A DNA stretch of 52,893 nt, from positions 1 to 52,893 of the forward strand of contig ONIM01000007.1 of assembly GCA_900317885.1 (NCBI GenBank), written 5' to 3'. The notes beneath the pieces were generated by a model. The model made no database searches, was not told where the DNA came from, and was given only the letters and a program-made list of their open reading frames with translations. This document shows positions 1 to 52,893 of this stretch, piece by piece. Both the position numbers and the translations under genes were made by a program. The first letter of the stretch is position 1. Every line of letters begins with the position of its first letter. Origin of the DNA: an uncultured Bacteroidales bacterium. Lineage in GTDB: Bacteria; Bacteroidota; Bacteroidia; Bacteroidales; Paludibacteraceae.

Positions 1-125
<125 letters not shown>

Positions 126-138
126 TTAATTCAAATTT

Positions 139-218
139 ATGACCGCCCTGCGGGCTGTAAGACCGCTACGCTGTAGGACCGTTTTACTGTAGGACCGCTA
201 CGCTGTAGGACGAGTTCG
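139..218. repeat. 16-bp tandem array, about five units
   Basis: Four consecutive 16-bp units begin at 155, 171, 187 and 203. The first and third are CTGTAAGACCGCTACG and CTGTAGGACCGCTACG; the second and fourth keep CTGTAGGAC and diverge in the second half. A degenerate unit at 139-154 precedes them. The array lies between dnaK and the gene remnant at 361-720, in a stretch with no convincing gene. Function unknown. Confidence 0.85.
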
Positions 219-325
219 CTATGAGTTAGACAAAGTTTGTGCCAAAGAGTAAATGGGGGATTTTCGGGGGATTTTGGCAGAAAAAGGCTGACATTTTGGC
301 AGAGTTGCTTAATGATGGATTGATT

Positions 326-419
326 AATGGTGACGCTACGCTTAATGGTGCAAATGGTGAAATGGTGACGCAGCGGAGCTGCTTAATGGTGAGAATGGTG
401 AAAATGGTGAGAATGGTGT
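326..419. repeat. AATGGTG-based short repeat cluster
   Basis: The word AATGGTG recurs about eight times, mostly spaced 9 bp apart (for example near 352, 361, 394, 403 and 412), with a GC-rich interruption at 368-381. The right part reads through, in frame with the remnant at 361-720, as Asn-Gly-Glu repeats (NGENGENGENG). The repeats therefore either grew into the gene or replaced its 5' end. Bases 219-325 hold nothing I recognise. Confidence 0.75.
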
Positions 420-720
420 ACTGAAAGTTTACATCGGCTCCGAACTCGTCGGCGTAGCCACGCAGATCGATTCGCTCTACTTCCTGACCATCCAGAGCGA
501 TCAGGTTGGCGAACTACGCTTTGAGACCGAGGACGGCACGGAGTTGGTAAGCGAGATGCCGCTCTTCTATGAGGCGGATAGCCACCACGGCTCGGTACAA
601 TCGCCGATCGTCCTGAAGCATAGTGACAACCGGGTTTATAAACTCCTTGAGGATAACCACATAGTGATCATCCGCAACAATGAGAAATACGACATTACCG
701 GAAAGAGACTAAACAAGTAA
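361..720 (+). pseudogene. 3' remnant of a secreted/lipoprotein-like gene (no start codon)
   Basis: A frame is open from just after a stop at 358-360 to TAA at 718-720, but it has no plausible start at its beginning. The first internal ATG is about 64 codons in. After a repeat-encoded NGENGENG stretch it reads VYIGSELVGVATQIDSLYFL and ends KYDITGKRLNK. The tail resembles the short C-terminal strands (NGEKYDxxGKRx) that end many surface or secreted Bacteroidales proteins. That is family knowledge, not proof. The upstream half seems to have been lost and short repeats sit exactly at the break. The stop codon abuts the ATG of the next gene. It could also be a functional gene with an unusual start, which I think less likely. 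Confidence 0.55.
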
Positions 721-1587
721 ATGAAACAAGGATTGATACGAATACTGATCTGGCTGGGAATCATGTCGATTCTCACGGTCTTTGCTATGGTAGCATGGAT
801 GATGATCTGGGGAGGAACGCAGACAACTGATTCGCTCAAATGGCTGCAGTTCCTCCAGACCATCGCTACTTTCCTACTGCCACCGATACTATGTGCATGG
901 CTTTGGGACGAAGAGCATAAGCCTTTCCGGTGGTTGCGGATGGATGTTCCTGTACAGTGGAAGGAGATGCTATTAGCAATAGTTATCATGGTTTGCGCTG
1001 TACCTGGTATCAATCTCTTAGCAGACTTGAATAGTCGTGTAGAACTGCCGAAAAGTCTCGAATTCATCGAGCAAATACTGAAGTCTCAAGAAGAGGCCGC
1101 TGCGGCTTTGACCGAGCGATTCTTGCAAGCAGACAATATCGGCGGATTATTGGTCAATATAGGTCTTATGGCACTTTTACCTGCCTTGTCAGAGGAATCC
1201 GCTTTTCGTGGCACTTTGCAACAAATCATATACAAGGATCAAAGTGGCAAGGTACAAAGTACAAAGGTGCATCTGGCAGTCTGGATTACGGCTTTTGTTT
1301 TCTCTGCGATACACATGCAGTTCTACGGATTCGTACCACGGATGTTGTTGGGGGCGATGTTCGGATATGTATTTGTCTGGAGCGGAAGTCTTTGGATACC
1401 AATTACCATGCATTTTGTAAATAACGGCTTAGCGGTAGTGACGTATTATCTATCGGCCGGCAACGAAGATACAAAAAATATCGCCGACACTTTAGGTGCC
1501 GGCGATACGTGGTATTTTGGAGTTTTATCGCTCCTTATTACATCTCTGGGTCTACTAATATTCTACCGCAGAACTCACAAACAATAA
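721..1587 (+). CDS. CPBP-family intramembrane glutamic protease (CAAX-protease/Abi type)
   Basis: A 288-residue polytopic membrane protein with about eight hydrophobic segments. The family motifs are visible: SEESAFRG near residue 160 provides EExxxR (motif 1), FSAIHMQFYGFVPR near 197-211 provides the histidine motif, and a third motif with MHFVNN lies near 230-236. In this family the two Glu and the His form the intramembrane active site. The substrate cannot be told from sequence. Residues KVQSTKV between motifs 1 and 2 are encoded by a 7-bp tandem repeat (1248-1268). The 3' end overlaps the convergent zinc-ribbon gene by 50 bp. No promoter of the type seen elsewhere in the window lies directly upstream; the start codon follows the stop of the remnant. 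Confidence 0.88.
   Translation: MKQGLIRILIWLGIMSILTVFAMVAWMMIWGGTQTTDSLKWLQFLQTIATFLLPPILCAWLWDEEHKPFRWLRMDVPVQWKEMLLAIVIMVCAVPGINLLADLNSRVELPKSLEFIEQILKSQEEAAAALTERFLQADNIGGLLVNIGLMALLPALSEESAFRGTLQQIIYKDQSGKVQSTKVHLAVWITAFVFSAIHMQFYGFVPRMLLGAMFGYVFVWSGSLWIPITMHFVNNGLAVVTYYLSAGNEDTKNIADTLGAGDTWYFGVLSLLITSLGLLIFYRRTHKQ
1248..1268. repeat. Heptamer array (CAAAGTA type) inside the CPBP gene
   Basis: Three 7-bp units, CAAGGTA, CAAAGTA and CAAAGGT, lie head to tail inside the reading frame. The 21-bp length keeps the frame, and the repeat falls in the loop after catalytic motif 1, where an insertion would be tolerated. It matches the 7-bp period of arrays at 24500, 24820, 30509, 30556, 35033 and 35800. 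Confidence 0.7.
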
Positions 1588-2272
1588 TTTTCTTGCGAGT
1601 ACGGATGTCTAACTGCAACTGAGCAGGAATCTTCGCGTGGCAACCACCACATGAGTCACGCTCAATCTTTACAACAGCCAGACCGTTGCGTGCGCTCTTA
1701 CGAATACGCTTGAAACCGGTCAAAAGGCGCTCGTCTATCTTCTTCTCAATCTCGCCGGCACGAAGAACGAGAGCCTCGGTCTCTGCCTTGGTCTCTGCCA
1801 AAATCTGATCGAGCTCCGAACGTTTCTGATTCAAATCTACTGTGCGTTCCTCGATATCTTTGGTAGTCTTAGCTTTCTCCTGCAATTTGGACTCCAACTC
1901 AGCAGAAAAATGCTTGATCTTACGTTGCGAAGCTTCAATCTCCAATTCCTGATACTCAATTTCCTTGTTGAGGTTATCAAACTCACGGTTATTGCGAACG
2001 GAGTTTTGTTGCTCTTTATAACGCGATATTGATGCGTTGGCATTTTCGGTGCGAACGCGATGATCGCTGATTTGGGTCTCGCAGTCCTTTATCTCGTTCT
2101 CGATGTTGGACAGACGGGTCTTCAAACCTTCTACTTCGTCCGCCATATCTTTCACTTCCTGCGGTAACTCACCCGCCAAGGTACGCAAGTTATCGATTTT
2201 CGAATCCACTTGCTGCAATTCATAGAGGTACTTCAGTTTTTCCTCTACCGTTAATTCTTTGGTACGTGCCAT
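1538..2272 (-). CDS. Coiled-coil protein with C-terminal C4 zinc ribbon
   Basis: A 244-residue cytoplasmic protein. Residues 1 to about 170 are a charged, heptad-rich coiled coil. The C-terminus carries a four-cysteine zinc ribbon (CGGC near 208-211, CEFC near 232-235, followed by GRILVD). This matches the zf-RING_7/CT398-like family, found next to Nif3 proteins in many bacteria. The exact function is not established; proposed roles involve RNA or flagellar partners in other phyla. It follows the Nif3 gene with an 18-bp gap, so the two are probably cotranscribed. Its last 50 bp overlap the convergent CPBP gene, with no room for a separate terminator. Confidence 0.88.
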   Translation of the reverse strand: MARTKELTVEEKLKYLYELQQVDSKIDNLRTLAGELPQEVKDMADEVEGLKTRLSNIENEIKDCETQISDHRVRTENANASISRYKEQQNSVRNNREFDNLNKEIEYQELEIEASQRKIKHFSAELESKLQEKAKTTKDIEERTVDLNQKRSELDQILAETKAETEALVLRAGEIEKKIDERLLTGFKRIRKSARNGLAVVKIERDSCGGCHAKIPAQLQLDIRTRKKIIVCEFCGRILVDPEM

Positions 2273-2290
2273 AAAATTATCATTTTTAAA

Positions 2291-3073
2291 TTATATTATT
2301 TCTACTTGTATTGGAGATTTATCTGCGCTACTGATAACATATTTTACCCCGATGGAATCGAGGATATCTCCAAATATCTCTCGCGCGTGTCGCTCAGAGT
2401 ACCAATGATCTATATCAATCAGTCCTATTCGTCCGTCTGCATCCTGAAACTCATGATACTTGCAATCTGCCGTGATATAGACATCCGCTCCTTGCACTAT
2501 CGCCTCAGGGATAAATTCCGCTCCACTGCCGCCACATAAGGCCACCGTCCGAATTAATTCGCTTGCGGGTCTCGTATAACGGATGTATGTACATTGTAAT
2601 CTATCGCGCACATGTCCGATGAATTCGGCATAATTCATAGGTTTCGAAAGCGTTCCTATCACACCTAATCCGGTCTCCTGATTCGCCGCCGAAGGCACTA
2701 AGATGCGATAGTTCTCCACACCGAGTTTGTCAGCCAAACGAGTGTTTATTCCTCCTATTACGGAATCCAGTGAAGTGTGGGCAGAATAGATTGCTATCTG
2801 ATGACGGATAGCGATCTCCACGATGCGTTGCTGAGCAGTCTCTCCACATATCTGCTTCAAGCCGTGGAAGAGCAAAGGATGGTGACTGATGATGAGTTGA
2901 CAGCCTCTCTCAATAGCCTCATTGACCACTGCCGTTGTAACGTCTGTGGTCAGGAGAACGGAGTTAATCTCACGTCCTGTGTCACCTATCTGCATTCCCG
3001 AGTTATCCCATTGCTCCTGGGCACTCCGTGGCGCTACAGATTCTATGCTATCGATTATGGCTCGTAAGAGCAC
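2291..3073 (-). CDS. Nif3/YbgI-family dinuclear metal-centre protein
   Basis: A 260-residue protein of the NIF3 family, whose members form hexameric toroids with two metals per subunit. Visible metal-ligand motifs are ISHHPLLFHG near residues 62-71 and, near the C-terminus, the HxxxE of SERHAREIF. The middle section with GTLSKPM and GGSGAEFI is typical. Some relatives are described as GTP cyclohydrolase 1 type 2-like, but the substrate is unproven. The start is GTG at 3073, placed directly after the TAA of the DUF5606 gene with no spacer. This implies translational coupling. Confidence 0.9.
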   Translation of the reverse strand: MLLRAIIDSIESVAPRSAQEQWDNSGMQIGDTGREINSVLLTTDVTTAVVNEAIERGCQLIISHHPLLFHGLKQICGETAQQRIVEIAIRHQIAIYSAHTSLDSVIGGINTRLADKLGVENYRILVPSAANQETGLGVIGTLSKPMNYAEFIGHVRDRLQCTYIRYTRPASELIRTVALCGGSGAEFIPEAIVQGADVYITADCKYHEFQDADGRIGLIDIDHWYSERHAREIFGDILDSIGVKYVISSADKSPIQVEII

Positions 3074-3502
3074 TTATTTCGTTTCCTCGGCAGCTGTTTC
3101 CTCTTCCTCCTTATCGGTGAAATCGTTGAAACCTGCATTAACGAGGATGTTGTACCATTGTATGAGTTTGCGTATGTCGGACGGATAAACGCGGTCGCGA
3201 TCCCAGTTAGGGAGTACCTCATCGAACCATGCGTTGAGCTCATTGTTGGAAGCTTTCTTGGGATCCAAAGCAACAGGCTTGAGCCCTTCTTTCTTCCCTG
3301 CCGATGTCAGCACTTCGCTGAGGCGTACGTCGTCCGCGTCGGTAAACATAGATATGTCGCTGAGTGCTACAATCTTGTCACGCGCATATGTCGGCATACG
3401 TTTGCCGTCCACGAGACTCTCCACGATGAGCATGTTATTACCGCGGCTAACCAATTTATACAATCCCGGCTTTCCGGTAATGGCAAGGATATTTCTAAGC
3501 AT
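3074..3502 (-). CDS. DUF5606-family protein
   Basis: A 142-residue protein that begins MLRNILAITGKPGLYKLVSR, the characteristic opening of the Bacteroidota family DUF5606. The N-terminal about 60 residues look like a small SH3-like beta barrel. A helical part with DRVYPSDIRKLIQWYNIL follows, then an acidic tail of Glu and Thr. Function unknown. It heads a three-gene unit (this gene, Nif3, zinc ribbon) and has its own promoter at 3544-3575, so it is not simply downstream of xseB. Confidence 0.88.
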   Translation of the reverse strand: MLRNILAITGKPGLYKLVSRGNNMLIVESLVDGKRMPTYARDKIVALSDISMFTDADDVRLSEVLTSAGKKEGLKPVALDPKKASNNELNAWFDEVLPNWDRDRVYPSDIRKLIQWYNILVNAGFNDFTDKEEEETAAEETK

Positions 3503-3543
3503 AAACTTCTAATTTTTGAGTTCTTAATATTCAAAATCGGCTG

Positions 3544-3575
3544 CAAAGGTACAACAAAATTTTGAAATGTACAAG
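3544..3575 (-). promoter_or_regulatory. Promoter of the DUF5606-Nif3-zinc ribbon unit
   Basis: On the minus strand CTTG (3575-3572) precedes TACCTTTG (3551-3544), 24 bp start to start. TACATTT follows the -33 box and GCAGCCG follows the -7 box. The start site should fall near 3537, about 35 nt before the ATG at 3502. Confidence 0.85.
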
Positions 3576-3618
3576 TAAAAAACTATTTTTTCGCCAATTA
3601 TCGATGATAAATAGCAAT

Positions 3619-3789
3619 TTATTCGCTTGTTAAGTCTTTAGCAAGGGATTCTATTTCCTCTTTACAAGACCGTAACAACTTAGTTGTCTCCGTAGAGAGA
3701 CGCTTGTATTCCTCCATGCTGAGAGCTTCCGCATTTTCTAATTGTGCAATAATGGCTTCGGCCCGTGCTATTGATTCATCGTACGTCAT
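3619..3789 (-). CDS. xseB: Exodeoxyribonuclease VII small subunit
   Basis: A 56-codon minus-strand frame beginning MTYDESIARAEAIIAQLENA and ending ESLAKDLTSE. XseB proteins are 55-85 residue helical subunits with the pattern (Y/F)(E/D)..i..LE.Iv..LE.g...LeeslklyeEg. This one keeps that layout: helix 1, a turn with ALSMEEYKR, and helix 2 with Leu and Cys on one face. It joins XseA to degrade single-stranded DNA. The partner xseA is not in the window, although the two are often adjacent. It starts 7 bp after the sugar transferase gene and is probably cotranscribed with it. Confidence 0.82.
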   Translation of the reverse strand: MTYDESIARAEAIIAQLENAEALSMEEYKRLSTETTKLLRSCKEEIESLAKDLTSE

Positions 3790-3796
3790 AATATCA

Positions 3797-5068
3797 TTAT
3801 TTGCCTTTTCCGCGGAGAATAACCCCGACGGTAAAAAAGAGTATTTTCACATCTAAAAGGAGCGACATATTTTCAACATATACCACATCACAATTGAGCC
3901 GCTCAATCATTTTCTCCATTGTATCGGTATAGCCGACGCGAATAGGTCCCCAGCTGGTCAGACCCGGACGAACTTTATAAAGCAGGCAATAATACGGAGC
4001 TTCCTTCATAATCTGCTCTATAAAATACGGTCTTTCCGGACGCGGGCCAACGATGGACATTTCTCCGCGGAGGATGTTCCATAACTGCGGCAGCTCATCC
4101 AAGCGATATTTGCGAAGCCATTTCCCGACACCCGTGATACGCGGGTCGTCATCGGCTGTGAGTTGCGGCTTTCCTTCTTGCTCTGCATGATCTATCATCG
4201 TTCGGAACTTATAGATATAGAAGGATTTTCCGTACAATCCGATGCGCTCCTGGCGATAGAAAACGGGACCGCGGGAAGAATACTTGACTTGTATCGCAAT
4301 TAATACAAAAAGCGGCGAGAGAACGATGAGTCCGAGCGCAGAAACAACAAAGTCAAACGCTCGTTTGATACACAGCTCTGAGTCCGTCATGGATTGTTCT
4401 GTGATGCGGATAAGAGAGGGATGGTCAATACGCCCGATCCGCGCAGCTCCGGTAAGCATGTCGTACACACGCGGAATCATACTGATCTCACAAGAGAGCG
4501 GATACAGACGTGCGATGAGTTCGTATAACTGACGGTCGGAATAACCACCCGGCAAATCAATAATAATCTCGTCCTGTTCACCGGGGATAAGCGATTCTGC
4601 TTCTTGCGCGGAGTGAATCGTCCGAACCCGTACTATACCACGGTTTCTCGAGAGAAGAGTGATGGTTAGACGCGGGATATAGGCGAATGTGAACTGCAGT
4701 CCGAAAAGAACAGCGAGCGAAACGAGGTAGCGGTTATAAGTATCCACTTGATCATCAATAATGATGACAAAGAAAAATAGCAAAGAGATGATCGCTGTAG
4801 AAATGAAAGTCCGTAAAAACTCCCGCCAGAAAGGTTTTTGGAAGGGATGCACGTAGTATCCGGAGAGATAGTAACACCCCAGACAGACGAACGGATAGAT
4901 CACCAGCGGTTTCCAGAAACTGAACGCAGGTATCAGCACATCGCTCAGGCCCTCCATTCGTCCTTCGTAAACGATCCACCGGAAACCTAAAAAGCAAATC
5001 CACACCAGTTCACTACTGATGAGGTCTGCCAAGAGGTAAGTCAGTTGTTGTTTGCGACGGAGATTCAT
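3797..5068 (-). CDS. Polyprenyl sugar-1-phosphate transferase (WbaP/WcaJ type)
   Basis: A 423-residue initiating glycosyltransferase that loads a sugar phosphate onto undecaprenyl phosphate at the cytoplasmic face. Four N-terminal membrane helices occupy residues 8 to about 125. A short soluble linker domain follows. From about 233 comes the bacterial sugar transferase domain, with the fifth hydrophobic segment (VSALGLIVLSPLFVLIA), FYRQERIG, KFRTM, DDDPRITGVGKWLRKYRLDE and IVGPRPERP, all hallmark motifs. No other polysaccharide genes are nearby, so it may serve a dispersed O-antigen, A-LPS or capsule pathway. Its ATG overlaps the tsaC stop by one base (TAATG). Confidence 0.92.
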   Translation of the reverse strand: MNLRRKQQLTYLLADLISSELVWICFLGFRWIVYEGRMEGLSDVLIPAFSFWKPLVIYPFVCLGCYYLSGYYVHPFQKPFWREFLRTFISTAIISLLFFFVIIIDDQVDTYNRYLVSLAVLFGLQFTFAYIPRLTITLLSRNRGIVRVRTIHSAQEAESLIPGEQDEIIIDLPGGYSDRQLYELIARLYPLSCEISMIPRVYDMLTGAARIGRIDHPSLIRITEQSMTDSELCIKRAFDFVVSALGLIVLSPLFVLIAIQVKYSSRGPVFYRQERIGLYGKSFYIYKFRTMIDHAEQEGKPQLTADDDPRITGVGKWLRKYRLDELPQLWNILRGEMSIVGPRPERPYFIEQIMKEAPYYCLLYKVRPGLTSWGPIRVGYTDTMEKMIERLNCDVVYVENMSLLLDVKILFFTVGVILRGKGK

Positions 5069-5697
5069 TACGGGCGGATGATTTTAAAGCTGTTATCAGC
5101 ATTTATTTTGATGATGGTACTGGGTTCGTGAGGCGTCTCGTCGTCCCGTCTAAATAGACAAACATAGTCTGTAAAGTCTAGGATAGGTCTTACTATCTCC
5201 TTAAAATACCTCGCAGTTGGTTCACCAGAGATATTAGCGGATGTGGAGACGATCGGTCGTTTGAGTTGCGCGCAAAGCGCGTTGCTGAAGGGCTCTTTGG
5301 TGATGCGTATTCCGACAGATCCATCTTCGGCTATCAAGTTTGGCGCCAAATGGCGGGCGTTGGGATAGATAATCGTCAATGGCTTCGCAGGAGAGTAGTT
5401 GCTCTGAGAGGCGGAATCATCCTTACCGGAGGGAAAGCCTTCTTCACAAACGGATTCCAGAAGCAATTCTGCGGATTCGGGGACGTCCACATAGTAGTTG
5501 AGTTTGGCAGCAGAGTCAAGAAGGACGAGCATGGATTTGGAATCCTCACGTTTTTTGAGCGCATAGATGCGTGCAACCGCTTCGGGATTCGTAGCGTCAC
5601 ACCCAATGCCCCACACAGTATCTGTGGGGTATACGATGATTCCTCCTTGTCGCAAGACGCGCAGAGCTGCTTGTAAGTCTTCTTTATCGTACCGCAT
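5068..5697 (-). CDS. tsaC: Threonylcarbamoyl-AMP synthase (TsaC/Sua5/YrdC)
   Basis: A 209-residue YrdC-domain protein that makes threonylcarbamoyl-AMP from threonine, bicarbonate and ATP for the t6A37 modification of ANN-decoding tRNAs. Visible motifs are GGIIVYPTDTVWGIGCDAT near residues 19-37, KKRE near 50 and STSANISGEP near 160-169. The frame has an upstream ATG at 5721, but that codon lies inside the -7 box (5719-5726). The start at 5697 (MRYDKEDL), about 15 nt after the predicted start site, is therefore preferred. The short form lacks the Sua5 C-terminal domain. Confidence 0.92.
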   Translation of the reverse strand: MRYDKEDLQAALRVLRQGGIIVYPTDTVWGIGCDATNPEAVARIYALKKREDSKSMLVLLDSAAKLNYYVDVPESAELLLESVCEEGFPSGKDDSASQSNYSPAKPLTIIYPNARHLAPNLIAEDGSVGIRITKEPFSNALCAQLKRPIVSTSANISGEPTARYFKEIVRPILDFTDYVCLFRRDDETPHEPSTIIKINADNSFKIIRP

Positions 5698-5718
5698 AAA
5701 ATTTGCGCAATTTAGGTG

Positions 5719-5750
5719 CAAAATTACTAAAAAAAAGACAAAAAAACAAA
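5719..5750 (-). promoter_or_regulatory. Promoter of tsaC-sugar transferase-xseB
   Basis: TTTG (5750-5747) and TAATTTTG (5726-5719) on the minus strand, 24 bp start to start, followed by CACC. It rules out the ATG at 5721 as the tsaC start. Confidence 0.85.
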
Positions 5751-5796
5751 GAAAATGCAGAAAATCGACGAATTAAATCAAAAAAATCGCGGAATA

Positions 5797-5828
5797 TTTG
5801 GTTATTTGGAAAAATTGTAGTAATTTTG
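5797..5828 (+). promoter_or_regulatory. Promoter of pckA
   Basis: TTTG at 5797 and TAATTTTG at 5821, 24 bp apart. The start site should lie near 5835, giving a leader of about 88 nt. The leader opens with a possible hairpin pairing CCCCTTA near 5832 with TAAGAGGGG near 5856. It is divergent from the tsaC promoter, with 46 bp between the two -33 boxes. Confidence 0.85.
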
Positions 5829-5922
5829 TAGCCCCTTAAGTAGCGTGCGCACTCTAAGAGGGGAGAAGAAACCCTCAAGAAAAGAAATAAATCAAAACAA
5901 AAACAATAAACAAATTAAACAA

Positions 5923-7527
5923 ATGAAAGAGTTAGATTTAACTAAGTATGGTATCAAGGGTGCAACTGTTATTGCACACAACCCTTCCTACGAGTACCTC
6001 TTTGCAGAGGAGACCAAACCAGAGTTGACCGGTTATGACAAAGGTCAGGAGACCGAGCTGGGCGCAGTAAACGTAATGACCGGTATCTACACCGGTCGTT
6101 CGCCAAAAGACAAATACATCGTTGATGATGCACAGAGCCACAACAACGTATGGTGGACCACCGAGGGTTACAAGAACGACAACCACCCGATGAGCGAGGA
6201 AGTATGGGCCAAAGTGAAAGAGCTGGCAATCAAAGAGCTGAGCAACAAGAACCTGTATGTCGTTGACGCTTTCTGCGGAGCAAACAAAGAGACCCGTCTG
6301 GCAGTTCGTTTCATCGTAGAGGTAGCATGGCAGGCACACTTCGTAAAGAATATGTTCATCCAGCCGTCCGCTGAGGAGCTGGAGAACTTCGAGCCGAACT
6401 TCGTGATCTACAACGCATCGAAAGCGAAAGTAGAGAACTACAAAGAGCTGGGCCTGAACAGCGAGACCTGCGTGGCATTCAACACCACGAGCCGTGAGCA
6501 AGTGATCATCAACACCTGGTACGGCGGCGAGATGAAGAAAGGTATGTTCTCCATGCAGAACTACTACCTGCCACTCCGCGGCATCGCTTCGATGCACTGC
6601 TCGGCTAACACCGACATGGAGGGCAAGAACACCGCAATCTTCTTCGGTCTCTCCGGAACCGGCAAGACGACCTTGAGTACCGACCCGAAACGTCTGCTGA
6701 TCGGTGACGACGAGCACGGATGGGACGATGAGGGCGTATTCAACCTCGAGGGTGGCTGCTACGCAAAAGTTATCAACCTCGACAAAGAGAGCGAGCCGGA
6801 CATCTACAACGCTATCAAGCGTAACGCTCTTCTGGAGAACGTTACGGTTGACGCAAACGGCAAGATTGATTTCGCCGACAAGAGTGTTACCGAGAATACC
6901 CGCGTAAGCTATCCTATCAACCACATTGAGAAGATCGTTCGCCCGATCTCTGCAGGTCCGGCAGCCAAGAACGTCATCTTCCTCTCTGCTGACGCCTTCG
7001 GCGTACTGCCTCCTGTATCGATTCTGACTCCGGAGCAGACAAAATACTACTTCCTGAGCGGCTTCACCGCTAAGTTGGCAGGTACCGAGCGTGGTATCAC
7101 CGAGCCGACTCCGACCTTCTCCGCTTGCTTCGGACAGGCATTCCTGGAGCTGCACCCGACCAAATATGCAGAAGAGCTTGTAAAGAAAATGGAGAAGAGC
7201 GGTGCGAAAGCATATCTCGTTAACACTGGTTGGAACGGTACCGGCAAGCGTATCTCGATCCGCGATACCCGTGGTATCATCGACGCTATCCTCGGTGGCG
7301 ATATCCTGAGCGCTCCGACGAAGAAGATCCCGTACTTCAACTTCGAAGTACCGACCGCTCTTCCTGGCGTAGATCCTGCTATCCTCGATCCGCGTGATAC
7401 ATACAAAGATGCAGCAGAGTGGGAAGCTAAGGCAAAAGACCTTGCTGCTCGCTTCATTAAGAACTTCGACAAATATACGTCGAACGAAGCCGGCAAGGCA
7501 CTTGTTGCAGCAGGTCCGCAACTTTAA
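5923..7527 (+). CDS. pckA: Phosphoenolpyruvate carboxykinase (ATP)
   Basis: A 534-residue enzyme of the ATP-dependent PEPCK family (usual length 530-540). It interconverts oxaloacetate and PEP. In gut Bacteroidales it runs mainly in the carboxylating direction toward succinate; that is general knowledge of the group. The P-loop [12 protein letters not shown] lies near residue 241. The metal-binding [10 protein letters not shown] follows near 262, and [13 protein letters not shown] near 433. I chose [10 protein letters not shown] at 5923 because the in-frame ATG at 5845 would add a 26-residue Lys/Asn-rich leader with no family match, and a promoter lies at 5797-5828. It uses a restricted, GC-richer codon set, as expected of a highly expressed gene. 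Confidence 0.96.
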
Positions 7528-7555
7528 ATAAATGATACAAAGATAAATTACAACT

Positions 7556-10500
7556 ATGCAAAACAAAGGACTTGTTAGAATTTTGGCGGTGTGCCTTGCG
7601 TTGGTATGCGCCTTCTACCTGTCGTTCTCTCTGGTGACGAGCCACTATGATAAGAAAGCAAAAGAGTACGCAGGTGGTGACGATGCGAAAGAGTACCTTT
7701 ATCTGGACTCGATAGCAGCAAAGAAAGTATGGTTTGGTTACACCCTGAAAGAGTGCCGCGAGAAAGAGATCAACCTCGGTCTGGACTTGAAGGGTGGTAT
7801 GAACGTAACGATGGAAGTGTCTGTACCGGACATTCTCGATGCATTGAGCGGTCATAACGAGACTCCGAACTACAAAGAAGCTTTGGCAAAAGCAAAACAG
7901 AAACAGAAGACGAGCGGTGCAGATTTCGTAACGCTGTTCATCGAGTCGTACCGTGAGGTAGATCCGGATGGTCAGTTAGCTTCTATCTTCTCCACTTTTG
8001 AGTTGAAGGACAAAGTGACGCTGAACTCTACCAATGCAGAGGTAGAGAAAGTGATCCGCGAGGAGGTTGACGGTGCTATCCAGAACTCGTTCAACGTGCT
8101 CCGTACGCGTATCGACCGTTTCGGTGTTGTTCAGCCGAATATCCAGAAACTGGCTCAGCCGGGTCGTATCCTGATTGAGCTGCCGGGTATCAAAGAGCCG
8201 GAGCGAGTTCGTAAACTGCTTCAGGGTTCGGCTAACTTGGAGTTCTGGGAGACCTATGAGGCATCCGAACTTCTGCCGATGCTGGCACAGATCAACCGTG
8301 AGTTCGCTGCTACGAACGTAGCTGAGGCTGGCGAAGAGGCAAAAGCAGCAGAGGTTGCTGAGGCTCCGAAGGCAGAAGAGGCTCCGAAAGCAGAGGAAGG
8401 TGAGCTCGCTGATTTGGTTGATAACTTAGGCGCAGACAGCGCTGCCGTTGAGGCAGATCAAGAGGCTCAGTTGGCAGAGTACAAGAAGAACAACCCGTTG
8501 TTCGCAATTCTCAACCCGTCGATCAACCAAGCCGGTCAGGCTTATCGTGGTCCGGTGATTGGTACCGTTCATTATGTGGATACCGCGAAAGTAAATGCCA
8601 TGCTGAACTCGCAGATTGCGAAAGCTGTTCTGCCGCGTGACGCTCGTTTTTACTGGACAGTAAAAGCTATTGACGAGGCAGGTAGTTACTACCAACTCGT
8701 AGCGCTGAAGGCACAACGTGATGGTCGTGCTTCGTTGGAAGGTGATGTGATCACCGACGCTCGTGCAGACTTCTCGCAATTAAGTGCTTACGCTAACGTT
8801 TCCATGTCAATGAACGCTGAAGGTGCCAAGATCTGGCAGCGTCTGACCAAAGATAACATTGGCAAATCCGTGGCAATCGTGTTGGACGGCTATGTATATA
8901 GTTTCCCGACCGTGCAAAACGAGATTGCAGGCGGCAACAGCCAGATCACCGGTAACTTTACTGTGGAAGAGGCAAAAGACTTGGCTAACACTCTGAAGTC
9001 CGGTAAGATGCCGGCTCCTGCCCGCATCATCGAGGAGAGCGTGGTTGGTCCGTCCCTCGGTCGCGAGGCTATCCAATCTGGTCTCTGGTCCTTCGCTCTG
9101 GGCTTCTGCCTCATCCTGATCTACATGATCTTCTATTATGGCTGGATCCCGGGTCTCATCGCTGACTTTGCATTGCTATGTAATGTATTCCTGCTGCTGG
9201 GTATTCTCGCCTCCTTCTCCGCAGTCCTGACCCTTCCGGGTATCGCCGGTATCGTCCTGACTATGGGTACCGCAGTCGATGGTAACGTGCTGATCTATGA
9301 GCGTATACGTGAGGAGTTGAAAGCTGGCAAAGGCATGCGCAAGGCTATCGAGGATGGTTTCAAGGGAGCTATCTCCGCCATTATTGATGCGAACGTTACT
9401 TCGTTCCTGACCGGTGCTATCCTCGCTATCTTCGGTACAGGTCCTATCAAGGGCTTCGCCGTTACGTACATGATCGGTATCGTATCATCGTTCCTGACAG
9501 CCGTGTTCATCACTCGTCTGCTCTTGGAGGATTATGCAAAACGCGAGAACGCGAAAGAGCTGAGCTTCACGACCGCCATCATGAAGAACTTCCTGCAGAA
9601 CATCCATTTCGATTTCGTGGCTGCCCGCAAATGGGCTTACTGCCTGTCCGGTGCGCTGGTTATCTTCGCGATCTTGGGTCTGGAGCCGCATATCTTCGGT
9701 AAACTGAATCTCGGTATCGACTTCTCCGGCGGACGTAACTACGTGGTTCGTTTCGACCGTAACATTAACACACAGGATGTCCGCGAGAGTTTGGAGAGCA
9801 CCTTCAAGGCTACCTTGGAGGATGGCGAGACCTTTGGCCTGAACGTCATCACTTATGGTAACGATGCTAACCAGGTACGTATCTCTACCAACTATCGTAT
9901 CCATGAGGATAACGCTGAGGCGGACGAATATATTGAGGGTCTGCTCTATGAGGGATGCAAGCCGTTCCTGGGCGATAATATCTCCTTCGAGGACTTCCAC
10001 TCTACGGAGTCGAATGCCAACGTAGGTATCATGTCCAGCCAGAAAGTGGGGCCGGCTATCGCTGATGATATCACTACCAGCGCTATCTGGGCTGTGCTCG
10101 CAGCGCTTGTTGTGATCTTCCTCTATATCCTCCTCCGTTTCCGCAATTTCGCTTACTCGGTAGGTGCATTGGTAGCTCTGGCTCACGATACAGTAATTGT
10201 GCTGGGTCTGTACGCTATCTTGTGGAAGATCATGCCTTTCTCCATGGAGATCGACCAGGCATTTATCGCAGCGATCCTGACTGTAATCGGTTATTCAATC
10301 AACGATACCGTGGTCATTTTCGACCGTGTTCGTGAGTACAACAGCTTGTATCCGAAGCGCGAGCGCTTGCAGAACATCAACGATGCGTTGAACAACACTT
10401 TGAGCCGTACGTTCTCGACCTCAATGAGTACGTTCGTCGTATTGTTGGCGATCTTTATCTTCGGTGGCGAGACTATCCAGGGCTTCGTATTCGCACTTCT

Positions 10501-10615
10501 TGTAGGTGTGATCGTCGGTACCTATTCGTCTCTGTTCATCGCTTCACCGATCGCTTATGATATTCAGTTGGCGCAAGCTCGCCGTGCTGAGAAGAAGGCA
10601 GAATTGAAGAAATAA
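7556..10615 (+). CDS. secDF: Protein translocase subunit SecDF (fused SecD and SecF)
   Basis: A 1019-residue fusion of SecD and SecF, the proton-driven membrane partner of SecYEG that pulls exported proteins into the periplasm. TM1 is at residues 8-27. The SecD opening [11 protein letters not shown] is near 74-84. A periplasmic P1 domain follows, containing an Ala/Glu-rich insert (about 255-305) with an 18-bp tandem duplication encoding EAPKAE. Five helices come next, near 500-660. SecF begins near 690, with [16 protein letters not shown] as its signature and five more helices to the end. The fused form is usual in Bacteroidota. Its TAA shares one base with the clpX ATG. Confidence 0.95.
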
Positions 10616-11862
10616 TGGCTCGCAAGCAAATACAGACTTGTTCTTTCTGCGGTCGGCCGATGCCGGAGATGTTCTCTGGTGAGTACGATAATGCCATGAT
10701 ATGCAGCGATTGCATCGAGGCAGGACATCGGATATTGGCAGCTCGACCTAAGTCAAAGTCGGCTAAAGGAGACGAACTCAGCGTTGACACACTGCCAACG
10801 CCGCAGGAGATCAAGGATTTTCTCGACTTATACGTCATCGGCCAGGAGGAAGCAAAACGCTTCCTCTCGGTCGCTGTGTATAACCACTACAAACGTCTTC
10901 TGCAACAAGTCGGCAATGACGACGTAGAGATAGAGAAGAGCAATATCCTCCTGGTAGGCTCTACCGGTACAGGAAAAACCTTGCTTGCACGCACGATAGC
11001 GAAACTGCTGAAAGTACCTTTTGCTATCGGCGATGCCACAGCTTTAACCCAAGCAGGCTACGTCGGAGAAGATGTGGAATCACTCTTAGTGAGACTGCTT
11101 CAGGATGCCGATTATGATGTTACGAAAGCGCAGCGAGGCATCGTTTTTATCGACGAGATAGATAAGATTGCCCGTAAGTCAGAAAACATGTCTATCACCC
11201 GCGATGTGAGTGGTGAGGGAGTTCAACAGAGCTTGCTGAAAATGTTAGAGGGCTCTATCGTCAACGTTCCACCTCAAGGCGGACGTAAACATCCGGATCA
11301 GGAGCTTATCCACGTGGATACACATAATATCCTTTTTATCTGCGGGGGCGCTTTCGATGGTATTGAGCAAAAAATCGCACAACGCTTACATACTCAGGTT
11401 ATTGGATTCGCCGCGCAAGCAGAAGCAGAGCGGATTGATAAGAATAACATGCTGCAATACATCGCGCCGCAGGATCTGAAGTCCTTTGGCTTAATTCCTG
11501 AGATTATCGGACGATTGCCGGTGTTGACTTATCTGCAACCATTAGACAAAAAAGCCTTGCGCAACATTCTGACAGAACCAAAGAACGCACTGACGAAGCA
11601 GTATGAGAAACTCCTGGCAATGGATAATGTAACGCTTACCTTCGAAGACGAAGCGTTGGATTATATCGTGGACAAAGCGCTGGAGTATAAGCTTGGCGCA
11701 CGAGGCCTACGTGGCCTGATGGAGACGGTGATGATGGATCTGATGTTCGAATTGCCGAACCATAAGAAAACCGGTGAGCCAAGAAAGTTCACTGTAACCA
11801 AAGAATTTGCCCGAGAGAAATTAGACAAGGCTGACTTCACACGTCTCCAGAACGCTGTATGA
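10615..11862 (+). CDS. clpX: ATP-dependent Clp protease ATP-binding subunit ClpX
   Basis: A 415-residue AAA+ unfoldase that feeds substrates to ClpP. The N-terminal zinc domain has C9, C12, C31 and C34 (CSFCGRP and CSDC). Walker A GSTGTGKT is near residue 118, Walker [13 protein letters not shown] near 176, the GYVGEDVES pore-1 loop near 147, and the RGLRG sensor-2 region near 363. Family length is 400-425. The start overlaps the secDF stop (TAATG), implying translational coupling. clpP and tig, the usual neighbours, are absent. A hairpin terminator follows directly. Confidence 0.96.
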
Positions 11863-11870
11863 AAAGAATA

Positions 11871-11901
11871 AACGCGACTCGATTGAGCCGCGTTATTTTT
11901 T
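11871..11901 (+). terminator. Rho-independent terminator after clpX
   Basis: AACGCG-A-CTC, loop GATT, then GAG-C-CGCGTT forms a stem of nine base pairs with one internal mismatch (11871-11894), followed by A and TTTTTT. Read on the other strand, the stem is followed by a weaker T-rich run, so it may also end the convergent DUF4270 transcript, whose stop codon overlaps the T-tract. Confidence 0.9.
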
Positions 11902-13327
11902 AAAACCCGCTATACACAATTTCAAGCTTCATGCCATTCTTCGCCGAAAGAATCTTTGTGGCGGAAATGGTCTGTTGCTGACGAACAGAGGTAACTGCGG
12001 TCGCGGAATTGGAGAGTGTAGATGTACCGATGGTTACGGGCACTAACAACATGTTTAGAACAGTGTCGCTGCTCTCCTGGCGCAATTGATTCGTCAGAAA
12101 GTCGGACATGTCATAAGAGTAATAATAGATTGCGTCCCCCACAGAATCCACTCCTTGCGTTAAGGCACTGAGCAACGCACAAGTATCCGACGGAAGTTCC
12201 CTATTGAGGAAGAATCGCTCAAGGCTCTCTTCTCGAATCAATAACATCTGTTGGGATGGTTGCAGCCAATCGTTATATGTCTTCTCGCTCGACGAACCGG
12301 TAAACTTATTCTGTACACTCACACGCACTTCAGCCTTGTTGACGTATGGACGCTTGATGAATTCGTTATTCTCCGGATCTACCATATGGCGGATAATCGT
12401 ATCTGCTATCTCCCTCATCGGGAAGCGCAAACGCGTGTACACGCCCGCGGGCGCGATAATATAATTATAGGAGTCGGAATCACTTTGCAGCTTTTCTACA
12501 AGTTCTTTTTTGTCTTCGTAATAGAGATGGTTTACAGTCCGAACCTCAGAGTTAGCGTAAAACGCCTTAAAATCATGTACCACTGTATCGCGGCCGGCCT
12601 TCTCATAGCTAAAACGGTAATACACACCTAAAGCTATGTCGGATATATTAAGTATGGTGGACGAACCAAACGAAGTCTCTATCAGCAAACCCTTGAAAAC
12701 TTCGTTAAAACTCTTCTGATCCTTAAATGACGTGATGGAAGCAAAATACTTCATGAAATCGTCATTGACACGCATTCGTACCATCGGAACATATACTCCC
12801 GTACTACTCATGATGGAATCGCGTTTCTCGGAAGCTATCACTATGCGATGGTTGGTTAATATGCTCTTGTCACGTGAGCAATAATCCTCAATGTTCAAGT
12901 CTGTAGGATACGTGCCGGAATACTGGAATGTCTCTTTGTCCATCAAATAGGCATTCACAGCTATTGGCGAGTGCGAATCACCTTCCCAACTCGAGTAATA
13001 CATGAAAAGACAAATGGAATCGACCGAATCTACCGCAAAATCTTCCGGATATGCATATCCCTCAGGGCATGCCAACTGAGTCAAGATGGATGCACGTAAT
13101 AGACCGTAATCCGTCTCTATTTCGCCTAAAAGGAAAGAATCCGCCTGAGAGATGATTGCGTCACAACTATCTACCATCGATGCGATATTGAATGTATCCG
13201 ATAGAACGAAGATTCGGTCGCCTTCGTCCAGCACAGATTGACCCGTGGTAGCTACATCGTCCTTACAACCCGTCCAGAAACACACTATCGAGGCCAAAAA
13301 CACTATAACAGCATAACGCTTACTCAT
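11900..13327 (-). CDS. DUF4270-family lipoprotein
   Basis: A 475-residue exported lipoprotein. From MSKRYAVIVF the signal peptide runs to the lipobox FWTGC with the modified Cys at residue 21, followed by KDD. The body has the beta-rich layout of DUF4270, with GIETDYG-like (LLGEIETDYGLLRASILTQL), VDSVDSICLFMYYSSWEGD and YRFSYEKAGRDT segments. This family is confined to Bacteroidota and its function is unknown. An in-frame ATG at 13375 lies inside the preceding gene and gives no signal peptide, so 13327 is preferred. ATGAGTAA at the junction overlaps the upstream stop by several bases, implying coupling to the starch-synthase-domain gene. Confidence 0.88.
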   Translation of the reverse strand: MSKRYAVIVFLASIVCFWTGCKDDVATTGQSVLDEGDRIFVLSDTFNIASMVDSCDAIISQADSFLLGEIETDYGLLRASILTQLACPEGYAYPEDFAVDSVDSICLFMYYSSWEGDSHSPIAVNAYLMDKETFQYSGTYPTDLNIEDYCSRDKSILTNHRIVIASEKRDSIMSSTGVYVPMVRMRVNDDFMKYFASITSFKDQKSFNEVFKGLLIETSFGSSTILNISDIALGVYYRFSYEKAGRDTVVHDFKAFYANSEVRTVNHLYYEDKKELVEKLQSDSDSYNYIIAPAGVYTRLRFPMREIADTIIRHMVDPENNEFIKRPYVNKAEVRVSVQNKFTGSSSEKTYNDWLQPSQQMLLIREESLERFFLNRELPSDTCALLSALTQGVDSVGDAIYYYSYDMSDFLTNQLRQESSDTVLNMLLVPVTIGTSTLSNSATAVTSVRQQQTISATKILSAKNGMKLEIVYSGF

Positions 13328-14162
13328 CCTTTTCCTGCTGTAGCAAAGATTGATAGAATTCCCATTGACGGGCACATACCTCGTTCAAATCATCCAACGG
13401 CACATACGGAAGGATGGGCTTACCCTTCGTCTCCGCATAGTTCGCCACACGTTGGTTCACTTTCGGAGTTGCATAAACTATGGCGTCTGAATAATCTACT
13501 GCCAAACGTAATAATTCCTCGTATCCAACGGGAAAATCGGCTATCGAACGTACATCCGTATTGGTGATTCCATCGATGCGTAATTTATCCGCAAATTTAG
13601 TAGAGAAAGGCTTCTGATATTCGTTATCATCCAGCATTAACACCACTTTTGAATGGGCGAAGAACGGCTCGTCGTTAAAGGCCTTTTTCAAATATAAAGG
13701 AGCTAACGAACTCATCCATCCGGAGCATAGTATCACATCCGGCGTCCAACGCAGCTTCTTAACCGTCTCTATCACACCGCGCGCGTAAAAAATCACGCGA
13801 TCATCATTATCCGCGTACTCCACTCCATTATCGTCAGAAACTCCTTTACGACGATGGAATAAATCATCATTGTCAATGAAATAAATCTGGATACGAGCCG
13901 TTTGTATCGAGGCTACTTTTATCAACAGCGGATGATCCGAGTCCTCGATTATTAAGTTCATACCCGAGAGCCGAATCACTTCGTGTAACTGATTGCGACG
14001 TTCGTTAATCTCGCCAAATTTGGGCATAAAAGTACGCGTCTCATAACCGTGCGCCTGAAAATACTCCGGCAATTGACGATTAAGCAGACGAATCGGATTT
14101 TCCTCTGCCAAATAAGGGGTAATCTCCTGCGAGATAAATAGGATGCGTTTCGGCTCTTTCAT
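13320..14162 (-). CDS. Glycogen/starch synthase catalytic-domain protein (GT5 N-terminal half)
   Basis: A 280-residue protein from MKEPKRILFISQEITPYLAE. It matches the N-terminal Rossmann domain of GT5 glycogen synthases (FISQEITPY, GYETRTFMPKFGEINERRNQ, FHRRKG, WTPDVILCSGWMSSLAPLYLK). It stops after that domain and has no C-terminal GT-B nucleotide-sugar domain, so it is about half the size of GlgA. Short versions next to panC and a DUF4270 gene are common in Bacteroidales. Whether they have catalytic activity is unclear. The longer frame from 14417 would run through the promoter at 14186-14217 and into panC on the other strand, so I use the start at 14162. Confidence 0.85.
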   Translation of the reverse strand: MKEPKRILFISQEITPYLAEENPIRLLNRQLPEYFQAHGYETRTFMPKFGEINERRNQLHEVIRLSGMNLIIEDSDHPLLIKVASIQTARIQIYFIDNDDLFHRRKGVSDDNGVEYADNDDRVIFYARGVIETVKKLRWTPDVILCSGWMSSLAPLYLKKAFNDEPFFAHSKVVLMLDDNEYQKPFSTKFADKLRIDGITNTDVRSIADFPVGYEELLRLAVDYSDAIVYATPKVNQRVANYAETKGKPILPYVPLDDLNEVCARQWEFYQSLLQQEKDE

Positions 14163-14185
14163 AGACAAAATACATTTTCGCAATG

Positions 14186-14217
14186 CAAAGGTACAAAAAA
14201 AAATTGACATACTAAAG
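14186..14217 (-). promoter_or_regulatory. Promoter of the starch-synthase-domain/DUF4270 pair
   Basis: TACCTTTG (14193-14186, minus strand) followed by CATTG. The upstream box at the 24-bp position is CTTT rather than CTTG, but it is followed by a GTATGT-like extension. It stands back to back with the panC promoter. Confidence 0.7.
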
Positions 14218-14243
14218 AAAAATAACAAAAAAATGCCGAAAAA

Positions 14244-14275
14244 TTTTATTTTTCGACAAATTTTAACTATCTTTG
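14244..14275 (+). promoter_or_regulatory. Promoter of panC
   Basis: TATCTTTG at 14268-14275, followed by CACG. The -33 box at the usual 24-bp distance is only TTTT, making this one of the weaker matches in the window. The predicted start gives a leader of about 25 nt. Confidence 0.65.
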
Positions 14276-14306
14276 CACGTTTTTTGAACAATCTAACTAA
14301 AAAATC

Positions 14307-15167
14307 ATGCAAATAGTTTCTACAAAAAAAGAACTGCAAGACCTTGTCAAGGCTTGTAAAACAGAGGGAAAAACCATCGGCCTGGTACCCACGATGGGAG
14401 CCCTGCATCAGGGACACGCTTCGTTAGTGAAACGTGCGGTCGAGGACAACGATATATGCATCGTTTCCGTTTTTGTAAACCCTACACAGTTTAACAACAA
14501 AGAGGACCTGGCGAAATATCCGCGGAATATCGAACGCGATGCCCAACTCCTCAGTTCTATCGGAGCACATTATGTGTTTGCTCCTACTCCGGAGGAGATG
14601 TATTCCAAGGAAGAGATGAATTCCACTTTCAACTTCGATTTCGCAGGTTTGGACCGGGTTATGGAAGGAAAAATGCGCCCGGGACATTTTAACGGAGTAG
14701 TGCAGGTCGTTAGCAAACTCTTTTATCTGACACAACCTGACAAAGCATATTTCGGAGAGAAAGATTTTCAACAGTTAGCGATCATCCATCACATGGTTGA
14801 ACGCAGCTCGATGGCCGGTACGTTCGGACATTTGCAGATTATTGACTGCCCTATTGTCCGTGAGGAATCCGGTTTGGCGCTTTCCAGCCGTAATGAACGC
14901 CTTTCGGCTGAAGAAAAAGAGACCGCTCTGGCTATCTCAAAAACGCTTTTCGAGTCGTTGAAATGGGCGAAAATGGAAGGTGCTACAGTCCAGGCGGTAC
15001 AGCAACGTGTGATAGATACCATCAATGCTGTTCCCGGTCTGGAAGTAGAGTATTACGAGATTGTAGATCAGACTACTCTTCTCACGACAGACACCTTCAA
15101 TCACGCCATAGGATGTGTCACTGTCTATTGCGGACCTGTTCGCCTGATTGACAACATTAAGTACTAA
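14307..15167 (+). CDS. panC: Pantothenate synthetase
   Basis: A 286-residue enzyme that condenses pantoate and beta-alanine using ATP, in coenzyme A synthesis. Conserved segments: LVPTMGALHQGHASLV near residues 25-40 with the HxGH class I nucleotidyltransferase motif, VSVFVNPTQFNNKEDL near 53-68, MEGKMRPGHFNGVVQVV near 120-136, YFGEKDFQQLAIIHHMV near 149-165, and LALSSRNERLS near 190-200. Length matches the family (about 280). panD and panB are not in the window. The gene ends within the first unit of an 11-bp array that leads to pdxB. Confidence 0.96.
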   Translation: MQIVSTKKELQDLVKACKTEGKTIGLVPTMGALHQGHASLVKRAVEDNDICIVSVFVNPTQFNNKEDLAKYPRNIERDAQLLSSIGAHYVFAPTPEEMYSKEEMNSTFNFDFAGLDRVMEGKMRPGHFNGVVQVVSKLFYLTQPDKAYFGEKDFQQLAIIHHMVERSSMAGTFGHLQIIDCPIVREESGLALSSRNERLSAEEKETALAISKTLFESLKWAKMEGATVQAVQQRVIDTINAVPGLEVEYYEIVDQTTLLTTDTFNHAIGCVTVYCGPVRLIDNIKY

Positions 15168-15210
15168 GTAAGACTTTAGTAAGACTTTAGTAAGGGTTTA
15201 GTAAGACTTA
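15167..15210. repeat. 11-bp tandem array between panC and pdxB
   Basis: Four head-to-tail 11-bp units, AGTAAGACTTT twice, AGTAAGGGTTT and AGTAAGACTTA, fill the whole panC-pdxB gap, from the last base of the panC stop codon to one base before the pdxB ATG. Each unit carries TAAG, so the array contains stop codons in all frames. The period equals about one helical turn. It occupies the position of the pdxB ribosome-binding region. Confidence 0.9.
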
Positions 15211-15211
15211 A

Positions 15212-16195
15212 ATGCTGTACACTATTCCGAAAATAGTGTGTGACTCGCACATTCCGTTTATCGTCGAGGCAATTCGAAAAGAGTGGAAAAATGTGTCGAT
15301 TTATCCGATGGAACCGGAGAAAATCGATACATCCGCTGTACACGATGCCGATATTCTGATTGTACGCACAAGGACCAAAGTGGATGAGCACCTCTTGAAG
15401 GGCTCAAACGTACAATTGGTTTGTACGGCTACCATCGGTTTTGACCACATCGATACCTCATACTGCGAATCCCGGGGAATCCGATGGTTGTCCTGCCCCG
15501 GATGCAACGCGCAAGCCGTCTGTGATTATATAGAAGAAGCTATTGATGAGTTCGTGCAAACAGCTTCTCCTACTCTACCGCTTACTATAGGTATCGTTGG
15601 CGTCGGCCATGTGGGAAGCAAAGTGGCAGAAATGGCTGAACGGAAAGGAATGAAAGTTCTTCTCAATGATCCGCCCAAAGGGATTGGCGTATCTCTCGAT
15701 AAAATCGGAAGAAATAGCGATATTATCACCTTCCATGTGCCGCTCACCAAATACCCGCATCAATACCCCACTTTTCACCTCTGCGATGAGTCTTTTCTAA
15801 ATCTTTGTAAGCCCGGAGCACTGATTATCAATGCTGCCCGTGGAAGCATAGTGGACGAGGCAGCCTTGGTACGCAGCAGGTATCCTTATATCATAGATAC
15901 ATGGGAAGGAGAACCGGATATCAATCCTGCCGTTTTGAACGGTGCTTTTCGCGCTTCCATGCACATCGCCGGATATTCGGTGGAAGGCAAGCGAAACGCA
16001 TCGCAAATGTGTCTGGATGCTATCGCAGAGCAATTCTCTCTCCCGAAAATCGATCTATCCTCTTACCCTTATATCGGGCCTTCGGCAGCACGCAAAAACA
16101 ACAACAATTGGCTTTCTGACATCTCGCGCACGCTCAAGGCACATCCCAAAGATTTTGAGGCTTTGCGCAAGGATTACCCACTAAGAGAAGGGTAG
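15212..16195 (+). CDS. pdxB: Erythronate-4-phosphate dehydrogenase
   Basis: A 327-residue D-2-hydroxyacid dehydrogenase. PdxB-type motifs are visible: CTATIGFDHIDT near residue 70, CPGCNAQAVCDYIEEA near 94-109, the NAD-binding GIVGVGHVGS near 127-136, INAARGSIVDE with the catalytic Arg near 208, and HIAGYSVEGK near 251-260 with the catalytic His. HIAGYSxEGK separates PdxB from generic dehydrogenases. PdxB oxidises 4-phosphoerythronate on the DXP-dependent route to pyridoxal phosphate. It is shorter than the Escherichia coli enzyme (about 378), and the C-terminal dimerisation part is reduced. Confidence 0.9.
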   Translation: MLYTIPKIVCDSHIPFIVEAIRKEWKNVSIYPMEPEKIDTSAVHDADILIVRTRTKVDEHLLKGSNVQLVCTATIGFDHIDTSYCESRGIRWLSCPGCNAQAVCDYIEEAIDEFVQTASPTLPLTIGIVGVGHVGSKVAEMAERKGMKVLLNDPPKGIGVSLDKIGRNSDIITFHVPLTKYPHQYPTFHLCDESFLNLCKPGALIINAARGSIVDEAALVRSRYPYIIDTWEGEPDINPAVLNGAFRASMHIAGYSVEGKRNASQMCLDAIAEQFSLPKIDLSSYPYIGPSAARKNNNNWLSDISRTLKAHPKDFEALRKDYPLREG

Positions 16196-16240
16196 TTTTC
16201 CGCTCGATAGTACAATTTATGGGCTAAAAGTGCTGTTTTT

Positions 16241-16272
16241 TTTGCATATATGCAAATTTTTTTGTACCTTTG
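16241..16272 (+). promoter_or_regulatory. Promoter of proS, with a 16-bp palindrome as its -33 region
   Basis: TTTG at 16241 and TACCTTTG at 16265, followed by CGCCCG. The -33 box is part of a perfect palindrome, TTTGCATATATGCAAA (16241-16256). The palindrome may be a repressor site, or a symmetric version of the CATATGT extension seen at other promoters here. Confidence 0.88.
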
Positions 16273-16311
16273 CGCCCGATTTGAAAAATAGTAATTGAAA
16301 AAACAGAATAA

Positions 16312-17802
16312 ATGGCAAATTTTCAGAAGTTGACTCCTCGTTCGGAGGATTATTCAAAATGGTACAATGAGTTGGTAGTCAAGGCTGACTTGGCCGAGCA
16401 GTCTGCGGTCCGCGGATGTATGGTGATCAAGCCTTACGGTTACGCTATCTGGGAGACGATACAGGCAGAGTTAGACCGTCGTTTCAAAGAGAAAGGTGTG
16501 AAGAACGCTTACTTCCCGCTTCTTATCCCCAAATCCTTCCTCAGCCGTGAGGCGGAGCATGTAGAAGGTTTCGCCAAGGAGTGTGCGGTCGTAACCCACC
16601 ATCGCCTGATGAACGATCCTAACGGAAAAGGAGTGGTAGTCGATCCGCAGGCTAAACTGGAGGAAGAACTCATCATCCGTCCGACCTCGGAGACCATCAT
16701 CTGGTCCACCTATAAGAACTGGATCTCGTCTTACCGAGACCTCCCTATTCTCTGTAATCAATGGTGTAATGTGATGCGTTGGGAGATGCGTACCCGTCTC
16801 TTCCTTCGGACGGCCGAATTCCTCTGGCAGGAAGGCCATACTGCCCATGCTACCAAGGAGGAGGCAGAGGATTACGCACGCCAGATGTTGGATGTCTATG
16901 CGGATTTTGCGGAGAACGTGATGGCGATCCCGGTTGTCAAAGGTGTCAAGTCTCCCAACGAGCGTTTCGCGGGCGCACTGAATACCTATTGTATCGAGGC
17001 AATGATGCAGGATGGCAAAGCGCTCCAGGCCGGTACATCGCACTTCTTGGGACAGAATTTCGCAAAGTCATTCGACGTGCAGTTCCTCACCAAGGAGAAT
17101 AAATATGAGTATGTATGGGCTACCTCATGGGGCGTTTCAACACGTCTGATGGGCGCGCTCATCATGACCCACTCTGATGATAACGGACTGGTTCTGCCGC
17201 CGCATCTGGCACCGATTCAGGTAGTCATCGTTCCGATTTTCAAAAAACAAGAGGATCTGGATAAACTCCTCGCTAAACTCAATCCGATTGCCGACCAACT
17301 GAAAGCCCTCGGTATTCGCGTCAAAGTAGATGCCGACGAGAAATATACACCGGGATACAAGTTCGCGGACTACGAACTGAAGGGTGTACCTGTTCGTCTG
17401 GCGATGGGTGGCCGCGATCTGGAGAACGGAACAATTGAGATCGCACGCCGTGATACCCAGACCAAAGAGACCATTTCTATCGATGGAATCGTGGAAATCG
17501 TGAAGAATCTCCTGGAGGAAATCCAGAAAAACCTCCTACAAAAAGCGCTTGATTTCCGGATTGCCAACACCCGCGAAGTGAATAGCTACGACGAGTTCAA
17601 AGAGGAACTCAAGAAAGGTGGTTTCCTGCTCGCGCATTGGGATGGCACGCCGGAAACAGAACAGCGTATCAAAGATGAGACGAAAGCAACCATCCGTTGT
17701 ATTCCGTTGGCTGATCTGCCGGGACATCATAACGAACCGGGCAAGTGTATCCTGACCGGAAAACCCTCTGCAGGACGCGTTATTTTCGCCCTGAATTATT
17801 AA
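16312..17802 (+). CDS. proS: Prolyl-tRNA synthetase (archaeal/eukaryote-like type)
   Basis: A 496-residue class II synthetase. It is the short ProS type without the bacterial editing insertion. Motif 2 is in [24 protein letters not shown] near residues 155-178. Motif 3 is in [21 protein letters not shown] near 270-290. The anticodon-binding domain follows from about 300 ([12 protein letters not shown]) and ends with the type-specific zinc-like C-terminal domain, here finishing [10 protein letters not shown]. This type is usual in Bacteroidota. It has its own promoter and a leader of about 33 nt. Confidence 0.96.
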
Positions 17803-17833
17803 TTGGCACAATATTTGTCAGTAGCCTTGTGAA

Positions 17834-18415
17834 ATGAAGCGACTACTGCACATAGTACTGGTTGTGGCAGTGAGCATGAATATGTTCGCTGCCTCTCAGT
17901 TTATGGACTCCTGCGCCATCTCCATCCGAGATGGCGATACGCTTTATATGGCGTGGTTGCACGAGGTATGGGTCTATCCGCCGATGAAATTCAAAAACAA
18001 GAAACAGGAGAAATTCTACTGGCGAACCGTACGAGACGTGAAAAAATGTCTGCCTTATGCCAAAATGATCAGCAAAGATATGGAATACGCAGACCAGGAA
18101 TTAGCCAAATTGCCGGATAAGAAAAGCCGTAAGAAATGGTGGAGAGCCTTTGAAAAACAACTCTTTAAAAAATACGAGAAAGATTTCCGGGGAATGTATG
18201 CTTCTCAAGGAATGATGCTCATGAAACTCATGGATCGCGAGACGGACAGAACGAGCTATGAGCTAATCAAGCAATACAAAGGCAAAACCACTGCTAATTT
18301 CTGGCAATTCGTTGCCAAACTATTCCGGAACGATTTGAAAGAAGAGTACGACGCGTCTGACAGGGATAGAATCACCGAACGCGTCATCAATCTAGTGGAA
18401 GCGGGCCAACTATAG
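17834..18415 (+). CDS. DUF4294-family exported protein
   Basis: A 193-residue protein with an N-terminal signal peptide (MKRLLHIVLVVAVSMNMFAA, cleavage probably near residue 19-20). A highly basic, helix-rich body follows, with FYWRTVRDVKKCLPYAK, KSRKKWWRAFEKQLFKKYEKDFRGM and LIKQYKGKTTANFWQ. These features fit DUF4294, a Bacteroidota family of unknown function that commonly sits near proS. The gene starts 31 bp after proS and is probably cotranscribed. Its last 6 bp overlap the convergent membrane-protein gene. Confidence 0.85.
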   Translation: MKRLLHIVLVVAVSMNMFAASQFMDSCAISIRDGDTLYMAWLHEVWVYPPMKFKNKKQEKFYWRTVRDVKKCLPYAKMISKDMEYADQELAKLPDKKSRKKWWRAFEKQLFKKYEKDFRGMYASQGMMLMKLMDRETDRTSYELIKQYKGKTTANFWQFVAKLFRNDLKEEYDASDRDRITERVINLVEAGQL

Positions 18416-18934
18416 GCTCGTTTCTTCATCTGCTTCGTCTATCTTTTCACGTATCATATTGCTCCGCGTAAGAAGCATCGCTTGCAGCACTATGGCTGGC
18501 CAGATGGCTGCAAAATTCGGATACAAAGTAGCATAATGCTGGTCGGTCATGCGGATGGCATAAACAATCATCAGTATATAAAAAAGCCCGGCCGCAGCAA
18601 CCGTTACAAAAATCAAAGTCATCCTTCCGCGGTAACTAAAGAAACACAACAGGCATAAAATACTGCCCCATAGCATCGCCTTGCTGCAATAATACAACCC
18701 TTTCACAGACATAATCGCTGCCACTTCTTCTGCTCCGGTACTAAGTTCCCTCTGAGTCACGACAAACTGCTTCTGGTCCTCCATGCTGAAACTGCGGGTA
18801 TATAAAATACCTGTATCGCTCTGGAAGTTAAATACCGGCCTTGTGCCCAATAAAGCAGCTGCGATGATGGCGATTGACATATAGATCCAGCGCCTGAGCA
18901 TGCGAGGAGGGATGATAGATTTTTCCTGTTCCAT
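18410..18934 (-). CDS. Four-helix membrane protein, unknown (DUF4293-like layout)
   Basis: A 174-residue protein with hydrophobic segments near residues 15-30, 75-100, 104-125 and 140-155, and a charged C-terminal tail (REKIDEADEE). Size, topology and the long extracytoplasmic loop between helices 1 and 2 recall the Bacteroidota family DUF4293, but no diagnostic motif is visible, so that is only a suggestion. It starts 8 bp after the MATE gene stop and is probably the last gene of the mrp-MATE unit. Confidence 0.7.
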   Translation of the reverse strand: MEQEKSIIPPRMLRRWIYMSIAIIAAALLGTRPVFNFQSDTGILYTRSFSMEDQKQFVVTQRELSTGAEEVAAIMSVKGLYYCSKAMLWGSILCLLCFFSYRGRMTLIFVTVAAAGLFYILMIVYAIRMTDQHYATLYPNFAAIWPAIVLQAMLLTRSNMIREKIDEADEETSL

Positions 18935-18941
18935 GTGTGGC

Positions 18942-20291
18942 TTATTTTTCGTTCATGTGTAATTTTCTACGGGACGCTAAAAGCACAATGACTGCTGTAA
19001 TTGCGGAAAGAGTGTCACTTAGCGGAATAGACCACCATACGCCGTCCAACGGATCTGCAAAAATCGCCGGAAGAAATAACGCCAGCGGAATAAGATAAAT
19101 CACCTGACGCGTGAGACTCAGGAAAATAGCTTTACCGGCTTTGCCTATGGAGGTAAAGAGGTTACCCGTAACCATCTGAAAACCAATAATCAGCATCGTG
19201 GAACAAATGATTCGCATCGGACGTATTGTCCGGCTGATTAGTTCTCCGTCATGTGTAAAAATTCGCGTCATCGCCTCTGGAAAGCACTCTCCTAAAATAA
19301 ACGCGATGCCCATGACGCCTGTCGCATAAAGGCATGTGAGGTAGAAAGAGCGCAACATCCGGTCGTAATGTCTTGCGCCGTAGTTATACCCCGCGATAGG
19401 TTGCATTCCTTGATTCAGACCCATCACAATCATCGCAAACACAAACGTCAAACGGTTAATCACTCCATAAGACGCAATCGCCAAATCTCCTCCGGAAGCC
19501 TTCAGTTGATTATTGATAATAATAACCACAAAACAATGCGCGATATTATATAGGAACGGCGACATTCCGATGGCCAACGCACGGGAGGTGATGTGCTTGT
19601 TCAAACGCCAAATTCCCCGATGAAATCGAACTAATTCGTTCTTGTCCAGGAATTTGGTAAACTGCCAGATGACGGCCACCGCTTGACTCAAGACAGTCGC
19701 CAAAGCAGCTCCCCGAACGCCCATATCTAAACCGAAAATGAAAATCGGATCTAAAATCACATTGATCACTACCGCCACTATCGTTGCCGTCATGGAGAAT
19801 CGTGGGTGACCTGCCGAGCGAAGCATCGCGTTGAGACCGAAATAAATGTGCGTCAGAATATTGCCATACAGGATGATCTCCATGTATTCATGTGCGTAAA
19901 CTAAGGTGTCCTCGCTCGCACCAAAAGCCATCAGAATAGGATCTAACCACATCAGCCCAACCGCCATGACAATAGCGGAAAGGATGATATTCATCACAAT
20001 CACATTCCCCAACACCCGATTCGCTTTCTCGTAATCTTTCTCCCCAAGGTAAATAGCCAATAACGACGAAGCGCCCACGCCCACAAGGCTTCCGAAGGCT
20101 GCGCAAATATCCATAAAGGGCTTTGCCACCGTCAAAGCGCCCAACGCCAATGCCCCGCAGCCATGACCGATATAGATCGAGTCCACGATGTTATACAGCG
20201 AAGTAGCCGTCATGGCGATGATGGCAGGGAGGGCGTATTTGAATAGCAGTTTATGTACCGGCGCAGTGCCGAGTTCGGCGGTCTTATTCAT
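18942..20291 (-). CDS. MATE-family multidrug/Na+ antiporter
   Basis: A 449-residue membrane protein with twelve predicted helices in two halves. It begins TAELGTAPVHKLLFKYALPAIIAM and has the MATE-typical NIVDSIYIGH near residue 34-43, LGVGASSLLAIYLG-like (VGVGASSLLAIYLGEKDYEKA) near 74-94, and GLNQGMQPIAGYNYGARHYDR in the second half. It is an exporter of cationic compounds driven by Na+ or H+; the substrate cannot be inferred. The start overlaps the mrp stop by 8 bp (ATGAATAA), implying coupling. Confidence 0.93.
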   Translation of the reverse strand: MNKTAELGTAPVHKLLFKYALPAIIAMTATSLYNIVDSIYIGHGCGALALGALTVAKPFMDICAAFGSLVGVGASSLLAIYLGEKDYEKANRVLGNVIVMNIILSAIVMAVGLMWLDPILMAFGASEDTLVYAHEYMEIILYGNILTHIYFGLNAMLRSAGHPRFSMTATIVAVVINVILDPIFIFGLDMGVRGAALATVLSQAVAVIWQFTKFLDKNELVRFHRGIWRLNKHITSRALAIGMSPFLYNIAHCFVVIIINNQLKASGGDLAIASYGVINRLTFVFAMIVMGLNQGMQPIAGYNYGARHYDRMLRSFYLTCLYATGVMGIAFILGECFPEAMTRIFTHDGELISRTIRPMRIICSTMLIIGFQMVTGNLFTSIGKAGKAIFLSLTRQVIYLIPLALFLPAIFADPLDGVWWSIPLSDTLSAITAVIVLLASRRKLHMNEK

Positions 20292-21327
20292 TCTTCAAGG
20301 CCTGGGCGATTTGTTCGAAGGCAGCTGCGGCCGGATGACCGACTTGCAAAGCGATAGGAGTGCCTTCATCGCCTCCCTCGCGAATGGATTGTACTAACGG
20401 AATCTGCCCTAATAATGGCACATCCAACTCTTGAGCCAGTTTCTTTCCACCGTCTTTGCCGAAAATATAGTACTTGTTTTGCGGCAATTCAGCCGGTGTA
20501 AACCATGCCATATTCTCGATGAGACCGAGGATTTTGACATTCACTTTCTCGTTGCGGAACATCTCTACGCCTTTGCGGGCATCTACCAACGCCACCTCTT
20601 GAGGAGTCGTCACGACGATCACTCCGGTCAGATGTAGCGATGAAATCAGGGTTAAATGAATATCGCTGGTTCCGGGAGGCAGGTCGATCAGGAAATAATC
20701 CAACTCACCCCAGTGAGCATCTTCTATCAGCTGTTTCAGGGCATTCGATGCCATTCCGCCACGCCATATAACCGCTTGTTCCGGATTAACAAAGAACCCG
20801 ATGGAAAGCATCTTCACACCATACTGCTCAATCGGCTCAATGAGCGTTCTTCCTTCGATTTCAACGGAGTATGGACGGCAATCTTCCGTGTGGAACATCT
20901 TCGGCATCGAAGGTCCGTGGATATCTGCATCTAACAATCCCACGCGGTAACCCGCTTGCGCCAATGCCACCGCTAAATTCGCTGTCACGGTTGATTTGCC
21001 AACACCGCCTTTGCCGCTATGCACGGCAATAATCTGTTTGGCATGAATAGGCGAATCGTGCTGCTCCGGAGACTCATTGTGCTTCACAAACTTCGTGTGA
21101 ATCTGCGCTTGGATATTAGGATCAACATACGTCTGCAAAGCCACTTCCGACGCTTTCAACACAGATTTCAGAAACGGATCATTGTCCTTCTGAAAAATCA
21201 GAGAGAAAGATACCTCAAACCCCGAGATACGAATATCGTCCTCCAGCATTCCGCTTTCTATCAGGTCTTTCCCGGTTCCCGGATAGCGCACATGGCGCAA
21301 GGCATCGATTATTTGTTGTGGATACAT
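20284..21327 (-). CDS. Mrp/NBP35-family Fe-S carrier P-loop ATPase
   Basis: A 347-residue protein with an N-terminal DUF59/MIP18-like domain (residues 1-75, DALRHVRYPGTGKDLIESGML) followed by the Mrp ATPase. The deviant Walker A is AVHSGKGGVGKSTVTANLA near 101-119, and DADIHGPSMP lies near 138-147. The family binds and delivers Fe-S clusters. The CxxC that bridges a cluster near the C-terminus in many members is not evident here (the region reads GLIENMAWFTPAELPQNKYYIFG). That is a notable difference if the alignment holds. Confidence 0.92.
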   Translation of the reverse strand: MYPQQIIDALRHVRYPGTGKDLIESGMLEDDIRISGFEVSFSLIFQKDNDPFLKSVLKASEVALQTYVDPNIQAQIHTKFVKHNESPEQHDSPIHAKQIIAVHSGKGGVGKSTVTANLAVALAQAGYRVGLLDADIHGPSMPKMFHTEDCRPYSVEIEGRTLIEPIEQYGVKMLSIGFFVNPEQAVIWRGGMASNALKQLIEDAHWGELDYFLIDLPPGTSDIHLTLISSLHLTGVIVVTTPQEVALVDARKGVEMFRNEKVNVKILGLIENMAWFTPAELPQNKYYIFGKDGGKKLAQELDVPLLGQIPLVQSIREGGDEGTPIALQVGHPAAAAFEQIAQALKNE

Positions 21328-21351
21328 ACGCGTAATTTTTCAAATTGCCTG

Positions 21352-21383
21352 CAAAGATACAACAAAATTCCCACATACGCAAA
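21352..21383 (-). promoter_or_regulatory. Promoter of mrp-MATE-membrane protein
   Basis: TTTG (21383-21380), then CGTATGT, and TATCTTTG (21359-21352) on the minus strand, 24 bp start to start. It is back to back with the ileS promoter, with 25 bp between the two -33 boxes. Confidence 0.87.
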
Positions 21384-21408
21384 TAATTTCGTAAAAAATA
21401 TGCGCGCG

Positions 21409-21440
21409 CTTGCATATGTCATAAAAAAGCAGTAACTTTG
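21409..21440 (+). promoter_or_regulatory. Promoter and 5' hairpin of ileS
   Basis: CTTG at 21409 extended as CATATGT, and TAACTTTG at 21433-21440, followed by CAGCCG. The predicted transcript would begin inside or next to a perfect hairpin, AGCCGT-TTTT-ACGGCT (21442-21457), which could stabilise the 5' end. The leader is about 35 nt, too short for a T-box. Confidence 0.87.
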
Positions 21441-21479
21441 CAGCCGTTTTTACGGCTTGCAAACGATTAACAACAAAAT

Positions 21480-24400
21480 ATGAAGAAATTTAACGAGTAC
21501 AAGAAATTAGATTTGCCCGCGCTGAGCAAAGAAGTGCTGGCTCAATGGGAGAAAGAGAATTTGTTTGAAAAGAGTGTTTCTACCCGCGAGGGACACCCGC
21601 AGTTTCTGTTTTTTGAAGGACCTCCTTCGGCAAACGGAATGCCGGGCATCCACCACGTCATGGCGCGTACCATCAAAGATACGTTCTGCCGTTTCAAAAC
21701 CATGCAGGGTTTTCAGGTGCGCCGCAAAGCCGGCTGGGACACCCACGGTCTGCCGGTAGAATTGGGAGTGGAGAAGATGTTGGGTATCACCAAGGAGGAT
21801 ATCGGCAAGAAGATATCCGTGGACGAGTACAACGCCGCTTGCCGCCGCGAGGTGATGAAATATACCAAGGAGTGGACCAACCTCACCAAGCAGATGGGCT
21901 ACTGGGTTGATCTCGACAACCCCTATATCACGTACGACAACAAGTATATCGAGACCCTTTGGTACCTCCTCAAGGAGCTTTACAAGAAAGGCTATCTCTA
22001 TAAGGGATACACCATCCAACCCTACTCCCCTGCTGCCGGAACGGGCCTCTCGTCCCACGAGCTCAACCAGCCCGGTTGTTACCGTGACGTCAAAGACCTG
22101 ACTTGCACCGCCCGCTTCAAAGTAAAAGACGGTCGTTACATCATCGCTTGGACCACGACACCTTGGACACTTCCGTCCAATACAGCCCTTTGTGTCGGCC
22201 CGAAGATCGATTACGTAGAAGTGGAGACGCCCGCCGGAGATCATATTATCCTTGCGGAAGCTCGCCTGAGCGCTTATCAGAAAGACCTCTGCGGAACAGA
22301 CGAAGAAGGCAAACCCGTAGAGCCGAAGATCGTCGCTCGCTACAAAGGTTCCGACCTAGTCGGACTCGAATACGAACCTCTCTTCCCGTGGGTCAACCCG
22401 GGTGAAGGAGCTTTTCGCGTCATCCCCGGCGACTACGTTACCACCGAGGACGGAACCGGTATCGTACATATCGCCCCCACTTTTGGTGCCGATGATAAGA
22501 AAGTAGCAGACGCAGCCGGCGTGCCGGGTCTCTATATGCAAACCAAGAACAACGGACCGCGCCCGATGGTCGATTTCACCGGTAAATATTGGCGCGTGGA
22601 AGATTTGGACCAAGATTGGTACAAAGCCAATGTCAACGACGAACTCTACCGCCGTTACGCCGGCCGTTGGGTGAAAAACGCCTATGACCCGCAGTTCACC
22701 ATCAACGGAAAGTACGATGAAACCGCAGCTTCTAAAGCGGAAACACTCGATCTTCACCTCTGTCTGGAGATGAAAGCCGACGGACGTCTCCTCCGCACGG
22801 AGAAACACGTGCACTCGTACCCCCATTGCTGGCGTACAGACAAACCCGTCCTCTACTACCCGCTCGACTCTTGGTTTATCAAATCTACCAAAGCCTGCGA
22901 GGAGATGATTGCCCTCAATAAGACCATCAACTGGCAACCCGAATCGACCGGAACAGGACGTTTCGGCCAGTGGCTCAACAACCTCAACGACTGGAATCTC
23001 TCCCGCTCGCGTTATTGGGGAACACCGCTTCCAATCTGGCGTACCGAAGATGGTTCCGAGGAAATATGTATCGGTTCTATCGCAGAATTGTTCGATGAAA
23101 TCGAGAAATCTGTGAAGGCAGGCTTCATGAAAGCGAACCCTTGGCCGAACCACAAAGTGGGCGATTATTCCAGAGCCAACTACGATCCTTCGGTCATCGA
23201 CCTCCACCGTCCGTACGTGGACTCAATCATCCTCGTCTCCCCGTCCGGCAAACCCATGAAACGCGAACTCGATCTCATTGATGTATGGTTCGATTCGGGC
23301 GCGATGCCGTACGCACAAAACCACTATCCCTTCGAGAATGCCGACCTGCCACGCACTGCCGACTTCATCTCTGAAGGCGTGGATCAGACCCGCGGATGGT
23401 TCTTCACCCTCCATGCCATCCACACGATGATCGAAGGTTCCGTGGCATACAAAAATGTCATCTCCAACGGTCTTGTCCTTGACAAGAACGGCAATAAGAT
23501 GTCCAAACGTCTTGGTAACGCTGTCGATCCCTTCGGCGCACTTGATACGTACGGAGCAGACCCCGTCCGCTGGTACATGCTGACGAATTCTTCGCCGTGG
23601 GAGAACCTCAAATTCGATCCCGAAGGTGTAGATGAGGTCCGCCGCAAATTCTTCGGCACTCTATACAACACCTATGGATTCTTTGCCCTCTACGCCAATG
23701 TAGATCATTGGACGGCCGAATCCCGACAGTCAACCGACGGTCAACCGACGGTCAAAGCCAATGTTATACCCACGCAAGACCTCTCTGAGATCGACCGATG
23801 GATTCTTTCCAAGCTCAATTCGCTCGTCAAAGAGGTCACTGACGCCTATGAGGCGTACGAACCGACCAAGGCAGGACGTGCAATCTCGGATTTCGTGCAG
23901 GACGACCTCTCTAACTGGTACGTGCGCCTGAACCGCAAACGTTTCTGGGGCGGAGAGATGAACACCGACAAACAAGCGGCTTACACAACTCTCTATACTT
24001 GTCTCAAGACCGTAGCCCAACTCATGGCGCCGAACGCTCCGTTCTTTGCGGATCGTCTCTATCGTGATTTGACCGCGGTCAGCGAACGAGGCGAGCAATC
24101 CGTACATTTAAGTACCTGGCCGAAAGCCGACGAGTCGCTCATCAACAAGACTCTTGAGCGTCAGATGTACCTCGCGCAGCAGGCAACCTCTACGATCCTT
24201 TCGCTCCGCAAACGAGCAGAGAAGAATGTCCGTCAACCTCTCCAGAAAGCCGTCATTCCGACACCCGACCAAGAGACGACCGATGCTCTTCTGCACGTCT
24301 CTGACCTCATTAAATCCGAGGTCAACGTTAAGGAGCTTGTCATCGTTCCTGCAGAGCAATCGGAGATTCGTCTGGTCAAGAAGATCAAACCGAACTTCAA

Positions 24401-24902
24401 AGTCCTCGGCAAGAAAGTCGGCGCCAACATGAAAGCCCTTGCTGCCGCTATCAACGCTATGTCCCAAGACGAGATTGCAAAGATGGAAACAGAAGGTGCT
24501 TTCGACTTTCGACTTTCGACTTTCGACTACACGATAGTGCCCGAGGATGTGGAAATTTTGACGGAAGACATGCCGGGCTGGTTGGTAGCCAACAACGGAA
24601 TCCTTACTATCGCGCTGGACATCGAACTCACGGACGAACTCATCGAAGAAGGTATTGCGCGTGAGCTGATCAACCGCATTCAGAACCTCCGTAAGTCCTC
24701 CGGCCTGGAGATTACAGACCGCATTGAGATTGAACTCGAAGATCGTTCGGAGATTCACAACGCAGTTCTCCACTGCGGCGATTACATCAAATCGCAAGTA
24801 CTCGCTACCAAACTCGAACTCAATTCTCAATTGTCAACTGTCAATTGTCAAATCCTCGAGATGGACGGTTATAACGTGAATATTAACATCAAAAAAGCAT
24901 AA
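21480..24902 (+). CDS. ileS: Isoleucyl-tRNA synthetase
   Basis: An 1140-residue class I synthetase of the long type. The HIGH-type motif is PPSANGMPGIHH near residue 48-59. The CP1 editing domain lies at about 195-410 (AWTTTPWTLPSNTALCV). DVWFDSGAMPY is near 602. The KMSKS-type motif is GNKMSKRLGN near 671-680. A helical anticodon domain occupies 720-900 and a C-terminal domain follows. Three short tandem arrays are translated in frame: 3x11 bp at 23724 (ESRQSTDGQPTVKA), 4x7 bp at 24500 (FDFRLSTFDY) and 5x7 bp at 24820 (NSQLSTVNCQI). All are in peripheral positions of the C-terminal half. Confidence 0.96.
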   Translation: MKKFNEYKKLDLPALSKEVLAQWEKENLFEKSVSTREGHPQFLFFEGPPSANGMPGIHHVMARTIKDTFCRFKTMQGFQVRRKAGWDTHGLPVELGVEKMLGITKEDIGKKISVDEYNAACRREVMKYTKEWTNLTKQMGYWVDLDNPYITYDNKYIETLWYLLKELYKKGYLYKGYTIQPYSPAAGTGLSSHELNQPGCYRDVKDLTCTARFKVKDGRYIIAWTTTPWTLPSNTALCVGPKIDYVEVETPAGDHIILAEARLSAYQKDLCGTDEEGKPVEPKIVARYKGSDLVGLEYEPLFPWVNPGEGAFRVIPGDYVTTEDGTGIVHIAPTFGADDKKVADAAGVPGLYMQTKNNGPRPMVDFTGKYWRVEDLDQDWYKANVNDELYRRYAGRWVKNAYDPQFTINGKYDETAASKAETLDLHLCLEMKADGRLLRTEKHVHSYPHCWRTDKPVLYYPLDSWFIKSTKACEEMIALNKTINWQPESTGTGRFGQWLNNLNDWNLSRSRYWGTPLPIWRTEDGSEEICIGSIAELFDEIEKSVKAGFMKANPWPNHKVGDYSRANYDPSVIDLHRPYVDSIILVSPSGKPMKRELDLIDVWFDSGAMPYAQNHYPFENADLPRTADFISEGVDQTRGWFFTLHAIHTMIEGSVAYKNVISNGLVLDKNGNKMSKRLGNAVDPFGALDTYGADPVRWYMLTNSSPWENLKFDPEGVDEVRRKFFGTLYNTYGFFALYANVDHWTAESRQSTDGQPTVKANVIPTQDLSEIDRWILSKLNSLVKEVTDAYEAYEPTKAGRAISDFVQDDLSNWYVRLNRKRFWGGEMNTDKQAAYTTLYTCLKTVAQLMAPNAPFFADRLYRDLTAVSERGEQSVHLSTWPKADESLINKTLERQMYLAQQATSTILSLRKRAEKNVRQPLQKAVIPTPDQETTDALLHVSDLIKSEVNVKELVIVPAEQSEIRLVKKIKPNFKVLGKKVGANMKALAAAINAMSQDEIAKMETEGAFDFRLSTFDYTIVPEDVEILTEDMPGWLVANNGILTIALDIELTDELIEEGIARELINRIQNLRKSSGLEITDRIEIELEDRSEIHNAVLHCGDYIKSQVLATKLELNSQLSTVNCQILEMDGYNVNINIKKA
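23724..23756. repeat. 11-bp tandem array inside ileS
   Basis: CGACAGTCAAC, CGACGGTCAAC and CGACGGTCAAA lie head to tail. The 33-bp length preserves the frame and encodes a linker between the catalytic core and the anticodon-binding helices. Confidence 0.85.
24500..24527. repeat. Heptamer array (TTTCGAC)x4 inside ileS
   Basis: Four perfect TTTCGAC units in frame in the C-terminal region, encoding FDFRLSTFDY. Perfect identity between units suggests recent expansion or selection for the word. Confidence 0.9.
24820..24854. repeat. Heptamer array (TCAATTG type)x5 inside ileS
   Basis: TCAATTC, TCAATTG, TCAACTG, TCAATTG and TCAAATC lie head to tail 48 bp before the ileS stop and encode NSQLSTVNCQI. 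Such AT-rich text is out of keeping with the surrounding GC-richer codons. Confidence 0.88.
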
Positions 24903-24906
24903 AAGG

Positions 24907-25386
24907 ATGAAAAAAGTATTGGTTTTTGCAGCGATTTTAGCGATTGCAGCAGGTTTTGTTTCCTGCCAAAGAGAAGCCTCCACTTTTGCCAAAGAAGACT
25001 TAGTCGGCAGATGGCAAGCTCCCTCTGGCGACACCTTGCAGTTCATGGTCTTTCAAGCCGACATCGCTCCGACGCCGGATGGCTTAACGGGCGAGTTCCG
25101 TTATGGTTATGAGTGGGACATGAACGACCATAAAGGATGGGACGACAGCCAGGGTACATACGAGGATTTTCTCTTCACACCCATTGAAGACCGTGGCGCG
25201 TATCACGGAAACGGATGGTTTGTTTGGAAACTGGAAACCAACGGTGATTTCATCTATGTAAACTTTATGAATAACGGCGGAGCAGATATTCCGAAAAGCT
25301 ACAAAGTGACCGTTTTAACCGGTTCTAGTCTGACTTATAAAGATGATTTTGGTACTACCCATTCATTTACAAAAGTGAAACAATGA
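24907..25386 (+). CDS. Small lipoprotein, lipocalin-like size, unknown
   Basis: A 159-residue exported lipoprotein. The signal peptide MKKVLVFAAILAIAAGFVSC ends in the lipobox GFVSC with the lipid-modified Cys at residue 20. The body is beta-rich and aromatic (LVGRWQAPSGDTLQFMVF, GEFRYGYEWDMNDHKGWDD, NGWFVWKLETNGDFIYVNFMN, SLTYKDDFGTTHSFTKV). The opening GRW and closing strand resemble small lipocalin-like Bacteroidota proteins, but I cannot assign a family. It begins 4 bp after ileS and overlaps the AsmA gene by 4 bp (ATGA), so it belongs to that unit. Confidence 0.82.
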   Translation: MKKVLVFAAILAIAAGFVSCQREASTFAKEDLVGRWQAPSGDTLQFMVFQADIAPTPDGLTGEFRYGYEWDMNDHKGWDDSQGTYEDFLFTPIEDRGAYHGNGWFVWKLETNGDFIYVNFMNNGGADIPKSYKVTVLTGSSLTYKDDFGTTHSFTKVKQ

Positions 25387-28367
25387 AACGCGCTTTAAAA
25401 ATCCTTGGCTGGACGCTTCTGAGTATCGTCCTGGCAGTAGTGTTGGTAGCAAGTATTGCTATCTATGTCGTCTTCACACCTGAGCGTCTGACACCTATTG
25501 CCCGCCAAGCAGCGGACAAGTTTATCACCTGTGAGCATGAGATCGGCGAAGTTGATTTGACCTTCTTCTCCACCTTCCCGCGCTTTGGTCTGCGGGCCGA
25601 CGGACTGCTTCTCATTAACCCCAAAGCCGGTTCGCAGAATGACACAGTAGTGGAGGCAAAACATCTGGTAGCCACGGTGGATGTGATGGAGTTTTTAAAC
25701 AACAAGAACCTCCATGTACATGAAGCGATTTTGGACGATGCTACCGTCAATTTCTACATAGCCGGGGATGGCACGACGAACCTTACGGATGTCTTTGTAA
25801 CCTCGCCGGACACGACAGAAGAAGACACTTCGGCTTTCTCTCTGCCTTTTGATGCTTTGCGTGTAGACGGACTCCGAATCAAAGCCAACGCCATCACTTT
25901 CCTCGATGATAAGGACACAATCTGCGCTTCTCTCGGTCAAACGGACTTGAGTGCCAGCGCAAATAGTTGGGAGGATATTTTCCTCTCGCTCGACGCGCAG
26001 GATGTGTGTGCAACGCTCAAGGGTGAGACATATGCCGATTCGCTGCATGTGACGCTTGATGCACCCATGGCGGTTAATTTGGACACCATGCATTTTGCTT
26101 TCCGACGTGCCGAATTAGCGGTCAATGAGTTTGCCCTCGTATTGAGCGGAACAGCAGATATTCGCGATTCCATCGGTATAGATGCAGGGATCGCTACGAA
26201 AGACAAATGGCAAATCCAACCGCTCCTGGCGCTCGTTCCGGCGAAGTTCACCTCTGCGTTGAAGGATATTGAGGTGGACGGTAAGGTCGCTTTGGAAGCG
26301 GACATCAAAGGATTCTTAGGCGAAAACGCAATGCCGCTGGTAAAAGCACGTTTGACCTTAGAGGACGGTGAAGGAGCCTACAAACCCCTGCCGTACAAAC
26401 TGCGGGATTTGGAACTCGATGCCGATGCCCTCTTGGATCTGAATAAGAAAGTACCTTCCACCGTGACGATTCGTAATCTGGCAGCCAAGACCAAAGACAG
26501 CAAACTTTCTGCTACCGGAACTGTCAACGATCTAATGGGGAATATGTTGCTGGATCTGGCATTGAAACTCGATGCCAATCTTCCGGATTTTGCATATTTC
26601 CTGCCGGATAGCATGACACTCCTCGGACGCGCAAAAGGCTCGATGAAATCGAAGATATCTCTTGCTGACCTTACGGAAATGCGGCTCCATAAAGGGCGTA
26701 TCTCCGCGGACTTGGTTTTGGATGATATCCGCTATGAGCAGGACTCGGTGATTGCTATCCTGCCGCATAGTACGGCGAAGATTCAGATCCCGAACGCCAC
26801 GCCTTCCCGCAAATCCGTTAATTGGGCGCGCGCAGAGATTGTGAGCGATAAGATTGATTTCGTCATGGGAGAGGGTACCCACGCTATGATTGATGCCCCG
26901 ATCCTCAAAGCCGAAGCAGCTAATGTCCTCAACAAAGAGCAGGAGTATTTCGCTTCGCTGGCTTTCGATGCCTTGGATGCAAAGTATGACACCATCCTCG
27001 CAGACCTGAAAGCCTCGGAGTTGGAAGCGTTCGTCAGCGGCGGACAGAAGATCAGTACCAAACTCAAGACGCAAGCCTTAACAGCTTCCATGGGGGAAGA
27101 GCTGAAGGCAAAAACCGGCTCTCTGGCTTTGGAAGCTGCATCGCGCTATAACAAAGATGGCGAGAACGCACTCCTCAAATGGAACCCGAGGCTGAAAATC
27201 AACCTCAAAGACGGTTTCCTGAACTTGCCTTCCCGTCTGCCGGAAGCAGTCATCATCCCGTCTATCGAGTTTAAGTACTCCAACCGCGAGATGGCGATTG
27301 ATAACAGCCGCATTGTGTTGGGTAATTCCGATCTGGAGCTAAAAGGTAATGTCCGAAACATCGGCAAATGGTTCCGCCACGAGGATATTTTACAAGGCGA
27401 GTTAGAGGTCGTTTCCAACCATTGTGACGCGAACCAACTTCTCGCATGGTTCTCTGCTGACAAAGGAGCCGAGGAAGAGAGTCCGTCAGCCGAAGGCGGT
27501 CTGTCAGCGAACGAGAGTGAGCGGTCTGTCAGCGATAGCGGTCTGTCAGGCGAAGCCGATCCTTTCCTCGTTCCGACGGATGTAGATCTGACGCTCAATA
27601 CGCACATGCGGGAAGTGGATATCTTCACCCAGCATGCCAAAGATCTAAAGGGTGGAATCTACGTCAAGAACGGCAAACTGATCTTGGACGAGGTGGGTTT
27701 TGTATGCCGTGCGGCCAAACTGCAACTGACGGCGATCTACTCCACGCCGCGCCGAAACCACCTGTATCTCGGCTTTGACTACCACATGATTGATGTGGAT
27801 ATTGACGAGTTGCTGTCGATGATTCCGAATCTGGAGGAGATGGTTCCGATGCTTGCCTCCTTCAAGGGCGCAGCGCAGTTCCACTTGGCGGTGGAGACCT
27901 ATCTCAATGAGTACTACAAACCGAAGATGTCCACCCTCCGTGGCGCTTCGTCGCTGACGGGAAAAGACCTGGTAGTACTGGATAGCGAGACCTTCTCGAC
28001 CATCTCCAAACTGCTGATGTTCAAGAAGAAAACCGAGAACAAGATCGACTCCCTCAATGCGGAGATCACGATTTATAAGAACGAGATTGACGTCTATCCG
28101 CTGTGTGTACAGATGGATAACTACATGGTGGCACTCGGCGGACGGCATCGCACCGACATGACCTTCAACTACGACATCAACGTCCTTAGTCCTATTTATT
28201 TAGGCGTGCACGTGGGCGGTACGATGGATAACCTGCAGATCAAGTTAGCGAAATGCAAATATGCCCAGGATTTCAAGCCTCATTGGTATCAGAAGGCCGA
28301 CACGCAATCCCTGGAGCTCCGCCAGCTGATCAAGAAATCCATGGAGAAAAACGTCCGGATACAATAA
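25383..28367 (+). CDS. AsmA-family protein (outer-membrane biogenesis/lipid transport type)
   Basis: A 994-residue protein with one N-terminal membrane helix (residues 7-30) and a very long periplasmic beta-repeat body. The N-terminus (FTPERLTPIARQAADKFITC, GEVDLTFFSTFPRFGLRADGLLL) and the C-terminal AsmA_2-like segment (GFDYHMIDVDIDELLSM, GAAQFHLAVETYLNE, LLMFKKKTENKIDSLNAEI) are typical of Bacteroidota AsmA proteins. AsmA relatives (TamB, YhdP) form bridge-like lipid conduits to the outer membrane; the role here is inferred. A Ser/Gly/Glu linker near residues 700-725 is encoded by imperfect repeats (27481-27553). The gene starts in the ATGA overlap with the lipoprotein. Confidence 0.88.
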   Translation: MKRALKILGWTLLSIVLAVVLVASIAIYVVFTPERLTPIARQAADKFITCEHEIGEVDLTFFSTFPRFGLRADGLLLINPKAGSQNDTVVEAKHLVATVDVMEFLNNKNLHVHEAILDDATVNFYIAGDGTTNLTDVFVTSPDTTEEDTSAFSLPFDALRVDGLRIKANAITFLDDKDTICASLGQTDLSASANSWEDIFLSLDAQDVCATLKGETYADSLHVTLDAPMAVNLDTMHFAFRRAELAVNEFALVLSGTADIRDSIGIDAGIATKDKWQIQPLLALVPAKFTSALKDIEVDGKVALEADIKGFLGENAMPLVKARLTLEDGEGAYKPLPYKLRDLELDADALLDLNKKVPSTVTIRNLAAKTKDSKLSATGTVNDLMGNMLLDLALKLDANLPDFAYFLPDSMTLLGRAKGSMKSKISLADLTEMRLHKGRISADLVLDDIRYEQDSVIAILPHSTAKIQIPNATPSRKSVNWARAEIVSDKIDFVMGEGTHAMIDAPILKAEAANVLNKEQEYFASLAFDALDAKYDTILADLKASELEAFVSGGQKISTKLKTQALTASMGEELKAKTGSLALEAASRYNKDGENALLKWNPRLKINLKDGFLNLPSRLPEAVIIPSIEFKYSNREMAIDNSRIVLGNSDLELKGNVRNIGKWFRHEDILQGELEVVSNHCDANQLLAWFSADKGAEEESPSAEGGLSANESERSVSDSGLSGEADPFLVPTDVDLTLNTHMREVDIFTQHAKDLKGGIYVKNGKLILDEVGFVCRAAKLQLTAIYSTPRRNHLYLGFDYHMIDVDIDELLSMIPNLEEMVPMLASFKGAAQFHLAVETYLNEYYKPKMSTLRGASSLTGKDLVVLDSETFSTISKLLMFKKKTENKIDSLNAEITIYKNEIDVYPLCVQMDNYMVALGGRHRTDMTFNYDINVLSPIYLGVHVGGTMDNLQIKLAKCKYAQDFKPHWYQKADTQSLELRQLIKKSMEKNVRIQ
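27481..27553. repeat. GTCTGTCAG-based repeats inside the AsmA gene
   Basis: GCGGTCTGTCAGCGA occurs at 27496 and 27521, a variant at 27538, and a decayed copy at 27481. They encode a disordered linker (EGGLSANESERSVSDSGLSG) between two beta-rich parts. The spacings (25 and 17 bp) are irregular, unlike the heptamer arrays. Confidence 0.75.
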
Positions 28368-28384
28368 GAATAAATTTCACCAAT

Positions 28385-30508
28385 ATGAAGAAATCAATTG
28401 TTTTAGGAGTCATTGCTATGAGTTTATTAGCATGCAGCAAATCGGGTTCCAACCCTCTGTTAGATCAGCCGAATACCCCCTATGGCGTGCCGGCGTTTGA
28501 TCAAGTGAAGAACGAGCACTATCTACCGGCTTTCGAGGCGGCTATCGCAGAAAACAAGGCGGAGATAGATGCCATCGTGAATAACGAAGCCGAGCCGACG
28601 TTCGAGAACACGATTGTGGCGCTCGACCGCGCAGGCCTTCTGCTGGACCGCGTACAGGGCGTGTTCTTCAATGTCCTTGAGGCGGACGGCAACGATGAGA
28701 TGAACGCGATCGCCGAGCAAGTGAGCCCGATGCTCTCGGAGCTGAGCGACGGCATCATCCTCAACGACAAGCTCTTCCAGCGCGTGAAATTTGTCTATGA
28801 CCAGCGTGATCAGTTGGGCCTCAACCCCGAGCAGATGCGCCTCGTGACGGAGACCTACAAGGCCTTTGCGGACAACGGCGCGAACCTGCCGGAGGATAAG
28901 AAAGAGCGCCTCAAAGCCATCAATCAGGAGCTCGCGCTGCTGTCCCTGCAGTTCGGCAATAACGTGGTGGCAGAGACCAACGACTACCAGTATTTTGTGA
29001 AAGACGAGGCGGAGCTGAAAGGTCTGCCGGAGAGCGCCAAGGCTGCGGCTGCAGAAGAGGCTGCGGCGGCCGGTCATCCGGGCGAGTGGCTCTTCACGCC
29101 CAAGCGCACCTCTTTCACGCCGGTCCTCCAGTACTGCGAGAACCGCGAGTTGCGCAAGGAGCTGCTGATGGCTTACACCACCCGCGGCAACCACGACAAC
29201 GACCATGACAACAAGCCGGTCATCATCCGCGAGATGGAGTTGCGCATCGAGAAAGCCAAACTCTTCGGCTACGACAACCCCGCGGACTATATCCTCGCGG
29301 ATTGTATGGCGAAGAACCACCAGACCGTCGATGCTTTCCTCGCGTCTGTTTGGACTCCTTCGTTAGAGGCTGCCAAACGCGAAGCTGCCGAACTCCAAAA
29401 ACTCATGGACGAGGAGAAGATGGCGCAAGACCCCCATACGGACGACCAGATTTTGCTCCAACCTTGGGACTGGTGGTACTACGCGGAGAAGCTGCGTAAG
29501 GCCAAATATGCGCTGGACGAGGAGGAGTTGAAGCCCTATTTCGAGCTCAACAACGTCCGCAAAGGTGCTTTTGGCGTTGCTACGAAGCTCTTTGGTTTGC
29601 AGTTTGAGCCGCTCAAAGACATGCCGGTGTATAACCCCGAGGTGGAGGTCTTCAAGGTGACCGATGCTGATGGCGCGCTGGTGGGCATTCTCTATACCGA
29701 TTATTTCCCGCGCGCAGGCAAACGTCCGGGTGCATGGATGAACAATATCCTGCCGCAGTATATCGATGCGGAAGGCGTGGATCATCGCCCGGTGATCATC
29801 AATGTCGGTAACTTCAACAAACCTACCGCCGGCAATCCTTCGTTGCTCTCCATGGACGATGTAGAGACCCTCTTCCATGAGTTCGGTCACGCCCTGCACG
29901 GCCTGCTCTCAAAGGCGCACTACAAGTCTCTTTCGGGCACCAACACCCCGCGTGATTTCGTCGAGTTGCCCTCGCAGTTTATGGAGAACTACGCGTACGA
30001 GCCGGAGGTGCTCAAGACCTACGCTTTCCATTACCAGACAGGCGAAGTGATCCCCGACAGCCTGATTGCGAAGATCAACGCCGCCGGTAAGTTCAACCAG
30101 GGCTTCGTGACCACCGAGCTCCTCTCTGCATCCATCCTCGACATGGATTTCCACGAGCTGACGAGTGCAGAAGGCCTCGATGTTAACGCTTTTGAGAAAG
30201 CGAGCCTCGAGAAGATGGGCATGATCGACGAGATCATCGTTCGTTACCGCCCGACTTTCTACAACCATATCTTCACCACCGGTTACGAGGCAGGCTATTA
30301 CAGCTATACCTGGGCGGCGGTGCTCGATGCGGACGCTTTTGCGGCCTTCAAGGAGACCGGAGACCTCTTCGAACCGGCTACTGCGGCACGCTGGCGTCAC
30401 CTCTTGGAGCAAGGCGGTACACGCGACGCGCAGGAGCTCTACCTGGAGTTCCGCGGCAAAGAAGCTGACCCCGCTCATCTCCTCCGCCGCAAGGGATTTA
30501 TCGAATAA
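28385..30508 (+). CDS. dcp: M3-family metallopeptidase (Dcp-type peptidyl-dipeptidase), lipoprotein
   Basis: A 707-residue zinc peptidase. The start at 28385 gives a lipoprotein signal, MKKSIVLGVIAMSLLAC, with the Cys at residue 17. The frame extends upstream into the AsmA gene without family similarity. The HExxH motif is LFHEFGHALHG near 498-508, with the third ligand Glu about 25 residues on (ELPSQFMENYAYEP). The M3A layout, with N-terminal helices (PAFDQVKNEHYLPAFEAAI) and the C-terminal GYEAGYYSYTWAAVLDADAF, fits Dcp, which removes C-terminal dipeptides. Lipid anchoring suggests it acts outside the cytoplasm, on peptides imported from the environment. It begins 17 bp after the AsmA gene. 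Confidence 0.93.
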   Translation: MKKSIVLGVIAMSLLACSKSGSNPLLDQPNTPYGVPAFDQVKNEHYLPAFEAAIAENKAEIDAIVNNEAEPTFENTIVALDRAGLLLDRVQGVFFNVLEADGNDEMNAIAEQVSPMLSELSDGIILNDKLFQRVKFVYDQRDQLGLNPEQMRLVTETYKAFADNGANLPEDKKERLKAINQELALLSLQFGNNVVAETNDYQYFVKDEAELKGLPESAKAAAAEEAAAAGHPGEWLFTPKRTSFTPVLQYCENRELRKELLMAYTTRGNHDNDHDNKPVIIREMELRIEKAKLFGYDNPADYILADCMAKNHQTVDAFLASVWTPSLEAAKREAAELQKLMDEEKMAQDPHTDDQILLQPWDWWYYAEKLRKAKYALDEEELKPYFELNNVRKGAFGVATKLFGLQFEPLKDMPVYNPEVEVFKVTDADGALVGILYTDYFPRAGKRPGAWMNNILPQYIDAEGVDHRPVIINVGNFNKPTAGNPSLLSMDDVETLFHEFGHALHGLLSKAHYKSLSGTNTPRDFVELPSQFMENYAYEPEVLKTYAFHYQTGEVIPDSLIAKINAAGKFNQGFVTTELLSASILDMDFHELTSAEGLDVNAFEKASLEKMGMIDEIIVRYRPTFYNHIFTTGYEAGYYSYTWAAVLDADAFAAFKETGDLFEPATAARWRHLLEQGGTRDAQELYLEFRGKEADPAHLLRRKGFIE

Positions 30509-30536
30509 CAATGTACAATGTACAATTTACAATGTA
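30509..30536. repeat. Heptamer array (CAATGTA)x4
   Basis: CAATGTA, CAATGTA, CAATTTA and CAATGTA start directly at the base after the dcp stop codon. Confidence 0.9.
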
Positions 30537-30555
30537 CAAAAGCCAATAGGACGCT

Positions 30556-30579
30556 TTGTGAATTGTGAATTGTGAATTG
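30556..30579. repeat. Heptamer array (TTGTGAA)x3
   Basis: TTGTGAA three times plus TTG. It ends just before the TTG start of the next gene and so fills its presumed leader. Confidence 0.9.
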
Positions 30580-30584
30580 AAAAA

Positions 30585-31124
30585 TTGACTCGTCGTACGC
30601 AGACCATATTATACCACACCCTGCCGATAGCCTTCTGGCTGTTGGCAGGGCTGGTATGCGCTTTGCCGTGGGGGCTGACGTTTGTCAACTCTGCTTTATG
30701 CCCTCCTTCTCTACTCTCTTATCTGTTACCTTCGGTAGTAGTACTGACGGGACTTTGGATATTAACAAGTATCAAACGCCATGGTTCGGCTGTAGAACCA
30801 TGTCTATGGATAGGAATTTTATTAGGGATTGCTTCTTATTGGCTGCCAACGGTGCTTTTTCTCGTGGTTCCGGCATGGATATATTTGTATTACCGTCGTC
30901 TAATGAACGTTCACGCGTTCTCGGCCACATGGATTGGTCTGATTTTCGTGGCGATATGGGCAGCTGTGCTGATTTATAATCCGTTGATGACTTCCGGATT
31001 ACTAAAGAATACTTGGGCGGATTTCTTTGCTTTGGACACTCTATGGGCATGGCTTCCTATCGGAGCTGTCCTTTTTGCCTTTATTGCTTCTTCCATCGCT
31101 CGCACTAACCTCCGTATCCGATAG
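30585..31124 (+). CDS. Six-helix membrane protein, unknown
   Basis: A 179-residue hydrophobic protein with six predicted helices: two near 10-30 and 42-60, two near 72-108, one near 115-132, and a last one near 150-170. It has no recognisable motif. The only credible start is TTG at 30585, because the frame has a stop at 30573 and no ATG before the second helix. Its leader consists of two heptamer arrays. The last 84 bp overlap the 3' end of trmB on the other strand. Both frames look real, since the hydrophobic periodicity continues into the overlap. Confidence is reduced by the start codon and lack of homologues I can name. Confidence 0.62.
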
Positions 31125-31856
31125 CACTTGGTAGTTTCGGCCATAAGAGCGATAGGAATCTTTCTCAATTTCTATTGTCGGTTCTTCCCATTGCGTAAGA
31201 GGAGTGAGATGCCAAGCAATATATTTGATCTTCATTCCACGATCGAGCCATTGTTTCTCATAATGCGTCTTTAAAGCTCGTGCATCTTCTAAAAGTCCGT
31301 TTTTATCGGTATTTTCGTCATAGAGGTCATCCGTAGAAGCAAGCACGGGATACGGATTAAGCCTCAGCATCTCTGTCGTATATGTATAGAGGAAGGGTGA
31401 ATCGGTCTTGAGATGAATCAGACCGGAAGGTTTCATGATCTGCTGATAGCGTTGCATGAAGAAGGTAGAGGTAAGACGTTTGGTGGCTTTCTTCATCTGC
31501 GGATCGCAGAAAGTGATCCAAATCTCGTCGATTTCATCGGGTGAAAAGAAAGAAGTTATGAACTCGATATTCGTTCTTAGAAATGCCACATTCTTCAATC
31601 CCGCTAATTCTGCTTCCTTCGCGCCCGCCCACATGCGCGCTCCTTTAATATCCACCCCTATAAAGTTCTTGTCCGGATAGCGCTGCGCGAGACCGACGGT
31701 ATATTCTCCTCTGCCGCAACCGAGTTCCAAGACGATGGGATTATCATTATGGAAATAGGTATCGCGCCAATGACCTGCCATCGGTTTATAAGGAGGTTGG
31801 AAGACATTGGAAAAGGTCTCCATCTCCGCAAATTTCTTAAGCTTATTCTTTCCCAT
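31041..31856 (-). CDS. trmB: tRNA (guanine-N7-)-methyltransferase
   Basis: A 271-residue class I SAM methyltransferase that makes m7G46 in tRNAs. SAM motif I is [15 protein letters not shown] near residues 39-53. Other conserved blocks are [12 protein letters not shown] near 65-76, [22 protein letters not shown] near 110-131 and [12 protein letters not shown] near 145-156. The usual end of the Bacteroidota enzyme is near [10 protein letters not shown] (about 243). Here a Ser/Asp/Lys-rich tail of about 28 residues follows, encoded within the overlap with the convergent membrane-protein gene, as if the original stop had been lost. Confidence 0.92.
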
Positions 31857-31876
31857 AACCCTTCGCCTCTATACTT

Positions 31877-32338
31877 TCACCTCTCGTTTTTAACAATCTC
31901 CACTCCTACGTCCATTACTCCTCTCAAGACGCTGTCCCGCATTCCGTGCTGAATCGCCAGGTAATATTTACCTGTGTCCGGGAAATGGTACTGCTCCTCT
32001 AACAAAACAGGCATTTCTATAAACCCGTGATGCTTGTCTCCGAGCCATCGACCTCTATCATCTGCCAGATAAAACTCTATGGTATCCCGATGTCCTTTAT
32101 TGTCTCTCACAAAGAGCCACATGTTCTGATACGGGTATTGCTCTGTGTGACGGACATAAATCAACATCCGATAATCGGCATCTTTATCGGTGATCGTATA
32201 ATCAAACTGAGGAAGCATATCGCTATACCATTCTCCCGATGGAATCGAGATAAATTCGCTATACACGGTGTTGTGACGGCAAGATGTGAACGCACCTGCC
32301 GAGAGTACAATCAGAAGGAGATAGAGTATTCTTTTCAT
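31877..32338 (-). CDS. gldH: Gliding-motility/type IX secretion lipoprotein GldH
   Basis: A 153-residue lipoprotein. The signal peptide ends in the lipobox AFTSC with Cys20. The body matches GldH (YSEFISIPSGEWYSDMLPQFDYTI, RMLIYVRHTEQYPYQNMWLFV, HRDTIEFYLADDRGRWLGDKHHGF, YHFPDTGKYYLAIQHGMRDS.LRGVMDVGVEI). GldH is needed for gliding in Flavobacterium. In non-motile Bacteroidales it is widely kept, and its role there is unclear. It starts in a 4-bp ATGA overlap with the PSP1 gene. The holB-PSP1-gldH order is conserved in Bacteroidales. Confidence 0.92.
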   Translation of the reverse strand: MKRILYLLLIVLSAGAFTSCRHNTVYSEFISIPSGEWYSDMLPQFDYTITDKDADYRMLIYVRHTEQYPYQNMWLFVRDNKGHRDTIEFYLADDRGRWLGDKHHGFIEMPVLLEEQYHFPDTGKYYLAIQHGMRDSVLRGVMDVGVEIVKNER

Positions 32339-33420
32339 CGTTTGTTAGGATGATGGTTCTTTTTCTTTTTTCTATCAAAACGCGTCACATCCCCGTGTCC
32401 GGTCTCATAGCCGATAGCAGCTTGTACTTCACGCGAATCCAGAGCTACGGGTTTCTCTCCTCGCCGGTTCATCGCAATCACCTCGTGTGCACGAGCTGCA
32501 GGAATGGTTACTAAGTTCGCGGGTATATGTTGGTCTGTAGAATAGGTCACCGTTCCGGCTAACGGGTCAGCGGAGAAGAAGTAGTACGTAGCGTCTTGGG
32601 TCTCCAGCTCCGCATGACGGGAAGGCAAAGCTTTCGAAGCATCTTCATAGACAGGTACCTCGTAGTTAAGACAACACTTGAGTTTCGCGCACATGCCGGC
32701 AAGCTTCTGCGGATTCGGGGATATATTCTGCAATCGCGCAGCTCCTGTTCCGACGGAAGAGAAATTGATGAGCCAGGTAGAGCAACATAGTTCACGTCCG
32801 CAGGGACCAGTTCCGCCAATACGTCCTGCTTCCTGACGCGCGCCTATCTGCTTCATCTCCACACGGATACGGAAAGTCTCTGCGTACACTTTGATGAGTT
32901 GGCGGAAATCCACACGTCCGTCGGCAATATAGAAGAAGATAGCTTTCGATCCGTCGCCTTGGTACTCCACGTCGCCGATCTTCATCTCCAGACCGAGGGA
33001 TTTAGCGAGTTGGCGCGCCTTGATCATCGTCTCCTGCTCGCGCGCATGAGCTTGTTTGGCGCGCTCCAGATCTTCGTCCGTAGCGATACGGATGACTTGA
33101 CGCACCTCATAACGGGAGGAGTCGATCTTGTTCTTCTTCATCTGCAACTCTACGAGTTTGCCGGTAAGCACTACCTCGCCAAGATCATAACCGGGGTTGG
33201 CTTCCACCACAACTTTCACACCTTTCTCCAAAGGAAGATGTGCGGAATTATGGAAATAACCCTTACGCGTATTTTTGAACTGTACCTCGATGAGATCAGT
33301 CAATTGGGTATTCTCCGGAAGATCCGAGAGCCAATCGCTCACGGGCAACATATGCGCAGAATTGCGCTTGGTTGCGCCGGCGTTGAGTTCATTCGATGTC
33401 TGATATTTATGGTTCGCCAT
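32335..33420 (-). CDS. PSP1-domain protein (RicT/YaaT-like)
   Basis: A 361-residue cytoplasmic protein with the PSP1 domain at about 60-270, including RVEMKQIGARQEAGRIGGTG and PCGRELCCSTWL with the conserved Cys cluster (CGRELCC), then CAKLKCCLNYE. In Bacillus, RicT (YaaT) binds Fe-S clusters with RicA and RicF and tunes RNase Y. RicA and RicF are not seen here. A basic tail rich in Lys and His (RKKKKNHHPNK) ends the protein. As in Firmicutes, it is directly downstream of holB. Confidence 0.92.
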   Translation of the reverse strand: MANHKYQTSNELNAGATKRNSAHMLPVSDWLSDLPENTQLTDLIEVQFKNTRKGYFHNSAHLPLEKGVKVVVEANPGYDLGEVVLTGKLVELQMKKNKIDSSRYEVRQVIRIATDEDLERAKQAHAREQETMIKARQLAKSLGLEMKIGDVEYQGDGSKAIFFYIADGRVDFRQLIKVYAETFRIRVEMKQIGARQEAGRIGGTGPCGRELCCSTWLINFSSVGTGAARLQNISPNPQKLAGMCAKLKCCLNYEVPVYEDASKALPSRHAELETQDATYYFFSADPLAGTVTYSTDQHIPANLVTIPAARAHEVIAMNRRGEKPVALDSREVQAAIGYETGHGDVTRFDRKKKKNHHPNKR

Positions 33421-33434
33421 GTATGTATGGATAT

Positions 33435-34592
33435 TTATGGTTTTTTCTTCTTGATAAGGATGATCATCTGCAGACAGAGGTCAAAGAAGATCATCTTTGC
33501 GTTTCCGTTTTGCTCAATCTGACGTTCTGCCAGGTCGAGTTGGTTCATGATAGCTTCTACGTTGCCGTCATGTATAAAAGGCGCGAATTTAACGGAGAAA
33601 TTGCGCTCTGCTTCCATTTGGTAGTTCAGTTCAGGTTGCGCGAAATTGCGGATGTAGTTCTCTCGTACTTGCTGCTGGGCGTATTGCAGGAAATGTTTCT
33701 GTCGTTCCCGTCCGACTTTGCTGTCCGCCATGTCGAGTGACCATTGACGCAAGCGTTTGAGGGACTCAAATTTCTTAACCGGATCGGTAAGTACTCCGAC
33801 GGTATAAGCATCTCGGAAAAGTGCGATGAAATCGCGCAGTTCTTGTTGATTTTCTTCGGATTCATCGGCTTTTTTGAGAGCCGCAAGGTACGAACCGTTC
33901 GCTATGCGGGCGATGTCATTCGCCTTTACGGAGTCCATTCCTTTCTGTATCAAGGCCTCAGCGATGGTCTCGTTCTCCAGGCGAGGTACACGGATGGTCT
34001 GTACACGGGATTGAATAGTAGCCAATAACTGTTCCGGGTGCTCGGAGACTAAGAGGAATATCGTTTGTACAGGCGGCTCCTCAAGAAGTTTGAGCAGTTT
34101 GTTCGCCGTCGTGATATTCATCTTCTCCGGTTGCCAGATGATCATGACCTTATAGCCGTTTCCGTACGGTTTGAGGGAGAGTTTGCGAAGGATCTCTCCG
34201 CTCTCTTTCTCGTAGATCATCGATTGTTTGGTCTCCACGCCGAGCGCTTTATGCCAATCTTCCAAGTCGAAATAGTGCTGATTGAGAATGATCTCTCGCC
34301 ATTGAGGAAGGAAGGCATCGCAGGTCTCATCAGAACCCACTATCGGAAAGACAAAATGCAGGTCGGGGTGTTGGAGTTTCTCAAACTGGAGACAAGTCGG
34401 GCAAACGCCGCAACTATCCTCGTCCGTGCGATGCGGACAATTGAGGTATTGCGCGTACGCCAAGGCTAATTGCAGTTTGCCGATTCCGGAGATACCGGAA
34501 AAGAGTTGTGCATGAGGGATTCGTCCCTCACGCACAGCCTGACGCAAATGTTGCTTGGTCTCTTCTTGTCCTATGATCTCGCGGAAGAGCAT
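33435..34592 (-). CDS. holB: DNA polymerase III subunit delta'
   Basis: A 385-residue clamp-loader subunit. The N-terminal AAA+ domain begins MLFREIIGQEETKQHLRQA. The P-loop-like segment is SGISGIGKLQLALAYAQ near 33-49. A zinc-binding group (CPHRTDEDSCGVCPTCLQFE) is near 53-72. LLKLLEEPPVQTIFLLVSEH near 165 is the typical sensor region, with Ser-Arg (QSRVQTIRVP) after it. It works in the beta-clamp loader during replication. The next gene downstream starts 15 bp later and the HIT gene ends 2 bp before it. Confidence 0.93.
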   Translation of the reverse strand: MLFREIIGQEETKQHLRQAVREGRIPHAQLFSGISGIGKLQLALAYAQYLNCPHRTDEDSCGVCPTCLQFEKLQHPDLHFVFPIVGSDETCDAFLPQWREIILNQHYFDLEDWHKALGVETKQSMIYEKESGEILRKLSLKPYGNGYKVMIIWQPEKMNITTANKLLKLLEEPPVQTIFLLVSEHPEQLLATIQSRVQTIRVPRLENETIAEALIQKGMDSVKANDIARIANGSYLAALKKADESEENQQELRDFIALFRDAYTVGVLTDPVKKFESLKRLRQWSLDMADSKVGRERQKHFLQYAQQQVRENYIRNFAQPELNYQMEAERNFSVKFAPFIHDGNVEAIMNQLDLAERQIEQNGNAKMIFFDLCLQMIILIKKKKP

Positions 34593-34594
34593 TA

Positions 34595-35026
34595 TTAGTG
34601 GACAAGTTCTTTTTTGAGAGCCTCTACCATCTCAGCATATTCGGCATCAGAGAGATAGACCTTACCGGGATTCATCTGGAATGTACCTCCGTAATCCGGA
34701 CCATCGACGTATTTCGGCGCCAGATGGAAATGGAGGTGGCTCAACTTGTCGGAATAAGCACCGTAGTTGATCTTCTCCGGATGGAAGAGTTTCTGCATAG
34801 CGCGAGTGACATCTGCGACGTCCGCCATGAAGAGGTTACGCTGCTCATCGTCCAGTTCGTTGAGGTCATTCACATGCTTGTCGTACGCTACAAGGCAACG
34901 ACCGTGATAAGTTTGCTCCTTAAAAAGGAATGCGCGCGACACGCGAAGATGTGCTATCTCAATCATGAGATTGTGCAAAGTCTCATTGTTGGTGCAATAG
35001 AGACAATCTTTAGGATCGGAATACAT
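34595..35026 (-). CDS. HIT-family protein (histidine-triad hydrolase)
   Basis: A 143-residue protein with the histidine triad HLHFHLAPK near 98-106 (HxHxH, with His-phi-His-phi-His spacing) and an N-terminal DCLYC possible metal site near 7-11. HIT proteins cleave nucleoside phosphoramidates or dinucleotides (Hint/Fhit branches); the substrate is unknown. The GGTFQMNPGKVYLSDAEYAEMV tail is common in Bacteroidota members. It lies 2 bp from holB. A 7-bp tandem array fills the space to plsC. Confidence 0.88.
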   Translation of the reverse strand: MYSDPKDCLYCTNNETLHNLMIEIAHLRVSRAFLFKEQTYHGRCLVAYDKHVNDLNELDDEQRNLFMADVADVTRAMQKLFHPEKINYGAYSDKLSHLHFHLAPKYVDGPDYGGTFQMNPGKVYLSDAEYAEMVEALKKELVH

Positions 35027-35032
35027 ATGTTA

Positions 35033-35060
35033 TTTATGATTTATGATTTATGGTTTATGA
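35033..35060. repeat. Heptamer array (TTTATGA)x4 between HIT and plsC genes
   Basis: TTTATGA, TTTATGA, TTTATGG and TTTATGA fill the 35-bp gap between the plsC stop (35062) and the HIT ATG (35026). On the coding strand this reads TCATAAA repeats, which takes the place of a normal ribosome-binding region. Confidence 0.9.
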
Positions 35061-35061
35061 T

Positions 35062-35793
35062 TTATTTCTGGCGGCCATTGATGACGGCTTCTCGGACAGC
35101 TTCGATAGCGGCGTTGGTATCGGGTTTGCCTTCTGCATCTTTAAACTGCTTGAGATCAATCGCTTCGCCTATATGCATGTGTACGGGATGACGGTTGACA
35201 AAGGGTTTACCTTTAGGTAATACCTCAAAGCAGCCATCCAAGGAAAGCGGAATAACCGGCAGACCAAGGTCCATGGCTATCTGGAAAGCTCCGCGTTTGA
35301 ATCGTCCCACTTCGCCGTTGAGGGAGCGTGTTCCTTCCGGGAAGATAACCGTACAGACGCCGTTCACGAGTTGTTTCTCCACCTCTTGCAGACTCTCCAT
35401 GGCAGCTTTCGCGTTACGACGATCAATAAAAATATGTCCTGCGGCTTTGCAACCCGTTCCTACAAAAGGCACCTTGCGCAGTTCCGCTTTCATGAGCCAT
35501 TTGAAGATCACAGGCAGCCATCCATAGACGAGCCACACATCGAACATCGACTGGTGGTTGGCGACAAAGACATAACTCTGTCCGGGTTGAATATGCTCGG
35601 TTCCATCGACAGAAACGGGCAAAAACATCAGCCAGAAGAAGGAGCGGGACCAGAACTGTTGCACCTTATGAACGAACTCTGCGTTCTTCCAATGAACGGT
35701 ACAAACGGTGAAGATTGCCGTGAAGGCTGTCAGTACTGCCAGAAGCGGCCAAGCGATCAAGTACTGGTAGAGGATATAAAAGGGTTTGATCAT
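35062..35793 (-). CDS. plsC: 1-acyl-sn-glycerol-3-phosphate acyltransferase
   Basis: A 243-residue membrane-bound acyltransferase. A hydrophobic segment at 10-32 is followed by motif I NHQSMFDVW (NHxxxxD) near 78-86, motif II VGTGCKAAGHIFIDRRN near 112-128, motif III FPEGTRSLNG near 151-160 and motif IV VIPLSLDG near 178-185. It makes phosphatidic acid from lysophosphatidate. It is flanked on both sides by 7-bp repeat arrays. Confidence 0.92.
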   Translation of the reverse strand: MIKPFYILYQYLIAWPLLAVLTAFTAIFTVCTVHWKNAEFVHKVQQFWSRSFFWLMFLPVSVDGTEHIQPGQSYVFVANHQSMFDVWLVYGWLPVIFKWLMKAELRKVPFVGTGCKAAGHIFIDRRNAKAAMESLQEVEKQLVNGVCTVIFPEGTRSLNGEVGRFKRGAFQIAMDLGLPVIPLSLDGCFEVLPKGKPFVNRHPVHMHIGEAIDLKQFKDAEGKPDTNAAIEAVREAVINGRQK

Positions 35794-35799
35794 TTCAAG

Positions 35800-35827
35800 T
35801 TTATGATTTCAAATTTATGATTTAGTC
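35800..35827. repeat. Heptamer-period array (TTTATGA/TTTCAAA) at the pfkB 3' end
   Basis: TTTATGA, TTTCAAA, TTTATGA and TTTAGTC, four 7-bp units. They bridge the gap before plsC and run into the stop and last codon of the upstream kinase gene. Confidence 0.8.
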
Positions 35828-36826
35828 TTTATCGTATTTCTGCATGAATCCGCGGTAGAGGGCGCAAATACGGCGGATCTCTTCCCATTGCTCATCGGGC
35901 AGTTTGGTTCCGACTACTTCCACAACGCGTCCGGCAGCAATAGTTCCAATCTCTGCGCAGCGGCGGATATCAAAACCATCGCTCAAGGCGTGGAGGAATC
36001 CTCCCGCGAAGTAGTCTCCGGCACCGGTGGAATCGGTACAAGAGGTAGTGATGGCGCCGATATGATGACGTGTGCTGCCCTGTTGCACGTACGAGCCGTT
36101 CTTACCGACTTTCACGACGGCGATATCGCATTGCTCGGCAATCATCTGTACGGACTCCTCGGGATTGAGATGGGTGTAAGCAAAGGACTCATCTTCGTTC
36201 GCGAAGACGATATCCACATATTGTTTTACCAGGCCTTTGAGGAAAGCGTGGTTCTCGTTGATGACGTTATAGGAAGCCAAGTCGAGAGAGACCATACAGC
36301 CGGCTTCTTTCGCCAGACGGATGGATTTCTCGAGCAGGTCGTGGTTCTGAACCAGGTATCCCTCGATATGGAAGATGTCGAAGCCGGTGAAGGCATCTTT
36401 CTGGATATCGTCCGCACAGAGTTCAGCCGCAGCTCCGAGGTATGTAGCGAAGGTGCGCTCACCATCCGGCGTGACAAGGACAATAGAGAAGCCGGACATC
36501 GAGTTCTGCGAAAGCAGAAGAATCGGTTTGACGCCGTTCTTGATCATGTCCTCGCGGTAGAAATCGCCCACTTCGTCGTTTCCGATCTTGCCGATGAAGG
36601 CTGCTTTGCCGCCGAGAGAAGCGATGCAGTTGATCGTGTTGGAGGCAGAACCGCCGGCAACCATGCGCTTGCGCACGGAGAGAAAGCGGTATTGAATCTG
36701 CTCCGCCTGCTCGCGCGAGATCAGGTTCATACTTCCTTTCGGGAAACCAAGTTCACGCAAATCATCCTCGCTAACCTGCAAGAGGATGTCGGTTAATGCG
36801 TTTCCTAAACCAAGAATTTTTTTCAT
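35822..36826 (-). CDS. PfkB-family sugar/nucleoside kinase (adenosine kinase-like)
   Basis: A 334-residue ribokinase-fold enzyme from MKKILGLGNALTDILLQV. PfkB signature 1 is in MVAGGSASNTINCIASLGGKA near 54-74. The catalytic anion hole and base are in SCTDSTGAGDYFAGGFLHAL near 262-281 (DSTGAGD). This branch is often annotated adenosine kinase in Bacteroidales; other sugars remain possible. A further ATG 13 codons upstream (36865) lies in a Lys-rich stretch without family similarity. It heads a seven-gene minus-strand run down to trmB. The only strong promoter candidate is at 37089-37120, across the tRNA gene. Confidence 0.9.
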   Translation of the reverse strand: MKKILGLGNALTDILLQVSEDDLRELGFPKGSMNLISREQAEQIQYRFLSVRKRMVAGGSASNTINCIASLGGKAAFIGKIGNDEVGDFYREDMIKNGVKPILLLSQNSMSGFSIVLVTPDGERTFATYLGAAAELCADDIQKDAFTGFDIFHIEGYLVQNHDLLEKSIRLAKEAGCMVSLDLASYNVINENHAFLKGLVKQYVDIVFANEDESFAYTHLNPEESVQMIAEQCDIAVVKVGKNGSYVQQGSTRHHIGAITTSCTDSTGAGDYFAGGFLHALSDGFDIRRCAEIGTIAAGRVVEVVGTKLPDEQWEEIRRICALYRGFMQKYDKD

Positions 36827-36902
36827 TTTAGTATGTTTTTTGCCCTTAAATAGGTCGATTTTCAAAAAAAGTGTACCTTAATGACATTTTTTTGCCAAAA
36901 AA

Positions 36903-36934
36903 TTTGGTCATGTCAAAAAAAAGCAGTACTTTTG
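36903..36934 (+). promoter_or_regulatory. Promoter of tRNA-Asn
   Basis: TTTG at 36903 and TACTTTTG at 36927-36934, 24 bp start to start, followed by CACCCG. TCATGT takes the place of the CATATGT extension. The start site is predicted about 14 nt before the mature tRNA. Confidence 0.87.
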
Positions 36935-36955
36935 CACCCGCTTTCGAAAAAGCAT

Positions 36956-37029
36956 GCTTCCTTAGCTCAGTCGGTTAGAGCATCTGACTGTTAATCAGGG
37001 GGTCCTAGGTTCAAGTCCTAGAGGGAGCG
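36956..37029 (+). tRNA. tRNA-Asn (anticodon GTT)
   Basis: The 7-bp acceptor stem pairs GCTTCCT with AGGGAGC. The D arm has AGCTCAGTCGGTTAGAGC. The anticodon stem-loop is CTGACTGTTAATCAG with the loop carrying GTT, and the T arm has GGTTCAAGTCC. The discriminator base is G at 37029. CCA is not encoded (GCAAA follows), so it must be added. GTT decodes AAC and AAU. It is one of the ANN-decoding tRNAs, which include t6A targets of TsaC at the other end of the window. Confidence 0.96.
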
Positions 37030-37031
37030 CA

Positions 37032-37066
37032 AAAGCATCTACGCAAGTCGTGGGTGCTTTCTTTTT
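37032..37066 (+). terminator. Terminator of tRNA-Asn
   Basis: AAAGCATCTACG pairs with CGTGGGTGCTTT over 12 positions (three are G-T wobbles) around a five-base loop, followed by CTTTTT. It is placed just after the tRNA, with no gene between. Confidence 0.85.
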
Positions 37067-37088
37067 ACCCCTTCCCTAAAAAACGCCG

Positions 37089-37120
37089 CAAAGGTACAAA
37101 AAATTTTTGAGATATGCAAA
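37089..37120 (-). promoter_or_regulatory. Minus-strand promoter opposite the tRNA, candidate for the pfkB operon
   Basis: TTTG (37120-37117), CATATCT, then TACCTTTG (37096-37089) with CGGCG after it, 24 bp start to start. The next minus-strand gene is pfkB at 36826. A transcript from here would have a leader of about 255 nt that contains the tRNA-Asn gene in antisense. No better promoter lies between the tRNA and pfkB. Confidence 0.7.
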
Positions 37121-37168
37121 TTTTGGGCATTAGGAAATATAAAAAAATAACAAAAATGAGCATGCGCG

Positions 37169-37200
37169 CTTGCGTATGTGGATTTTTTGTAGTAATTTTG
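37169..37200 (+). promoter_or_regulatory. Promoter of msrA-bcp
   Basis: CTTG at 37169 extended as CGTATGT, and TAATTTTG at 37193-37200. The same GCGCGCTTGC text precedes the ileS -33 box, and the mreB promoter has the similar ACGCGCTTGC. Confidence 0.87.
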
Positions 37201-37222
37201 TGCGCTGAAAAGGATAAAAAAG

Positions 37223-37735
37223 ATGCAAGTGATTTATTTTGCGGGAGGATGCTTCTGGGGAACCGAACATTTCTTCCAACAGGTTCAGGGTGTAGTGCGG
37301 ACGGAGACAGGTTTCGCTAACGGCAGAGAGGATCTGCCGGAACCGACGTACGAGCAAGTTTACACGGATTCAACGGGGTATGCGGAGACGGTAAAGGTGG
37401 AGTTTGATGAGGCGAAAGTGTCGTTGGAGTTCTTGGTTCGGATGTTCTTCCGTGCGATCGATCCGCTGTCTTTGAATCAGCAAGGTCACGATGTCGGGAC
37501 GCGGTATCGGACTGGGGTTTACTACGTCTCTGAGGAGCAGAAGGCGGTGATTGAGGCGGTTTTTGAGGAGGAACAGAAGAAATACAAGGAAGAGATGAAG
37601 GTGGAATTATTGCCGCTGAAGAATTATTGGCCGGCGGATGAGTACCACCAGAAGTATTTGGATAAACATCCGAACGGTTATTGCCACCTGCCGATGGAGC
37701 TTTTCCGATGGGCGAAAGAGCAAAGAGATATTTAG
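37223..37735 (+). CDS. msrA: Peptide-methionine (S)-S-oxide reductase
   Basis: A 170-residue MsrA. The catalytic GCFWGTEH is at residues 9-16 with the nucleophile Cys10. Other family blocks are TGFANG, YEQVYTDSTGYAETVKVEFD near 43-62, LVRMFFRAIDPLSLNQQGHDVGTRYRTGVYY near 70-100 and the C-terminal NYWPADEYHQKYLDKHPNGYCH. It reduces the S-epimer of methionine sulfoxide in proteins. There is no signal peptide, so it is cytoplasmic. The leader is short (about 15 nt). bcp follows 23 bp after the stop. Confidence 0.95.
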   Translation: MQVIYFAGGCFWGTEHFFQQVQGVVRTETGFANGREDLPEPTYEQVYTDSTGYAETVKVEFDEAKVSLEFLVRMFFRAIDPLSLNQQGHDVGTRYRTGVYYVSEEQKAVIEAVFEEEQKKYKEEMKVELLPLKNYWPADEYHQKYLDKHPNGYCHLPMELFRWAKEQRDI

Positions 37736-37744
37736 AAATAATTG

Positions 37745-37752
37745 AAAGGAGG
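37745..37752 (+). promoter_or_regulatory. Complete Shine-Dalgarno sequence before bcp
   Basis: AAAGGAGG followed by ACAGAT and then ATG. Most genes in this window have A-rich leaders with no such sequence. Confidence 0.8.
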
Positions 37753-37758
37753 ACAGAT

Positions 37759-38205
37759 ATGTTACAAATTGGCGACAAGATGCCGGCGTTCCGAGTGTTG
37801 GACGAGGCAGGAAAAGAAGTGACGGAGAAGTCGATGGTCGGAAAGAAGACTGTGATCTATTTCTACCCGAAAGACTCCACCCCGGGTTGTACGGCGGAGG
37901 CTTGCAACATCCGTGATAACTACCACGCGTTTCTGGCGCAAGGGTACCAGGTGTTCGGCGTGAGCAAAGATTCCGTGGCAAGCCATGTGAAGTTCAAAGA
38001 GAAGAATGCGCTGCCTTTTCCGCTCCTGAGCGATCCGACGACGGAGATGTTGCAAGCGTTCGGAGCTTGGGGCGAAAAAAAGAACTATGGAAAGGTCACG
38101 ATGGGCACGTTAAGGAAGACGTATATCTTCGATGAAATCGGGACTTTATTGCGTATTATCGAGAAAGTGGATACCAAAAATCACAGCGCTCAAGTGCTGG
38201 AATAA
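37759..38205 (+). CDS. bcp: Thioredoxin-dependent peroxiredoxin (BCP/PrxQ type)
   Basis: A 149-residue peroxiredoxin beginning MLQIGDKMPAFRVLDEAG. Peroxidatic Cys44 and resolving Cys49 lie in DSTPGCTAEACNIRD, the five-residue spacing typical of the alpha-helical PrxQ group. It reduces hydrogen and organic peroxides. The start at 37759 is preceded by AAAGGAGG at 37745-37752 with 6 nt to the ATG. This is a full Shine-Dalgarno sequence, uncommon in Bacteroidota, and it also excludes the longer upstream frame overlapping msrA. Pairing with msrA suggests an oxidative-damage unit. Confidence 0.95.
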   Translation: MLQIGDKMPAFRVLDEAGKEVTEKSMVGKKTVIYFYPKDSTPGCTAEACNIRDNYHAFLAQGYQVFGVSKDSVASHVKFKEKNALPFPLLSDPTTEMLQAFGAWGEKKNYGKVTMGTLRKTYIFDEIGTLLRIIEKVDTKNHSAQVLE

Positions 38206-38223
38206 GCTGCGCAAAAACTCCGG

Positions 38224-38679
38224 TTATTGGATCATCATGACCAGGACGGGAAGAGGAAGCAGCCCATTAATGGAATAGAGGATGTCGCCGGAATAGGTGG
38301 ATTTACAACGGTATAAATAACCGTTTTCAACGGTATAAAGGATGTCTCCGGAGTAAGTAGATTTACCGCGGTAGATATACGTGCCGTCAAACGTAAGGAC
38401 AATATCGCCGGAGTACGTGGATTTGCCGTTATAGAGATACTTGCCATCCCAGGTGTAAAGGATGTCTCCGGAGTAGTTGGAGCGGCCTTTATAAATGTAT
38501 TTGCCATCCCAGGTATAGAGGATGTCGCCGGAGTAAGTGGAGCGGCCTTTGAAGATACTCTGGCCGTCAAAAGTGAAGAGGATGTCGCCGCTGTACGACG
38601 ATTTTCCGCGGAATAACTGTGTCTGTGCCATGGTTGCCAAACTTATGAGGGTGAATATAAAAACAAGTATGCGTTTCAT
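38224..38679 (-). CDS. Secreted protein of six 20-residue YSGDI repeats, unknown
   Basis: A 151-residue protein with a signal peptide (MKRILVFIFTLISLATMAQ, cleavage near 19-21). Six exact 20-residue repeats span residues 22-141, each fitting [LI][FY].GK/RS.YSGDILYT.DG.Y. It ends in a hydrophobic ten-residue tail (PLPVLVMMIQ). Repeat 6 has Cys instead of Gly. Alternating aromatic and small residues suggest a beta-propeller, beta-flower or solenoid built from identical strands. That is an inference from periodicity. The true start is the ATG at 38679; an ATG at 38730 lies in the promoter. I do not recognise the family. The 3' end faces bcp, 18 bp away. Confidence 0.82.
   Translation of the reverse strand: MKRILVFIFTLISLATMAQTQLFRGKSSYSGDILFTFDGQSIFKGRSTYSGDILYTWDGKYIYKGRSNYSGDILYTWDGKYLYNGKSTYSGDIVLTFDGTYIYRGKSTYSGDILYTVENGYLYRCKSTYSGDILYSINGLLPLPVLVMMIQ
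38257..38616 (-). repeat. 60-bp coding tandem repeat, six copies
   Basis: Six in-register 60-bp units encode the YSGDI repeats. GGATGTCTCCGGAGTA-like text recurs every 60 bp, including at wobble positions. Nucleotide similarity is high enough for copy number to change by slippage or recombination. Confidence 0.92.
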
Positions 38680-38699
38680 GTGAATTTGTTTTTCGGGTG

Positions 38700-38731
38700 C
38701 AAAGGTACAATTTTTTTCCGAAATGTGCAAA
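38700..38731 (-). promoter_or_regulatory. Promoter of the YSGDI-repeat gene
   Basis: TTTG (38731-38728), CACATTT, and TACCTTTG (38707-38700) followed by CACCCG, 24 bp start to start. The start site falls near 38693, about 14 nt before the ATG. Confidence 0.87.
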
Positions 38732-38745
38732 TCTTATTGGATTTT

Positions 38746-38777
38746 TTTGCATATGTGGAAAAATTGTTGTAATTTTG
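38746..38777 (+). promoter_or_regulatory. Promoter of the two-helix membrane protein gene
   Basis: TTTG at 38746 extended as CATATGT, and TAATTTTG at 38770-38777 followed by CAAGCG. It is divergent from the repeat-gene promoter, with 14 bp between the -33 boxes, so the two could share an upstream binding site. Confidence 0.87.
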
Positions 38778-38801
38778 CAAGCGAAAAGGAGATTAAACAA
38801 A

Positions 38802-39407
38802 ATGAAGCAACAGACAAAGGATATATTATACAAAGATATATTATACAAAATAGACAGACGGATACGACCGATTCTCAATATTATGTCCGTGATCTGCCTT
38901 TTGTTGTTGTGCTCGGCGGCTTTTGATATTCCTATTAAGTCTATTCTTACAAAAATACTATGCTTTTCTGCCGGTATATGGCTTGTGCTGGTTGTATGTC
39001 GCTTGTGCTTGTCGCCTTTCGTTAAAAGCGATGAGGAAGAGGAGTTTGAGCAAAAGGTTGATTATATTTTACAGCAAAGACAAGCGGGACAAACCGCCGG
39101 TTCAAATTATAATCCGCTTCGTGAGCTTAGTCCGGAACAGGAGGAAAAGATCAAAGAGCTCCTACGAAACTTGCCGGAAAACCCGATGAAACCTGGACAT
39201 ATTAACCTTGCGCTTGTTGCGCAATACTTAACAGCTCTTCAACAATTGGGAAAAGCCGACTTGAAAGACAAGCACCATTTGCGGCTTTGGGTGGAAGAAG
39301 TTACCGGTAAAAAAGTGCCTAATTCCAGCCAATTCAACGAAGCCATACCAAGTCAAACAAGAACAAAAGTCCTCTCCGCACGCAAAGAATTAGAGGACAT
39401 TCTCTAA
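38802..39407 (+). CDS. Two-helix membrane protein with a cytoplasmic helical domain, unknown
   Basis: A 201-residue protein. Residues 8-17 are a five-residue duplication (DILYK twice) encoded by an exact 15-bp DNA duplication. Two membrane helices follow near 26-42 and 48-70, then an acidic linker (SDEEEEFEQ). A helical C-terminal domain has LSPEQEEKIKELLRNLPENP, LALVAQYLTALQQLGKADL and HHLRLWVEEVTGKKVPNSSQFNEA. The last block resembles small conserved domains in mobile Bacteroidales genes, but I cannot name it. The start at 38802 fits the promoter at 38746. Confidence 0.72.
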   Translation: MKQQTKDILYKDILYKIDRRIRPILNIMSVICLLLLCSAAFDIPIKSILTKILCFSAGIWLVLVVCRLCLSPFVKSDEEEEFEQKVDYILQQRQAGQTAGSNYNPLRELSPEQEEKIKELLRNLPENPMKPGHINLALVAQYLTALQQLGKADLKDKHHLRLWVEEVTGKKVPNSSQFNEAIPSQTRTKVLSARKELEDIL

Positions 39408-39438
39408 ATAATTCTGCAACGGAATTTGTTTTCGATTT

Positions 39439-39468
39439 CTTCGATAATTGCATCGAAGTTTTGTTTTT
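39439..39468 (+). terminator. Terminator after the two-helix membrane protein gene
   Basis: CTTCGAT, loop AATTGC, ATCGAAG (7-bp stem, 39439-39458), followed by TTTTGTTTTT. Its T-run overlaps the -33 box of the next promoter. Confidence 0.78.
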
Positions 39469-39491
39469 ATTCGCAAGATGCAGTACTTTTG
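39460..39491 (+). promoter_or_regulatory. First of two tandem promoters
   Basis: TTTG at 39460 and TACTTTTG at 39484-39491, 24 bp start to start. It has no CATATGT extension. It lies 51 bp upstream of a second promoter in the same direction. Confidence 0.72.
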
Positions 39492-39510
39492 CCGAAAAAT
39501 TTCAAAAATG

Positions 39511-39542
39511 TTTGCGCAAATGAAAAATTATTTGTATCTTTG
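39511..39542 (+). promoter_or_regulatory. Second tandem promoter, in front of the folded region
   Basis: TTTG at 39511 (TTTGCGCAAAT) and TATCTTTG at 39535-39542, followed by CAGCCG. The predicted start is near 39549. Confidence 0.87.
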
Positions 39543-39548
39543 CAGCCG

Positions 39549-39760
39549 TTATGAAATAATGGGCACAAGCGTGTGCTCACTAATAGCGTTGTAAGCTAAA
39601 CTTGAGTTTTGGAACTTCGACAACTTCAAAACTTTTAACGATTCAAGCAAAAGCCTACGCGCTCGCGCCATCGGCGTGAGCTTTTGCGTAGAATTTGAAT
39701 CGTTAAGGTAGTCGAAGACCTCAAAACTCAAAGGATACGAACAAAAGTTCACGTTTTTTA
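39549..39760 (+). ncRNA. Candidate structured RNA (or long structured leader)
   Basis: The region has no gene and begins at a strong promoter. A small hairpin, GCACA/TGTGC, is near 39563-39576. A nested long hairpin follows: TTGAGTTTTG (39602) pairs with CAAAACTCAA (39722), CTTCGAC (39615) with GTCGAAG (39711), TTAACGATTCAA (39635) with TTGAATCGTTAA (39695), and GCAAAAGC (39647) with GCTTTTGC (39680). The GC-rich tip can alternatively pair GCTCGCGCC with GGCGTGAGC. It ends at GAAC-AAAA-GTTC, ACG and TTTTTT (39754-39759), which could terminate it. The layout of a long rod with an asymmetric central bubble recalls 6S RNA. It may instead be the 5' leader of the gene at 39789 or a MITE-like element. 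Confidence 0.6.
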
Positions 39761-39788
39761 TTATGTATCATCTTAAAAATTAAATCAT

Positions 39789-40730
39789 ATGAAACACAAT
39801 TTTTACAAAGTTATTGGATGTTTGGTCTTCATTTTAATGACCGCTCCTATTTTCGCTCAAGACATTATTGTCACAACTGATGCTAAAAAGATTGAAGCAC
39901 AAATTTTGGAGGTTTCTAAATCTGAAATTAAGTATAAAGAATATGACAATTTAGATGGTCCGACTTTTATTATCAGCACAGATGAGATTAGTTCTATCAT
40001 TTACAAGAATGGGAAGGTAGTTTTGTATAATCAACCTAATGATATAAAATCAACAATTGAGTCAACAGAATCAAAATCACAAGGACAAGAAAATATCGCT
40101 ACCATTCTTCTTCTGTCTGGCAATACTAAAAAGGGGAAATTGGTGGAGATGAATAGTCAATATGTTTCATTTTTAGAAAATGGAGTAAAAATAACTATTC
40201 CTGCCTCTGAGATAAACTCTGTTACTTTGGGAAACGGGCAAACAAGGACATATACTAATGTTTCAACCATGCAAGAGAAAAATATTCAAAGCAAATCCAC
40301 TGTAAACTCCAAAAACTCGGAAGAAAACAAAAACGGACGCATATTTCGCGACAATGGGCAATATTTTTACAATGATACCTATATATCATCAAAGGAAGTA
40401 GAGCGTATTCTTCAGCGCGAAAATGCTACCGCTTATAATCAATGGAAAAAAGCAGAAGGAATGCTTATAGGTGGTTCCATATGTACAGGTATAGCCGGAG
40501 GATTAGCAATAGGCGGACTATTCCCTCTAATTAGTAAAAACTACATTGCGACTATTGGAATGGAGTGTGCGGCTATTGTGCCACTAAGTATCGGTCTTGG
40601 ACTAACGCTTGGAGCATCAACTCATTATAATAAAGCCATCGATATTTATAATTCAAAATATGACCATACTGCTATTCAACTTAAATGGCAGATTACACCA
40701 AATGGAGTTGGATTAGCACTCGCCTTTTAA
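39789..40730 (+). CDS. Exported protein with two beta modules and a hydrophobic C-terminus, unknown
   Basis: A 313-residue protein with a signal peptide (cleavage after FAQ, residue 24). A module at about 25-82 (DIIVTTDAKKIEAQILEVSK, IKYKEYDNLDGPTFIISTDE, ISSIIYKNGKVV) is followed by a second related module at about 101-155 (NTKKGKLVEMN, VTLGNGQTRTY). A polar linker and a region with YISSKEVERILQRENATAYNQW come next. Two glycine-rich hydrophobic stretches lie near 225-250 and 258-285, then a final strand (IQLKWQITPNGVGLALAF). The first module is common in Bacteroidota exported proteins, with no fixed function. The final aromatic strand would suit an outer-membrane location. The gene is clearly AT-richer than the core genes. 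Confidence 0.75.
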   Translation: MKHNFYKVIGCLVFILMTAPIFAQDIIVTTDAKKIEAQILEVSKSEIKYKEYDNLDGPTFIISTDEISSIIYKNGKVVLYNQPNDIKSTIESTESKSQGQENIATILLLSGNTKKGKLVEMNSQYVSFLENGVKITIPASEINSVTLGNGQTRTYTNVSTMQEKNIQSKSTVNSKNSEENKNGRIFRDNGQYFYNDTYISSKEVERILQRENATAYNQWKKAEGMLIGGSICTGIAGGLAIGGLFPLISKNYIATIGMECAAIVPLSIGLGLTLGASTHYNKAIDIYNSKYDHTAIQLKWQITPNGVGLALAF

Positions 40731-40750
40731 AAATTAAAATATTATACACT

Positions 40751-41242
40751 ATGAAACCCTTAAGAATTTTTCCACTTATTGCACTCGCAATGTTATTTGC
40801 CTCGTGCGAGAAAATTATGGACGATCGCAATCAGCCTGTTCCAAATGACCCCAAAACCGTTTGGTTATTAAGCGTAGAAGTTGATGAACTGCCGAGCGAT
40901 GTAGAAGCTTATAGTTGCGCGGTTTTCAATGTTAATAATGCTAACGATGTAAACGTATTCACGCGCACTGAAGTTAAATTACCTGAACTATTAAAAATCC
41001 CGGGTGCAAAATACTTAGGGACTAAAAATAGGAACAACGACAGGGCATATGCTGTTTCCTTCTTCAAGATCAATACACAAGCCACTGAGTCGGCTGATTT
41101 ATTAACGCCTCTCAGTACGATAATAGTACCTACATGTTCTGAGCTTTTTAAGGAAAAAGAAGAAACTAAAAAGGAATTACCCCAGAAAATTGGCTTTGAG
41201 GAATCCGGAGTTAAAGGGTACTTGCATTTGAGGTACGACTAA
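40751..41242 (+). CDS. Lipoprotein, unknown
   Basis: A 163-residue lipoprotein from MKPLRIFPLIALAMLFASC, lipobox LFASC with Cys19, then EKIMDDRNQPVPNDPKTVW. The body has no recognisable domain. Blocks such as LLSVEVDELPSDVEAYSCAVF and KIPGAKYLGTKNRNNDRAYAVSFFKI suggest a small beta-rich fold. It lies 20 bp after the exported-protein gene and shares its AT-rich composition, so the two probably form one unit and arrived together. The frame extends upstream into that gene; the signal peptide fixes the start at 40751. Confidence 0.75.
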   Translation: MKPLRIFPLIALAMLFASCEKIMDDRNQPVPNDPKTVWLLSVEVDELPSDVEAYSCAVFNVNNANDVNVFTRTEVKLPELLKIPGAKYLGTKNRNNDRAYAVSFFKINTQATESADLLTPLSTIIVPTCSELFKEKEETKKELPQKIGFEESGVKGYLHLRYD

Positions 41243-41246
41243 CTTT

Positions 41247-41308
41247 GCGGGATAGAATCCCGCGGAATGGACATAGAGACCGAGATACAATTCCAAGGAA
41301 TGGACATA
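41247..41308. repeat. Hairpin GCGGGAT/ATCCCGC and duplicated GGAATGGACATA
   Basis: A perfect 7-bp hairpin with a three-base loop (41247-41263) is followed by GGAATGGACATA at 41264-41275 and again at 41297-41308. There is no T-run, so it is at best a weak terminator for the lipoprotein gene. Confidence 0.65.
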
Positions 41309-41347
41309 CAAGAAAGAGGTAAAAAAACAAAGAAAAATCGCCAAAAA

Positions 41348-41379
41348 CTTGCCGGTATCGGAAAATTTTAGTACCTTTG
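41348..41379 (+). promoter_or_regulatory. Promoter of the Fic gene
   Basis: CTTG at 41348 and TACCTTTG at 41372-41379, followed by CAGCGG, 24 bp start to start. The leader is about 47 nt. Confidence 0.85.
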
Positions 41380-41432
41380 CAGCGGATTTTGAAAAAAAAC
41401 TTGCCGATAGGGGATTCTAAATAAACAAAATT

Positions 41433-42314
41433 ATGGAATATATATCCGTTTCTCAGTATGCCGCAAAGTACGGAATTAGCGAACGAACCGCACGAAACTA
41501 TTGTACCGCGGGAAAGATACAAGGTGCGTTTCTAACAGGTAAAACATGGAACATACCTGAGGATGCTGTTTTGCCACAGAAAGGCAAAAGCAAACTCTCA
41601 CCACTCCTGGCACGACTTCGTGAGGAAAAAGAATCGCACCTAAAAGGAGGCATATACCATCGTACGCAGATTGATTTGACCTACAACTCCAACCATATTG
41701 AAGGAAGCAAATTAACTAAAGAACAGACACGCTATATTTTTGAAACGAATACACTTGGCATCACCTCGGAGAACACGTCTGTGGACGATATCATGGAGAC
41801 GGTGAATCACTTCCGTTGTATCGATTATGTGATTGATCATGCGACAGAAAAGGTATCCGAATCTCATATAAAGACTCTTCACGCTATCCTCAAGACCAAC
41901 ACTTCTGATAGCCGAAAAGATTGGTTTGCAGTCGGAGATTATAAACGCCTTGCCAACGAAGTAGGAGGAGAAGAAACAGCACAACCGGAAGAAGTTCATC
42001 GTTGTGTTAAACAACTTTTAGGGGAATATAATGCTAAAAAAACAATAGAACTGGATGATATTTTGGATTTTCATGTTCGGTTTGAACGTATTCATCCATT
42101 TCAGGATGGTAACGGACGTGTGGGGAGGTTGCTATTATTCTGGCAATGTTTGCAAAGCGGAATTGTGCCGTTTATTATCACGGAAGATTTACGCCTGTTC
42201 TACTACCGAGGAATACAAAACTGGGGACATACAAATGGTTACTTACGAGACACCTGTCTCACGGCGCAAGATAACTATATCGCCATTTTAGATTATTTCA
42301 AAATAAAGCACTAA
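41433..42314 (+). CDS. Fic-family AMP transferase with N-terminal helix-turn-helix
   Basis: A 293-residue protein. Residues 1-45 look like a MerR/excisionase-type helix-turn-helix (SVSQYAAKYGISERTARNYC, then GKIQGAFLTGKTWNIPEDA). The Fic core follows, with the active-site loop HPFQDGNGRVGR from His221, a perfect HPFx(D/E)GNGRxxR. SNHIEG at 86-91 matches the inhibitory-helix motif (S/T)xxxE(G/N) placed N-terminal to the core (class II Fic), so the enzyme should be self-inhibited through Glu90. Fic enzymes usually transfer AMP from ATP to Tyr, Ser or Thr of a target; the target is unknown. It stands alone with its own promoter and no antitoxin gene. Confidence 0.9.
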   Translation: MEYISVSQYAAKYGISERTARNYCTAGKIQGAFLTGKTWNIPEDAVLPQKGKSKLSPLLARLREEKESHLKGGIYHRTQIDLTYNSNHIEGSKLTKEQTRYIFETNTLGITSENTSVDDIMETVNHFRCIDYVIDHATEKVSESHIKTLHAILKTNTSDSRKDWFAVGDYKRLANEVGGEETAQPEEVHRCVKQLLGEYNAKKTIELDDILDFHVRFERIHPFQDGNGRVGRLLLFWQCLQSGIVPFIITEDLRLFYYRGIQNWGHTNGYLRDTCLTAQDNYIAILDYFKIKH

Positions 42315-42452
42315 TTTGCGCCCTATAAAAGTTTCAAAAATACCCGATGAAATCGTGAGAATTTACTATTTTTGAGATGTAAAAAATTAAAAGAAATTGC
42401 TGCTCTTTGCGAAGGGTGGCAATTATTTTTATTTCAAAAAAGTTCGCACGCG

Positions 42453-42484
42453 CTTGCATATGTAAAAAAAAAGTTGTAAATTTG
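42453..42484 (+). promoter_or_regulatory. Promoter of the mreB-mnmG operon
   Basis: CTTG at 42453 extended as CATATGT, and TAAATTTG at 42477-42484 followed by CACCCG. The start site near 42491 leaves a leader of about 150 nt. Bases 42315-42452 hold no gene that I can see. Confidence 0.87.
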
Positions 42485-42497
42485 CACCCGATTTTAG

Positions 42498-42602
42498 TTT
42501 GGGTAAGTATGGGCAGAGGCTGAGAGGGAGAGAAGGTTGCCCCAAAGATGGGACAAAAATGCACAGAGACAGACAGAAACAAAAGGAAACACATAACCCA
42601 AA
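42498..42602 (+). promoter_or_regulatory. Structured leader of mreB
   Basis: TTTGGGT (42498-42504) can pair with ACCCAAA (42596-42602), and GGGCA (42511-42515) with TGCCC (42538-42542), giving two nested or adjacent stems within a purine-rich leader. No known riboswitch matches. It could control expression of the shape operon. Confidence 0.4.
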
Positions 42603-42640
42603 GAAGAAAACAGGGATAAATCAAATAACACAATATTAAA

Positions 42641-43660
42641 ATGGGACTTTTTTCTTTTACACAAGAGATTGCTATCGACCTTGGAACGGCGAACACGATC
42701 ATCATGTGCGATGACAAGATCGTGATTGATGAGCCGTCGGTAGTGGCTATCTCTATGGCGGACAACAAGATGGTTGCCGTCGGCCGCAAGGCACAACAGA
42801 TGATTGGTAAGGGCGGTAGTATGATTCGTACCGTTCGTCCTTTGCGAGACGGCGTGATCGCCGATTTCTACGCTTGCGAGATGATGATCCGCGGCATGAT
42901 CAAGATGATTCCGAAGCAGGCACGTTTGTTCTCTCCTTCGATCCGTATGGTCGTATGTATCCCTTCGGGATCGACGGAGGTGGAGATCCGTGCGGTGCGT
43001 GACAGCTCGGAGCATGCCGGCGGCCGTGACGTATATATGATCTACGAGCCGATGGCCGCAGCTATCGGTATCGGTATCGACGTAGAGAGTCCGGAAGGAT
43101 GCATGATCGTAGATATAGGTGGTGGTACGACGGAGATTGCCGTCATTTCGCTCGGCGGCATCGTAAGTAACAAGTCCATCAAGATTGCAGGTGACGATTT
43201 CAACCAGGACATCATCGAATATATGGGTCGTATGCACAACCTGCGTATCGACGAACCAACGGCTGAGCGTATTAAGATCCAGGTAGGTTCGGCTCTGCCG
43301 GAGTTGGAGGATGCGCCGGAAGATTTCATCGTCGTAGGTCCGAACAAAGTGACGGCTCTGCCGATGTCCGTTCCGGTAAGCTACCAGGAGATCTCCCACT
43401 GTCTGGAGAAGAGTATCTCGAAGATCGAGGGCGCTATCCTGCAGGCTCTGGAGTCCACTCCTCCGGAGTTGTACTCGGATATCGTGAAACGCGGTATCTA
43501 CCTGACAGGTGGTGGTGCGTTGCTGCATGGTCTGGCACGCCGTCTGACGGATAAGATCACTATTCCGTTCCACGTGGCGGACGATCCTCTGCACTCCGTA
43601 GCTCGCGGAACAGGTGTGGCGCTGAAGAACGTGAATAACTTCGGCTTCCTGCTGCGCTAA
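42641..43660 (+). CDS. mreB: Rod-shape-determining protein MreB
   Basis: A 339-residue bacterial actin that polymerises under the membrane and guides the elongation machinery. IDLGTANTIIM (phosphate 1) is near residues 12-22, VVCIPSGSTEVEIRAV near 105-120, and IYEPMAAAIGIGIDV (connect 1 region) near 135-149. VDIGGGTTEIAVISLGGIV (phosphate 2) is near 156-174 and LTGGGALLHGL (adenosine) near 288-298. The N-terminal amphipathic MGLFSF helix suits membrane binding. It is the first gene of an operon that runs without a real gap to mnmG. Codon use is biased, as in highly expressed genes. Confidence 0.96.
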   Translation: MGLFSFTQEIAIDLGTANTIIMCDDKIVIDEPSVVAISMADNKMVAVGRKAQQMIGKGGSMIRTVRPLRDGVIADFYACEMMIRGMIKMIPKQARLFSPSIRMVVCIPSGSTEVEIRAVRDSSEHAGGRDVYMIYEPMAAAIGIGIDVESPEGCMIVDIGGGTTEIAVISLGGIVSNKSIKIAGDDFNQDIIEYMGRMHNLRIDEPTAERIKIQVGSALPELEDAPEDFIVVGPNKVTALPMSVPVSYQEISHCLEKSISKIEGAILQALESTPPELYSDIVKRGIYLTGGGALLHGLARRLTDKITIPFHVADDPLHSVARGTGVALKNVNNFGFLLR

Positions 43661-43671
43661 TAGCATAGACG

Positions 43672-44463
43672 ATGCAGAATTTGCTGAAAATACTGCTGCG
43701 TTATAGCAACTTCCTCGTGTTCATCGCCTTGGAAGTTGCTGCATTTTTGCTCATCGGTTTCAATAATGTGTACCCGAGGAGCAGTTTGCTGAGCACAGCG
43801 AACGACGCGGTAGCATGGCAACACAAGCAGCTGAGCGAGATGCGGGGCTACTTCTCGTTACGCAGCCAGAACGAACAGTTGGCGGCAGAGAATGCCCGCT
43901 TGCGTAACGAGATAAGTGCGATGGATTCGGCACAAAACGGCGGCGGCATCACCTATCGCTCCGCCAAAGTGGTACAGATGACGACGGACCAGCTGCATAA
44001 CTTCCTGACGATTGACCGAGGTTCCAAAGACGGCATCCATCGCGGACAGGGAGTGCGTAACGAAGATGGTGTCGTGGGCATCGTCCGGACGGTAGGCACG
44101 AACTACAGCGTCGTACTACCAATCATCAACACCCAGACGAATCTCAGCTGCCGGTTTGCCAAGAACGACTATATCGGTACGCTGCAATGGGACGGCAAGG
44201 ACAGCCGTTTTGCGATGCTAACCGATGTAGCGGCACACATGGTAGTAAACACCGGAGATACCATCATCACCAGCGGTCTAAGCCCCGTCTTCCCGGAAGG
44301 AATACCCGTTGGAATCGTAGAAAATAGCACGCTGAAGGATGGCGATTCGTATTACACCATCCGCGTAAGGCTGCATACGAATTTCAAGCGGCTGAAATAT
44401 GTGGAGGTTGTAGGAAACACCCATCAACAGGAAATGGAGGAGTTGCAAGATGGATTGGAGTAA
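43672..44463 (+). CDS. mreC: Rod-shape-determining protein MreC
   Basis: A 263-residue periplasmic scaffold. One N-terminal membrane helix (15-32) is followed by a coiled coil (about 62-88, SQNEQLAAENARLRNEISAM) and then the beta-barrel MreC core (VVQMTTDQLHNFLTIDRGSKDGI, GVRNEDGVVGIVRTVGTNYSVVLPI, DTIITSGLSPVFPEGIPVGIV). It links MreB to PBP2-RodA. It starts 11 bp after mreB and overlaps mreD by 14 bp. Confidence 0.94.
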   Translation: MQNLLKILLRYSNFLVFIALEVAAFLLIGFNNVYPRSSLLSTANDAVAWQHKQLSEMRGYFSLRSQNEQLAAENARLRNEISAMDSAQNGGGITYRSAKVVQMTTDQLHNFLTIDRGSKDGIHRGQGVRNEDGVVGIVRTVGTNYSVVLPIINTQTNLSCRFAKNDYIGTLQWDGKDSRFAMLTDVAAHMVVNTGDTIITSGLSPVFPEGIPVGIVENSTLKDGDSYYTIRVRLHTNFKRLKYVEVVGNTHQQEMEELQDGLE

Positions 44464-44944
44464 ACAAATAGTACGATACATCATCGTGATGGTCCTTCAA
44501 GTGCTGCTCTTCGACCAGTTGCAACTTTGGGGTGCCTGCCATCCGTATATCTATGTCTTATGCCTGTTGATGATGCCAATCACCCTTCCTGTGAGCGTAC
44601 AGATGCTTATCGGAGCCGCAGCAGGAATAGTAATGGATATCTTCTGCAACTCGTTAGGCGTACATATGGCCGGATGTATCCTAATCATGTTTATCCGCCC
44701 CTATCTGATAGGAGCTGTCGTGAGCGACAAGGACCGACTGAACGAACAAATCAGCCTGCGCTCCATCGGAATGGAGGCCTTACTGAAATACGTGATTATA
44801 CTGGTGTTAGTACACCATCTGACTGTTTTCGCGATTGCTGCATGGAGTTGGAACCACATCGGTTTTGTACTGTTAGAAACGATCGTTAGCAGCCTTGTAA
44901 CGATCCTTATAATCATCGGATATAACGTCATCTCATACAAATGA
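44450..44944 (+). CDS. mreD: Rod-shape-determining protein MreD
   Basis: A 164-residue integral membrane protein with about five helices. It is recognised mainly by position between mreC and mrdA, size, and the Bacteroidota-type segments VLLFDQLQLWGACHPYIYVLCLLMMP and GIVMDIFCNSLGVHMAGCIL. MreD sequences are poorly conserved. It overlaps mreC by 14 bp and mrdA by 4 bp (ATGA). Confidence 0.9.
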   Translation: MDWSKQIVRYIIVMVLQVLLFDQLQLWGACHPYIYVLCLLMMPITLPVSVQMLIGAAAGIVMDIFCNSLGVHMAGCILIMFIRPYLIGAVVSDKDRLNEQISLRSIGMEALLKYVIILVLVHHLTVFAIAAWSWNHIGFVLLETIVSSLVTILIIIGYNVISYK

Positions 44945-46764
44945 TCAACGACCCTACTTATAAACGCCGATACGTCATCAGCGGCATTGCCGTTGTGGTA
45001 GTATTGGTGTATATAGTGCGGTTGTTCTACCTACAGGTGATAGACCAATCGACCAAAGATCAGGCGGATAACAACGCCCTGGTCAAACAGACCATCTACC
45101 CCTCTCGCGGTCTTATTTACGACAGAAACGGCGAGTTGCTGGTCTTCAATCAGCCGATTTACGAAGTCACGATGGTGATGCGGGAGATGAAACAAGGATG
45201 GGATACCGCGGCGTTCTGCGCATGTCTCGGTATTACCGGCAAAGAGTTCGACGAACGCATCGCGGAGATCAAAGACCGACGCAAGAACCGCGGCTATTCC
45301 CGATGGACTCCGCAGATCTTCATGAGTCAGTTGAAGAAAGAAGATATCGCTTCGCTACAAGAATCGCTGTTCCTGTTCCCCGGCGTACAGATCCAGAAAA
45401 GGACCTTGCGCGACTATACCTACAAAGCCGCAGCACATGTGTTGGGCTCGGTAGGCGAAGTGAATCAGAATGATATCGACCGCGACGATTATTACACACG
45501 CGGAGACTATTCCGGTCGCGATGGATTGGAGCGCACCTACGAGAAACAGCTGCGGGGTGAGAAAGGTGTGGAAGTATTGATGCGAGACTCGCGGGGACGA
45601 ATGCAAGGCAGCTATAAGAATGGTGAGTTAGACCGTACCGCCAAGGCCGGAACGGATCTATACACGACCCTGGATATCCAGCTGCAGATGCTGGCAGAGG
45701 AGTTACTAAGTGGAAAAATCGGCAGCGCAGTAGCTATTGAGCCGAAGACCGGAGAGATTCTGGCATTAGCGTCGAACCCGTCGTGGAATCCCAAACTGCT
45801 GGTAGGCAAAGAGCGCAGCAAGAACTACAACGCCTTGCTTAACGACAAGACCAAACCGCTTCTCAACCGCGCTACACAAGCCACCTACCCTCCCGGATCG
45901 ACGTTCAAGACAATACAGGCGTTGGTTTGTCTGGAGCAAGGAGCGATCACTCCCAATACCCTTTATCCCTGCTCGGGACCGGGCAGTTCGCCTATCAAGT
46001 GTACCCACCATCACGGTTCGCCTGTGGCATTGGATAAAGCTATCGAGCAGAGTTGTAACCCCTATTTCTGGTGCGCCTTCCGCGACCTGATGCAGAAAGA
46101 CAACAGAGATATCCATAAACCCTATGAGAAATGGCGGAACGCCGTGATGCAGTTTGGTTTGGGACAGAAATTTACCGATTCGGATCTGGGCGAACAATCC
46201 TCCGGAAGCATCCCTAGCGCGCGGCTGTATGACAAGTTCTACGGCCCGAACGGATGGAAAGCTATCACCATCCGATCGCTTAGTATCGGACAAGGCGAGA
46301 TCATCGTTACGCCGCTGCAGTTAGCCAACCAAGCTGCCGCAATCGCCAATGAGGGATATTACATATCCCCACACCTGAATAAGAACGATTCCATGCGGAT
46401 TCATCGGCATAATATCGATATTCAAAAGAAGCATTTTGATGAAGTGAAAGCCGGCATGCATCGCGTGATGGTCTATGGAACGGGTCGTCACCACGCCATC
46501 GACAGTCTGCACATGGCCGGCAAGACCGGAACCGCGCAGAACCCGCACGGACGGGATCACGCTATCTTCATCGGTTTTGCACCGGTGGAGGACCCGAAGA
46601 TAGCCGTCGCAGTAGTCGTTGAAAACGCAGGTTTTGGCGCTACATGGGCTGCTCCTATCGCCTCCATGATGATGGAGCAATACCTGAACGGAGAGATGAA
46701 ACGAAAAGACTTAAAGAAAAGTATATCGGAACGCGTACTGAATGAGAGCGTCAAGAAATGGTAA
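44941..46764 (+). CDS. mrdA: Penicillin-binding protein 2 (transpeptidase of the elongasome)
   Basis: A 607-residue class B PBP. One N-terminal membrane helix (12-30) precedes the pedestal domain with SRGLIYDRNGELLVFNQP near 52-69. The transpeptidase domain has SxxK in YPPGSTFKT with Ser near 320, SxN in QSCNPYF near 368, and KTG in MAGKTGTAQNPHG near 522-534. It cross-links peptidoglycan along the cell side wall, together with RodA. The start is in an ATGA overlap with mreD, and its end overlaps rodA by 23 bp. Confidence 0.95.
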   Translation: MINDPTYKRRYVISGIAVVVVLVYIVRLFYLQVIDQSTKDQADNNALVKQTIYPSRGLIYDRNGELLVFNQPIYEVTMVMREMKQGWDTAAFCACLGITGKEFDERIAEIKDRRKNRGYSRWTPQIFMSQLKKEDIASLQESLFLFPGVQIQKRTLRDYTYKAAAHVLGSVGEVNQNDIDRDDYYTRGDYSGRDGLERTYEKQLRGEKGVEVLMRDSRGRMQGSYKNGELDRTAKAGTDLYTTLDIQLQMLAEELLSGKIGSAVAIEPKTGEILALASNPSWNPKLLVGKERSKNYNALLNDKTKPLLNRATQATYPPGSTFKTIQALVCLEQGAITPNTLYPCSGPGSSPIKCTHHHGSPVALDKAIEQSCNPYFWCAFRDLMQKDNRDIHKPYEKWRNAVMQFGLGQKFTDSDLGEQSSGSIPSARLYDKFYGPNGWKAITIRSLSIGQGEIIVTPLQLANQAAAIANEGYYISPHLNKNDSMRIHRHNIDIQKKHFDEVKAGMHRVMVYGTGRHHAIDSLHMAGKTGTAQNPHGRDHAIFIGFAPVEDPKIAVAVVVENAGFGATWAAPIASMMMEQYLNGEMKRKDLKKSISERVLNESVKKW

Positions 46765-48205
46765 CATATGGCAACACGTCGATTGGCTGACAATCGGACT
46801 CTTTCTGGTCTTAGTGATCTTCGGCTGGCTCAATATCTATGGCGCCAGCTACACCTTTGACCAGACCAGTATCTTCGATTTCTCCAACCGCGCAGGAAAG
46901 CAGTTTGCATGGATCGGCGGATCTGTGCTGATGGGAATCATACTACTGCTGATCGACTACCGGACGTACGACGTACTGACCTATATCGCCTACGGAGCAA
47001 TGCTGTTACTACTATTGGCCACCCCGTTCCTGGCGCACGATATCAAGGGCTCTATGTCCTGGATCTCCTTAGGTCCGGTCAGCCTGCAACCGGCGGAGTT
47101 TGCGAAATGTATTGTCGCTTTAACCATCGCCAAATACATGGGCCGATACGACTACAAGATACGCACTTGGCGCGATCTCATCGTACCTTTTGTACTCATC
47201 GGCGTGCCGGCTCTGATCATCATGGTGCTCCAGAAAGAGACCGGTTCGGCTTTGGTTTTTGCAGCTTTCTTATTGGTCTTCTACCGTCAGGGCATGAGCG
47301 GCTACGTACTATGGATGGGTGTGGCGGCCGTGGCACTCTTTATCATCAGTATCCGTTGGGGAGCCGTGGCTTTGCCATTAGGCACCGGCAGCGTAGGAAT
47401 CATGGTTTGTATGCTGCTGCTGACTGCCGTAGAGGTGTTCTTCATCTGCCGCGACCATTATATCCGATATCAGGCTCTCATCATGGTAGGCGCCATTACG
47501 GCCATCTACGGTATATGCCTTATTATAAATATATGGGTGCCGATGCCGTTTGACTGGATCAGTATGGGTATCGTGATTGCGCTGGTGATCTACACGGTTT
47601 TTGTGAGCCTCTATTGGCGCAAATATATGTTACTCATCCTGGCGGCCTTCACGCTCTTCTGTATCGGCTATACACACGCTTGTGATTTTGTGTTCACCCG
47701 TGTCTTGCAGCCTCACCAACGAATCCGTATAGAGGTGTTGTTGGGCATGAAGGAAGACCCTGCGGGAGCCGGATATAACGTCAATCAGGCACGTATCGCC
47801 ATCGGTTCGGGACGGTTCTTCGGAAAAGGTTACCTGAATGGTACGCAGACAAAGCTGCAGTTCGTGCCGGAGCAGGATACGGATTTCATCTTCTGTACGG
47901 TAGGAGAAGAGTGGGGTTTTGTCGGTTCCATCGGTGTTTTGCTGGTTTATCTGTACTTTATTTTGCACCTGATAGAGATTGCCGAAAGACAGCGGAATGT
48001 GTCCACCAGGATCTACGCCTATTCCGTAGCCAGTATCTTCCTCTTCCACCTCACGATTAACGTGGGAATGGTTTTGGGACTGCTTCCCGTGATCGGTATC
48101 CCGCTACCGTTCTTCAGTTACGGAGGTAGTTCGCTATGGGGATTCACTATGTTGTTATTCATCCTGCTGCGGTTAGATGCCGCACGTATGGAGCAATTGA
48201 GTTGA
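46742..48205 (+). CDS. rodA: Peptidoglycan glycosyltransferase RodA (SEDS family)
   Basis: A 487-residue membrane protein with about ten helices. SEDS motifs: KGSMSWISLGPVSLQPAEFAK near 101-121, LQKETGSALVF near 159-169, GAGYNVNQARIAIGSGRFFGKGYLNGTQTKLQFVPEQDTDFIF near 340-382, and GIPLPFFSYGGSSLWG near 450-465. The region 200-300 carries extra helices compared with E. coli RodA (370 residues), which is usual in Bacteroidales. It polymerises lipid II and pairs with PBP2. It starts inside mrdA. Confidence 0.94.
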   Translation: MRASRNGNIWQHVDWLTIGLFLVLVIFGWLNIYGASYTFDQTSIFDFSNRAGKQFAWIGGSVLMGIILLLIDYRTYDVLTYIAYGAMLLLLLATPFLAHDIKGSMSWISLGPVSLQPAEFAKCIVALTIAKYMGRYDYKIRTWRDLIVPFVLIGVPALIIMVLQKETGSALVFAAFLLVFYRQGMSGYVLWMGVAAVALFIISIRWGAVALPLGTGSVGIMVCMLLLTAVEVFFICRDHYIRYQALIMVGAITAIYGICLIINIWVPMPFDWISMGIVIALVIYTVFVSLYWRKYMLLILAAFTLFCIGYTHACDFVFTRVLQPHQRIRIEVLLGMKEDPAGAGYNVNQARIAIGSGRFFGKGYLNGTQTKLQFVPEQDTDFIFCTVGEEWGFVGSIGVLLVYLYFILHLIEIAERQRNVSTRIYAYSVASIFLFHLTINVGMVLGLLPVIGIPLPFFSYGGSSLWGFTMLLFILLRLDAARMEQLS

Positions 48206-48208
48206 GGT

Positions 48209-48658
48209 ATGTTTGTAACCGATCCTATAGGAATCATCGGCGAGGAAGAGGCCGCCAAGATGTTAGAAGCGAAAGGCTTTCGTATCAAAGAGCACAACTG
48301 GCGTATGGGGCATCTGGAAGTCGATCTGATAGCAGAGAATAAGAAGGAGATTGTGTTCGTGGAAGTGAAAGCACGTACCTCTGCTTATGGCGACAAAATG
48401 CCGGAAGAGTACGTGGACGAAGATAAGAAACGACGGGTTACAGCTGCGGCCAATGCCTATATCAAATACCACAAGGTGGAAAAATTGCCACGGTTTGATA
48501 TCATCGGCATCATCGTCAATCCGAACACGAAAGAGATACTATATCGCAATCATTTAGAGAATGCATTTGTACCCCGCCAGCGTACCATCAGCCGGAATAG
48601 TTACTCCGGCACGTGGAAATGGGGACATCGCAACCATACAATAGGACGAAAGAAATGA
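48209..48658 (+). CDS. YraN family (UPF0102) putative nuclease-fold protein
   Basis: A 149-residue protein with the UPF0102 layout. [22 protein letters not shown] near 11-32 is followed by [25 protein letters not shown] near 34-58, where E37, D39, E52 and K54 form the PD-(D/E)xK-like site. A tail with [11 protein letters not shown] extends beyond the core. The fold suggests DNA or Holliday-junction-type binding, but function is unproven. It starts 3 bp after rodA and overlaps mnmG by 4 bp (ATGA). Confidence 0.9.
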
Positions 48659-50520
48659 ATTTTAAATACGACGTCATAGTAGTAGGCGCAGGTCATGCAG
48701 GCTGCGAGGCCGCGAGTGCGGCAGCGCGGATGGGAAGTCGCACAATGCTGATCACCATGGATATGAATAAGATTGCACAGATGAGTTGCAATCCTGCGGT
48801 CGGTGGCATCGCCAAGGGTCAGATCGTCCGAGAGATCGATGCGCTCGGCGGACAGATGGGTATCGTCACGGATAGGAGTGCCATTCAGTTTCGGCTACTG
48901 AACCAAAGCAAAGGTCCGGCTATGTGGAGCCCGCGGAGCCAAAGCGACCGGAAACGGTTTATCGAGGAGTGGATTAAGGTGCTCTCAAGCACAGATAATC
49001 TCTCTATTTGGCAAGATATCGTAGTAGGTCTTATTATCAAAGATAATAAGGTATGCGGCGTGAAGACTGCTTTGGGCATCGAGATGGAAGCCGGAGCGGT
49101 CGTGCTGACCAATGGCACCTTCCTCAACGGCCTGATGCATTGCGGCAAGACCCAGATTGCCGGCGGACGCACCTCCGAGCCGGCTTCTTACGGCATTACG
49201 GAACAGTTAGTATCACTCGGTTTCAAGGCAGATAGGATGAAAACCGGCACACCGGCTCGTATTGACGCACGGTCTATCCATTTCGAGGAACTGGTTAGGC
49301 AGGATGGCGACAATGATTGGCATCAGTTCAGCTATCTGGATACTGTCCATCGGGAGTTAAAACAGATGCCCTGCTGGATCACCTATACGAACCCGAAGAC
49401 ACATGAGGCATTACGCGCAGGACTTGCAGATTCGCCCCTTTTCAACGGACAAATCAAGAGTATCGGTCCGCGTTATTGTCCCAGCATCGAGACGAAAATC
49501 GTGACGTTTGCCGACAAGGAAGCGCATCAGATATTCCTGGAACCGGAAGGCGTAGATAGTAACGAATACTACGTAAACGGATTCTCCAGTTCCTTGCCAT
49601 GGCAGGTTCAGTTAGCGGGGCTCAAAACCATTAAAGGATTAGAGGATGTCATCATGTACCGACCGGGTTATGCCATCGAGTATGACTTCTTCGACCCGAC
49701 ACAACTGCATCATACTTTAGAGACCAAACAGATTAAAAATCTGTTTTTTGCCGGACAGATCAATGGCACGACGGGCTATGAAGAGGCTGCCGGGCAAGGA
49801 TTAGTAGCCGGCGTGAACGCACATATCAATGTATATGGAGGCGTGCCCTTTACCATGGGAAGAGACGAGAGTTATATCGGCGTACTGATTGACGATCTGG
49901 TTAATAAGGGCGTGGACGAACCATACCGGATGTTTACTTCTCGCGCAGAATATAGGATTCTTCTGCGTCAGGATAATGCAGACGAGCGACTGACCCAACG
50001 GAGTTACGAAATGGGGTTAGCGGACGAATACCGCCATGAGTTGCTCAAGAGAAAACAAGCAACATGTGCCGATTTGATCGGGTTTATGCAAGCAACAAGC
50101 ATCCATAAAGGAGAGATTGATTCGTGGTTAGAAAGTATCGGCAGCACTCCACTCCATGAGGGTTGCAAGATTAGCGACCTTATTCTCCGCCCGCAAGTAA
50201 GCATCAAAGGATTAGCAGAGGCACTGCCGGCTCTCAAGGAAAAGATTGCCAATACCTCCGATGAAATCGTAGAGAGTTGCGAGATTGAAGTCAAATACGC
50301 AGGATATATCAAACGCGAGCAGCAGGAAGCCGCCAAGCTGCAACGATTAGAGCAGATTCGTATTCCTGAGACATTCAACTACGAAGAAGTACAAAGTCTG
50401 AGCACAGAAGCAAGGCAGAAACTGACTCGTATCCGCCCGCGATCTATAGGAGAAGCGCAACGCATCCCGGGCGTCAGCCCTAATGATATAAGCGTGCTTT
50501 TAGTACTTATGGGACGATAA
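48655..50520 (+). CDS. mnmG: tRNA uridine 5-carboxymethylaminomethyl modification enzyme MnmG
   Basis: A 621-residue FAD protein (GidA) that, with MnmE, modifies the wobble uridine of several tRNAs. FAD-binding [20 protein letters not shown] is near 8-27. MnmG signatures include [22 protein letters not shown] near 44-65, GGRTSEPAS near 177-185 and [23 protein letters not shown] near 366-388. The C-terminal MnmE-binding part has [20 protein letters not shown] use the ATG at 48655 because it overlaps the yraN stop and directly gives the FAD motif. The next base region contains a parS-like site. Confidence 0.96.
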
Positions 50521-50531
50521 ATAACAGTTTT

Positions 50532-50556
50532 TAGTTTATAAAATAAACTAATTTTG
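50532..50556 (+). promoter_or_regulatory. Inverted repeat overlapping a probable apt -7 box
   Basis: TAGTTTAT-AAA-ATAAACTA (50532-50550) is a perfect 8-bp inverted repeat. Its end overlaps TAATTTTG (50549-50556). No TTTG lies 24 bp upstream, so this promoter differs from the others and may need an activator, or the repeat may be an operator or a weak mnmG terminator. Confidence 0.5.
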
Positions 50557-50558
50557 AT

Positions 50559-50574
50559 TGTTCCACGTGAAACA
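50559..50574. other. parS-like ParB-binding site
   Basis: TGTTCCACGTGAAACA matches the bacterial chromosomal parS consensus TGTTNCACGTGAAACA at all specified positions. It lies in the mnmG-apt spacer, outside any gene. ParB-CTP clamps load at such sites and recruit SMC for chromosome segregation, and they usually cluster near the origin. parA and parB are not in the window. Other CACGTG hexamers here (for example in clpX near 11311) do not extend to the full consensus. Confidence 0.8.
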
Positions 50575-50599
50575 TTGAATCTATAAATACAAAATAATT

Positions 50600-51139
50600 A
50601 TGACAGCAAAAGAAGTAATTGCATCAATTAGAAATGTGCCGGATTTCCCGATTCCCGGAATTCAGTTTAAGGATATCACGACTGCGCTCGCGAAACCTGA
50701 ATGCTTGAAGTGGATGCGAGACGAGATGGTAAAGCGGTATAAGGATCTCGGTATTACGCAAGTAGTAGGTATTGAATCGCGCGGCTTTATAGTAGGCCCG
50801 GCAGTAGCCATAGAAATGGGAGCAGGATTTGTGCCTATCCGCAAATCAGGCAAACTACCAGCCGAGACATTGCAGGTTAGTTATGATAAGGAGTACGGAA
50901 AAGATACCATAGAGATGCATAAAGGTGCATTGAACGAAAACGACGTAGTGCTCATTCATGACGATATCTTAGCTACAGGTGGGTCGATGTTGGCGGCAGT
51001 AGAGCTGGTTCAAAAAGCCGGCGTGAAAAAGATCTACACCAACTGCCTGATTGAATTGGAAGGTCTGAACGGACGCCAATTCTTATCCGAAAGAGGCATT
51101 GACATAGATTGTCTGCTCGGGATTGAAGTAGATGAATAA
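50600..51139 (+). CDS. apt: Adenine phosphoribosyltransferase
   Basis: A 179-residue purine-salvage enzyme that makes AMP from adenine and PRPP. IRNVPDFPIPGIQFKDIT is near residues 11-28, GIESRGFIVGPAVAIEMGAGFVPIRKSGKLPAET near 57-91, and the PRPP motif VVLIHDDILATGGSMLAAVEL near 115-135. Length is typical (170-180). The leader carries the parS-like site. uvrC starts 3 bp after its stop, in the same frame. Confidence 0.95.
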   Translation: MTAKEVIASIRNVPDFPIPGIQFKDITTALAKPECLKWMRDEMVKRYKDLGITQVVGIESRGFIVGPAVAIEMGAGFVPIRKSGKLPAETLQVSYDKEYGKDTIEMHKGALNENDVVLIHDDILATGGSMLAAVELVQKAGVKKIYTNCLIELEGLNGRQFLSERGIDIDCLLGIEVDE

Positions 51140-51142
51140 GGA

Positions 51143-52893
51143 GTGAAGGGAAAAGATGACCATATTAACTTGCTGTTAAAACGCATTCCGGAAAATCCGG
51201 GTGTATACCAGTACTTTGACAAGGACGGGCAGATTATCTATGTAGGTAAAGCCAAAAATCTGCATAGGCGCGTTAACAGTTACTTTAATAAAGACCATCA
51301 GTCATCTAAAACAAGGCAATTAGTAAGTCACATAGCAGATATACGTTATGTGGTGGTAGATAGTGAACAGGATGCTTTCCTGCTGGAGAACAACCTCATT
51401 AAGCAATACCAACCGCATTATAACATCTTACTTAAAGACGGGAAATCATACCCGTCCATCTGCATCACCAGAGAGCCTTACCCTCGTATCTTCAAGACAA
51501 GAACCATCAACAAGAGAAACGGAGAGTATTACGGTCCTTACAGTTTTGGGAATACCGTGGATATGGTATTAGAGCTAATTCATAAGCTATACCCGATACG
51601 AACCTGTAATATCCCTCTTTCCGCCGATTCCATCGAGAAAAACAAGATACGTGTCTGCCTTAAGTACCACCTGCATAACTGCTGCGGGATATGCGAAATG
51701 CGACCGGGGAGCGAGCATTATGCGGAATGGATAGACCAAGCGCGCAAACTAATCAAAGGAGACGCGCATGATATAGGGCGACAGTTAGAGGAAGAAATGG
51801 CGATAAAATCGGCAGAAATGAAGTATGAAGAAGCTGCTGAGATCAAACGCAAGATAGAACTGCTGGAGCAATTTAAGAGCAAAACCATCATTACCAACAC
51901 GCACGCGGGAGATATAGATGTGTTCGGGTACGACGAGCAGGATGAGAAAGTATATATCTCTATGCTACACGTCCATAACGGATCTATCGTCCAAGGCCAG
52001 ACCATTGAGTATCGACGGAAGATGGAGGAAGAGAAAGAAGAACTCTTAGCCTTGGGAATGATGGAGTTAAGAGAACGTCTGGAAAGCAAGACCAAAGAGG
52101 TGATTGTACCGTTTATTCCGGAGGTTTTTGACGAAACGCTGCACGTGAACATTGCCCTTAGCGGCGATAAAAAGAAGTTGTTGGATCTGGCCATGCAGAA
52201 TGTACGCCAGTATAAGTTAGACAGGTTGAAACAGGATGACAAATTGAATCCTGAGCAACGCGGAGTAAGGGTACTTACTGAGTTGCAGAAAATGATGGGT
52301 CTCCCTACTCTACCACGATGGATTGACTGTTTCGATAACTCGAATATACAAGGTACGAACGCTGTTGCTGGATGTGTTGTATACCGAATGGCCAAGCCGA
52401 GCAAAAGCGACTACAAACGATTTGAGATCAAGACGGTAGAAGGCGCAGATGACTACGCCTCCATGCGCGAGGTCGTCCGAAGAAGATACCAGCACGTGAT
52501 TGACGAGGGCGGTCAGATGCCGGATTTGATTATTGCCGACGGTGGTCTGGGGCAGATGCATGCCATCCGGGAAGCGGTAGAGGATCAGTTAGGATTGAGT
52601 ATTCCTATCGCGGGTCTGAAGAAAAATGACAAGCACCGCACACAAACTTTGCTCTACGGTTTTCCTCCCGTAGAGATCAGCATGCCGGTAACGAGCGAAG
52701 TTTTTCGTCTTCTGACAGGTATCCAAGACGAGGTACACCGTTTTGCGATAACCTATCACAAACAAAAACGCTCTAAATCATTAGTACACAGTGAGTTAGA
52801 CGAAATAAAAGGCGTTGGACCGAGCACAAAACAGAAGATTTTGCGGCATTTTGGGTCCGTGAAACGCGCTAGAACAGCCACTAAAGAAGAATG
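51143..52893 (+). CDS. uvrC: Excinuclease ABC subunit C (UvrC), 3' end outside the window
   Basis: An open frame from GTG at 51143 (GTG AAG GGA AAA GAT GAC) to the window end, 583 codons; UvrC is about 600 residues, so little is missing. The N-terminal GIY-YIG nuclease has NPGVYQYFD and GQIIYVGKAKNLHRRVNSYFNK near 14-45. The Cys-rich segment has CLKYHLHNCCGICE. The UVR motif (DIGRQLEEEMAIKSAEMKYEEAAEIKRKIELLE) is near 212-244. The RNase H-like domain has IDCFDNSNIQG and IIADGGLGQM, and a helix-hairpin-helix starts near 553 (EIKGVGPSTKQKILRHFGS). It makes both incisions in nucleotide excision repair. The GTG start follows GGA and the apt stop, suggesting coupling. Confidence 0.93.
   Translation, partial: MKGKDDHINLLLKRIPENPGVYQYFDKDGQIIYVGKAKNLHRRVNSYFNKDHQSSKTRQLVSHIADIRYVVVDSEQDAFLLENNLIKQYQPHYNILLKDGKSYPSICITREPYPRIFKTRTINKRNGEYYGPYSFGNTVDMVLELIHKLYPIRTCNIPLSADSIEKNKIRVCLKYHLHNCCGICEMRPGSEHYAEWIDQARKLIKGDAHDIGRQLEEEMAIKSAEMKYEEAAEIKRKIELLEQFKSKTIITNTHAGDIDVFGYDEQDEKVYISMLHVHNGSIVQGQTIEYRRKMEEEKEELLALGMMELRERLESKTKEVIVPFIPEVFDETLHVNIALSGDKKKLLDLAMQNVRQYKLDRLKQDDKLNPEQRGVRVLTELQKMMGLPTLPRWIDCFDNSNIQGTNAVAGCVVYRMAKPSKSDYKRFEIKTVEGADDYASMREVVRRRYQHVIDEGGQMPDLIIADGGLGQMHAIREAVEDQLGLSIPIAGLKKNDKHRTQTLLYGFPPVEISMPVTSEVFRLLTGIQDEVHRFAITYHKQKRSKSLVHSELDEIKGVGPSTKQKILRHFGSVKRARTATKEE

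Follow-up and report, generated by a model that had tools for sequence, protein, structure and literature searches.

A structured RNA element with class-wide covariation lies just ahead of a gene for a putative exported protein in the window, by which we mean the whole 52,893-nt stretch analysed (contig ONIM01000007.1 of assembly GCA_900317885.1, from an uncultured Bacteroidales bacterium of the Paludibacteraceae; source genome 2.1 Mb in 89 contigs). The core of the element occupies positions 39585–39756 of the + strand (180.7 bits with our covariance model R1) and, as judged from model matches, is a member of a family across many gut and environmental Bacteroidia. With moderate confidence, we read it as a cis-acting, riboswitch-like 5' leader of the gene behind it, for which attenuation would be the most likely form of control. 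The family, its pairings, its strand and placement and the motif statistics come from sequence comparison, and from these we infer transcription and cis action, attenuation, which way the switch works, and its signal.

On the + strand, a promoter-like motif is followed by a small 5' hairpin, the core element, a T6 tract and the ATG at 39789. The promoter-like motif (TTTG-N20-TATCTTTG, 39511–39542) is of a kind enriched upstream of the copies, and we take its upstream TTTG to be the second part of a Bacteroidetes-type promoter motif. A preliminary description of this DNA had placed a strong promoter here; the promoter-like motif is present, but a sigma-70 scan of 39300–39900 gave no + strand site. 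The accessible part of PMC9723704 gives the box TAnnTTTG as the sigma-A consensus. The 5' hairpin (GGGCACA-AGCG-TGTGCTC, 39561–39578) differs in sequence among copies. At the other end, the small terminator-like hairpin (ACGAAC-AAAA-GTTCACGT, 39737–39754) and the T6 tract that forms the 3' end of the element (39754–39759) are present as first described, and the ATG follows 29 nt further on. This 3' hairpin occurs in copies of the genus and is absent from the distant copies inspected, which counts against the leader reading. The downstream gene (39789–40730, +) encodes a 313-aa protein with a signal peptide, as called heuristically, and no Pfam family. The earlier statement that no reading frame uses the region stands for the + strand, where no ORF of ≥60 aa covers it, but a 67-aa ORF on the minus strand, a mechanical ORF call, covers the element. 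Upstream of the element, 38224–38730 on the other strand encodes a Beta-flower protein (PF21786).

The predicted fold of 39549–39760 has an energy of –76.2 kcal/mol against a mean of –46.41 for shuffled sequences (z = –7.30), and none of 200 shuffles was as good. All four nested complementary blocks reported for this DNA were recovered on the + strand, 130 nt end to end: 10 bp (TTGAGTTTTG, 39602–39611, with 39722–39731), 7 bp (CTTCGAC, 39615–39621, with GTCGAAG, 39711–39717), 12 bp (TTAACGATTCAA, 39635–39646, with TTGAATCGTTAA, 39695–39706) and 8 bp (GCAAAAGC, 39647–39654, with GCTTTTGC, 39680–39687). Nearest-neighbour folding, a method that cannot depict kissing loops, draws them as a plain rod. 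In the arrangement that we propose, X (39602–39612) and Z (39720–39731) are the 5' and 3' strands of an outer helix, and the inner helix joins 39635–39647 to 39694–39706. Hairpin H1 (39605–39633) has a stem of 39605–39613 with 39625–39633 and a loop containing M5 (CUUCGAC, 39615–39621); hairpin H2 (39706–39721) pairs AGGU (39706–39709) with ACCU (39718–39721) and carries in its loop M3 (GUCGAAG, 39711–39717), the partner of M5. A basal stem can form between AGCGT (39585–39589) and 39751–39755. The tip (39647–39691) includes the GCAAAAGC/GCTTTTGC stem, a GC-rich apical hairpin of 9 bp (39661–39681) and an alternative CTACGC/GCGTAG pairing; the two alternative tip pairings noticed at the outset are both present, and both kinds find support across relatives. 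A further alternative, which the preliminary description did not mention, concerns the outer 5' strand: it can pair either as 39605–39613 with 39625–39633 (Y) or as 39602–39612 with 39720–39731 (Z).

Compensatory changes in the stems, proposed earlier as a check, proved abundant. In 29 copies aligned over their full length, 16 of 46 consensus pairs are changed on both sides. Class-wide (50 distinct sequences), 95.7% of the cells are paired versus 72.3% after shuffling, and both-sided changes occur at 37 of the 46 pairs (519 cells), in an alignment that leans towards the structure because it was fitted to that of model R1; sliding the partner columns of this alignment by one to three positions left pairing at only 33–40%. 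We also compared the fit of each strand to the partner in its own copy with its fit to the partners in other copies. The permutation, H1/H2 and pairing analyses used 97 of 101 aligned rows, the weak hits L119, L062 and L038 and one of two in L106 being left out. Across the 97 copies, the own partner beat all 2000 permutations for X:Z, X:Y, M5:M3 and I5:I3 and likewise for T5:T3 at the tip, and the own-partner fit of these helices was also seen among 11 copies less than 72% identical. With the conserved UGAAA/UUUCA core removed, X:Y was still equalled or surpassed by just 12 of 2000 permutations (7 sequences). The control pairings Y:Z, I5:Z, X:I3 and Y:I3 gave no own-partner fit in the same 97 copies. 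The basal stem, which is conserved, gave no own-partner fit in the permutation tests either, and this counts against the leader reading.

UGAAA and UUUCA enclose M5, as GGU and ACC enclose M3. H1 of at least 4 bp is possible in 105 of 110 copies (11% when shuffled), and H2 of at least 3 bp in 106 of 110 (35% when shuffled), the segments of 13 copies having been taken by eye. In the class-wide alignment, which for H1 and H2 was also fitted to the R1 structure and leans towards it, 95.5% of H1 pairs and 94.4% of H2 pairs are standard, and sliding the whole 15-pair H1/H2 set reduced pairing to ≤52%. Both-sided changes affect 7 of 7 pairs of the kissing helix M5:M3. A few copies show co-changes in H2 (GGU/ACC to GGC/GCC or GGG/CCC), and the H2 covariation is modest since both-sided changes amount to four cells at one pair. 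The pairings fit a four-way junction of outer helix, H1, inner helix and H2, in which the two loops would kiss over six or seven base pairs. Within the genus, lengthening of H1 at the expense of the outer helix is a natural candidate for a switch. A long stable fold ahead of a coding region might also act as a 5' hairpin that passively stabilises or insulates mRNAs, with no switching at all; hairpins conserved together with loops that pair, and a strand for which two partners compete, go beyond the needs of stability, however, and we see next to no likelihood in that account.

The strand of the RNA is indicated by the wobble pairs. Where Watson-Crick is the commonest form of a pair, G·U was counted 202 times versus 43 for A·C on the gene's strand, over consensus pairs chosen by a program that allows G·U. 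This excess points to an RNA made from the gene's strand, since neither a double-stranded DNA palindrome nor an RNA from the other strand would show it.

The placement of the element is tied to the next gene. In a set of 162 non-redundant copies, from which matches cut by locus ends, weak opposite-strand matches, duplicate loci and repeats had been left out, the next gene lies on the same strand in 147, on the opposite strand in 6 and without a call in 9, so that 147 of 153 called copies (96%) are co-oriented with it. The median distance to the gene is 75 nt, and it is ≤150 nt in 129 of the 147. Next genes of exported type (exported or lipoprotein) number 116 of 147 versus 199 of 678 neighbours (Fisher p = 8e-29), with signal peptides called by a home-made heuristic and genes by simple ORF calls. 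In the window's own genome, four of five copies inspected by eye clearly precede genes for exported proteins. The proposal of a switching leader for an exported-protein gene therefore holds up, in that a same-strand and mostly exported-type gene stands close behind and the alternative pairings are conserved.

What is constant is the leader rather than one gene family, because 140 next proteins fall into 64 clusters, even if some leaders keep the same downstream gene family in several species. The largest Pfam class, BspA-type leucine-rich repeats, accounts for 33 of the 132 next proteins (of 140) that were scanned, those above 900 aa by their last 900 residues only. Cargo of the type IX secretion system (T9SS) was rejected as a common theme: its sorting domain was found in just 2 of 132 next proteins, many of them cut by locus ends. 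The downstream genes share no pathway theme, and for this reason no ligand is obvious.

For the other orders, 59 of 60 regions were used (L314 was too short), with proteins above 700 aa cut to 700. A same-strand ORF begins within 150 nt behind 50 of the 59 copies, that strand alone having been searched, and the next gene is of exported type in 30 of 59. Nine of 59 next genes belong to restriction-modification systems (methyltransferases or fused restriction enzymes by Pfam) and begin 12–33 nt after the element; PADLOC assigned eight of these nine to types I, II/III and IIG. Two observations made by eye outside the order may be recorded here: L325, L338 and L340, from two families, carry similar small proteins (73–95 aa, FTIxLKNGxIIHF-like) right after the element, and in L271, L278 and L279 the copies lie 233–301 nt before SusC-type TonB-dependent receptor-like proteins.

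A variable sequence on a conserved fold, co-orientation and a cargo of accessory genes, among them exported and restriction-modification genes, would also suit an attC-like recombination site, a structured single strand of DNA through which surface and defence genes are shuffled; so would the loci L121 and L191, which share the upstream region and the leader and differ in the gene behind. We nevertheless find such a site highly improbable: G·U pairs stand far above A·C, the copies among the matches listed are mostly kilobases apart (closest ~3 kb) instead of forming cassette arrays, and there is no integrase among the Pfam rows of the next genes (best 25 of 112 and of 41 families).

Several divergent copies are usual in one genome. 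The window's genome holds at least five, 58–81% identical to each other, and six matches to a second covariance model built from 51 diverse matches; the highest number, 13 matches in one genome, was met in the family sample. A BLAST search with the region matched 97 of 150 genomes, some at the promoter region only, with the core often in multiple copies per genome. In a pattern search, the named relatives were for the most part MAGs from rumen and gut that carry the label Paludibacteraceae or Bacteroidales; a few pattern matches in other taxa had no model hit, nor did L155, the sole viral contig from the exact-pattern search. With model R1, genomes carrying the element numbered 163 of 178 in the genus, 119 of 200 in the family and, among sampled genomes, 57 of 295 in the order and 12 of 395 in the phylum; the second model found it in 85 of 395 sampled Bacteroidia genomes and in 52 of 197 genera. 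These counts are lower bounds, as few candidates were scored per genome and the filters were strict, and the samples include the window's own genome. A good copy (89 bits) in L141 (7062–7242) comes from a MAG labelled Candidatus Kapaibacterium and may reflect either a wider range or a binning error. A phage or plasmid origin was considered and set aside: blastn of the window copy against 50,697 phage and 72,556 plasmid records gave no match.

The description of the region as a candidate new structured RNA is upheld by the class-wide covariation and by the lack of an Rfam match over the gathering score. No family of Rfam 15 reached that score in the window; a lax search of 39400–39900 gave six sub-threshold matches only, near the element (E 0.43–4.1), and lax searches of 17 and of 13 divergent loci gave one match each, outside the element. 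The open literature covered (titles, abstracts and sequence strings of 15–17 letters, subscription journals lying outside this scope) held no description of the element, and the motifs named in the accessible parts of PMC8040213, PMC2864571, PMC9723704 and PMC5771137 differ from it.

The likeness to 6S RNA that had been suggested was not sustained. Like 6S and 6S-Flavo, the element can be drawn as a long rod with internal loops, ~200 nt in size; unlike them, it is multi-copy and stands in front of genes, several divergent copies per genome doing so, and a junction with kissing hairpins describes it better than a symmetric rod. No 6S, 6S-Flavo or Bacteroidales-1 match was obtained in the window at the gathering score or up to E 5 in 39400–39900, and 6S and 6S-Flavo (RF00013, RF01685) were unmatched in the window and its own genome; a separate 6S-Flavo search matched no control genome either and so proves little. 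More generally, a free small RNA that acts in trans (~210 nt, with a promoter and a terminator of its own, whether 6S-like or not) would account for the promoter motif, small hairpin and U-tract of the window, and for a U-tract that is general across copies. We consider it improbable, as no 6S or 6S-Flavo match was seen, orientation and distance are tied to the next gene and the copies within a genome are no more than 58–81% identical.

Loop-loop contacts are part of the leader architecture of cobalamin, purine and lysine riboswitches, and c-di-GMP riboswitches occur in several copies per genome before unrelated genes. The element resembles such leaders, as their architecture is generally understood, in its multi-helix junction, paired loops, 5' UTR position, U-tract and multiple copies; it differs from the cobalamin, purine and lysine classes in that the sequence of its paired loops is variable, the element disperses, no pathway theme joins its genes and no Rfam match exceeds the gathering score. 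The UpxY-dependent capsule leaders of Bacteroides, which work by antitermination, are likewise leaders of surface-feature genes. UpxY itself is unlikely to be the dedicated regulator in the genus, because the UpxY model exceeded its cut-off in 9 of 178 genomes and the element was found in 163 of 178. Flavo-1 (RF01705) is also a Bacteroidetes motif, and the accessible part of PMC9723704 places some of its hits in 5' regions; it has 76 positions, and its hits are reported there in sense or antisense alike, whereas the present element is in sense in 147 of 153 copies. Flavo-1 was rejected as an identity for the element, with none over the cut-off in 10 element-carrying genomes or in control genomes. 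HMP2_4205, HMP2_1065 and HMP2_1032, as far as described in the accessible part of PMC8040213, are similarly palindromic structured-RNA candidates of Bacteroidetes with predicted terminators; they measure 80–132 bp and lie near TPR, ruvA or tonB genes, and are set apart from the element by description only.

Putative signals of transcription flank the copies. The motif TANNTTTG occurs within 200 nt upstream of the element in 69 of 153 copies, against 10.9 expected by base shuffling and 97 of 564 control windows, and in 28 copies TTTG stands exactly 20 nt before it. A run of T5 or longer ends the element in 134 of 161 copies (4 to 16 of 155–160 in shifted windows). Two observations sit less easily with the leader reading. 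The same motif occurs in 19 of 123 spacers between leader and ATG (5.6 expected by shuffling), which leaves room for a promoter behind the leader in a minority of genes; for the window gene, no TANNTTTG was found in the 29 nt from T6 to ATG. In addition, there is an enrichment of TATGT immediately behind the U-tract (in 55 of 155 copies, control 1) and of ACATA before the element (122 of 155), so that conservation extends slightly past the U-tract, for which a plain terminator would not account. ACATA and TATGT were tried as a covarying outer stem and rejected, own pairs being no better than permuted ones (z = –0.8). A second shared block, close to AACGGAGTGTGCCGAAAATCCGACAAAGAGTAGGC, was noticed between the element and the ATG in L010, L015, L018, L021, L025 and L028.

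A cis-acting leader would accommodate the covarying structure on the gene's strand and the fixed position and orientation before genes, and the junction, kissing loops and U-tract would suit a riboswitch, the basal stem without own-partner fit less so. Transcription from the Bacteroidetes-type promoter would make the element the front part of the next gene's mRNA. The leader would then fold into the outer helix, H1, the inner helix with its GC-rich tip, and H2, with the loops of H1 and H2 kissing. Its outer 5' strand X would have two competing partners, Y, giving a longer H1, and Z, closing the junction, and the basal stem would end the RNA with the U-tract directly behind. With junction and basal stem closed, the polymerase would presumably stop at the U-tract; a ligand or protein stabilising the other pairing would allow read-through into the gene.

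The two-gene locus of the window gene was compared in 12 copies: three have the leader (window, L243 and L257) and nine do not. In L246–L250, the orthologous gene starts 84–87 nt past the stop codon of the gene upstream and ~20 nt behind a promoter motif that is also kept in the window (TTTG-N20-TACTTTTG, 39460–39491, +), where its position matches the sole such motif of these leader-less orthologues. That the gene exists there without a leader speaks against the leader reading. The window and L243 have ~300 nt extra between this older promoter and the gene, holding the second promoter motif and the leader. A palindrome, TTCGAT..ATCGAA (39439–39458, within 39430–39491), stands directly before the older promoter and is possibly an operator; it is recognisable in the leader-less loci L246 and L248–L250 and degenerate in L247. 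In L257, L241, L242 and L244, an extra ORF of ~150 aa on either strand separates the two genes, a small insertion hot spot.

The additional ~300 nt, relative to L246–L250, would also be expected if the element were a small mobile one of ~180–215 bp, MITE-like or of another kind whose RNA or single strand has to fold for it to move, that lands before genes and controls them only secondarily. Twenty-one pairs of leaders are ≥95% identical, and 8 of them, in different genomes, precede non-homologous genes; in 5 of these 8 the identity ends at –3 to –24 upstream and +2 to +21 downstream (L122 and L179, for example, share 199 bp at 99.5%). When non-homologous pairs of ≥92% were compared, identity ended at the element edges in 12 of 21. 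ACATA and TATGT resemble short inverted ends, and in wider flanks (30–120 nt before, 10–110 nt after) shared words are slightly longer than permuted ones (14 of 1000 permutations as high). Near-identical copies before unrelated genes in other species thus make a mobile origin conceivable. Against it, the two flank windows nearest the ends showed no excess of direct repeats (669 and 333 of 1000 permutations as high), and the 40 pairs of copies that share an assembly (20 assemblies) included none that was near-identical, the best reaching 93%. The other 9 of the 21 compared pairs of ≥92% share a longer stretch, which speaks for recombination at leaders; L121 and L191 are alike (89.5%) over the leader and ~1.1 kb upstream of it and the genes behind differ, a gene swap right behind the leader. 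The leader also keeps to one gene family across several species. MITEs are not known to prefer a strand relative to genes, and 96% co-orientation together with compensatory change is atypical of them. Empty sites for mobile copies were not found among loci that had been chosen for holding the element. The preliminary description had named many identical copies with target duplications as the mark of a MITE: near-identical copies in unrelated settings do exist, but between species only, without an enrichment of direct repeats near the ends and with abundant compensatory changes. We regard the mobile element as unlikely, though deserving more weight than a free small RNA; transposition and recombination between existing leaders are both possible from the patterns of identity.

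Returning to the cis-acting leader, the make-up of the gene set, with surface proteins and lipoproteins and, in other orders, restriction-modification enzymes too, hints at a shared signal linked with the cell envelope or with invaders. A tentative extension, which we hold to be rather unlikely as a whole, is that the element is a portable kissing-loop four-way-junction module moving between genes, which would put surface proteins and DNA-defence enzymes under one signal, for instance a messenger made upon phage attack or envelope stress. Comparative support for this RNA family, from a major phylum of the gut, is strong, and nothing in the standard RNA library matches it over the gathering score. 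It links cell-surface genes and, in other orders, restriction-modification genes, two groups whose products come into contact with phages, hosts and neighbours. Should the leader be a sensor, its signal would expose a regulatory system in a phylum for which few have been described; should the element be mobile, it would present the uncommon case of a regulatory RNA spreading from gene to gene.
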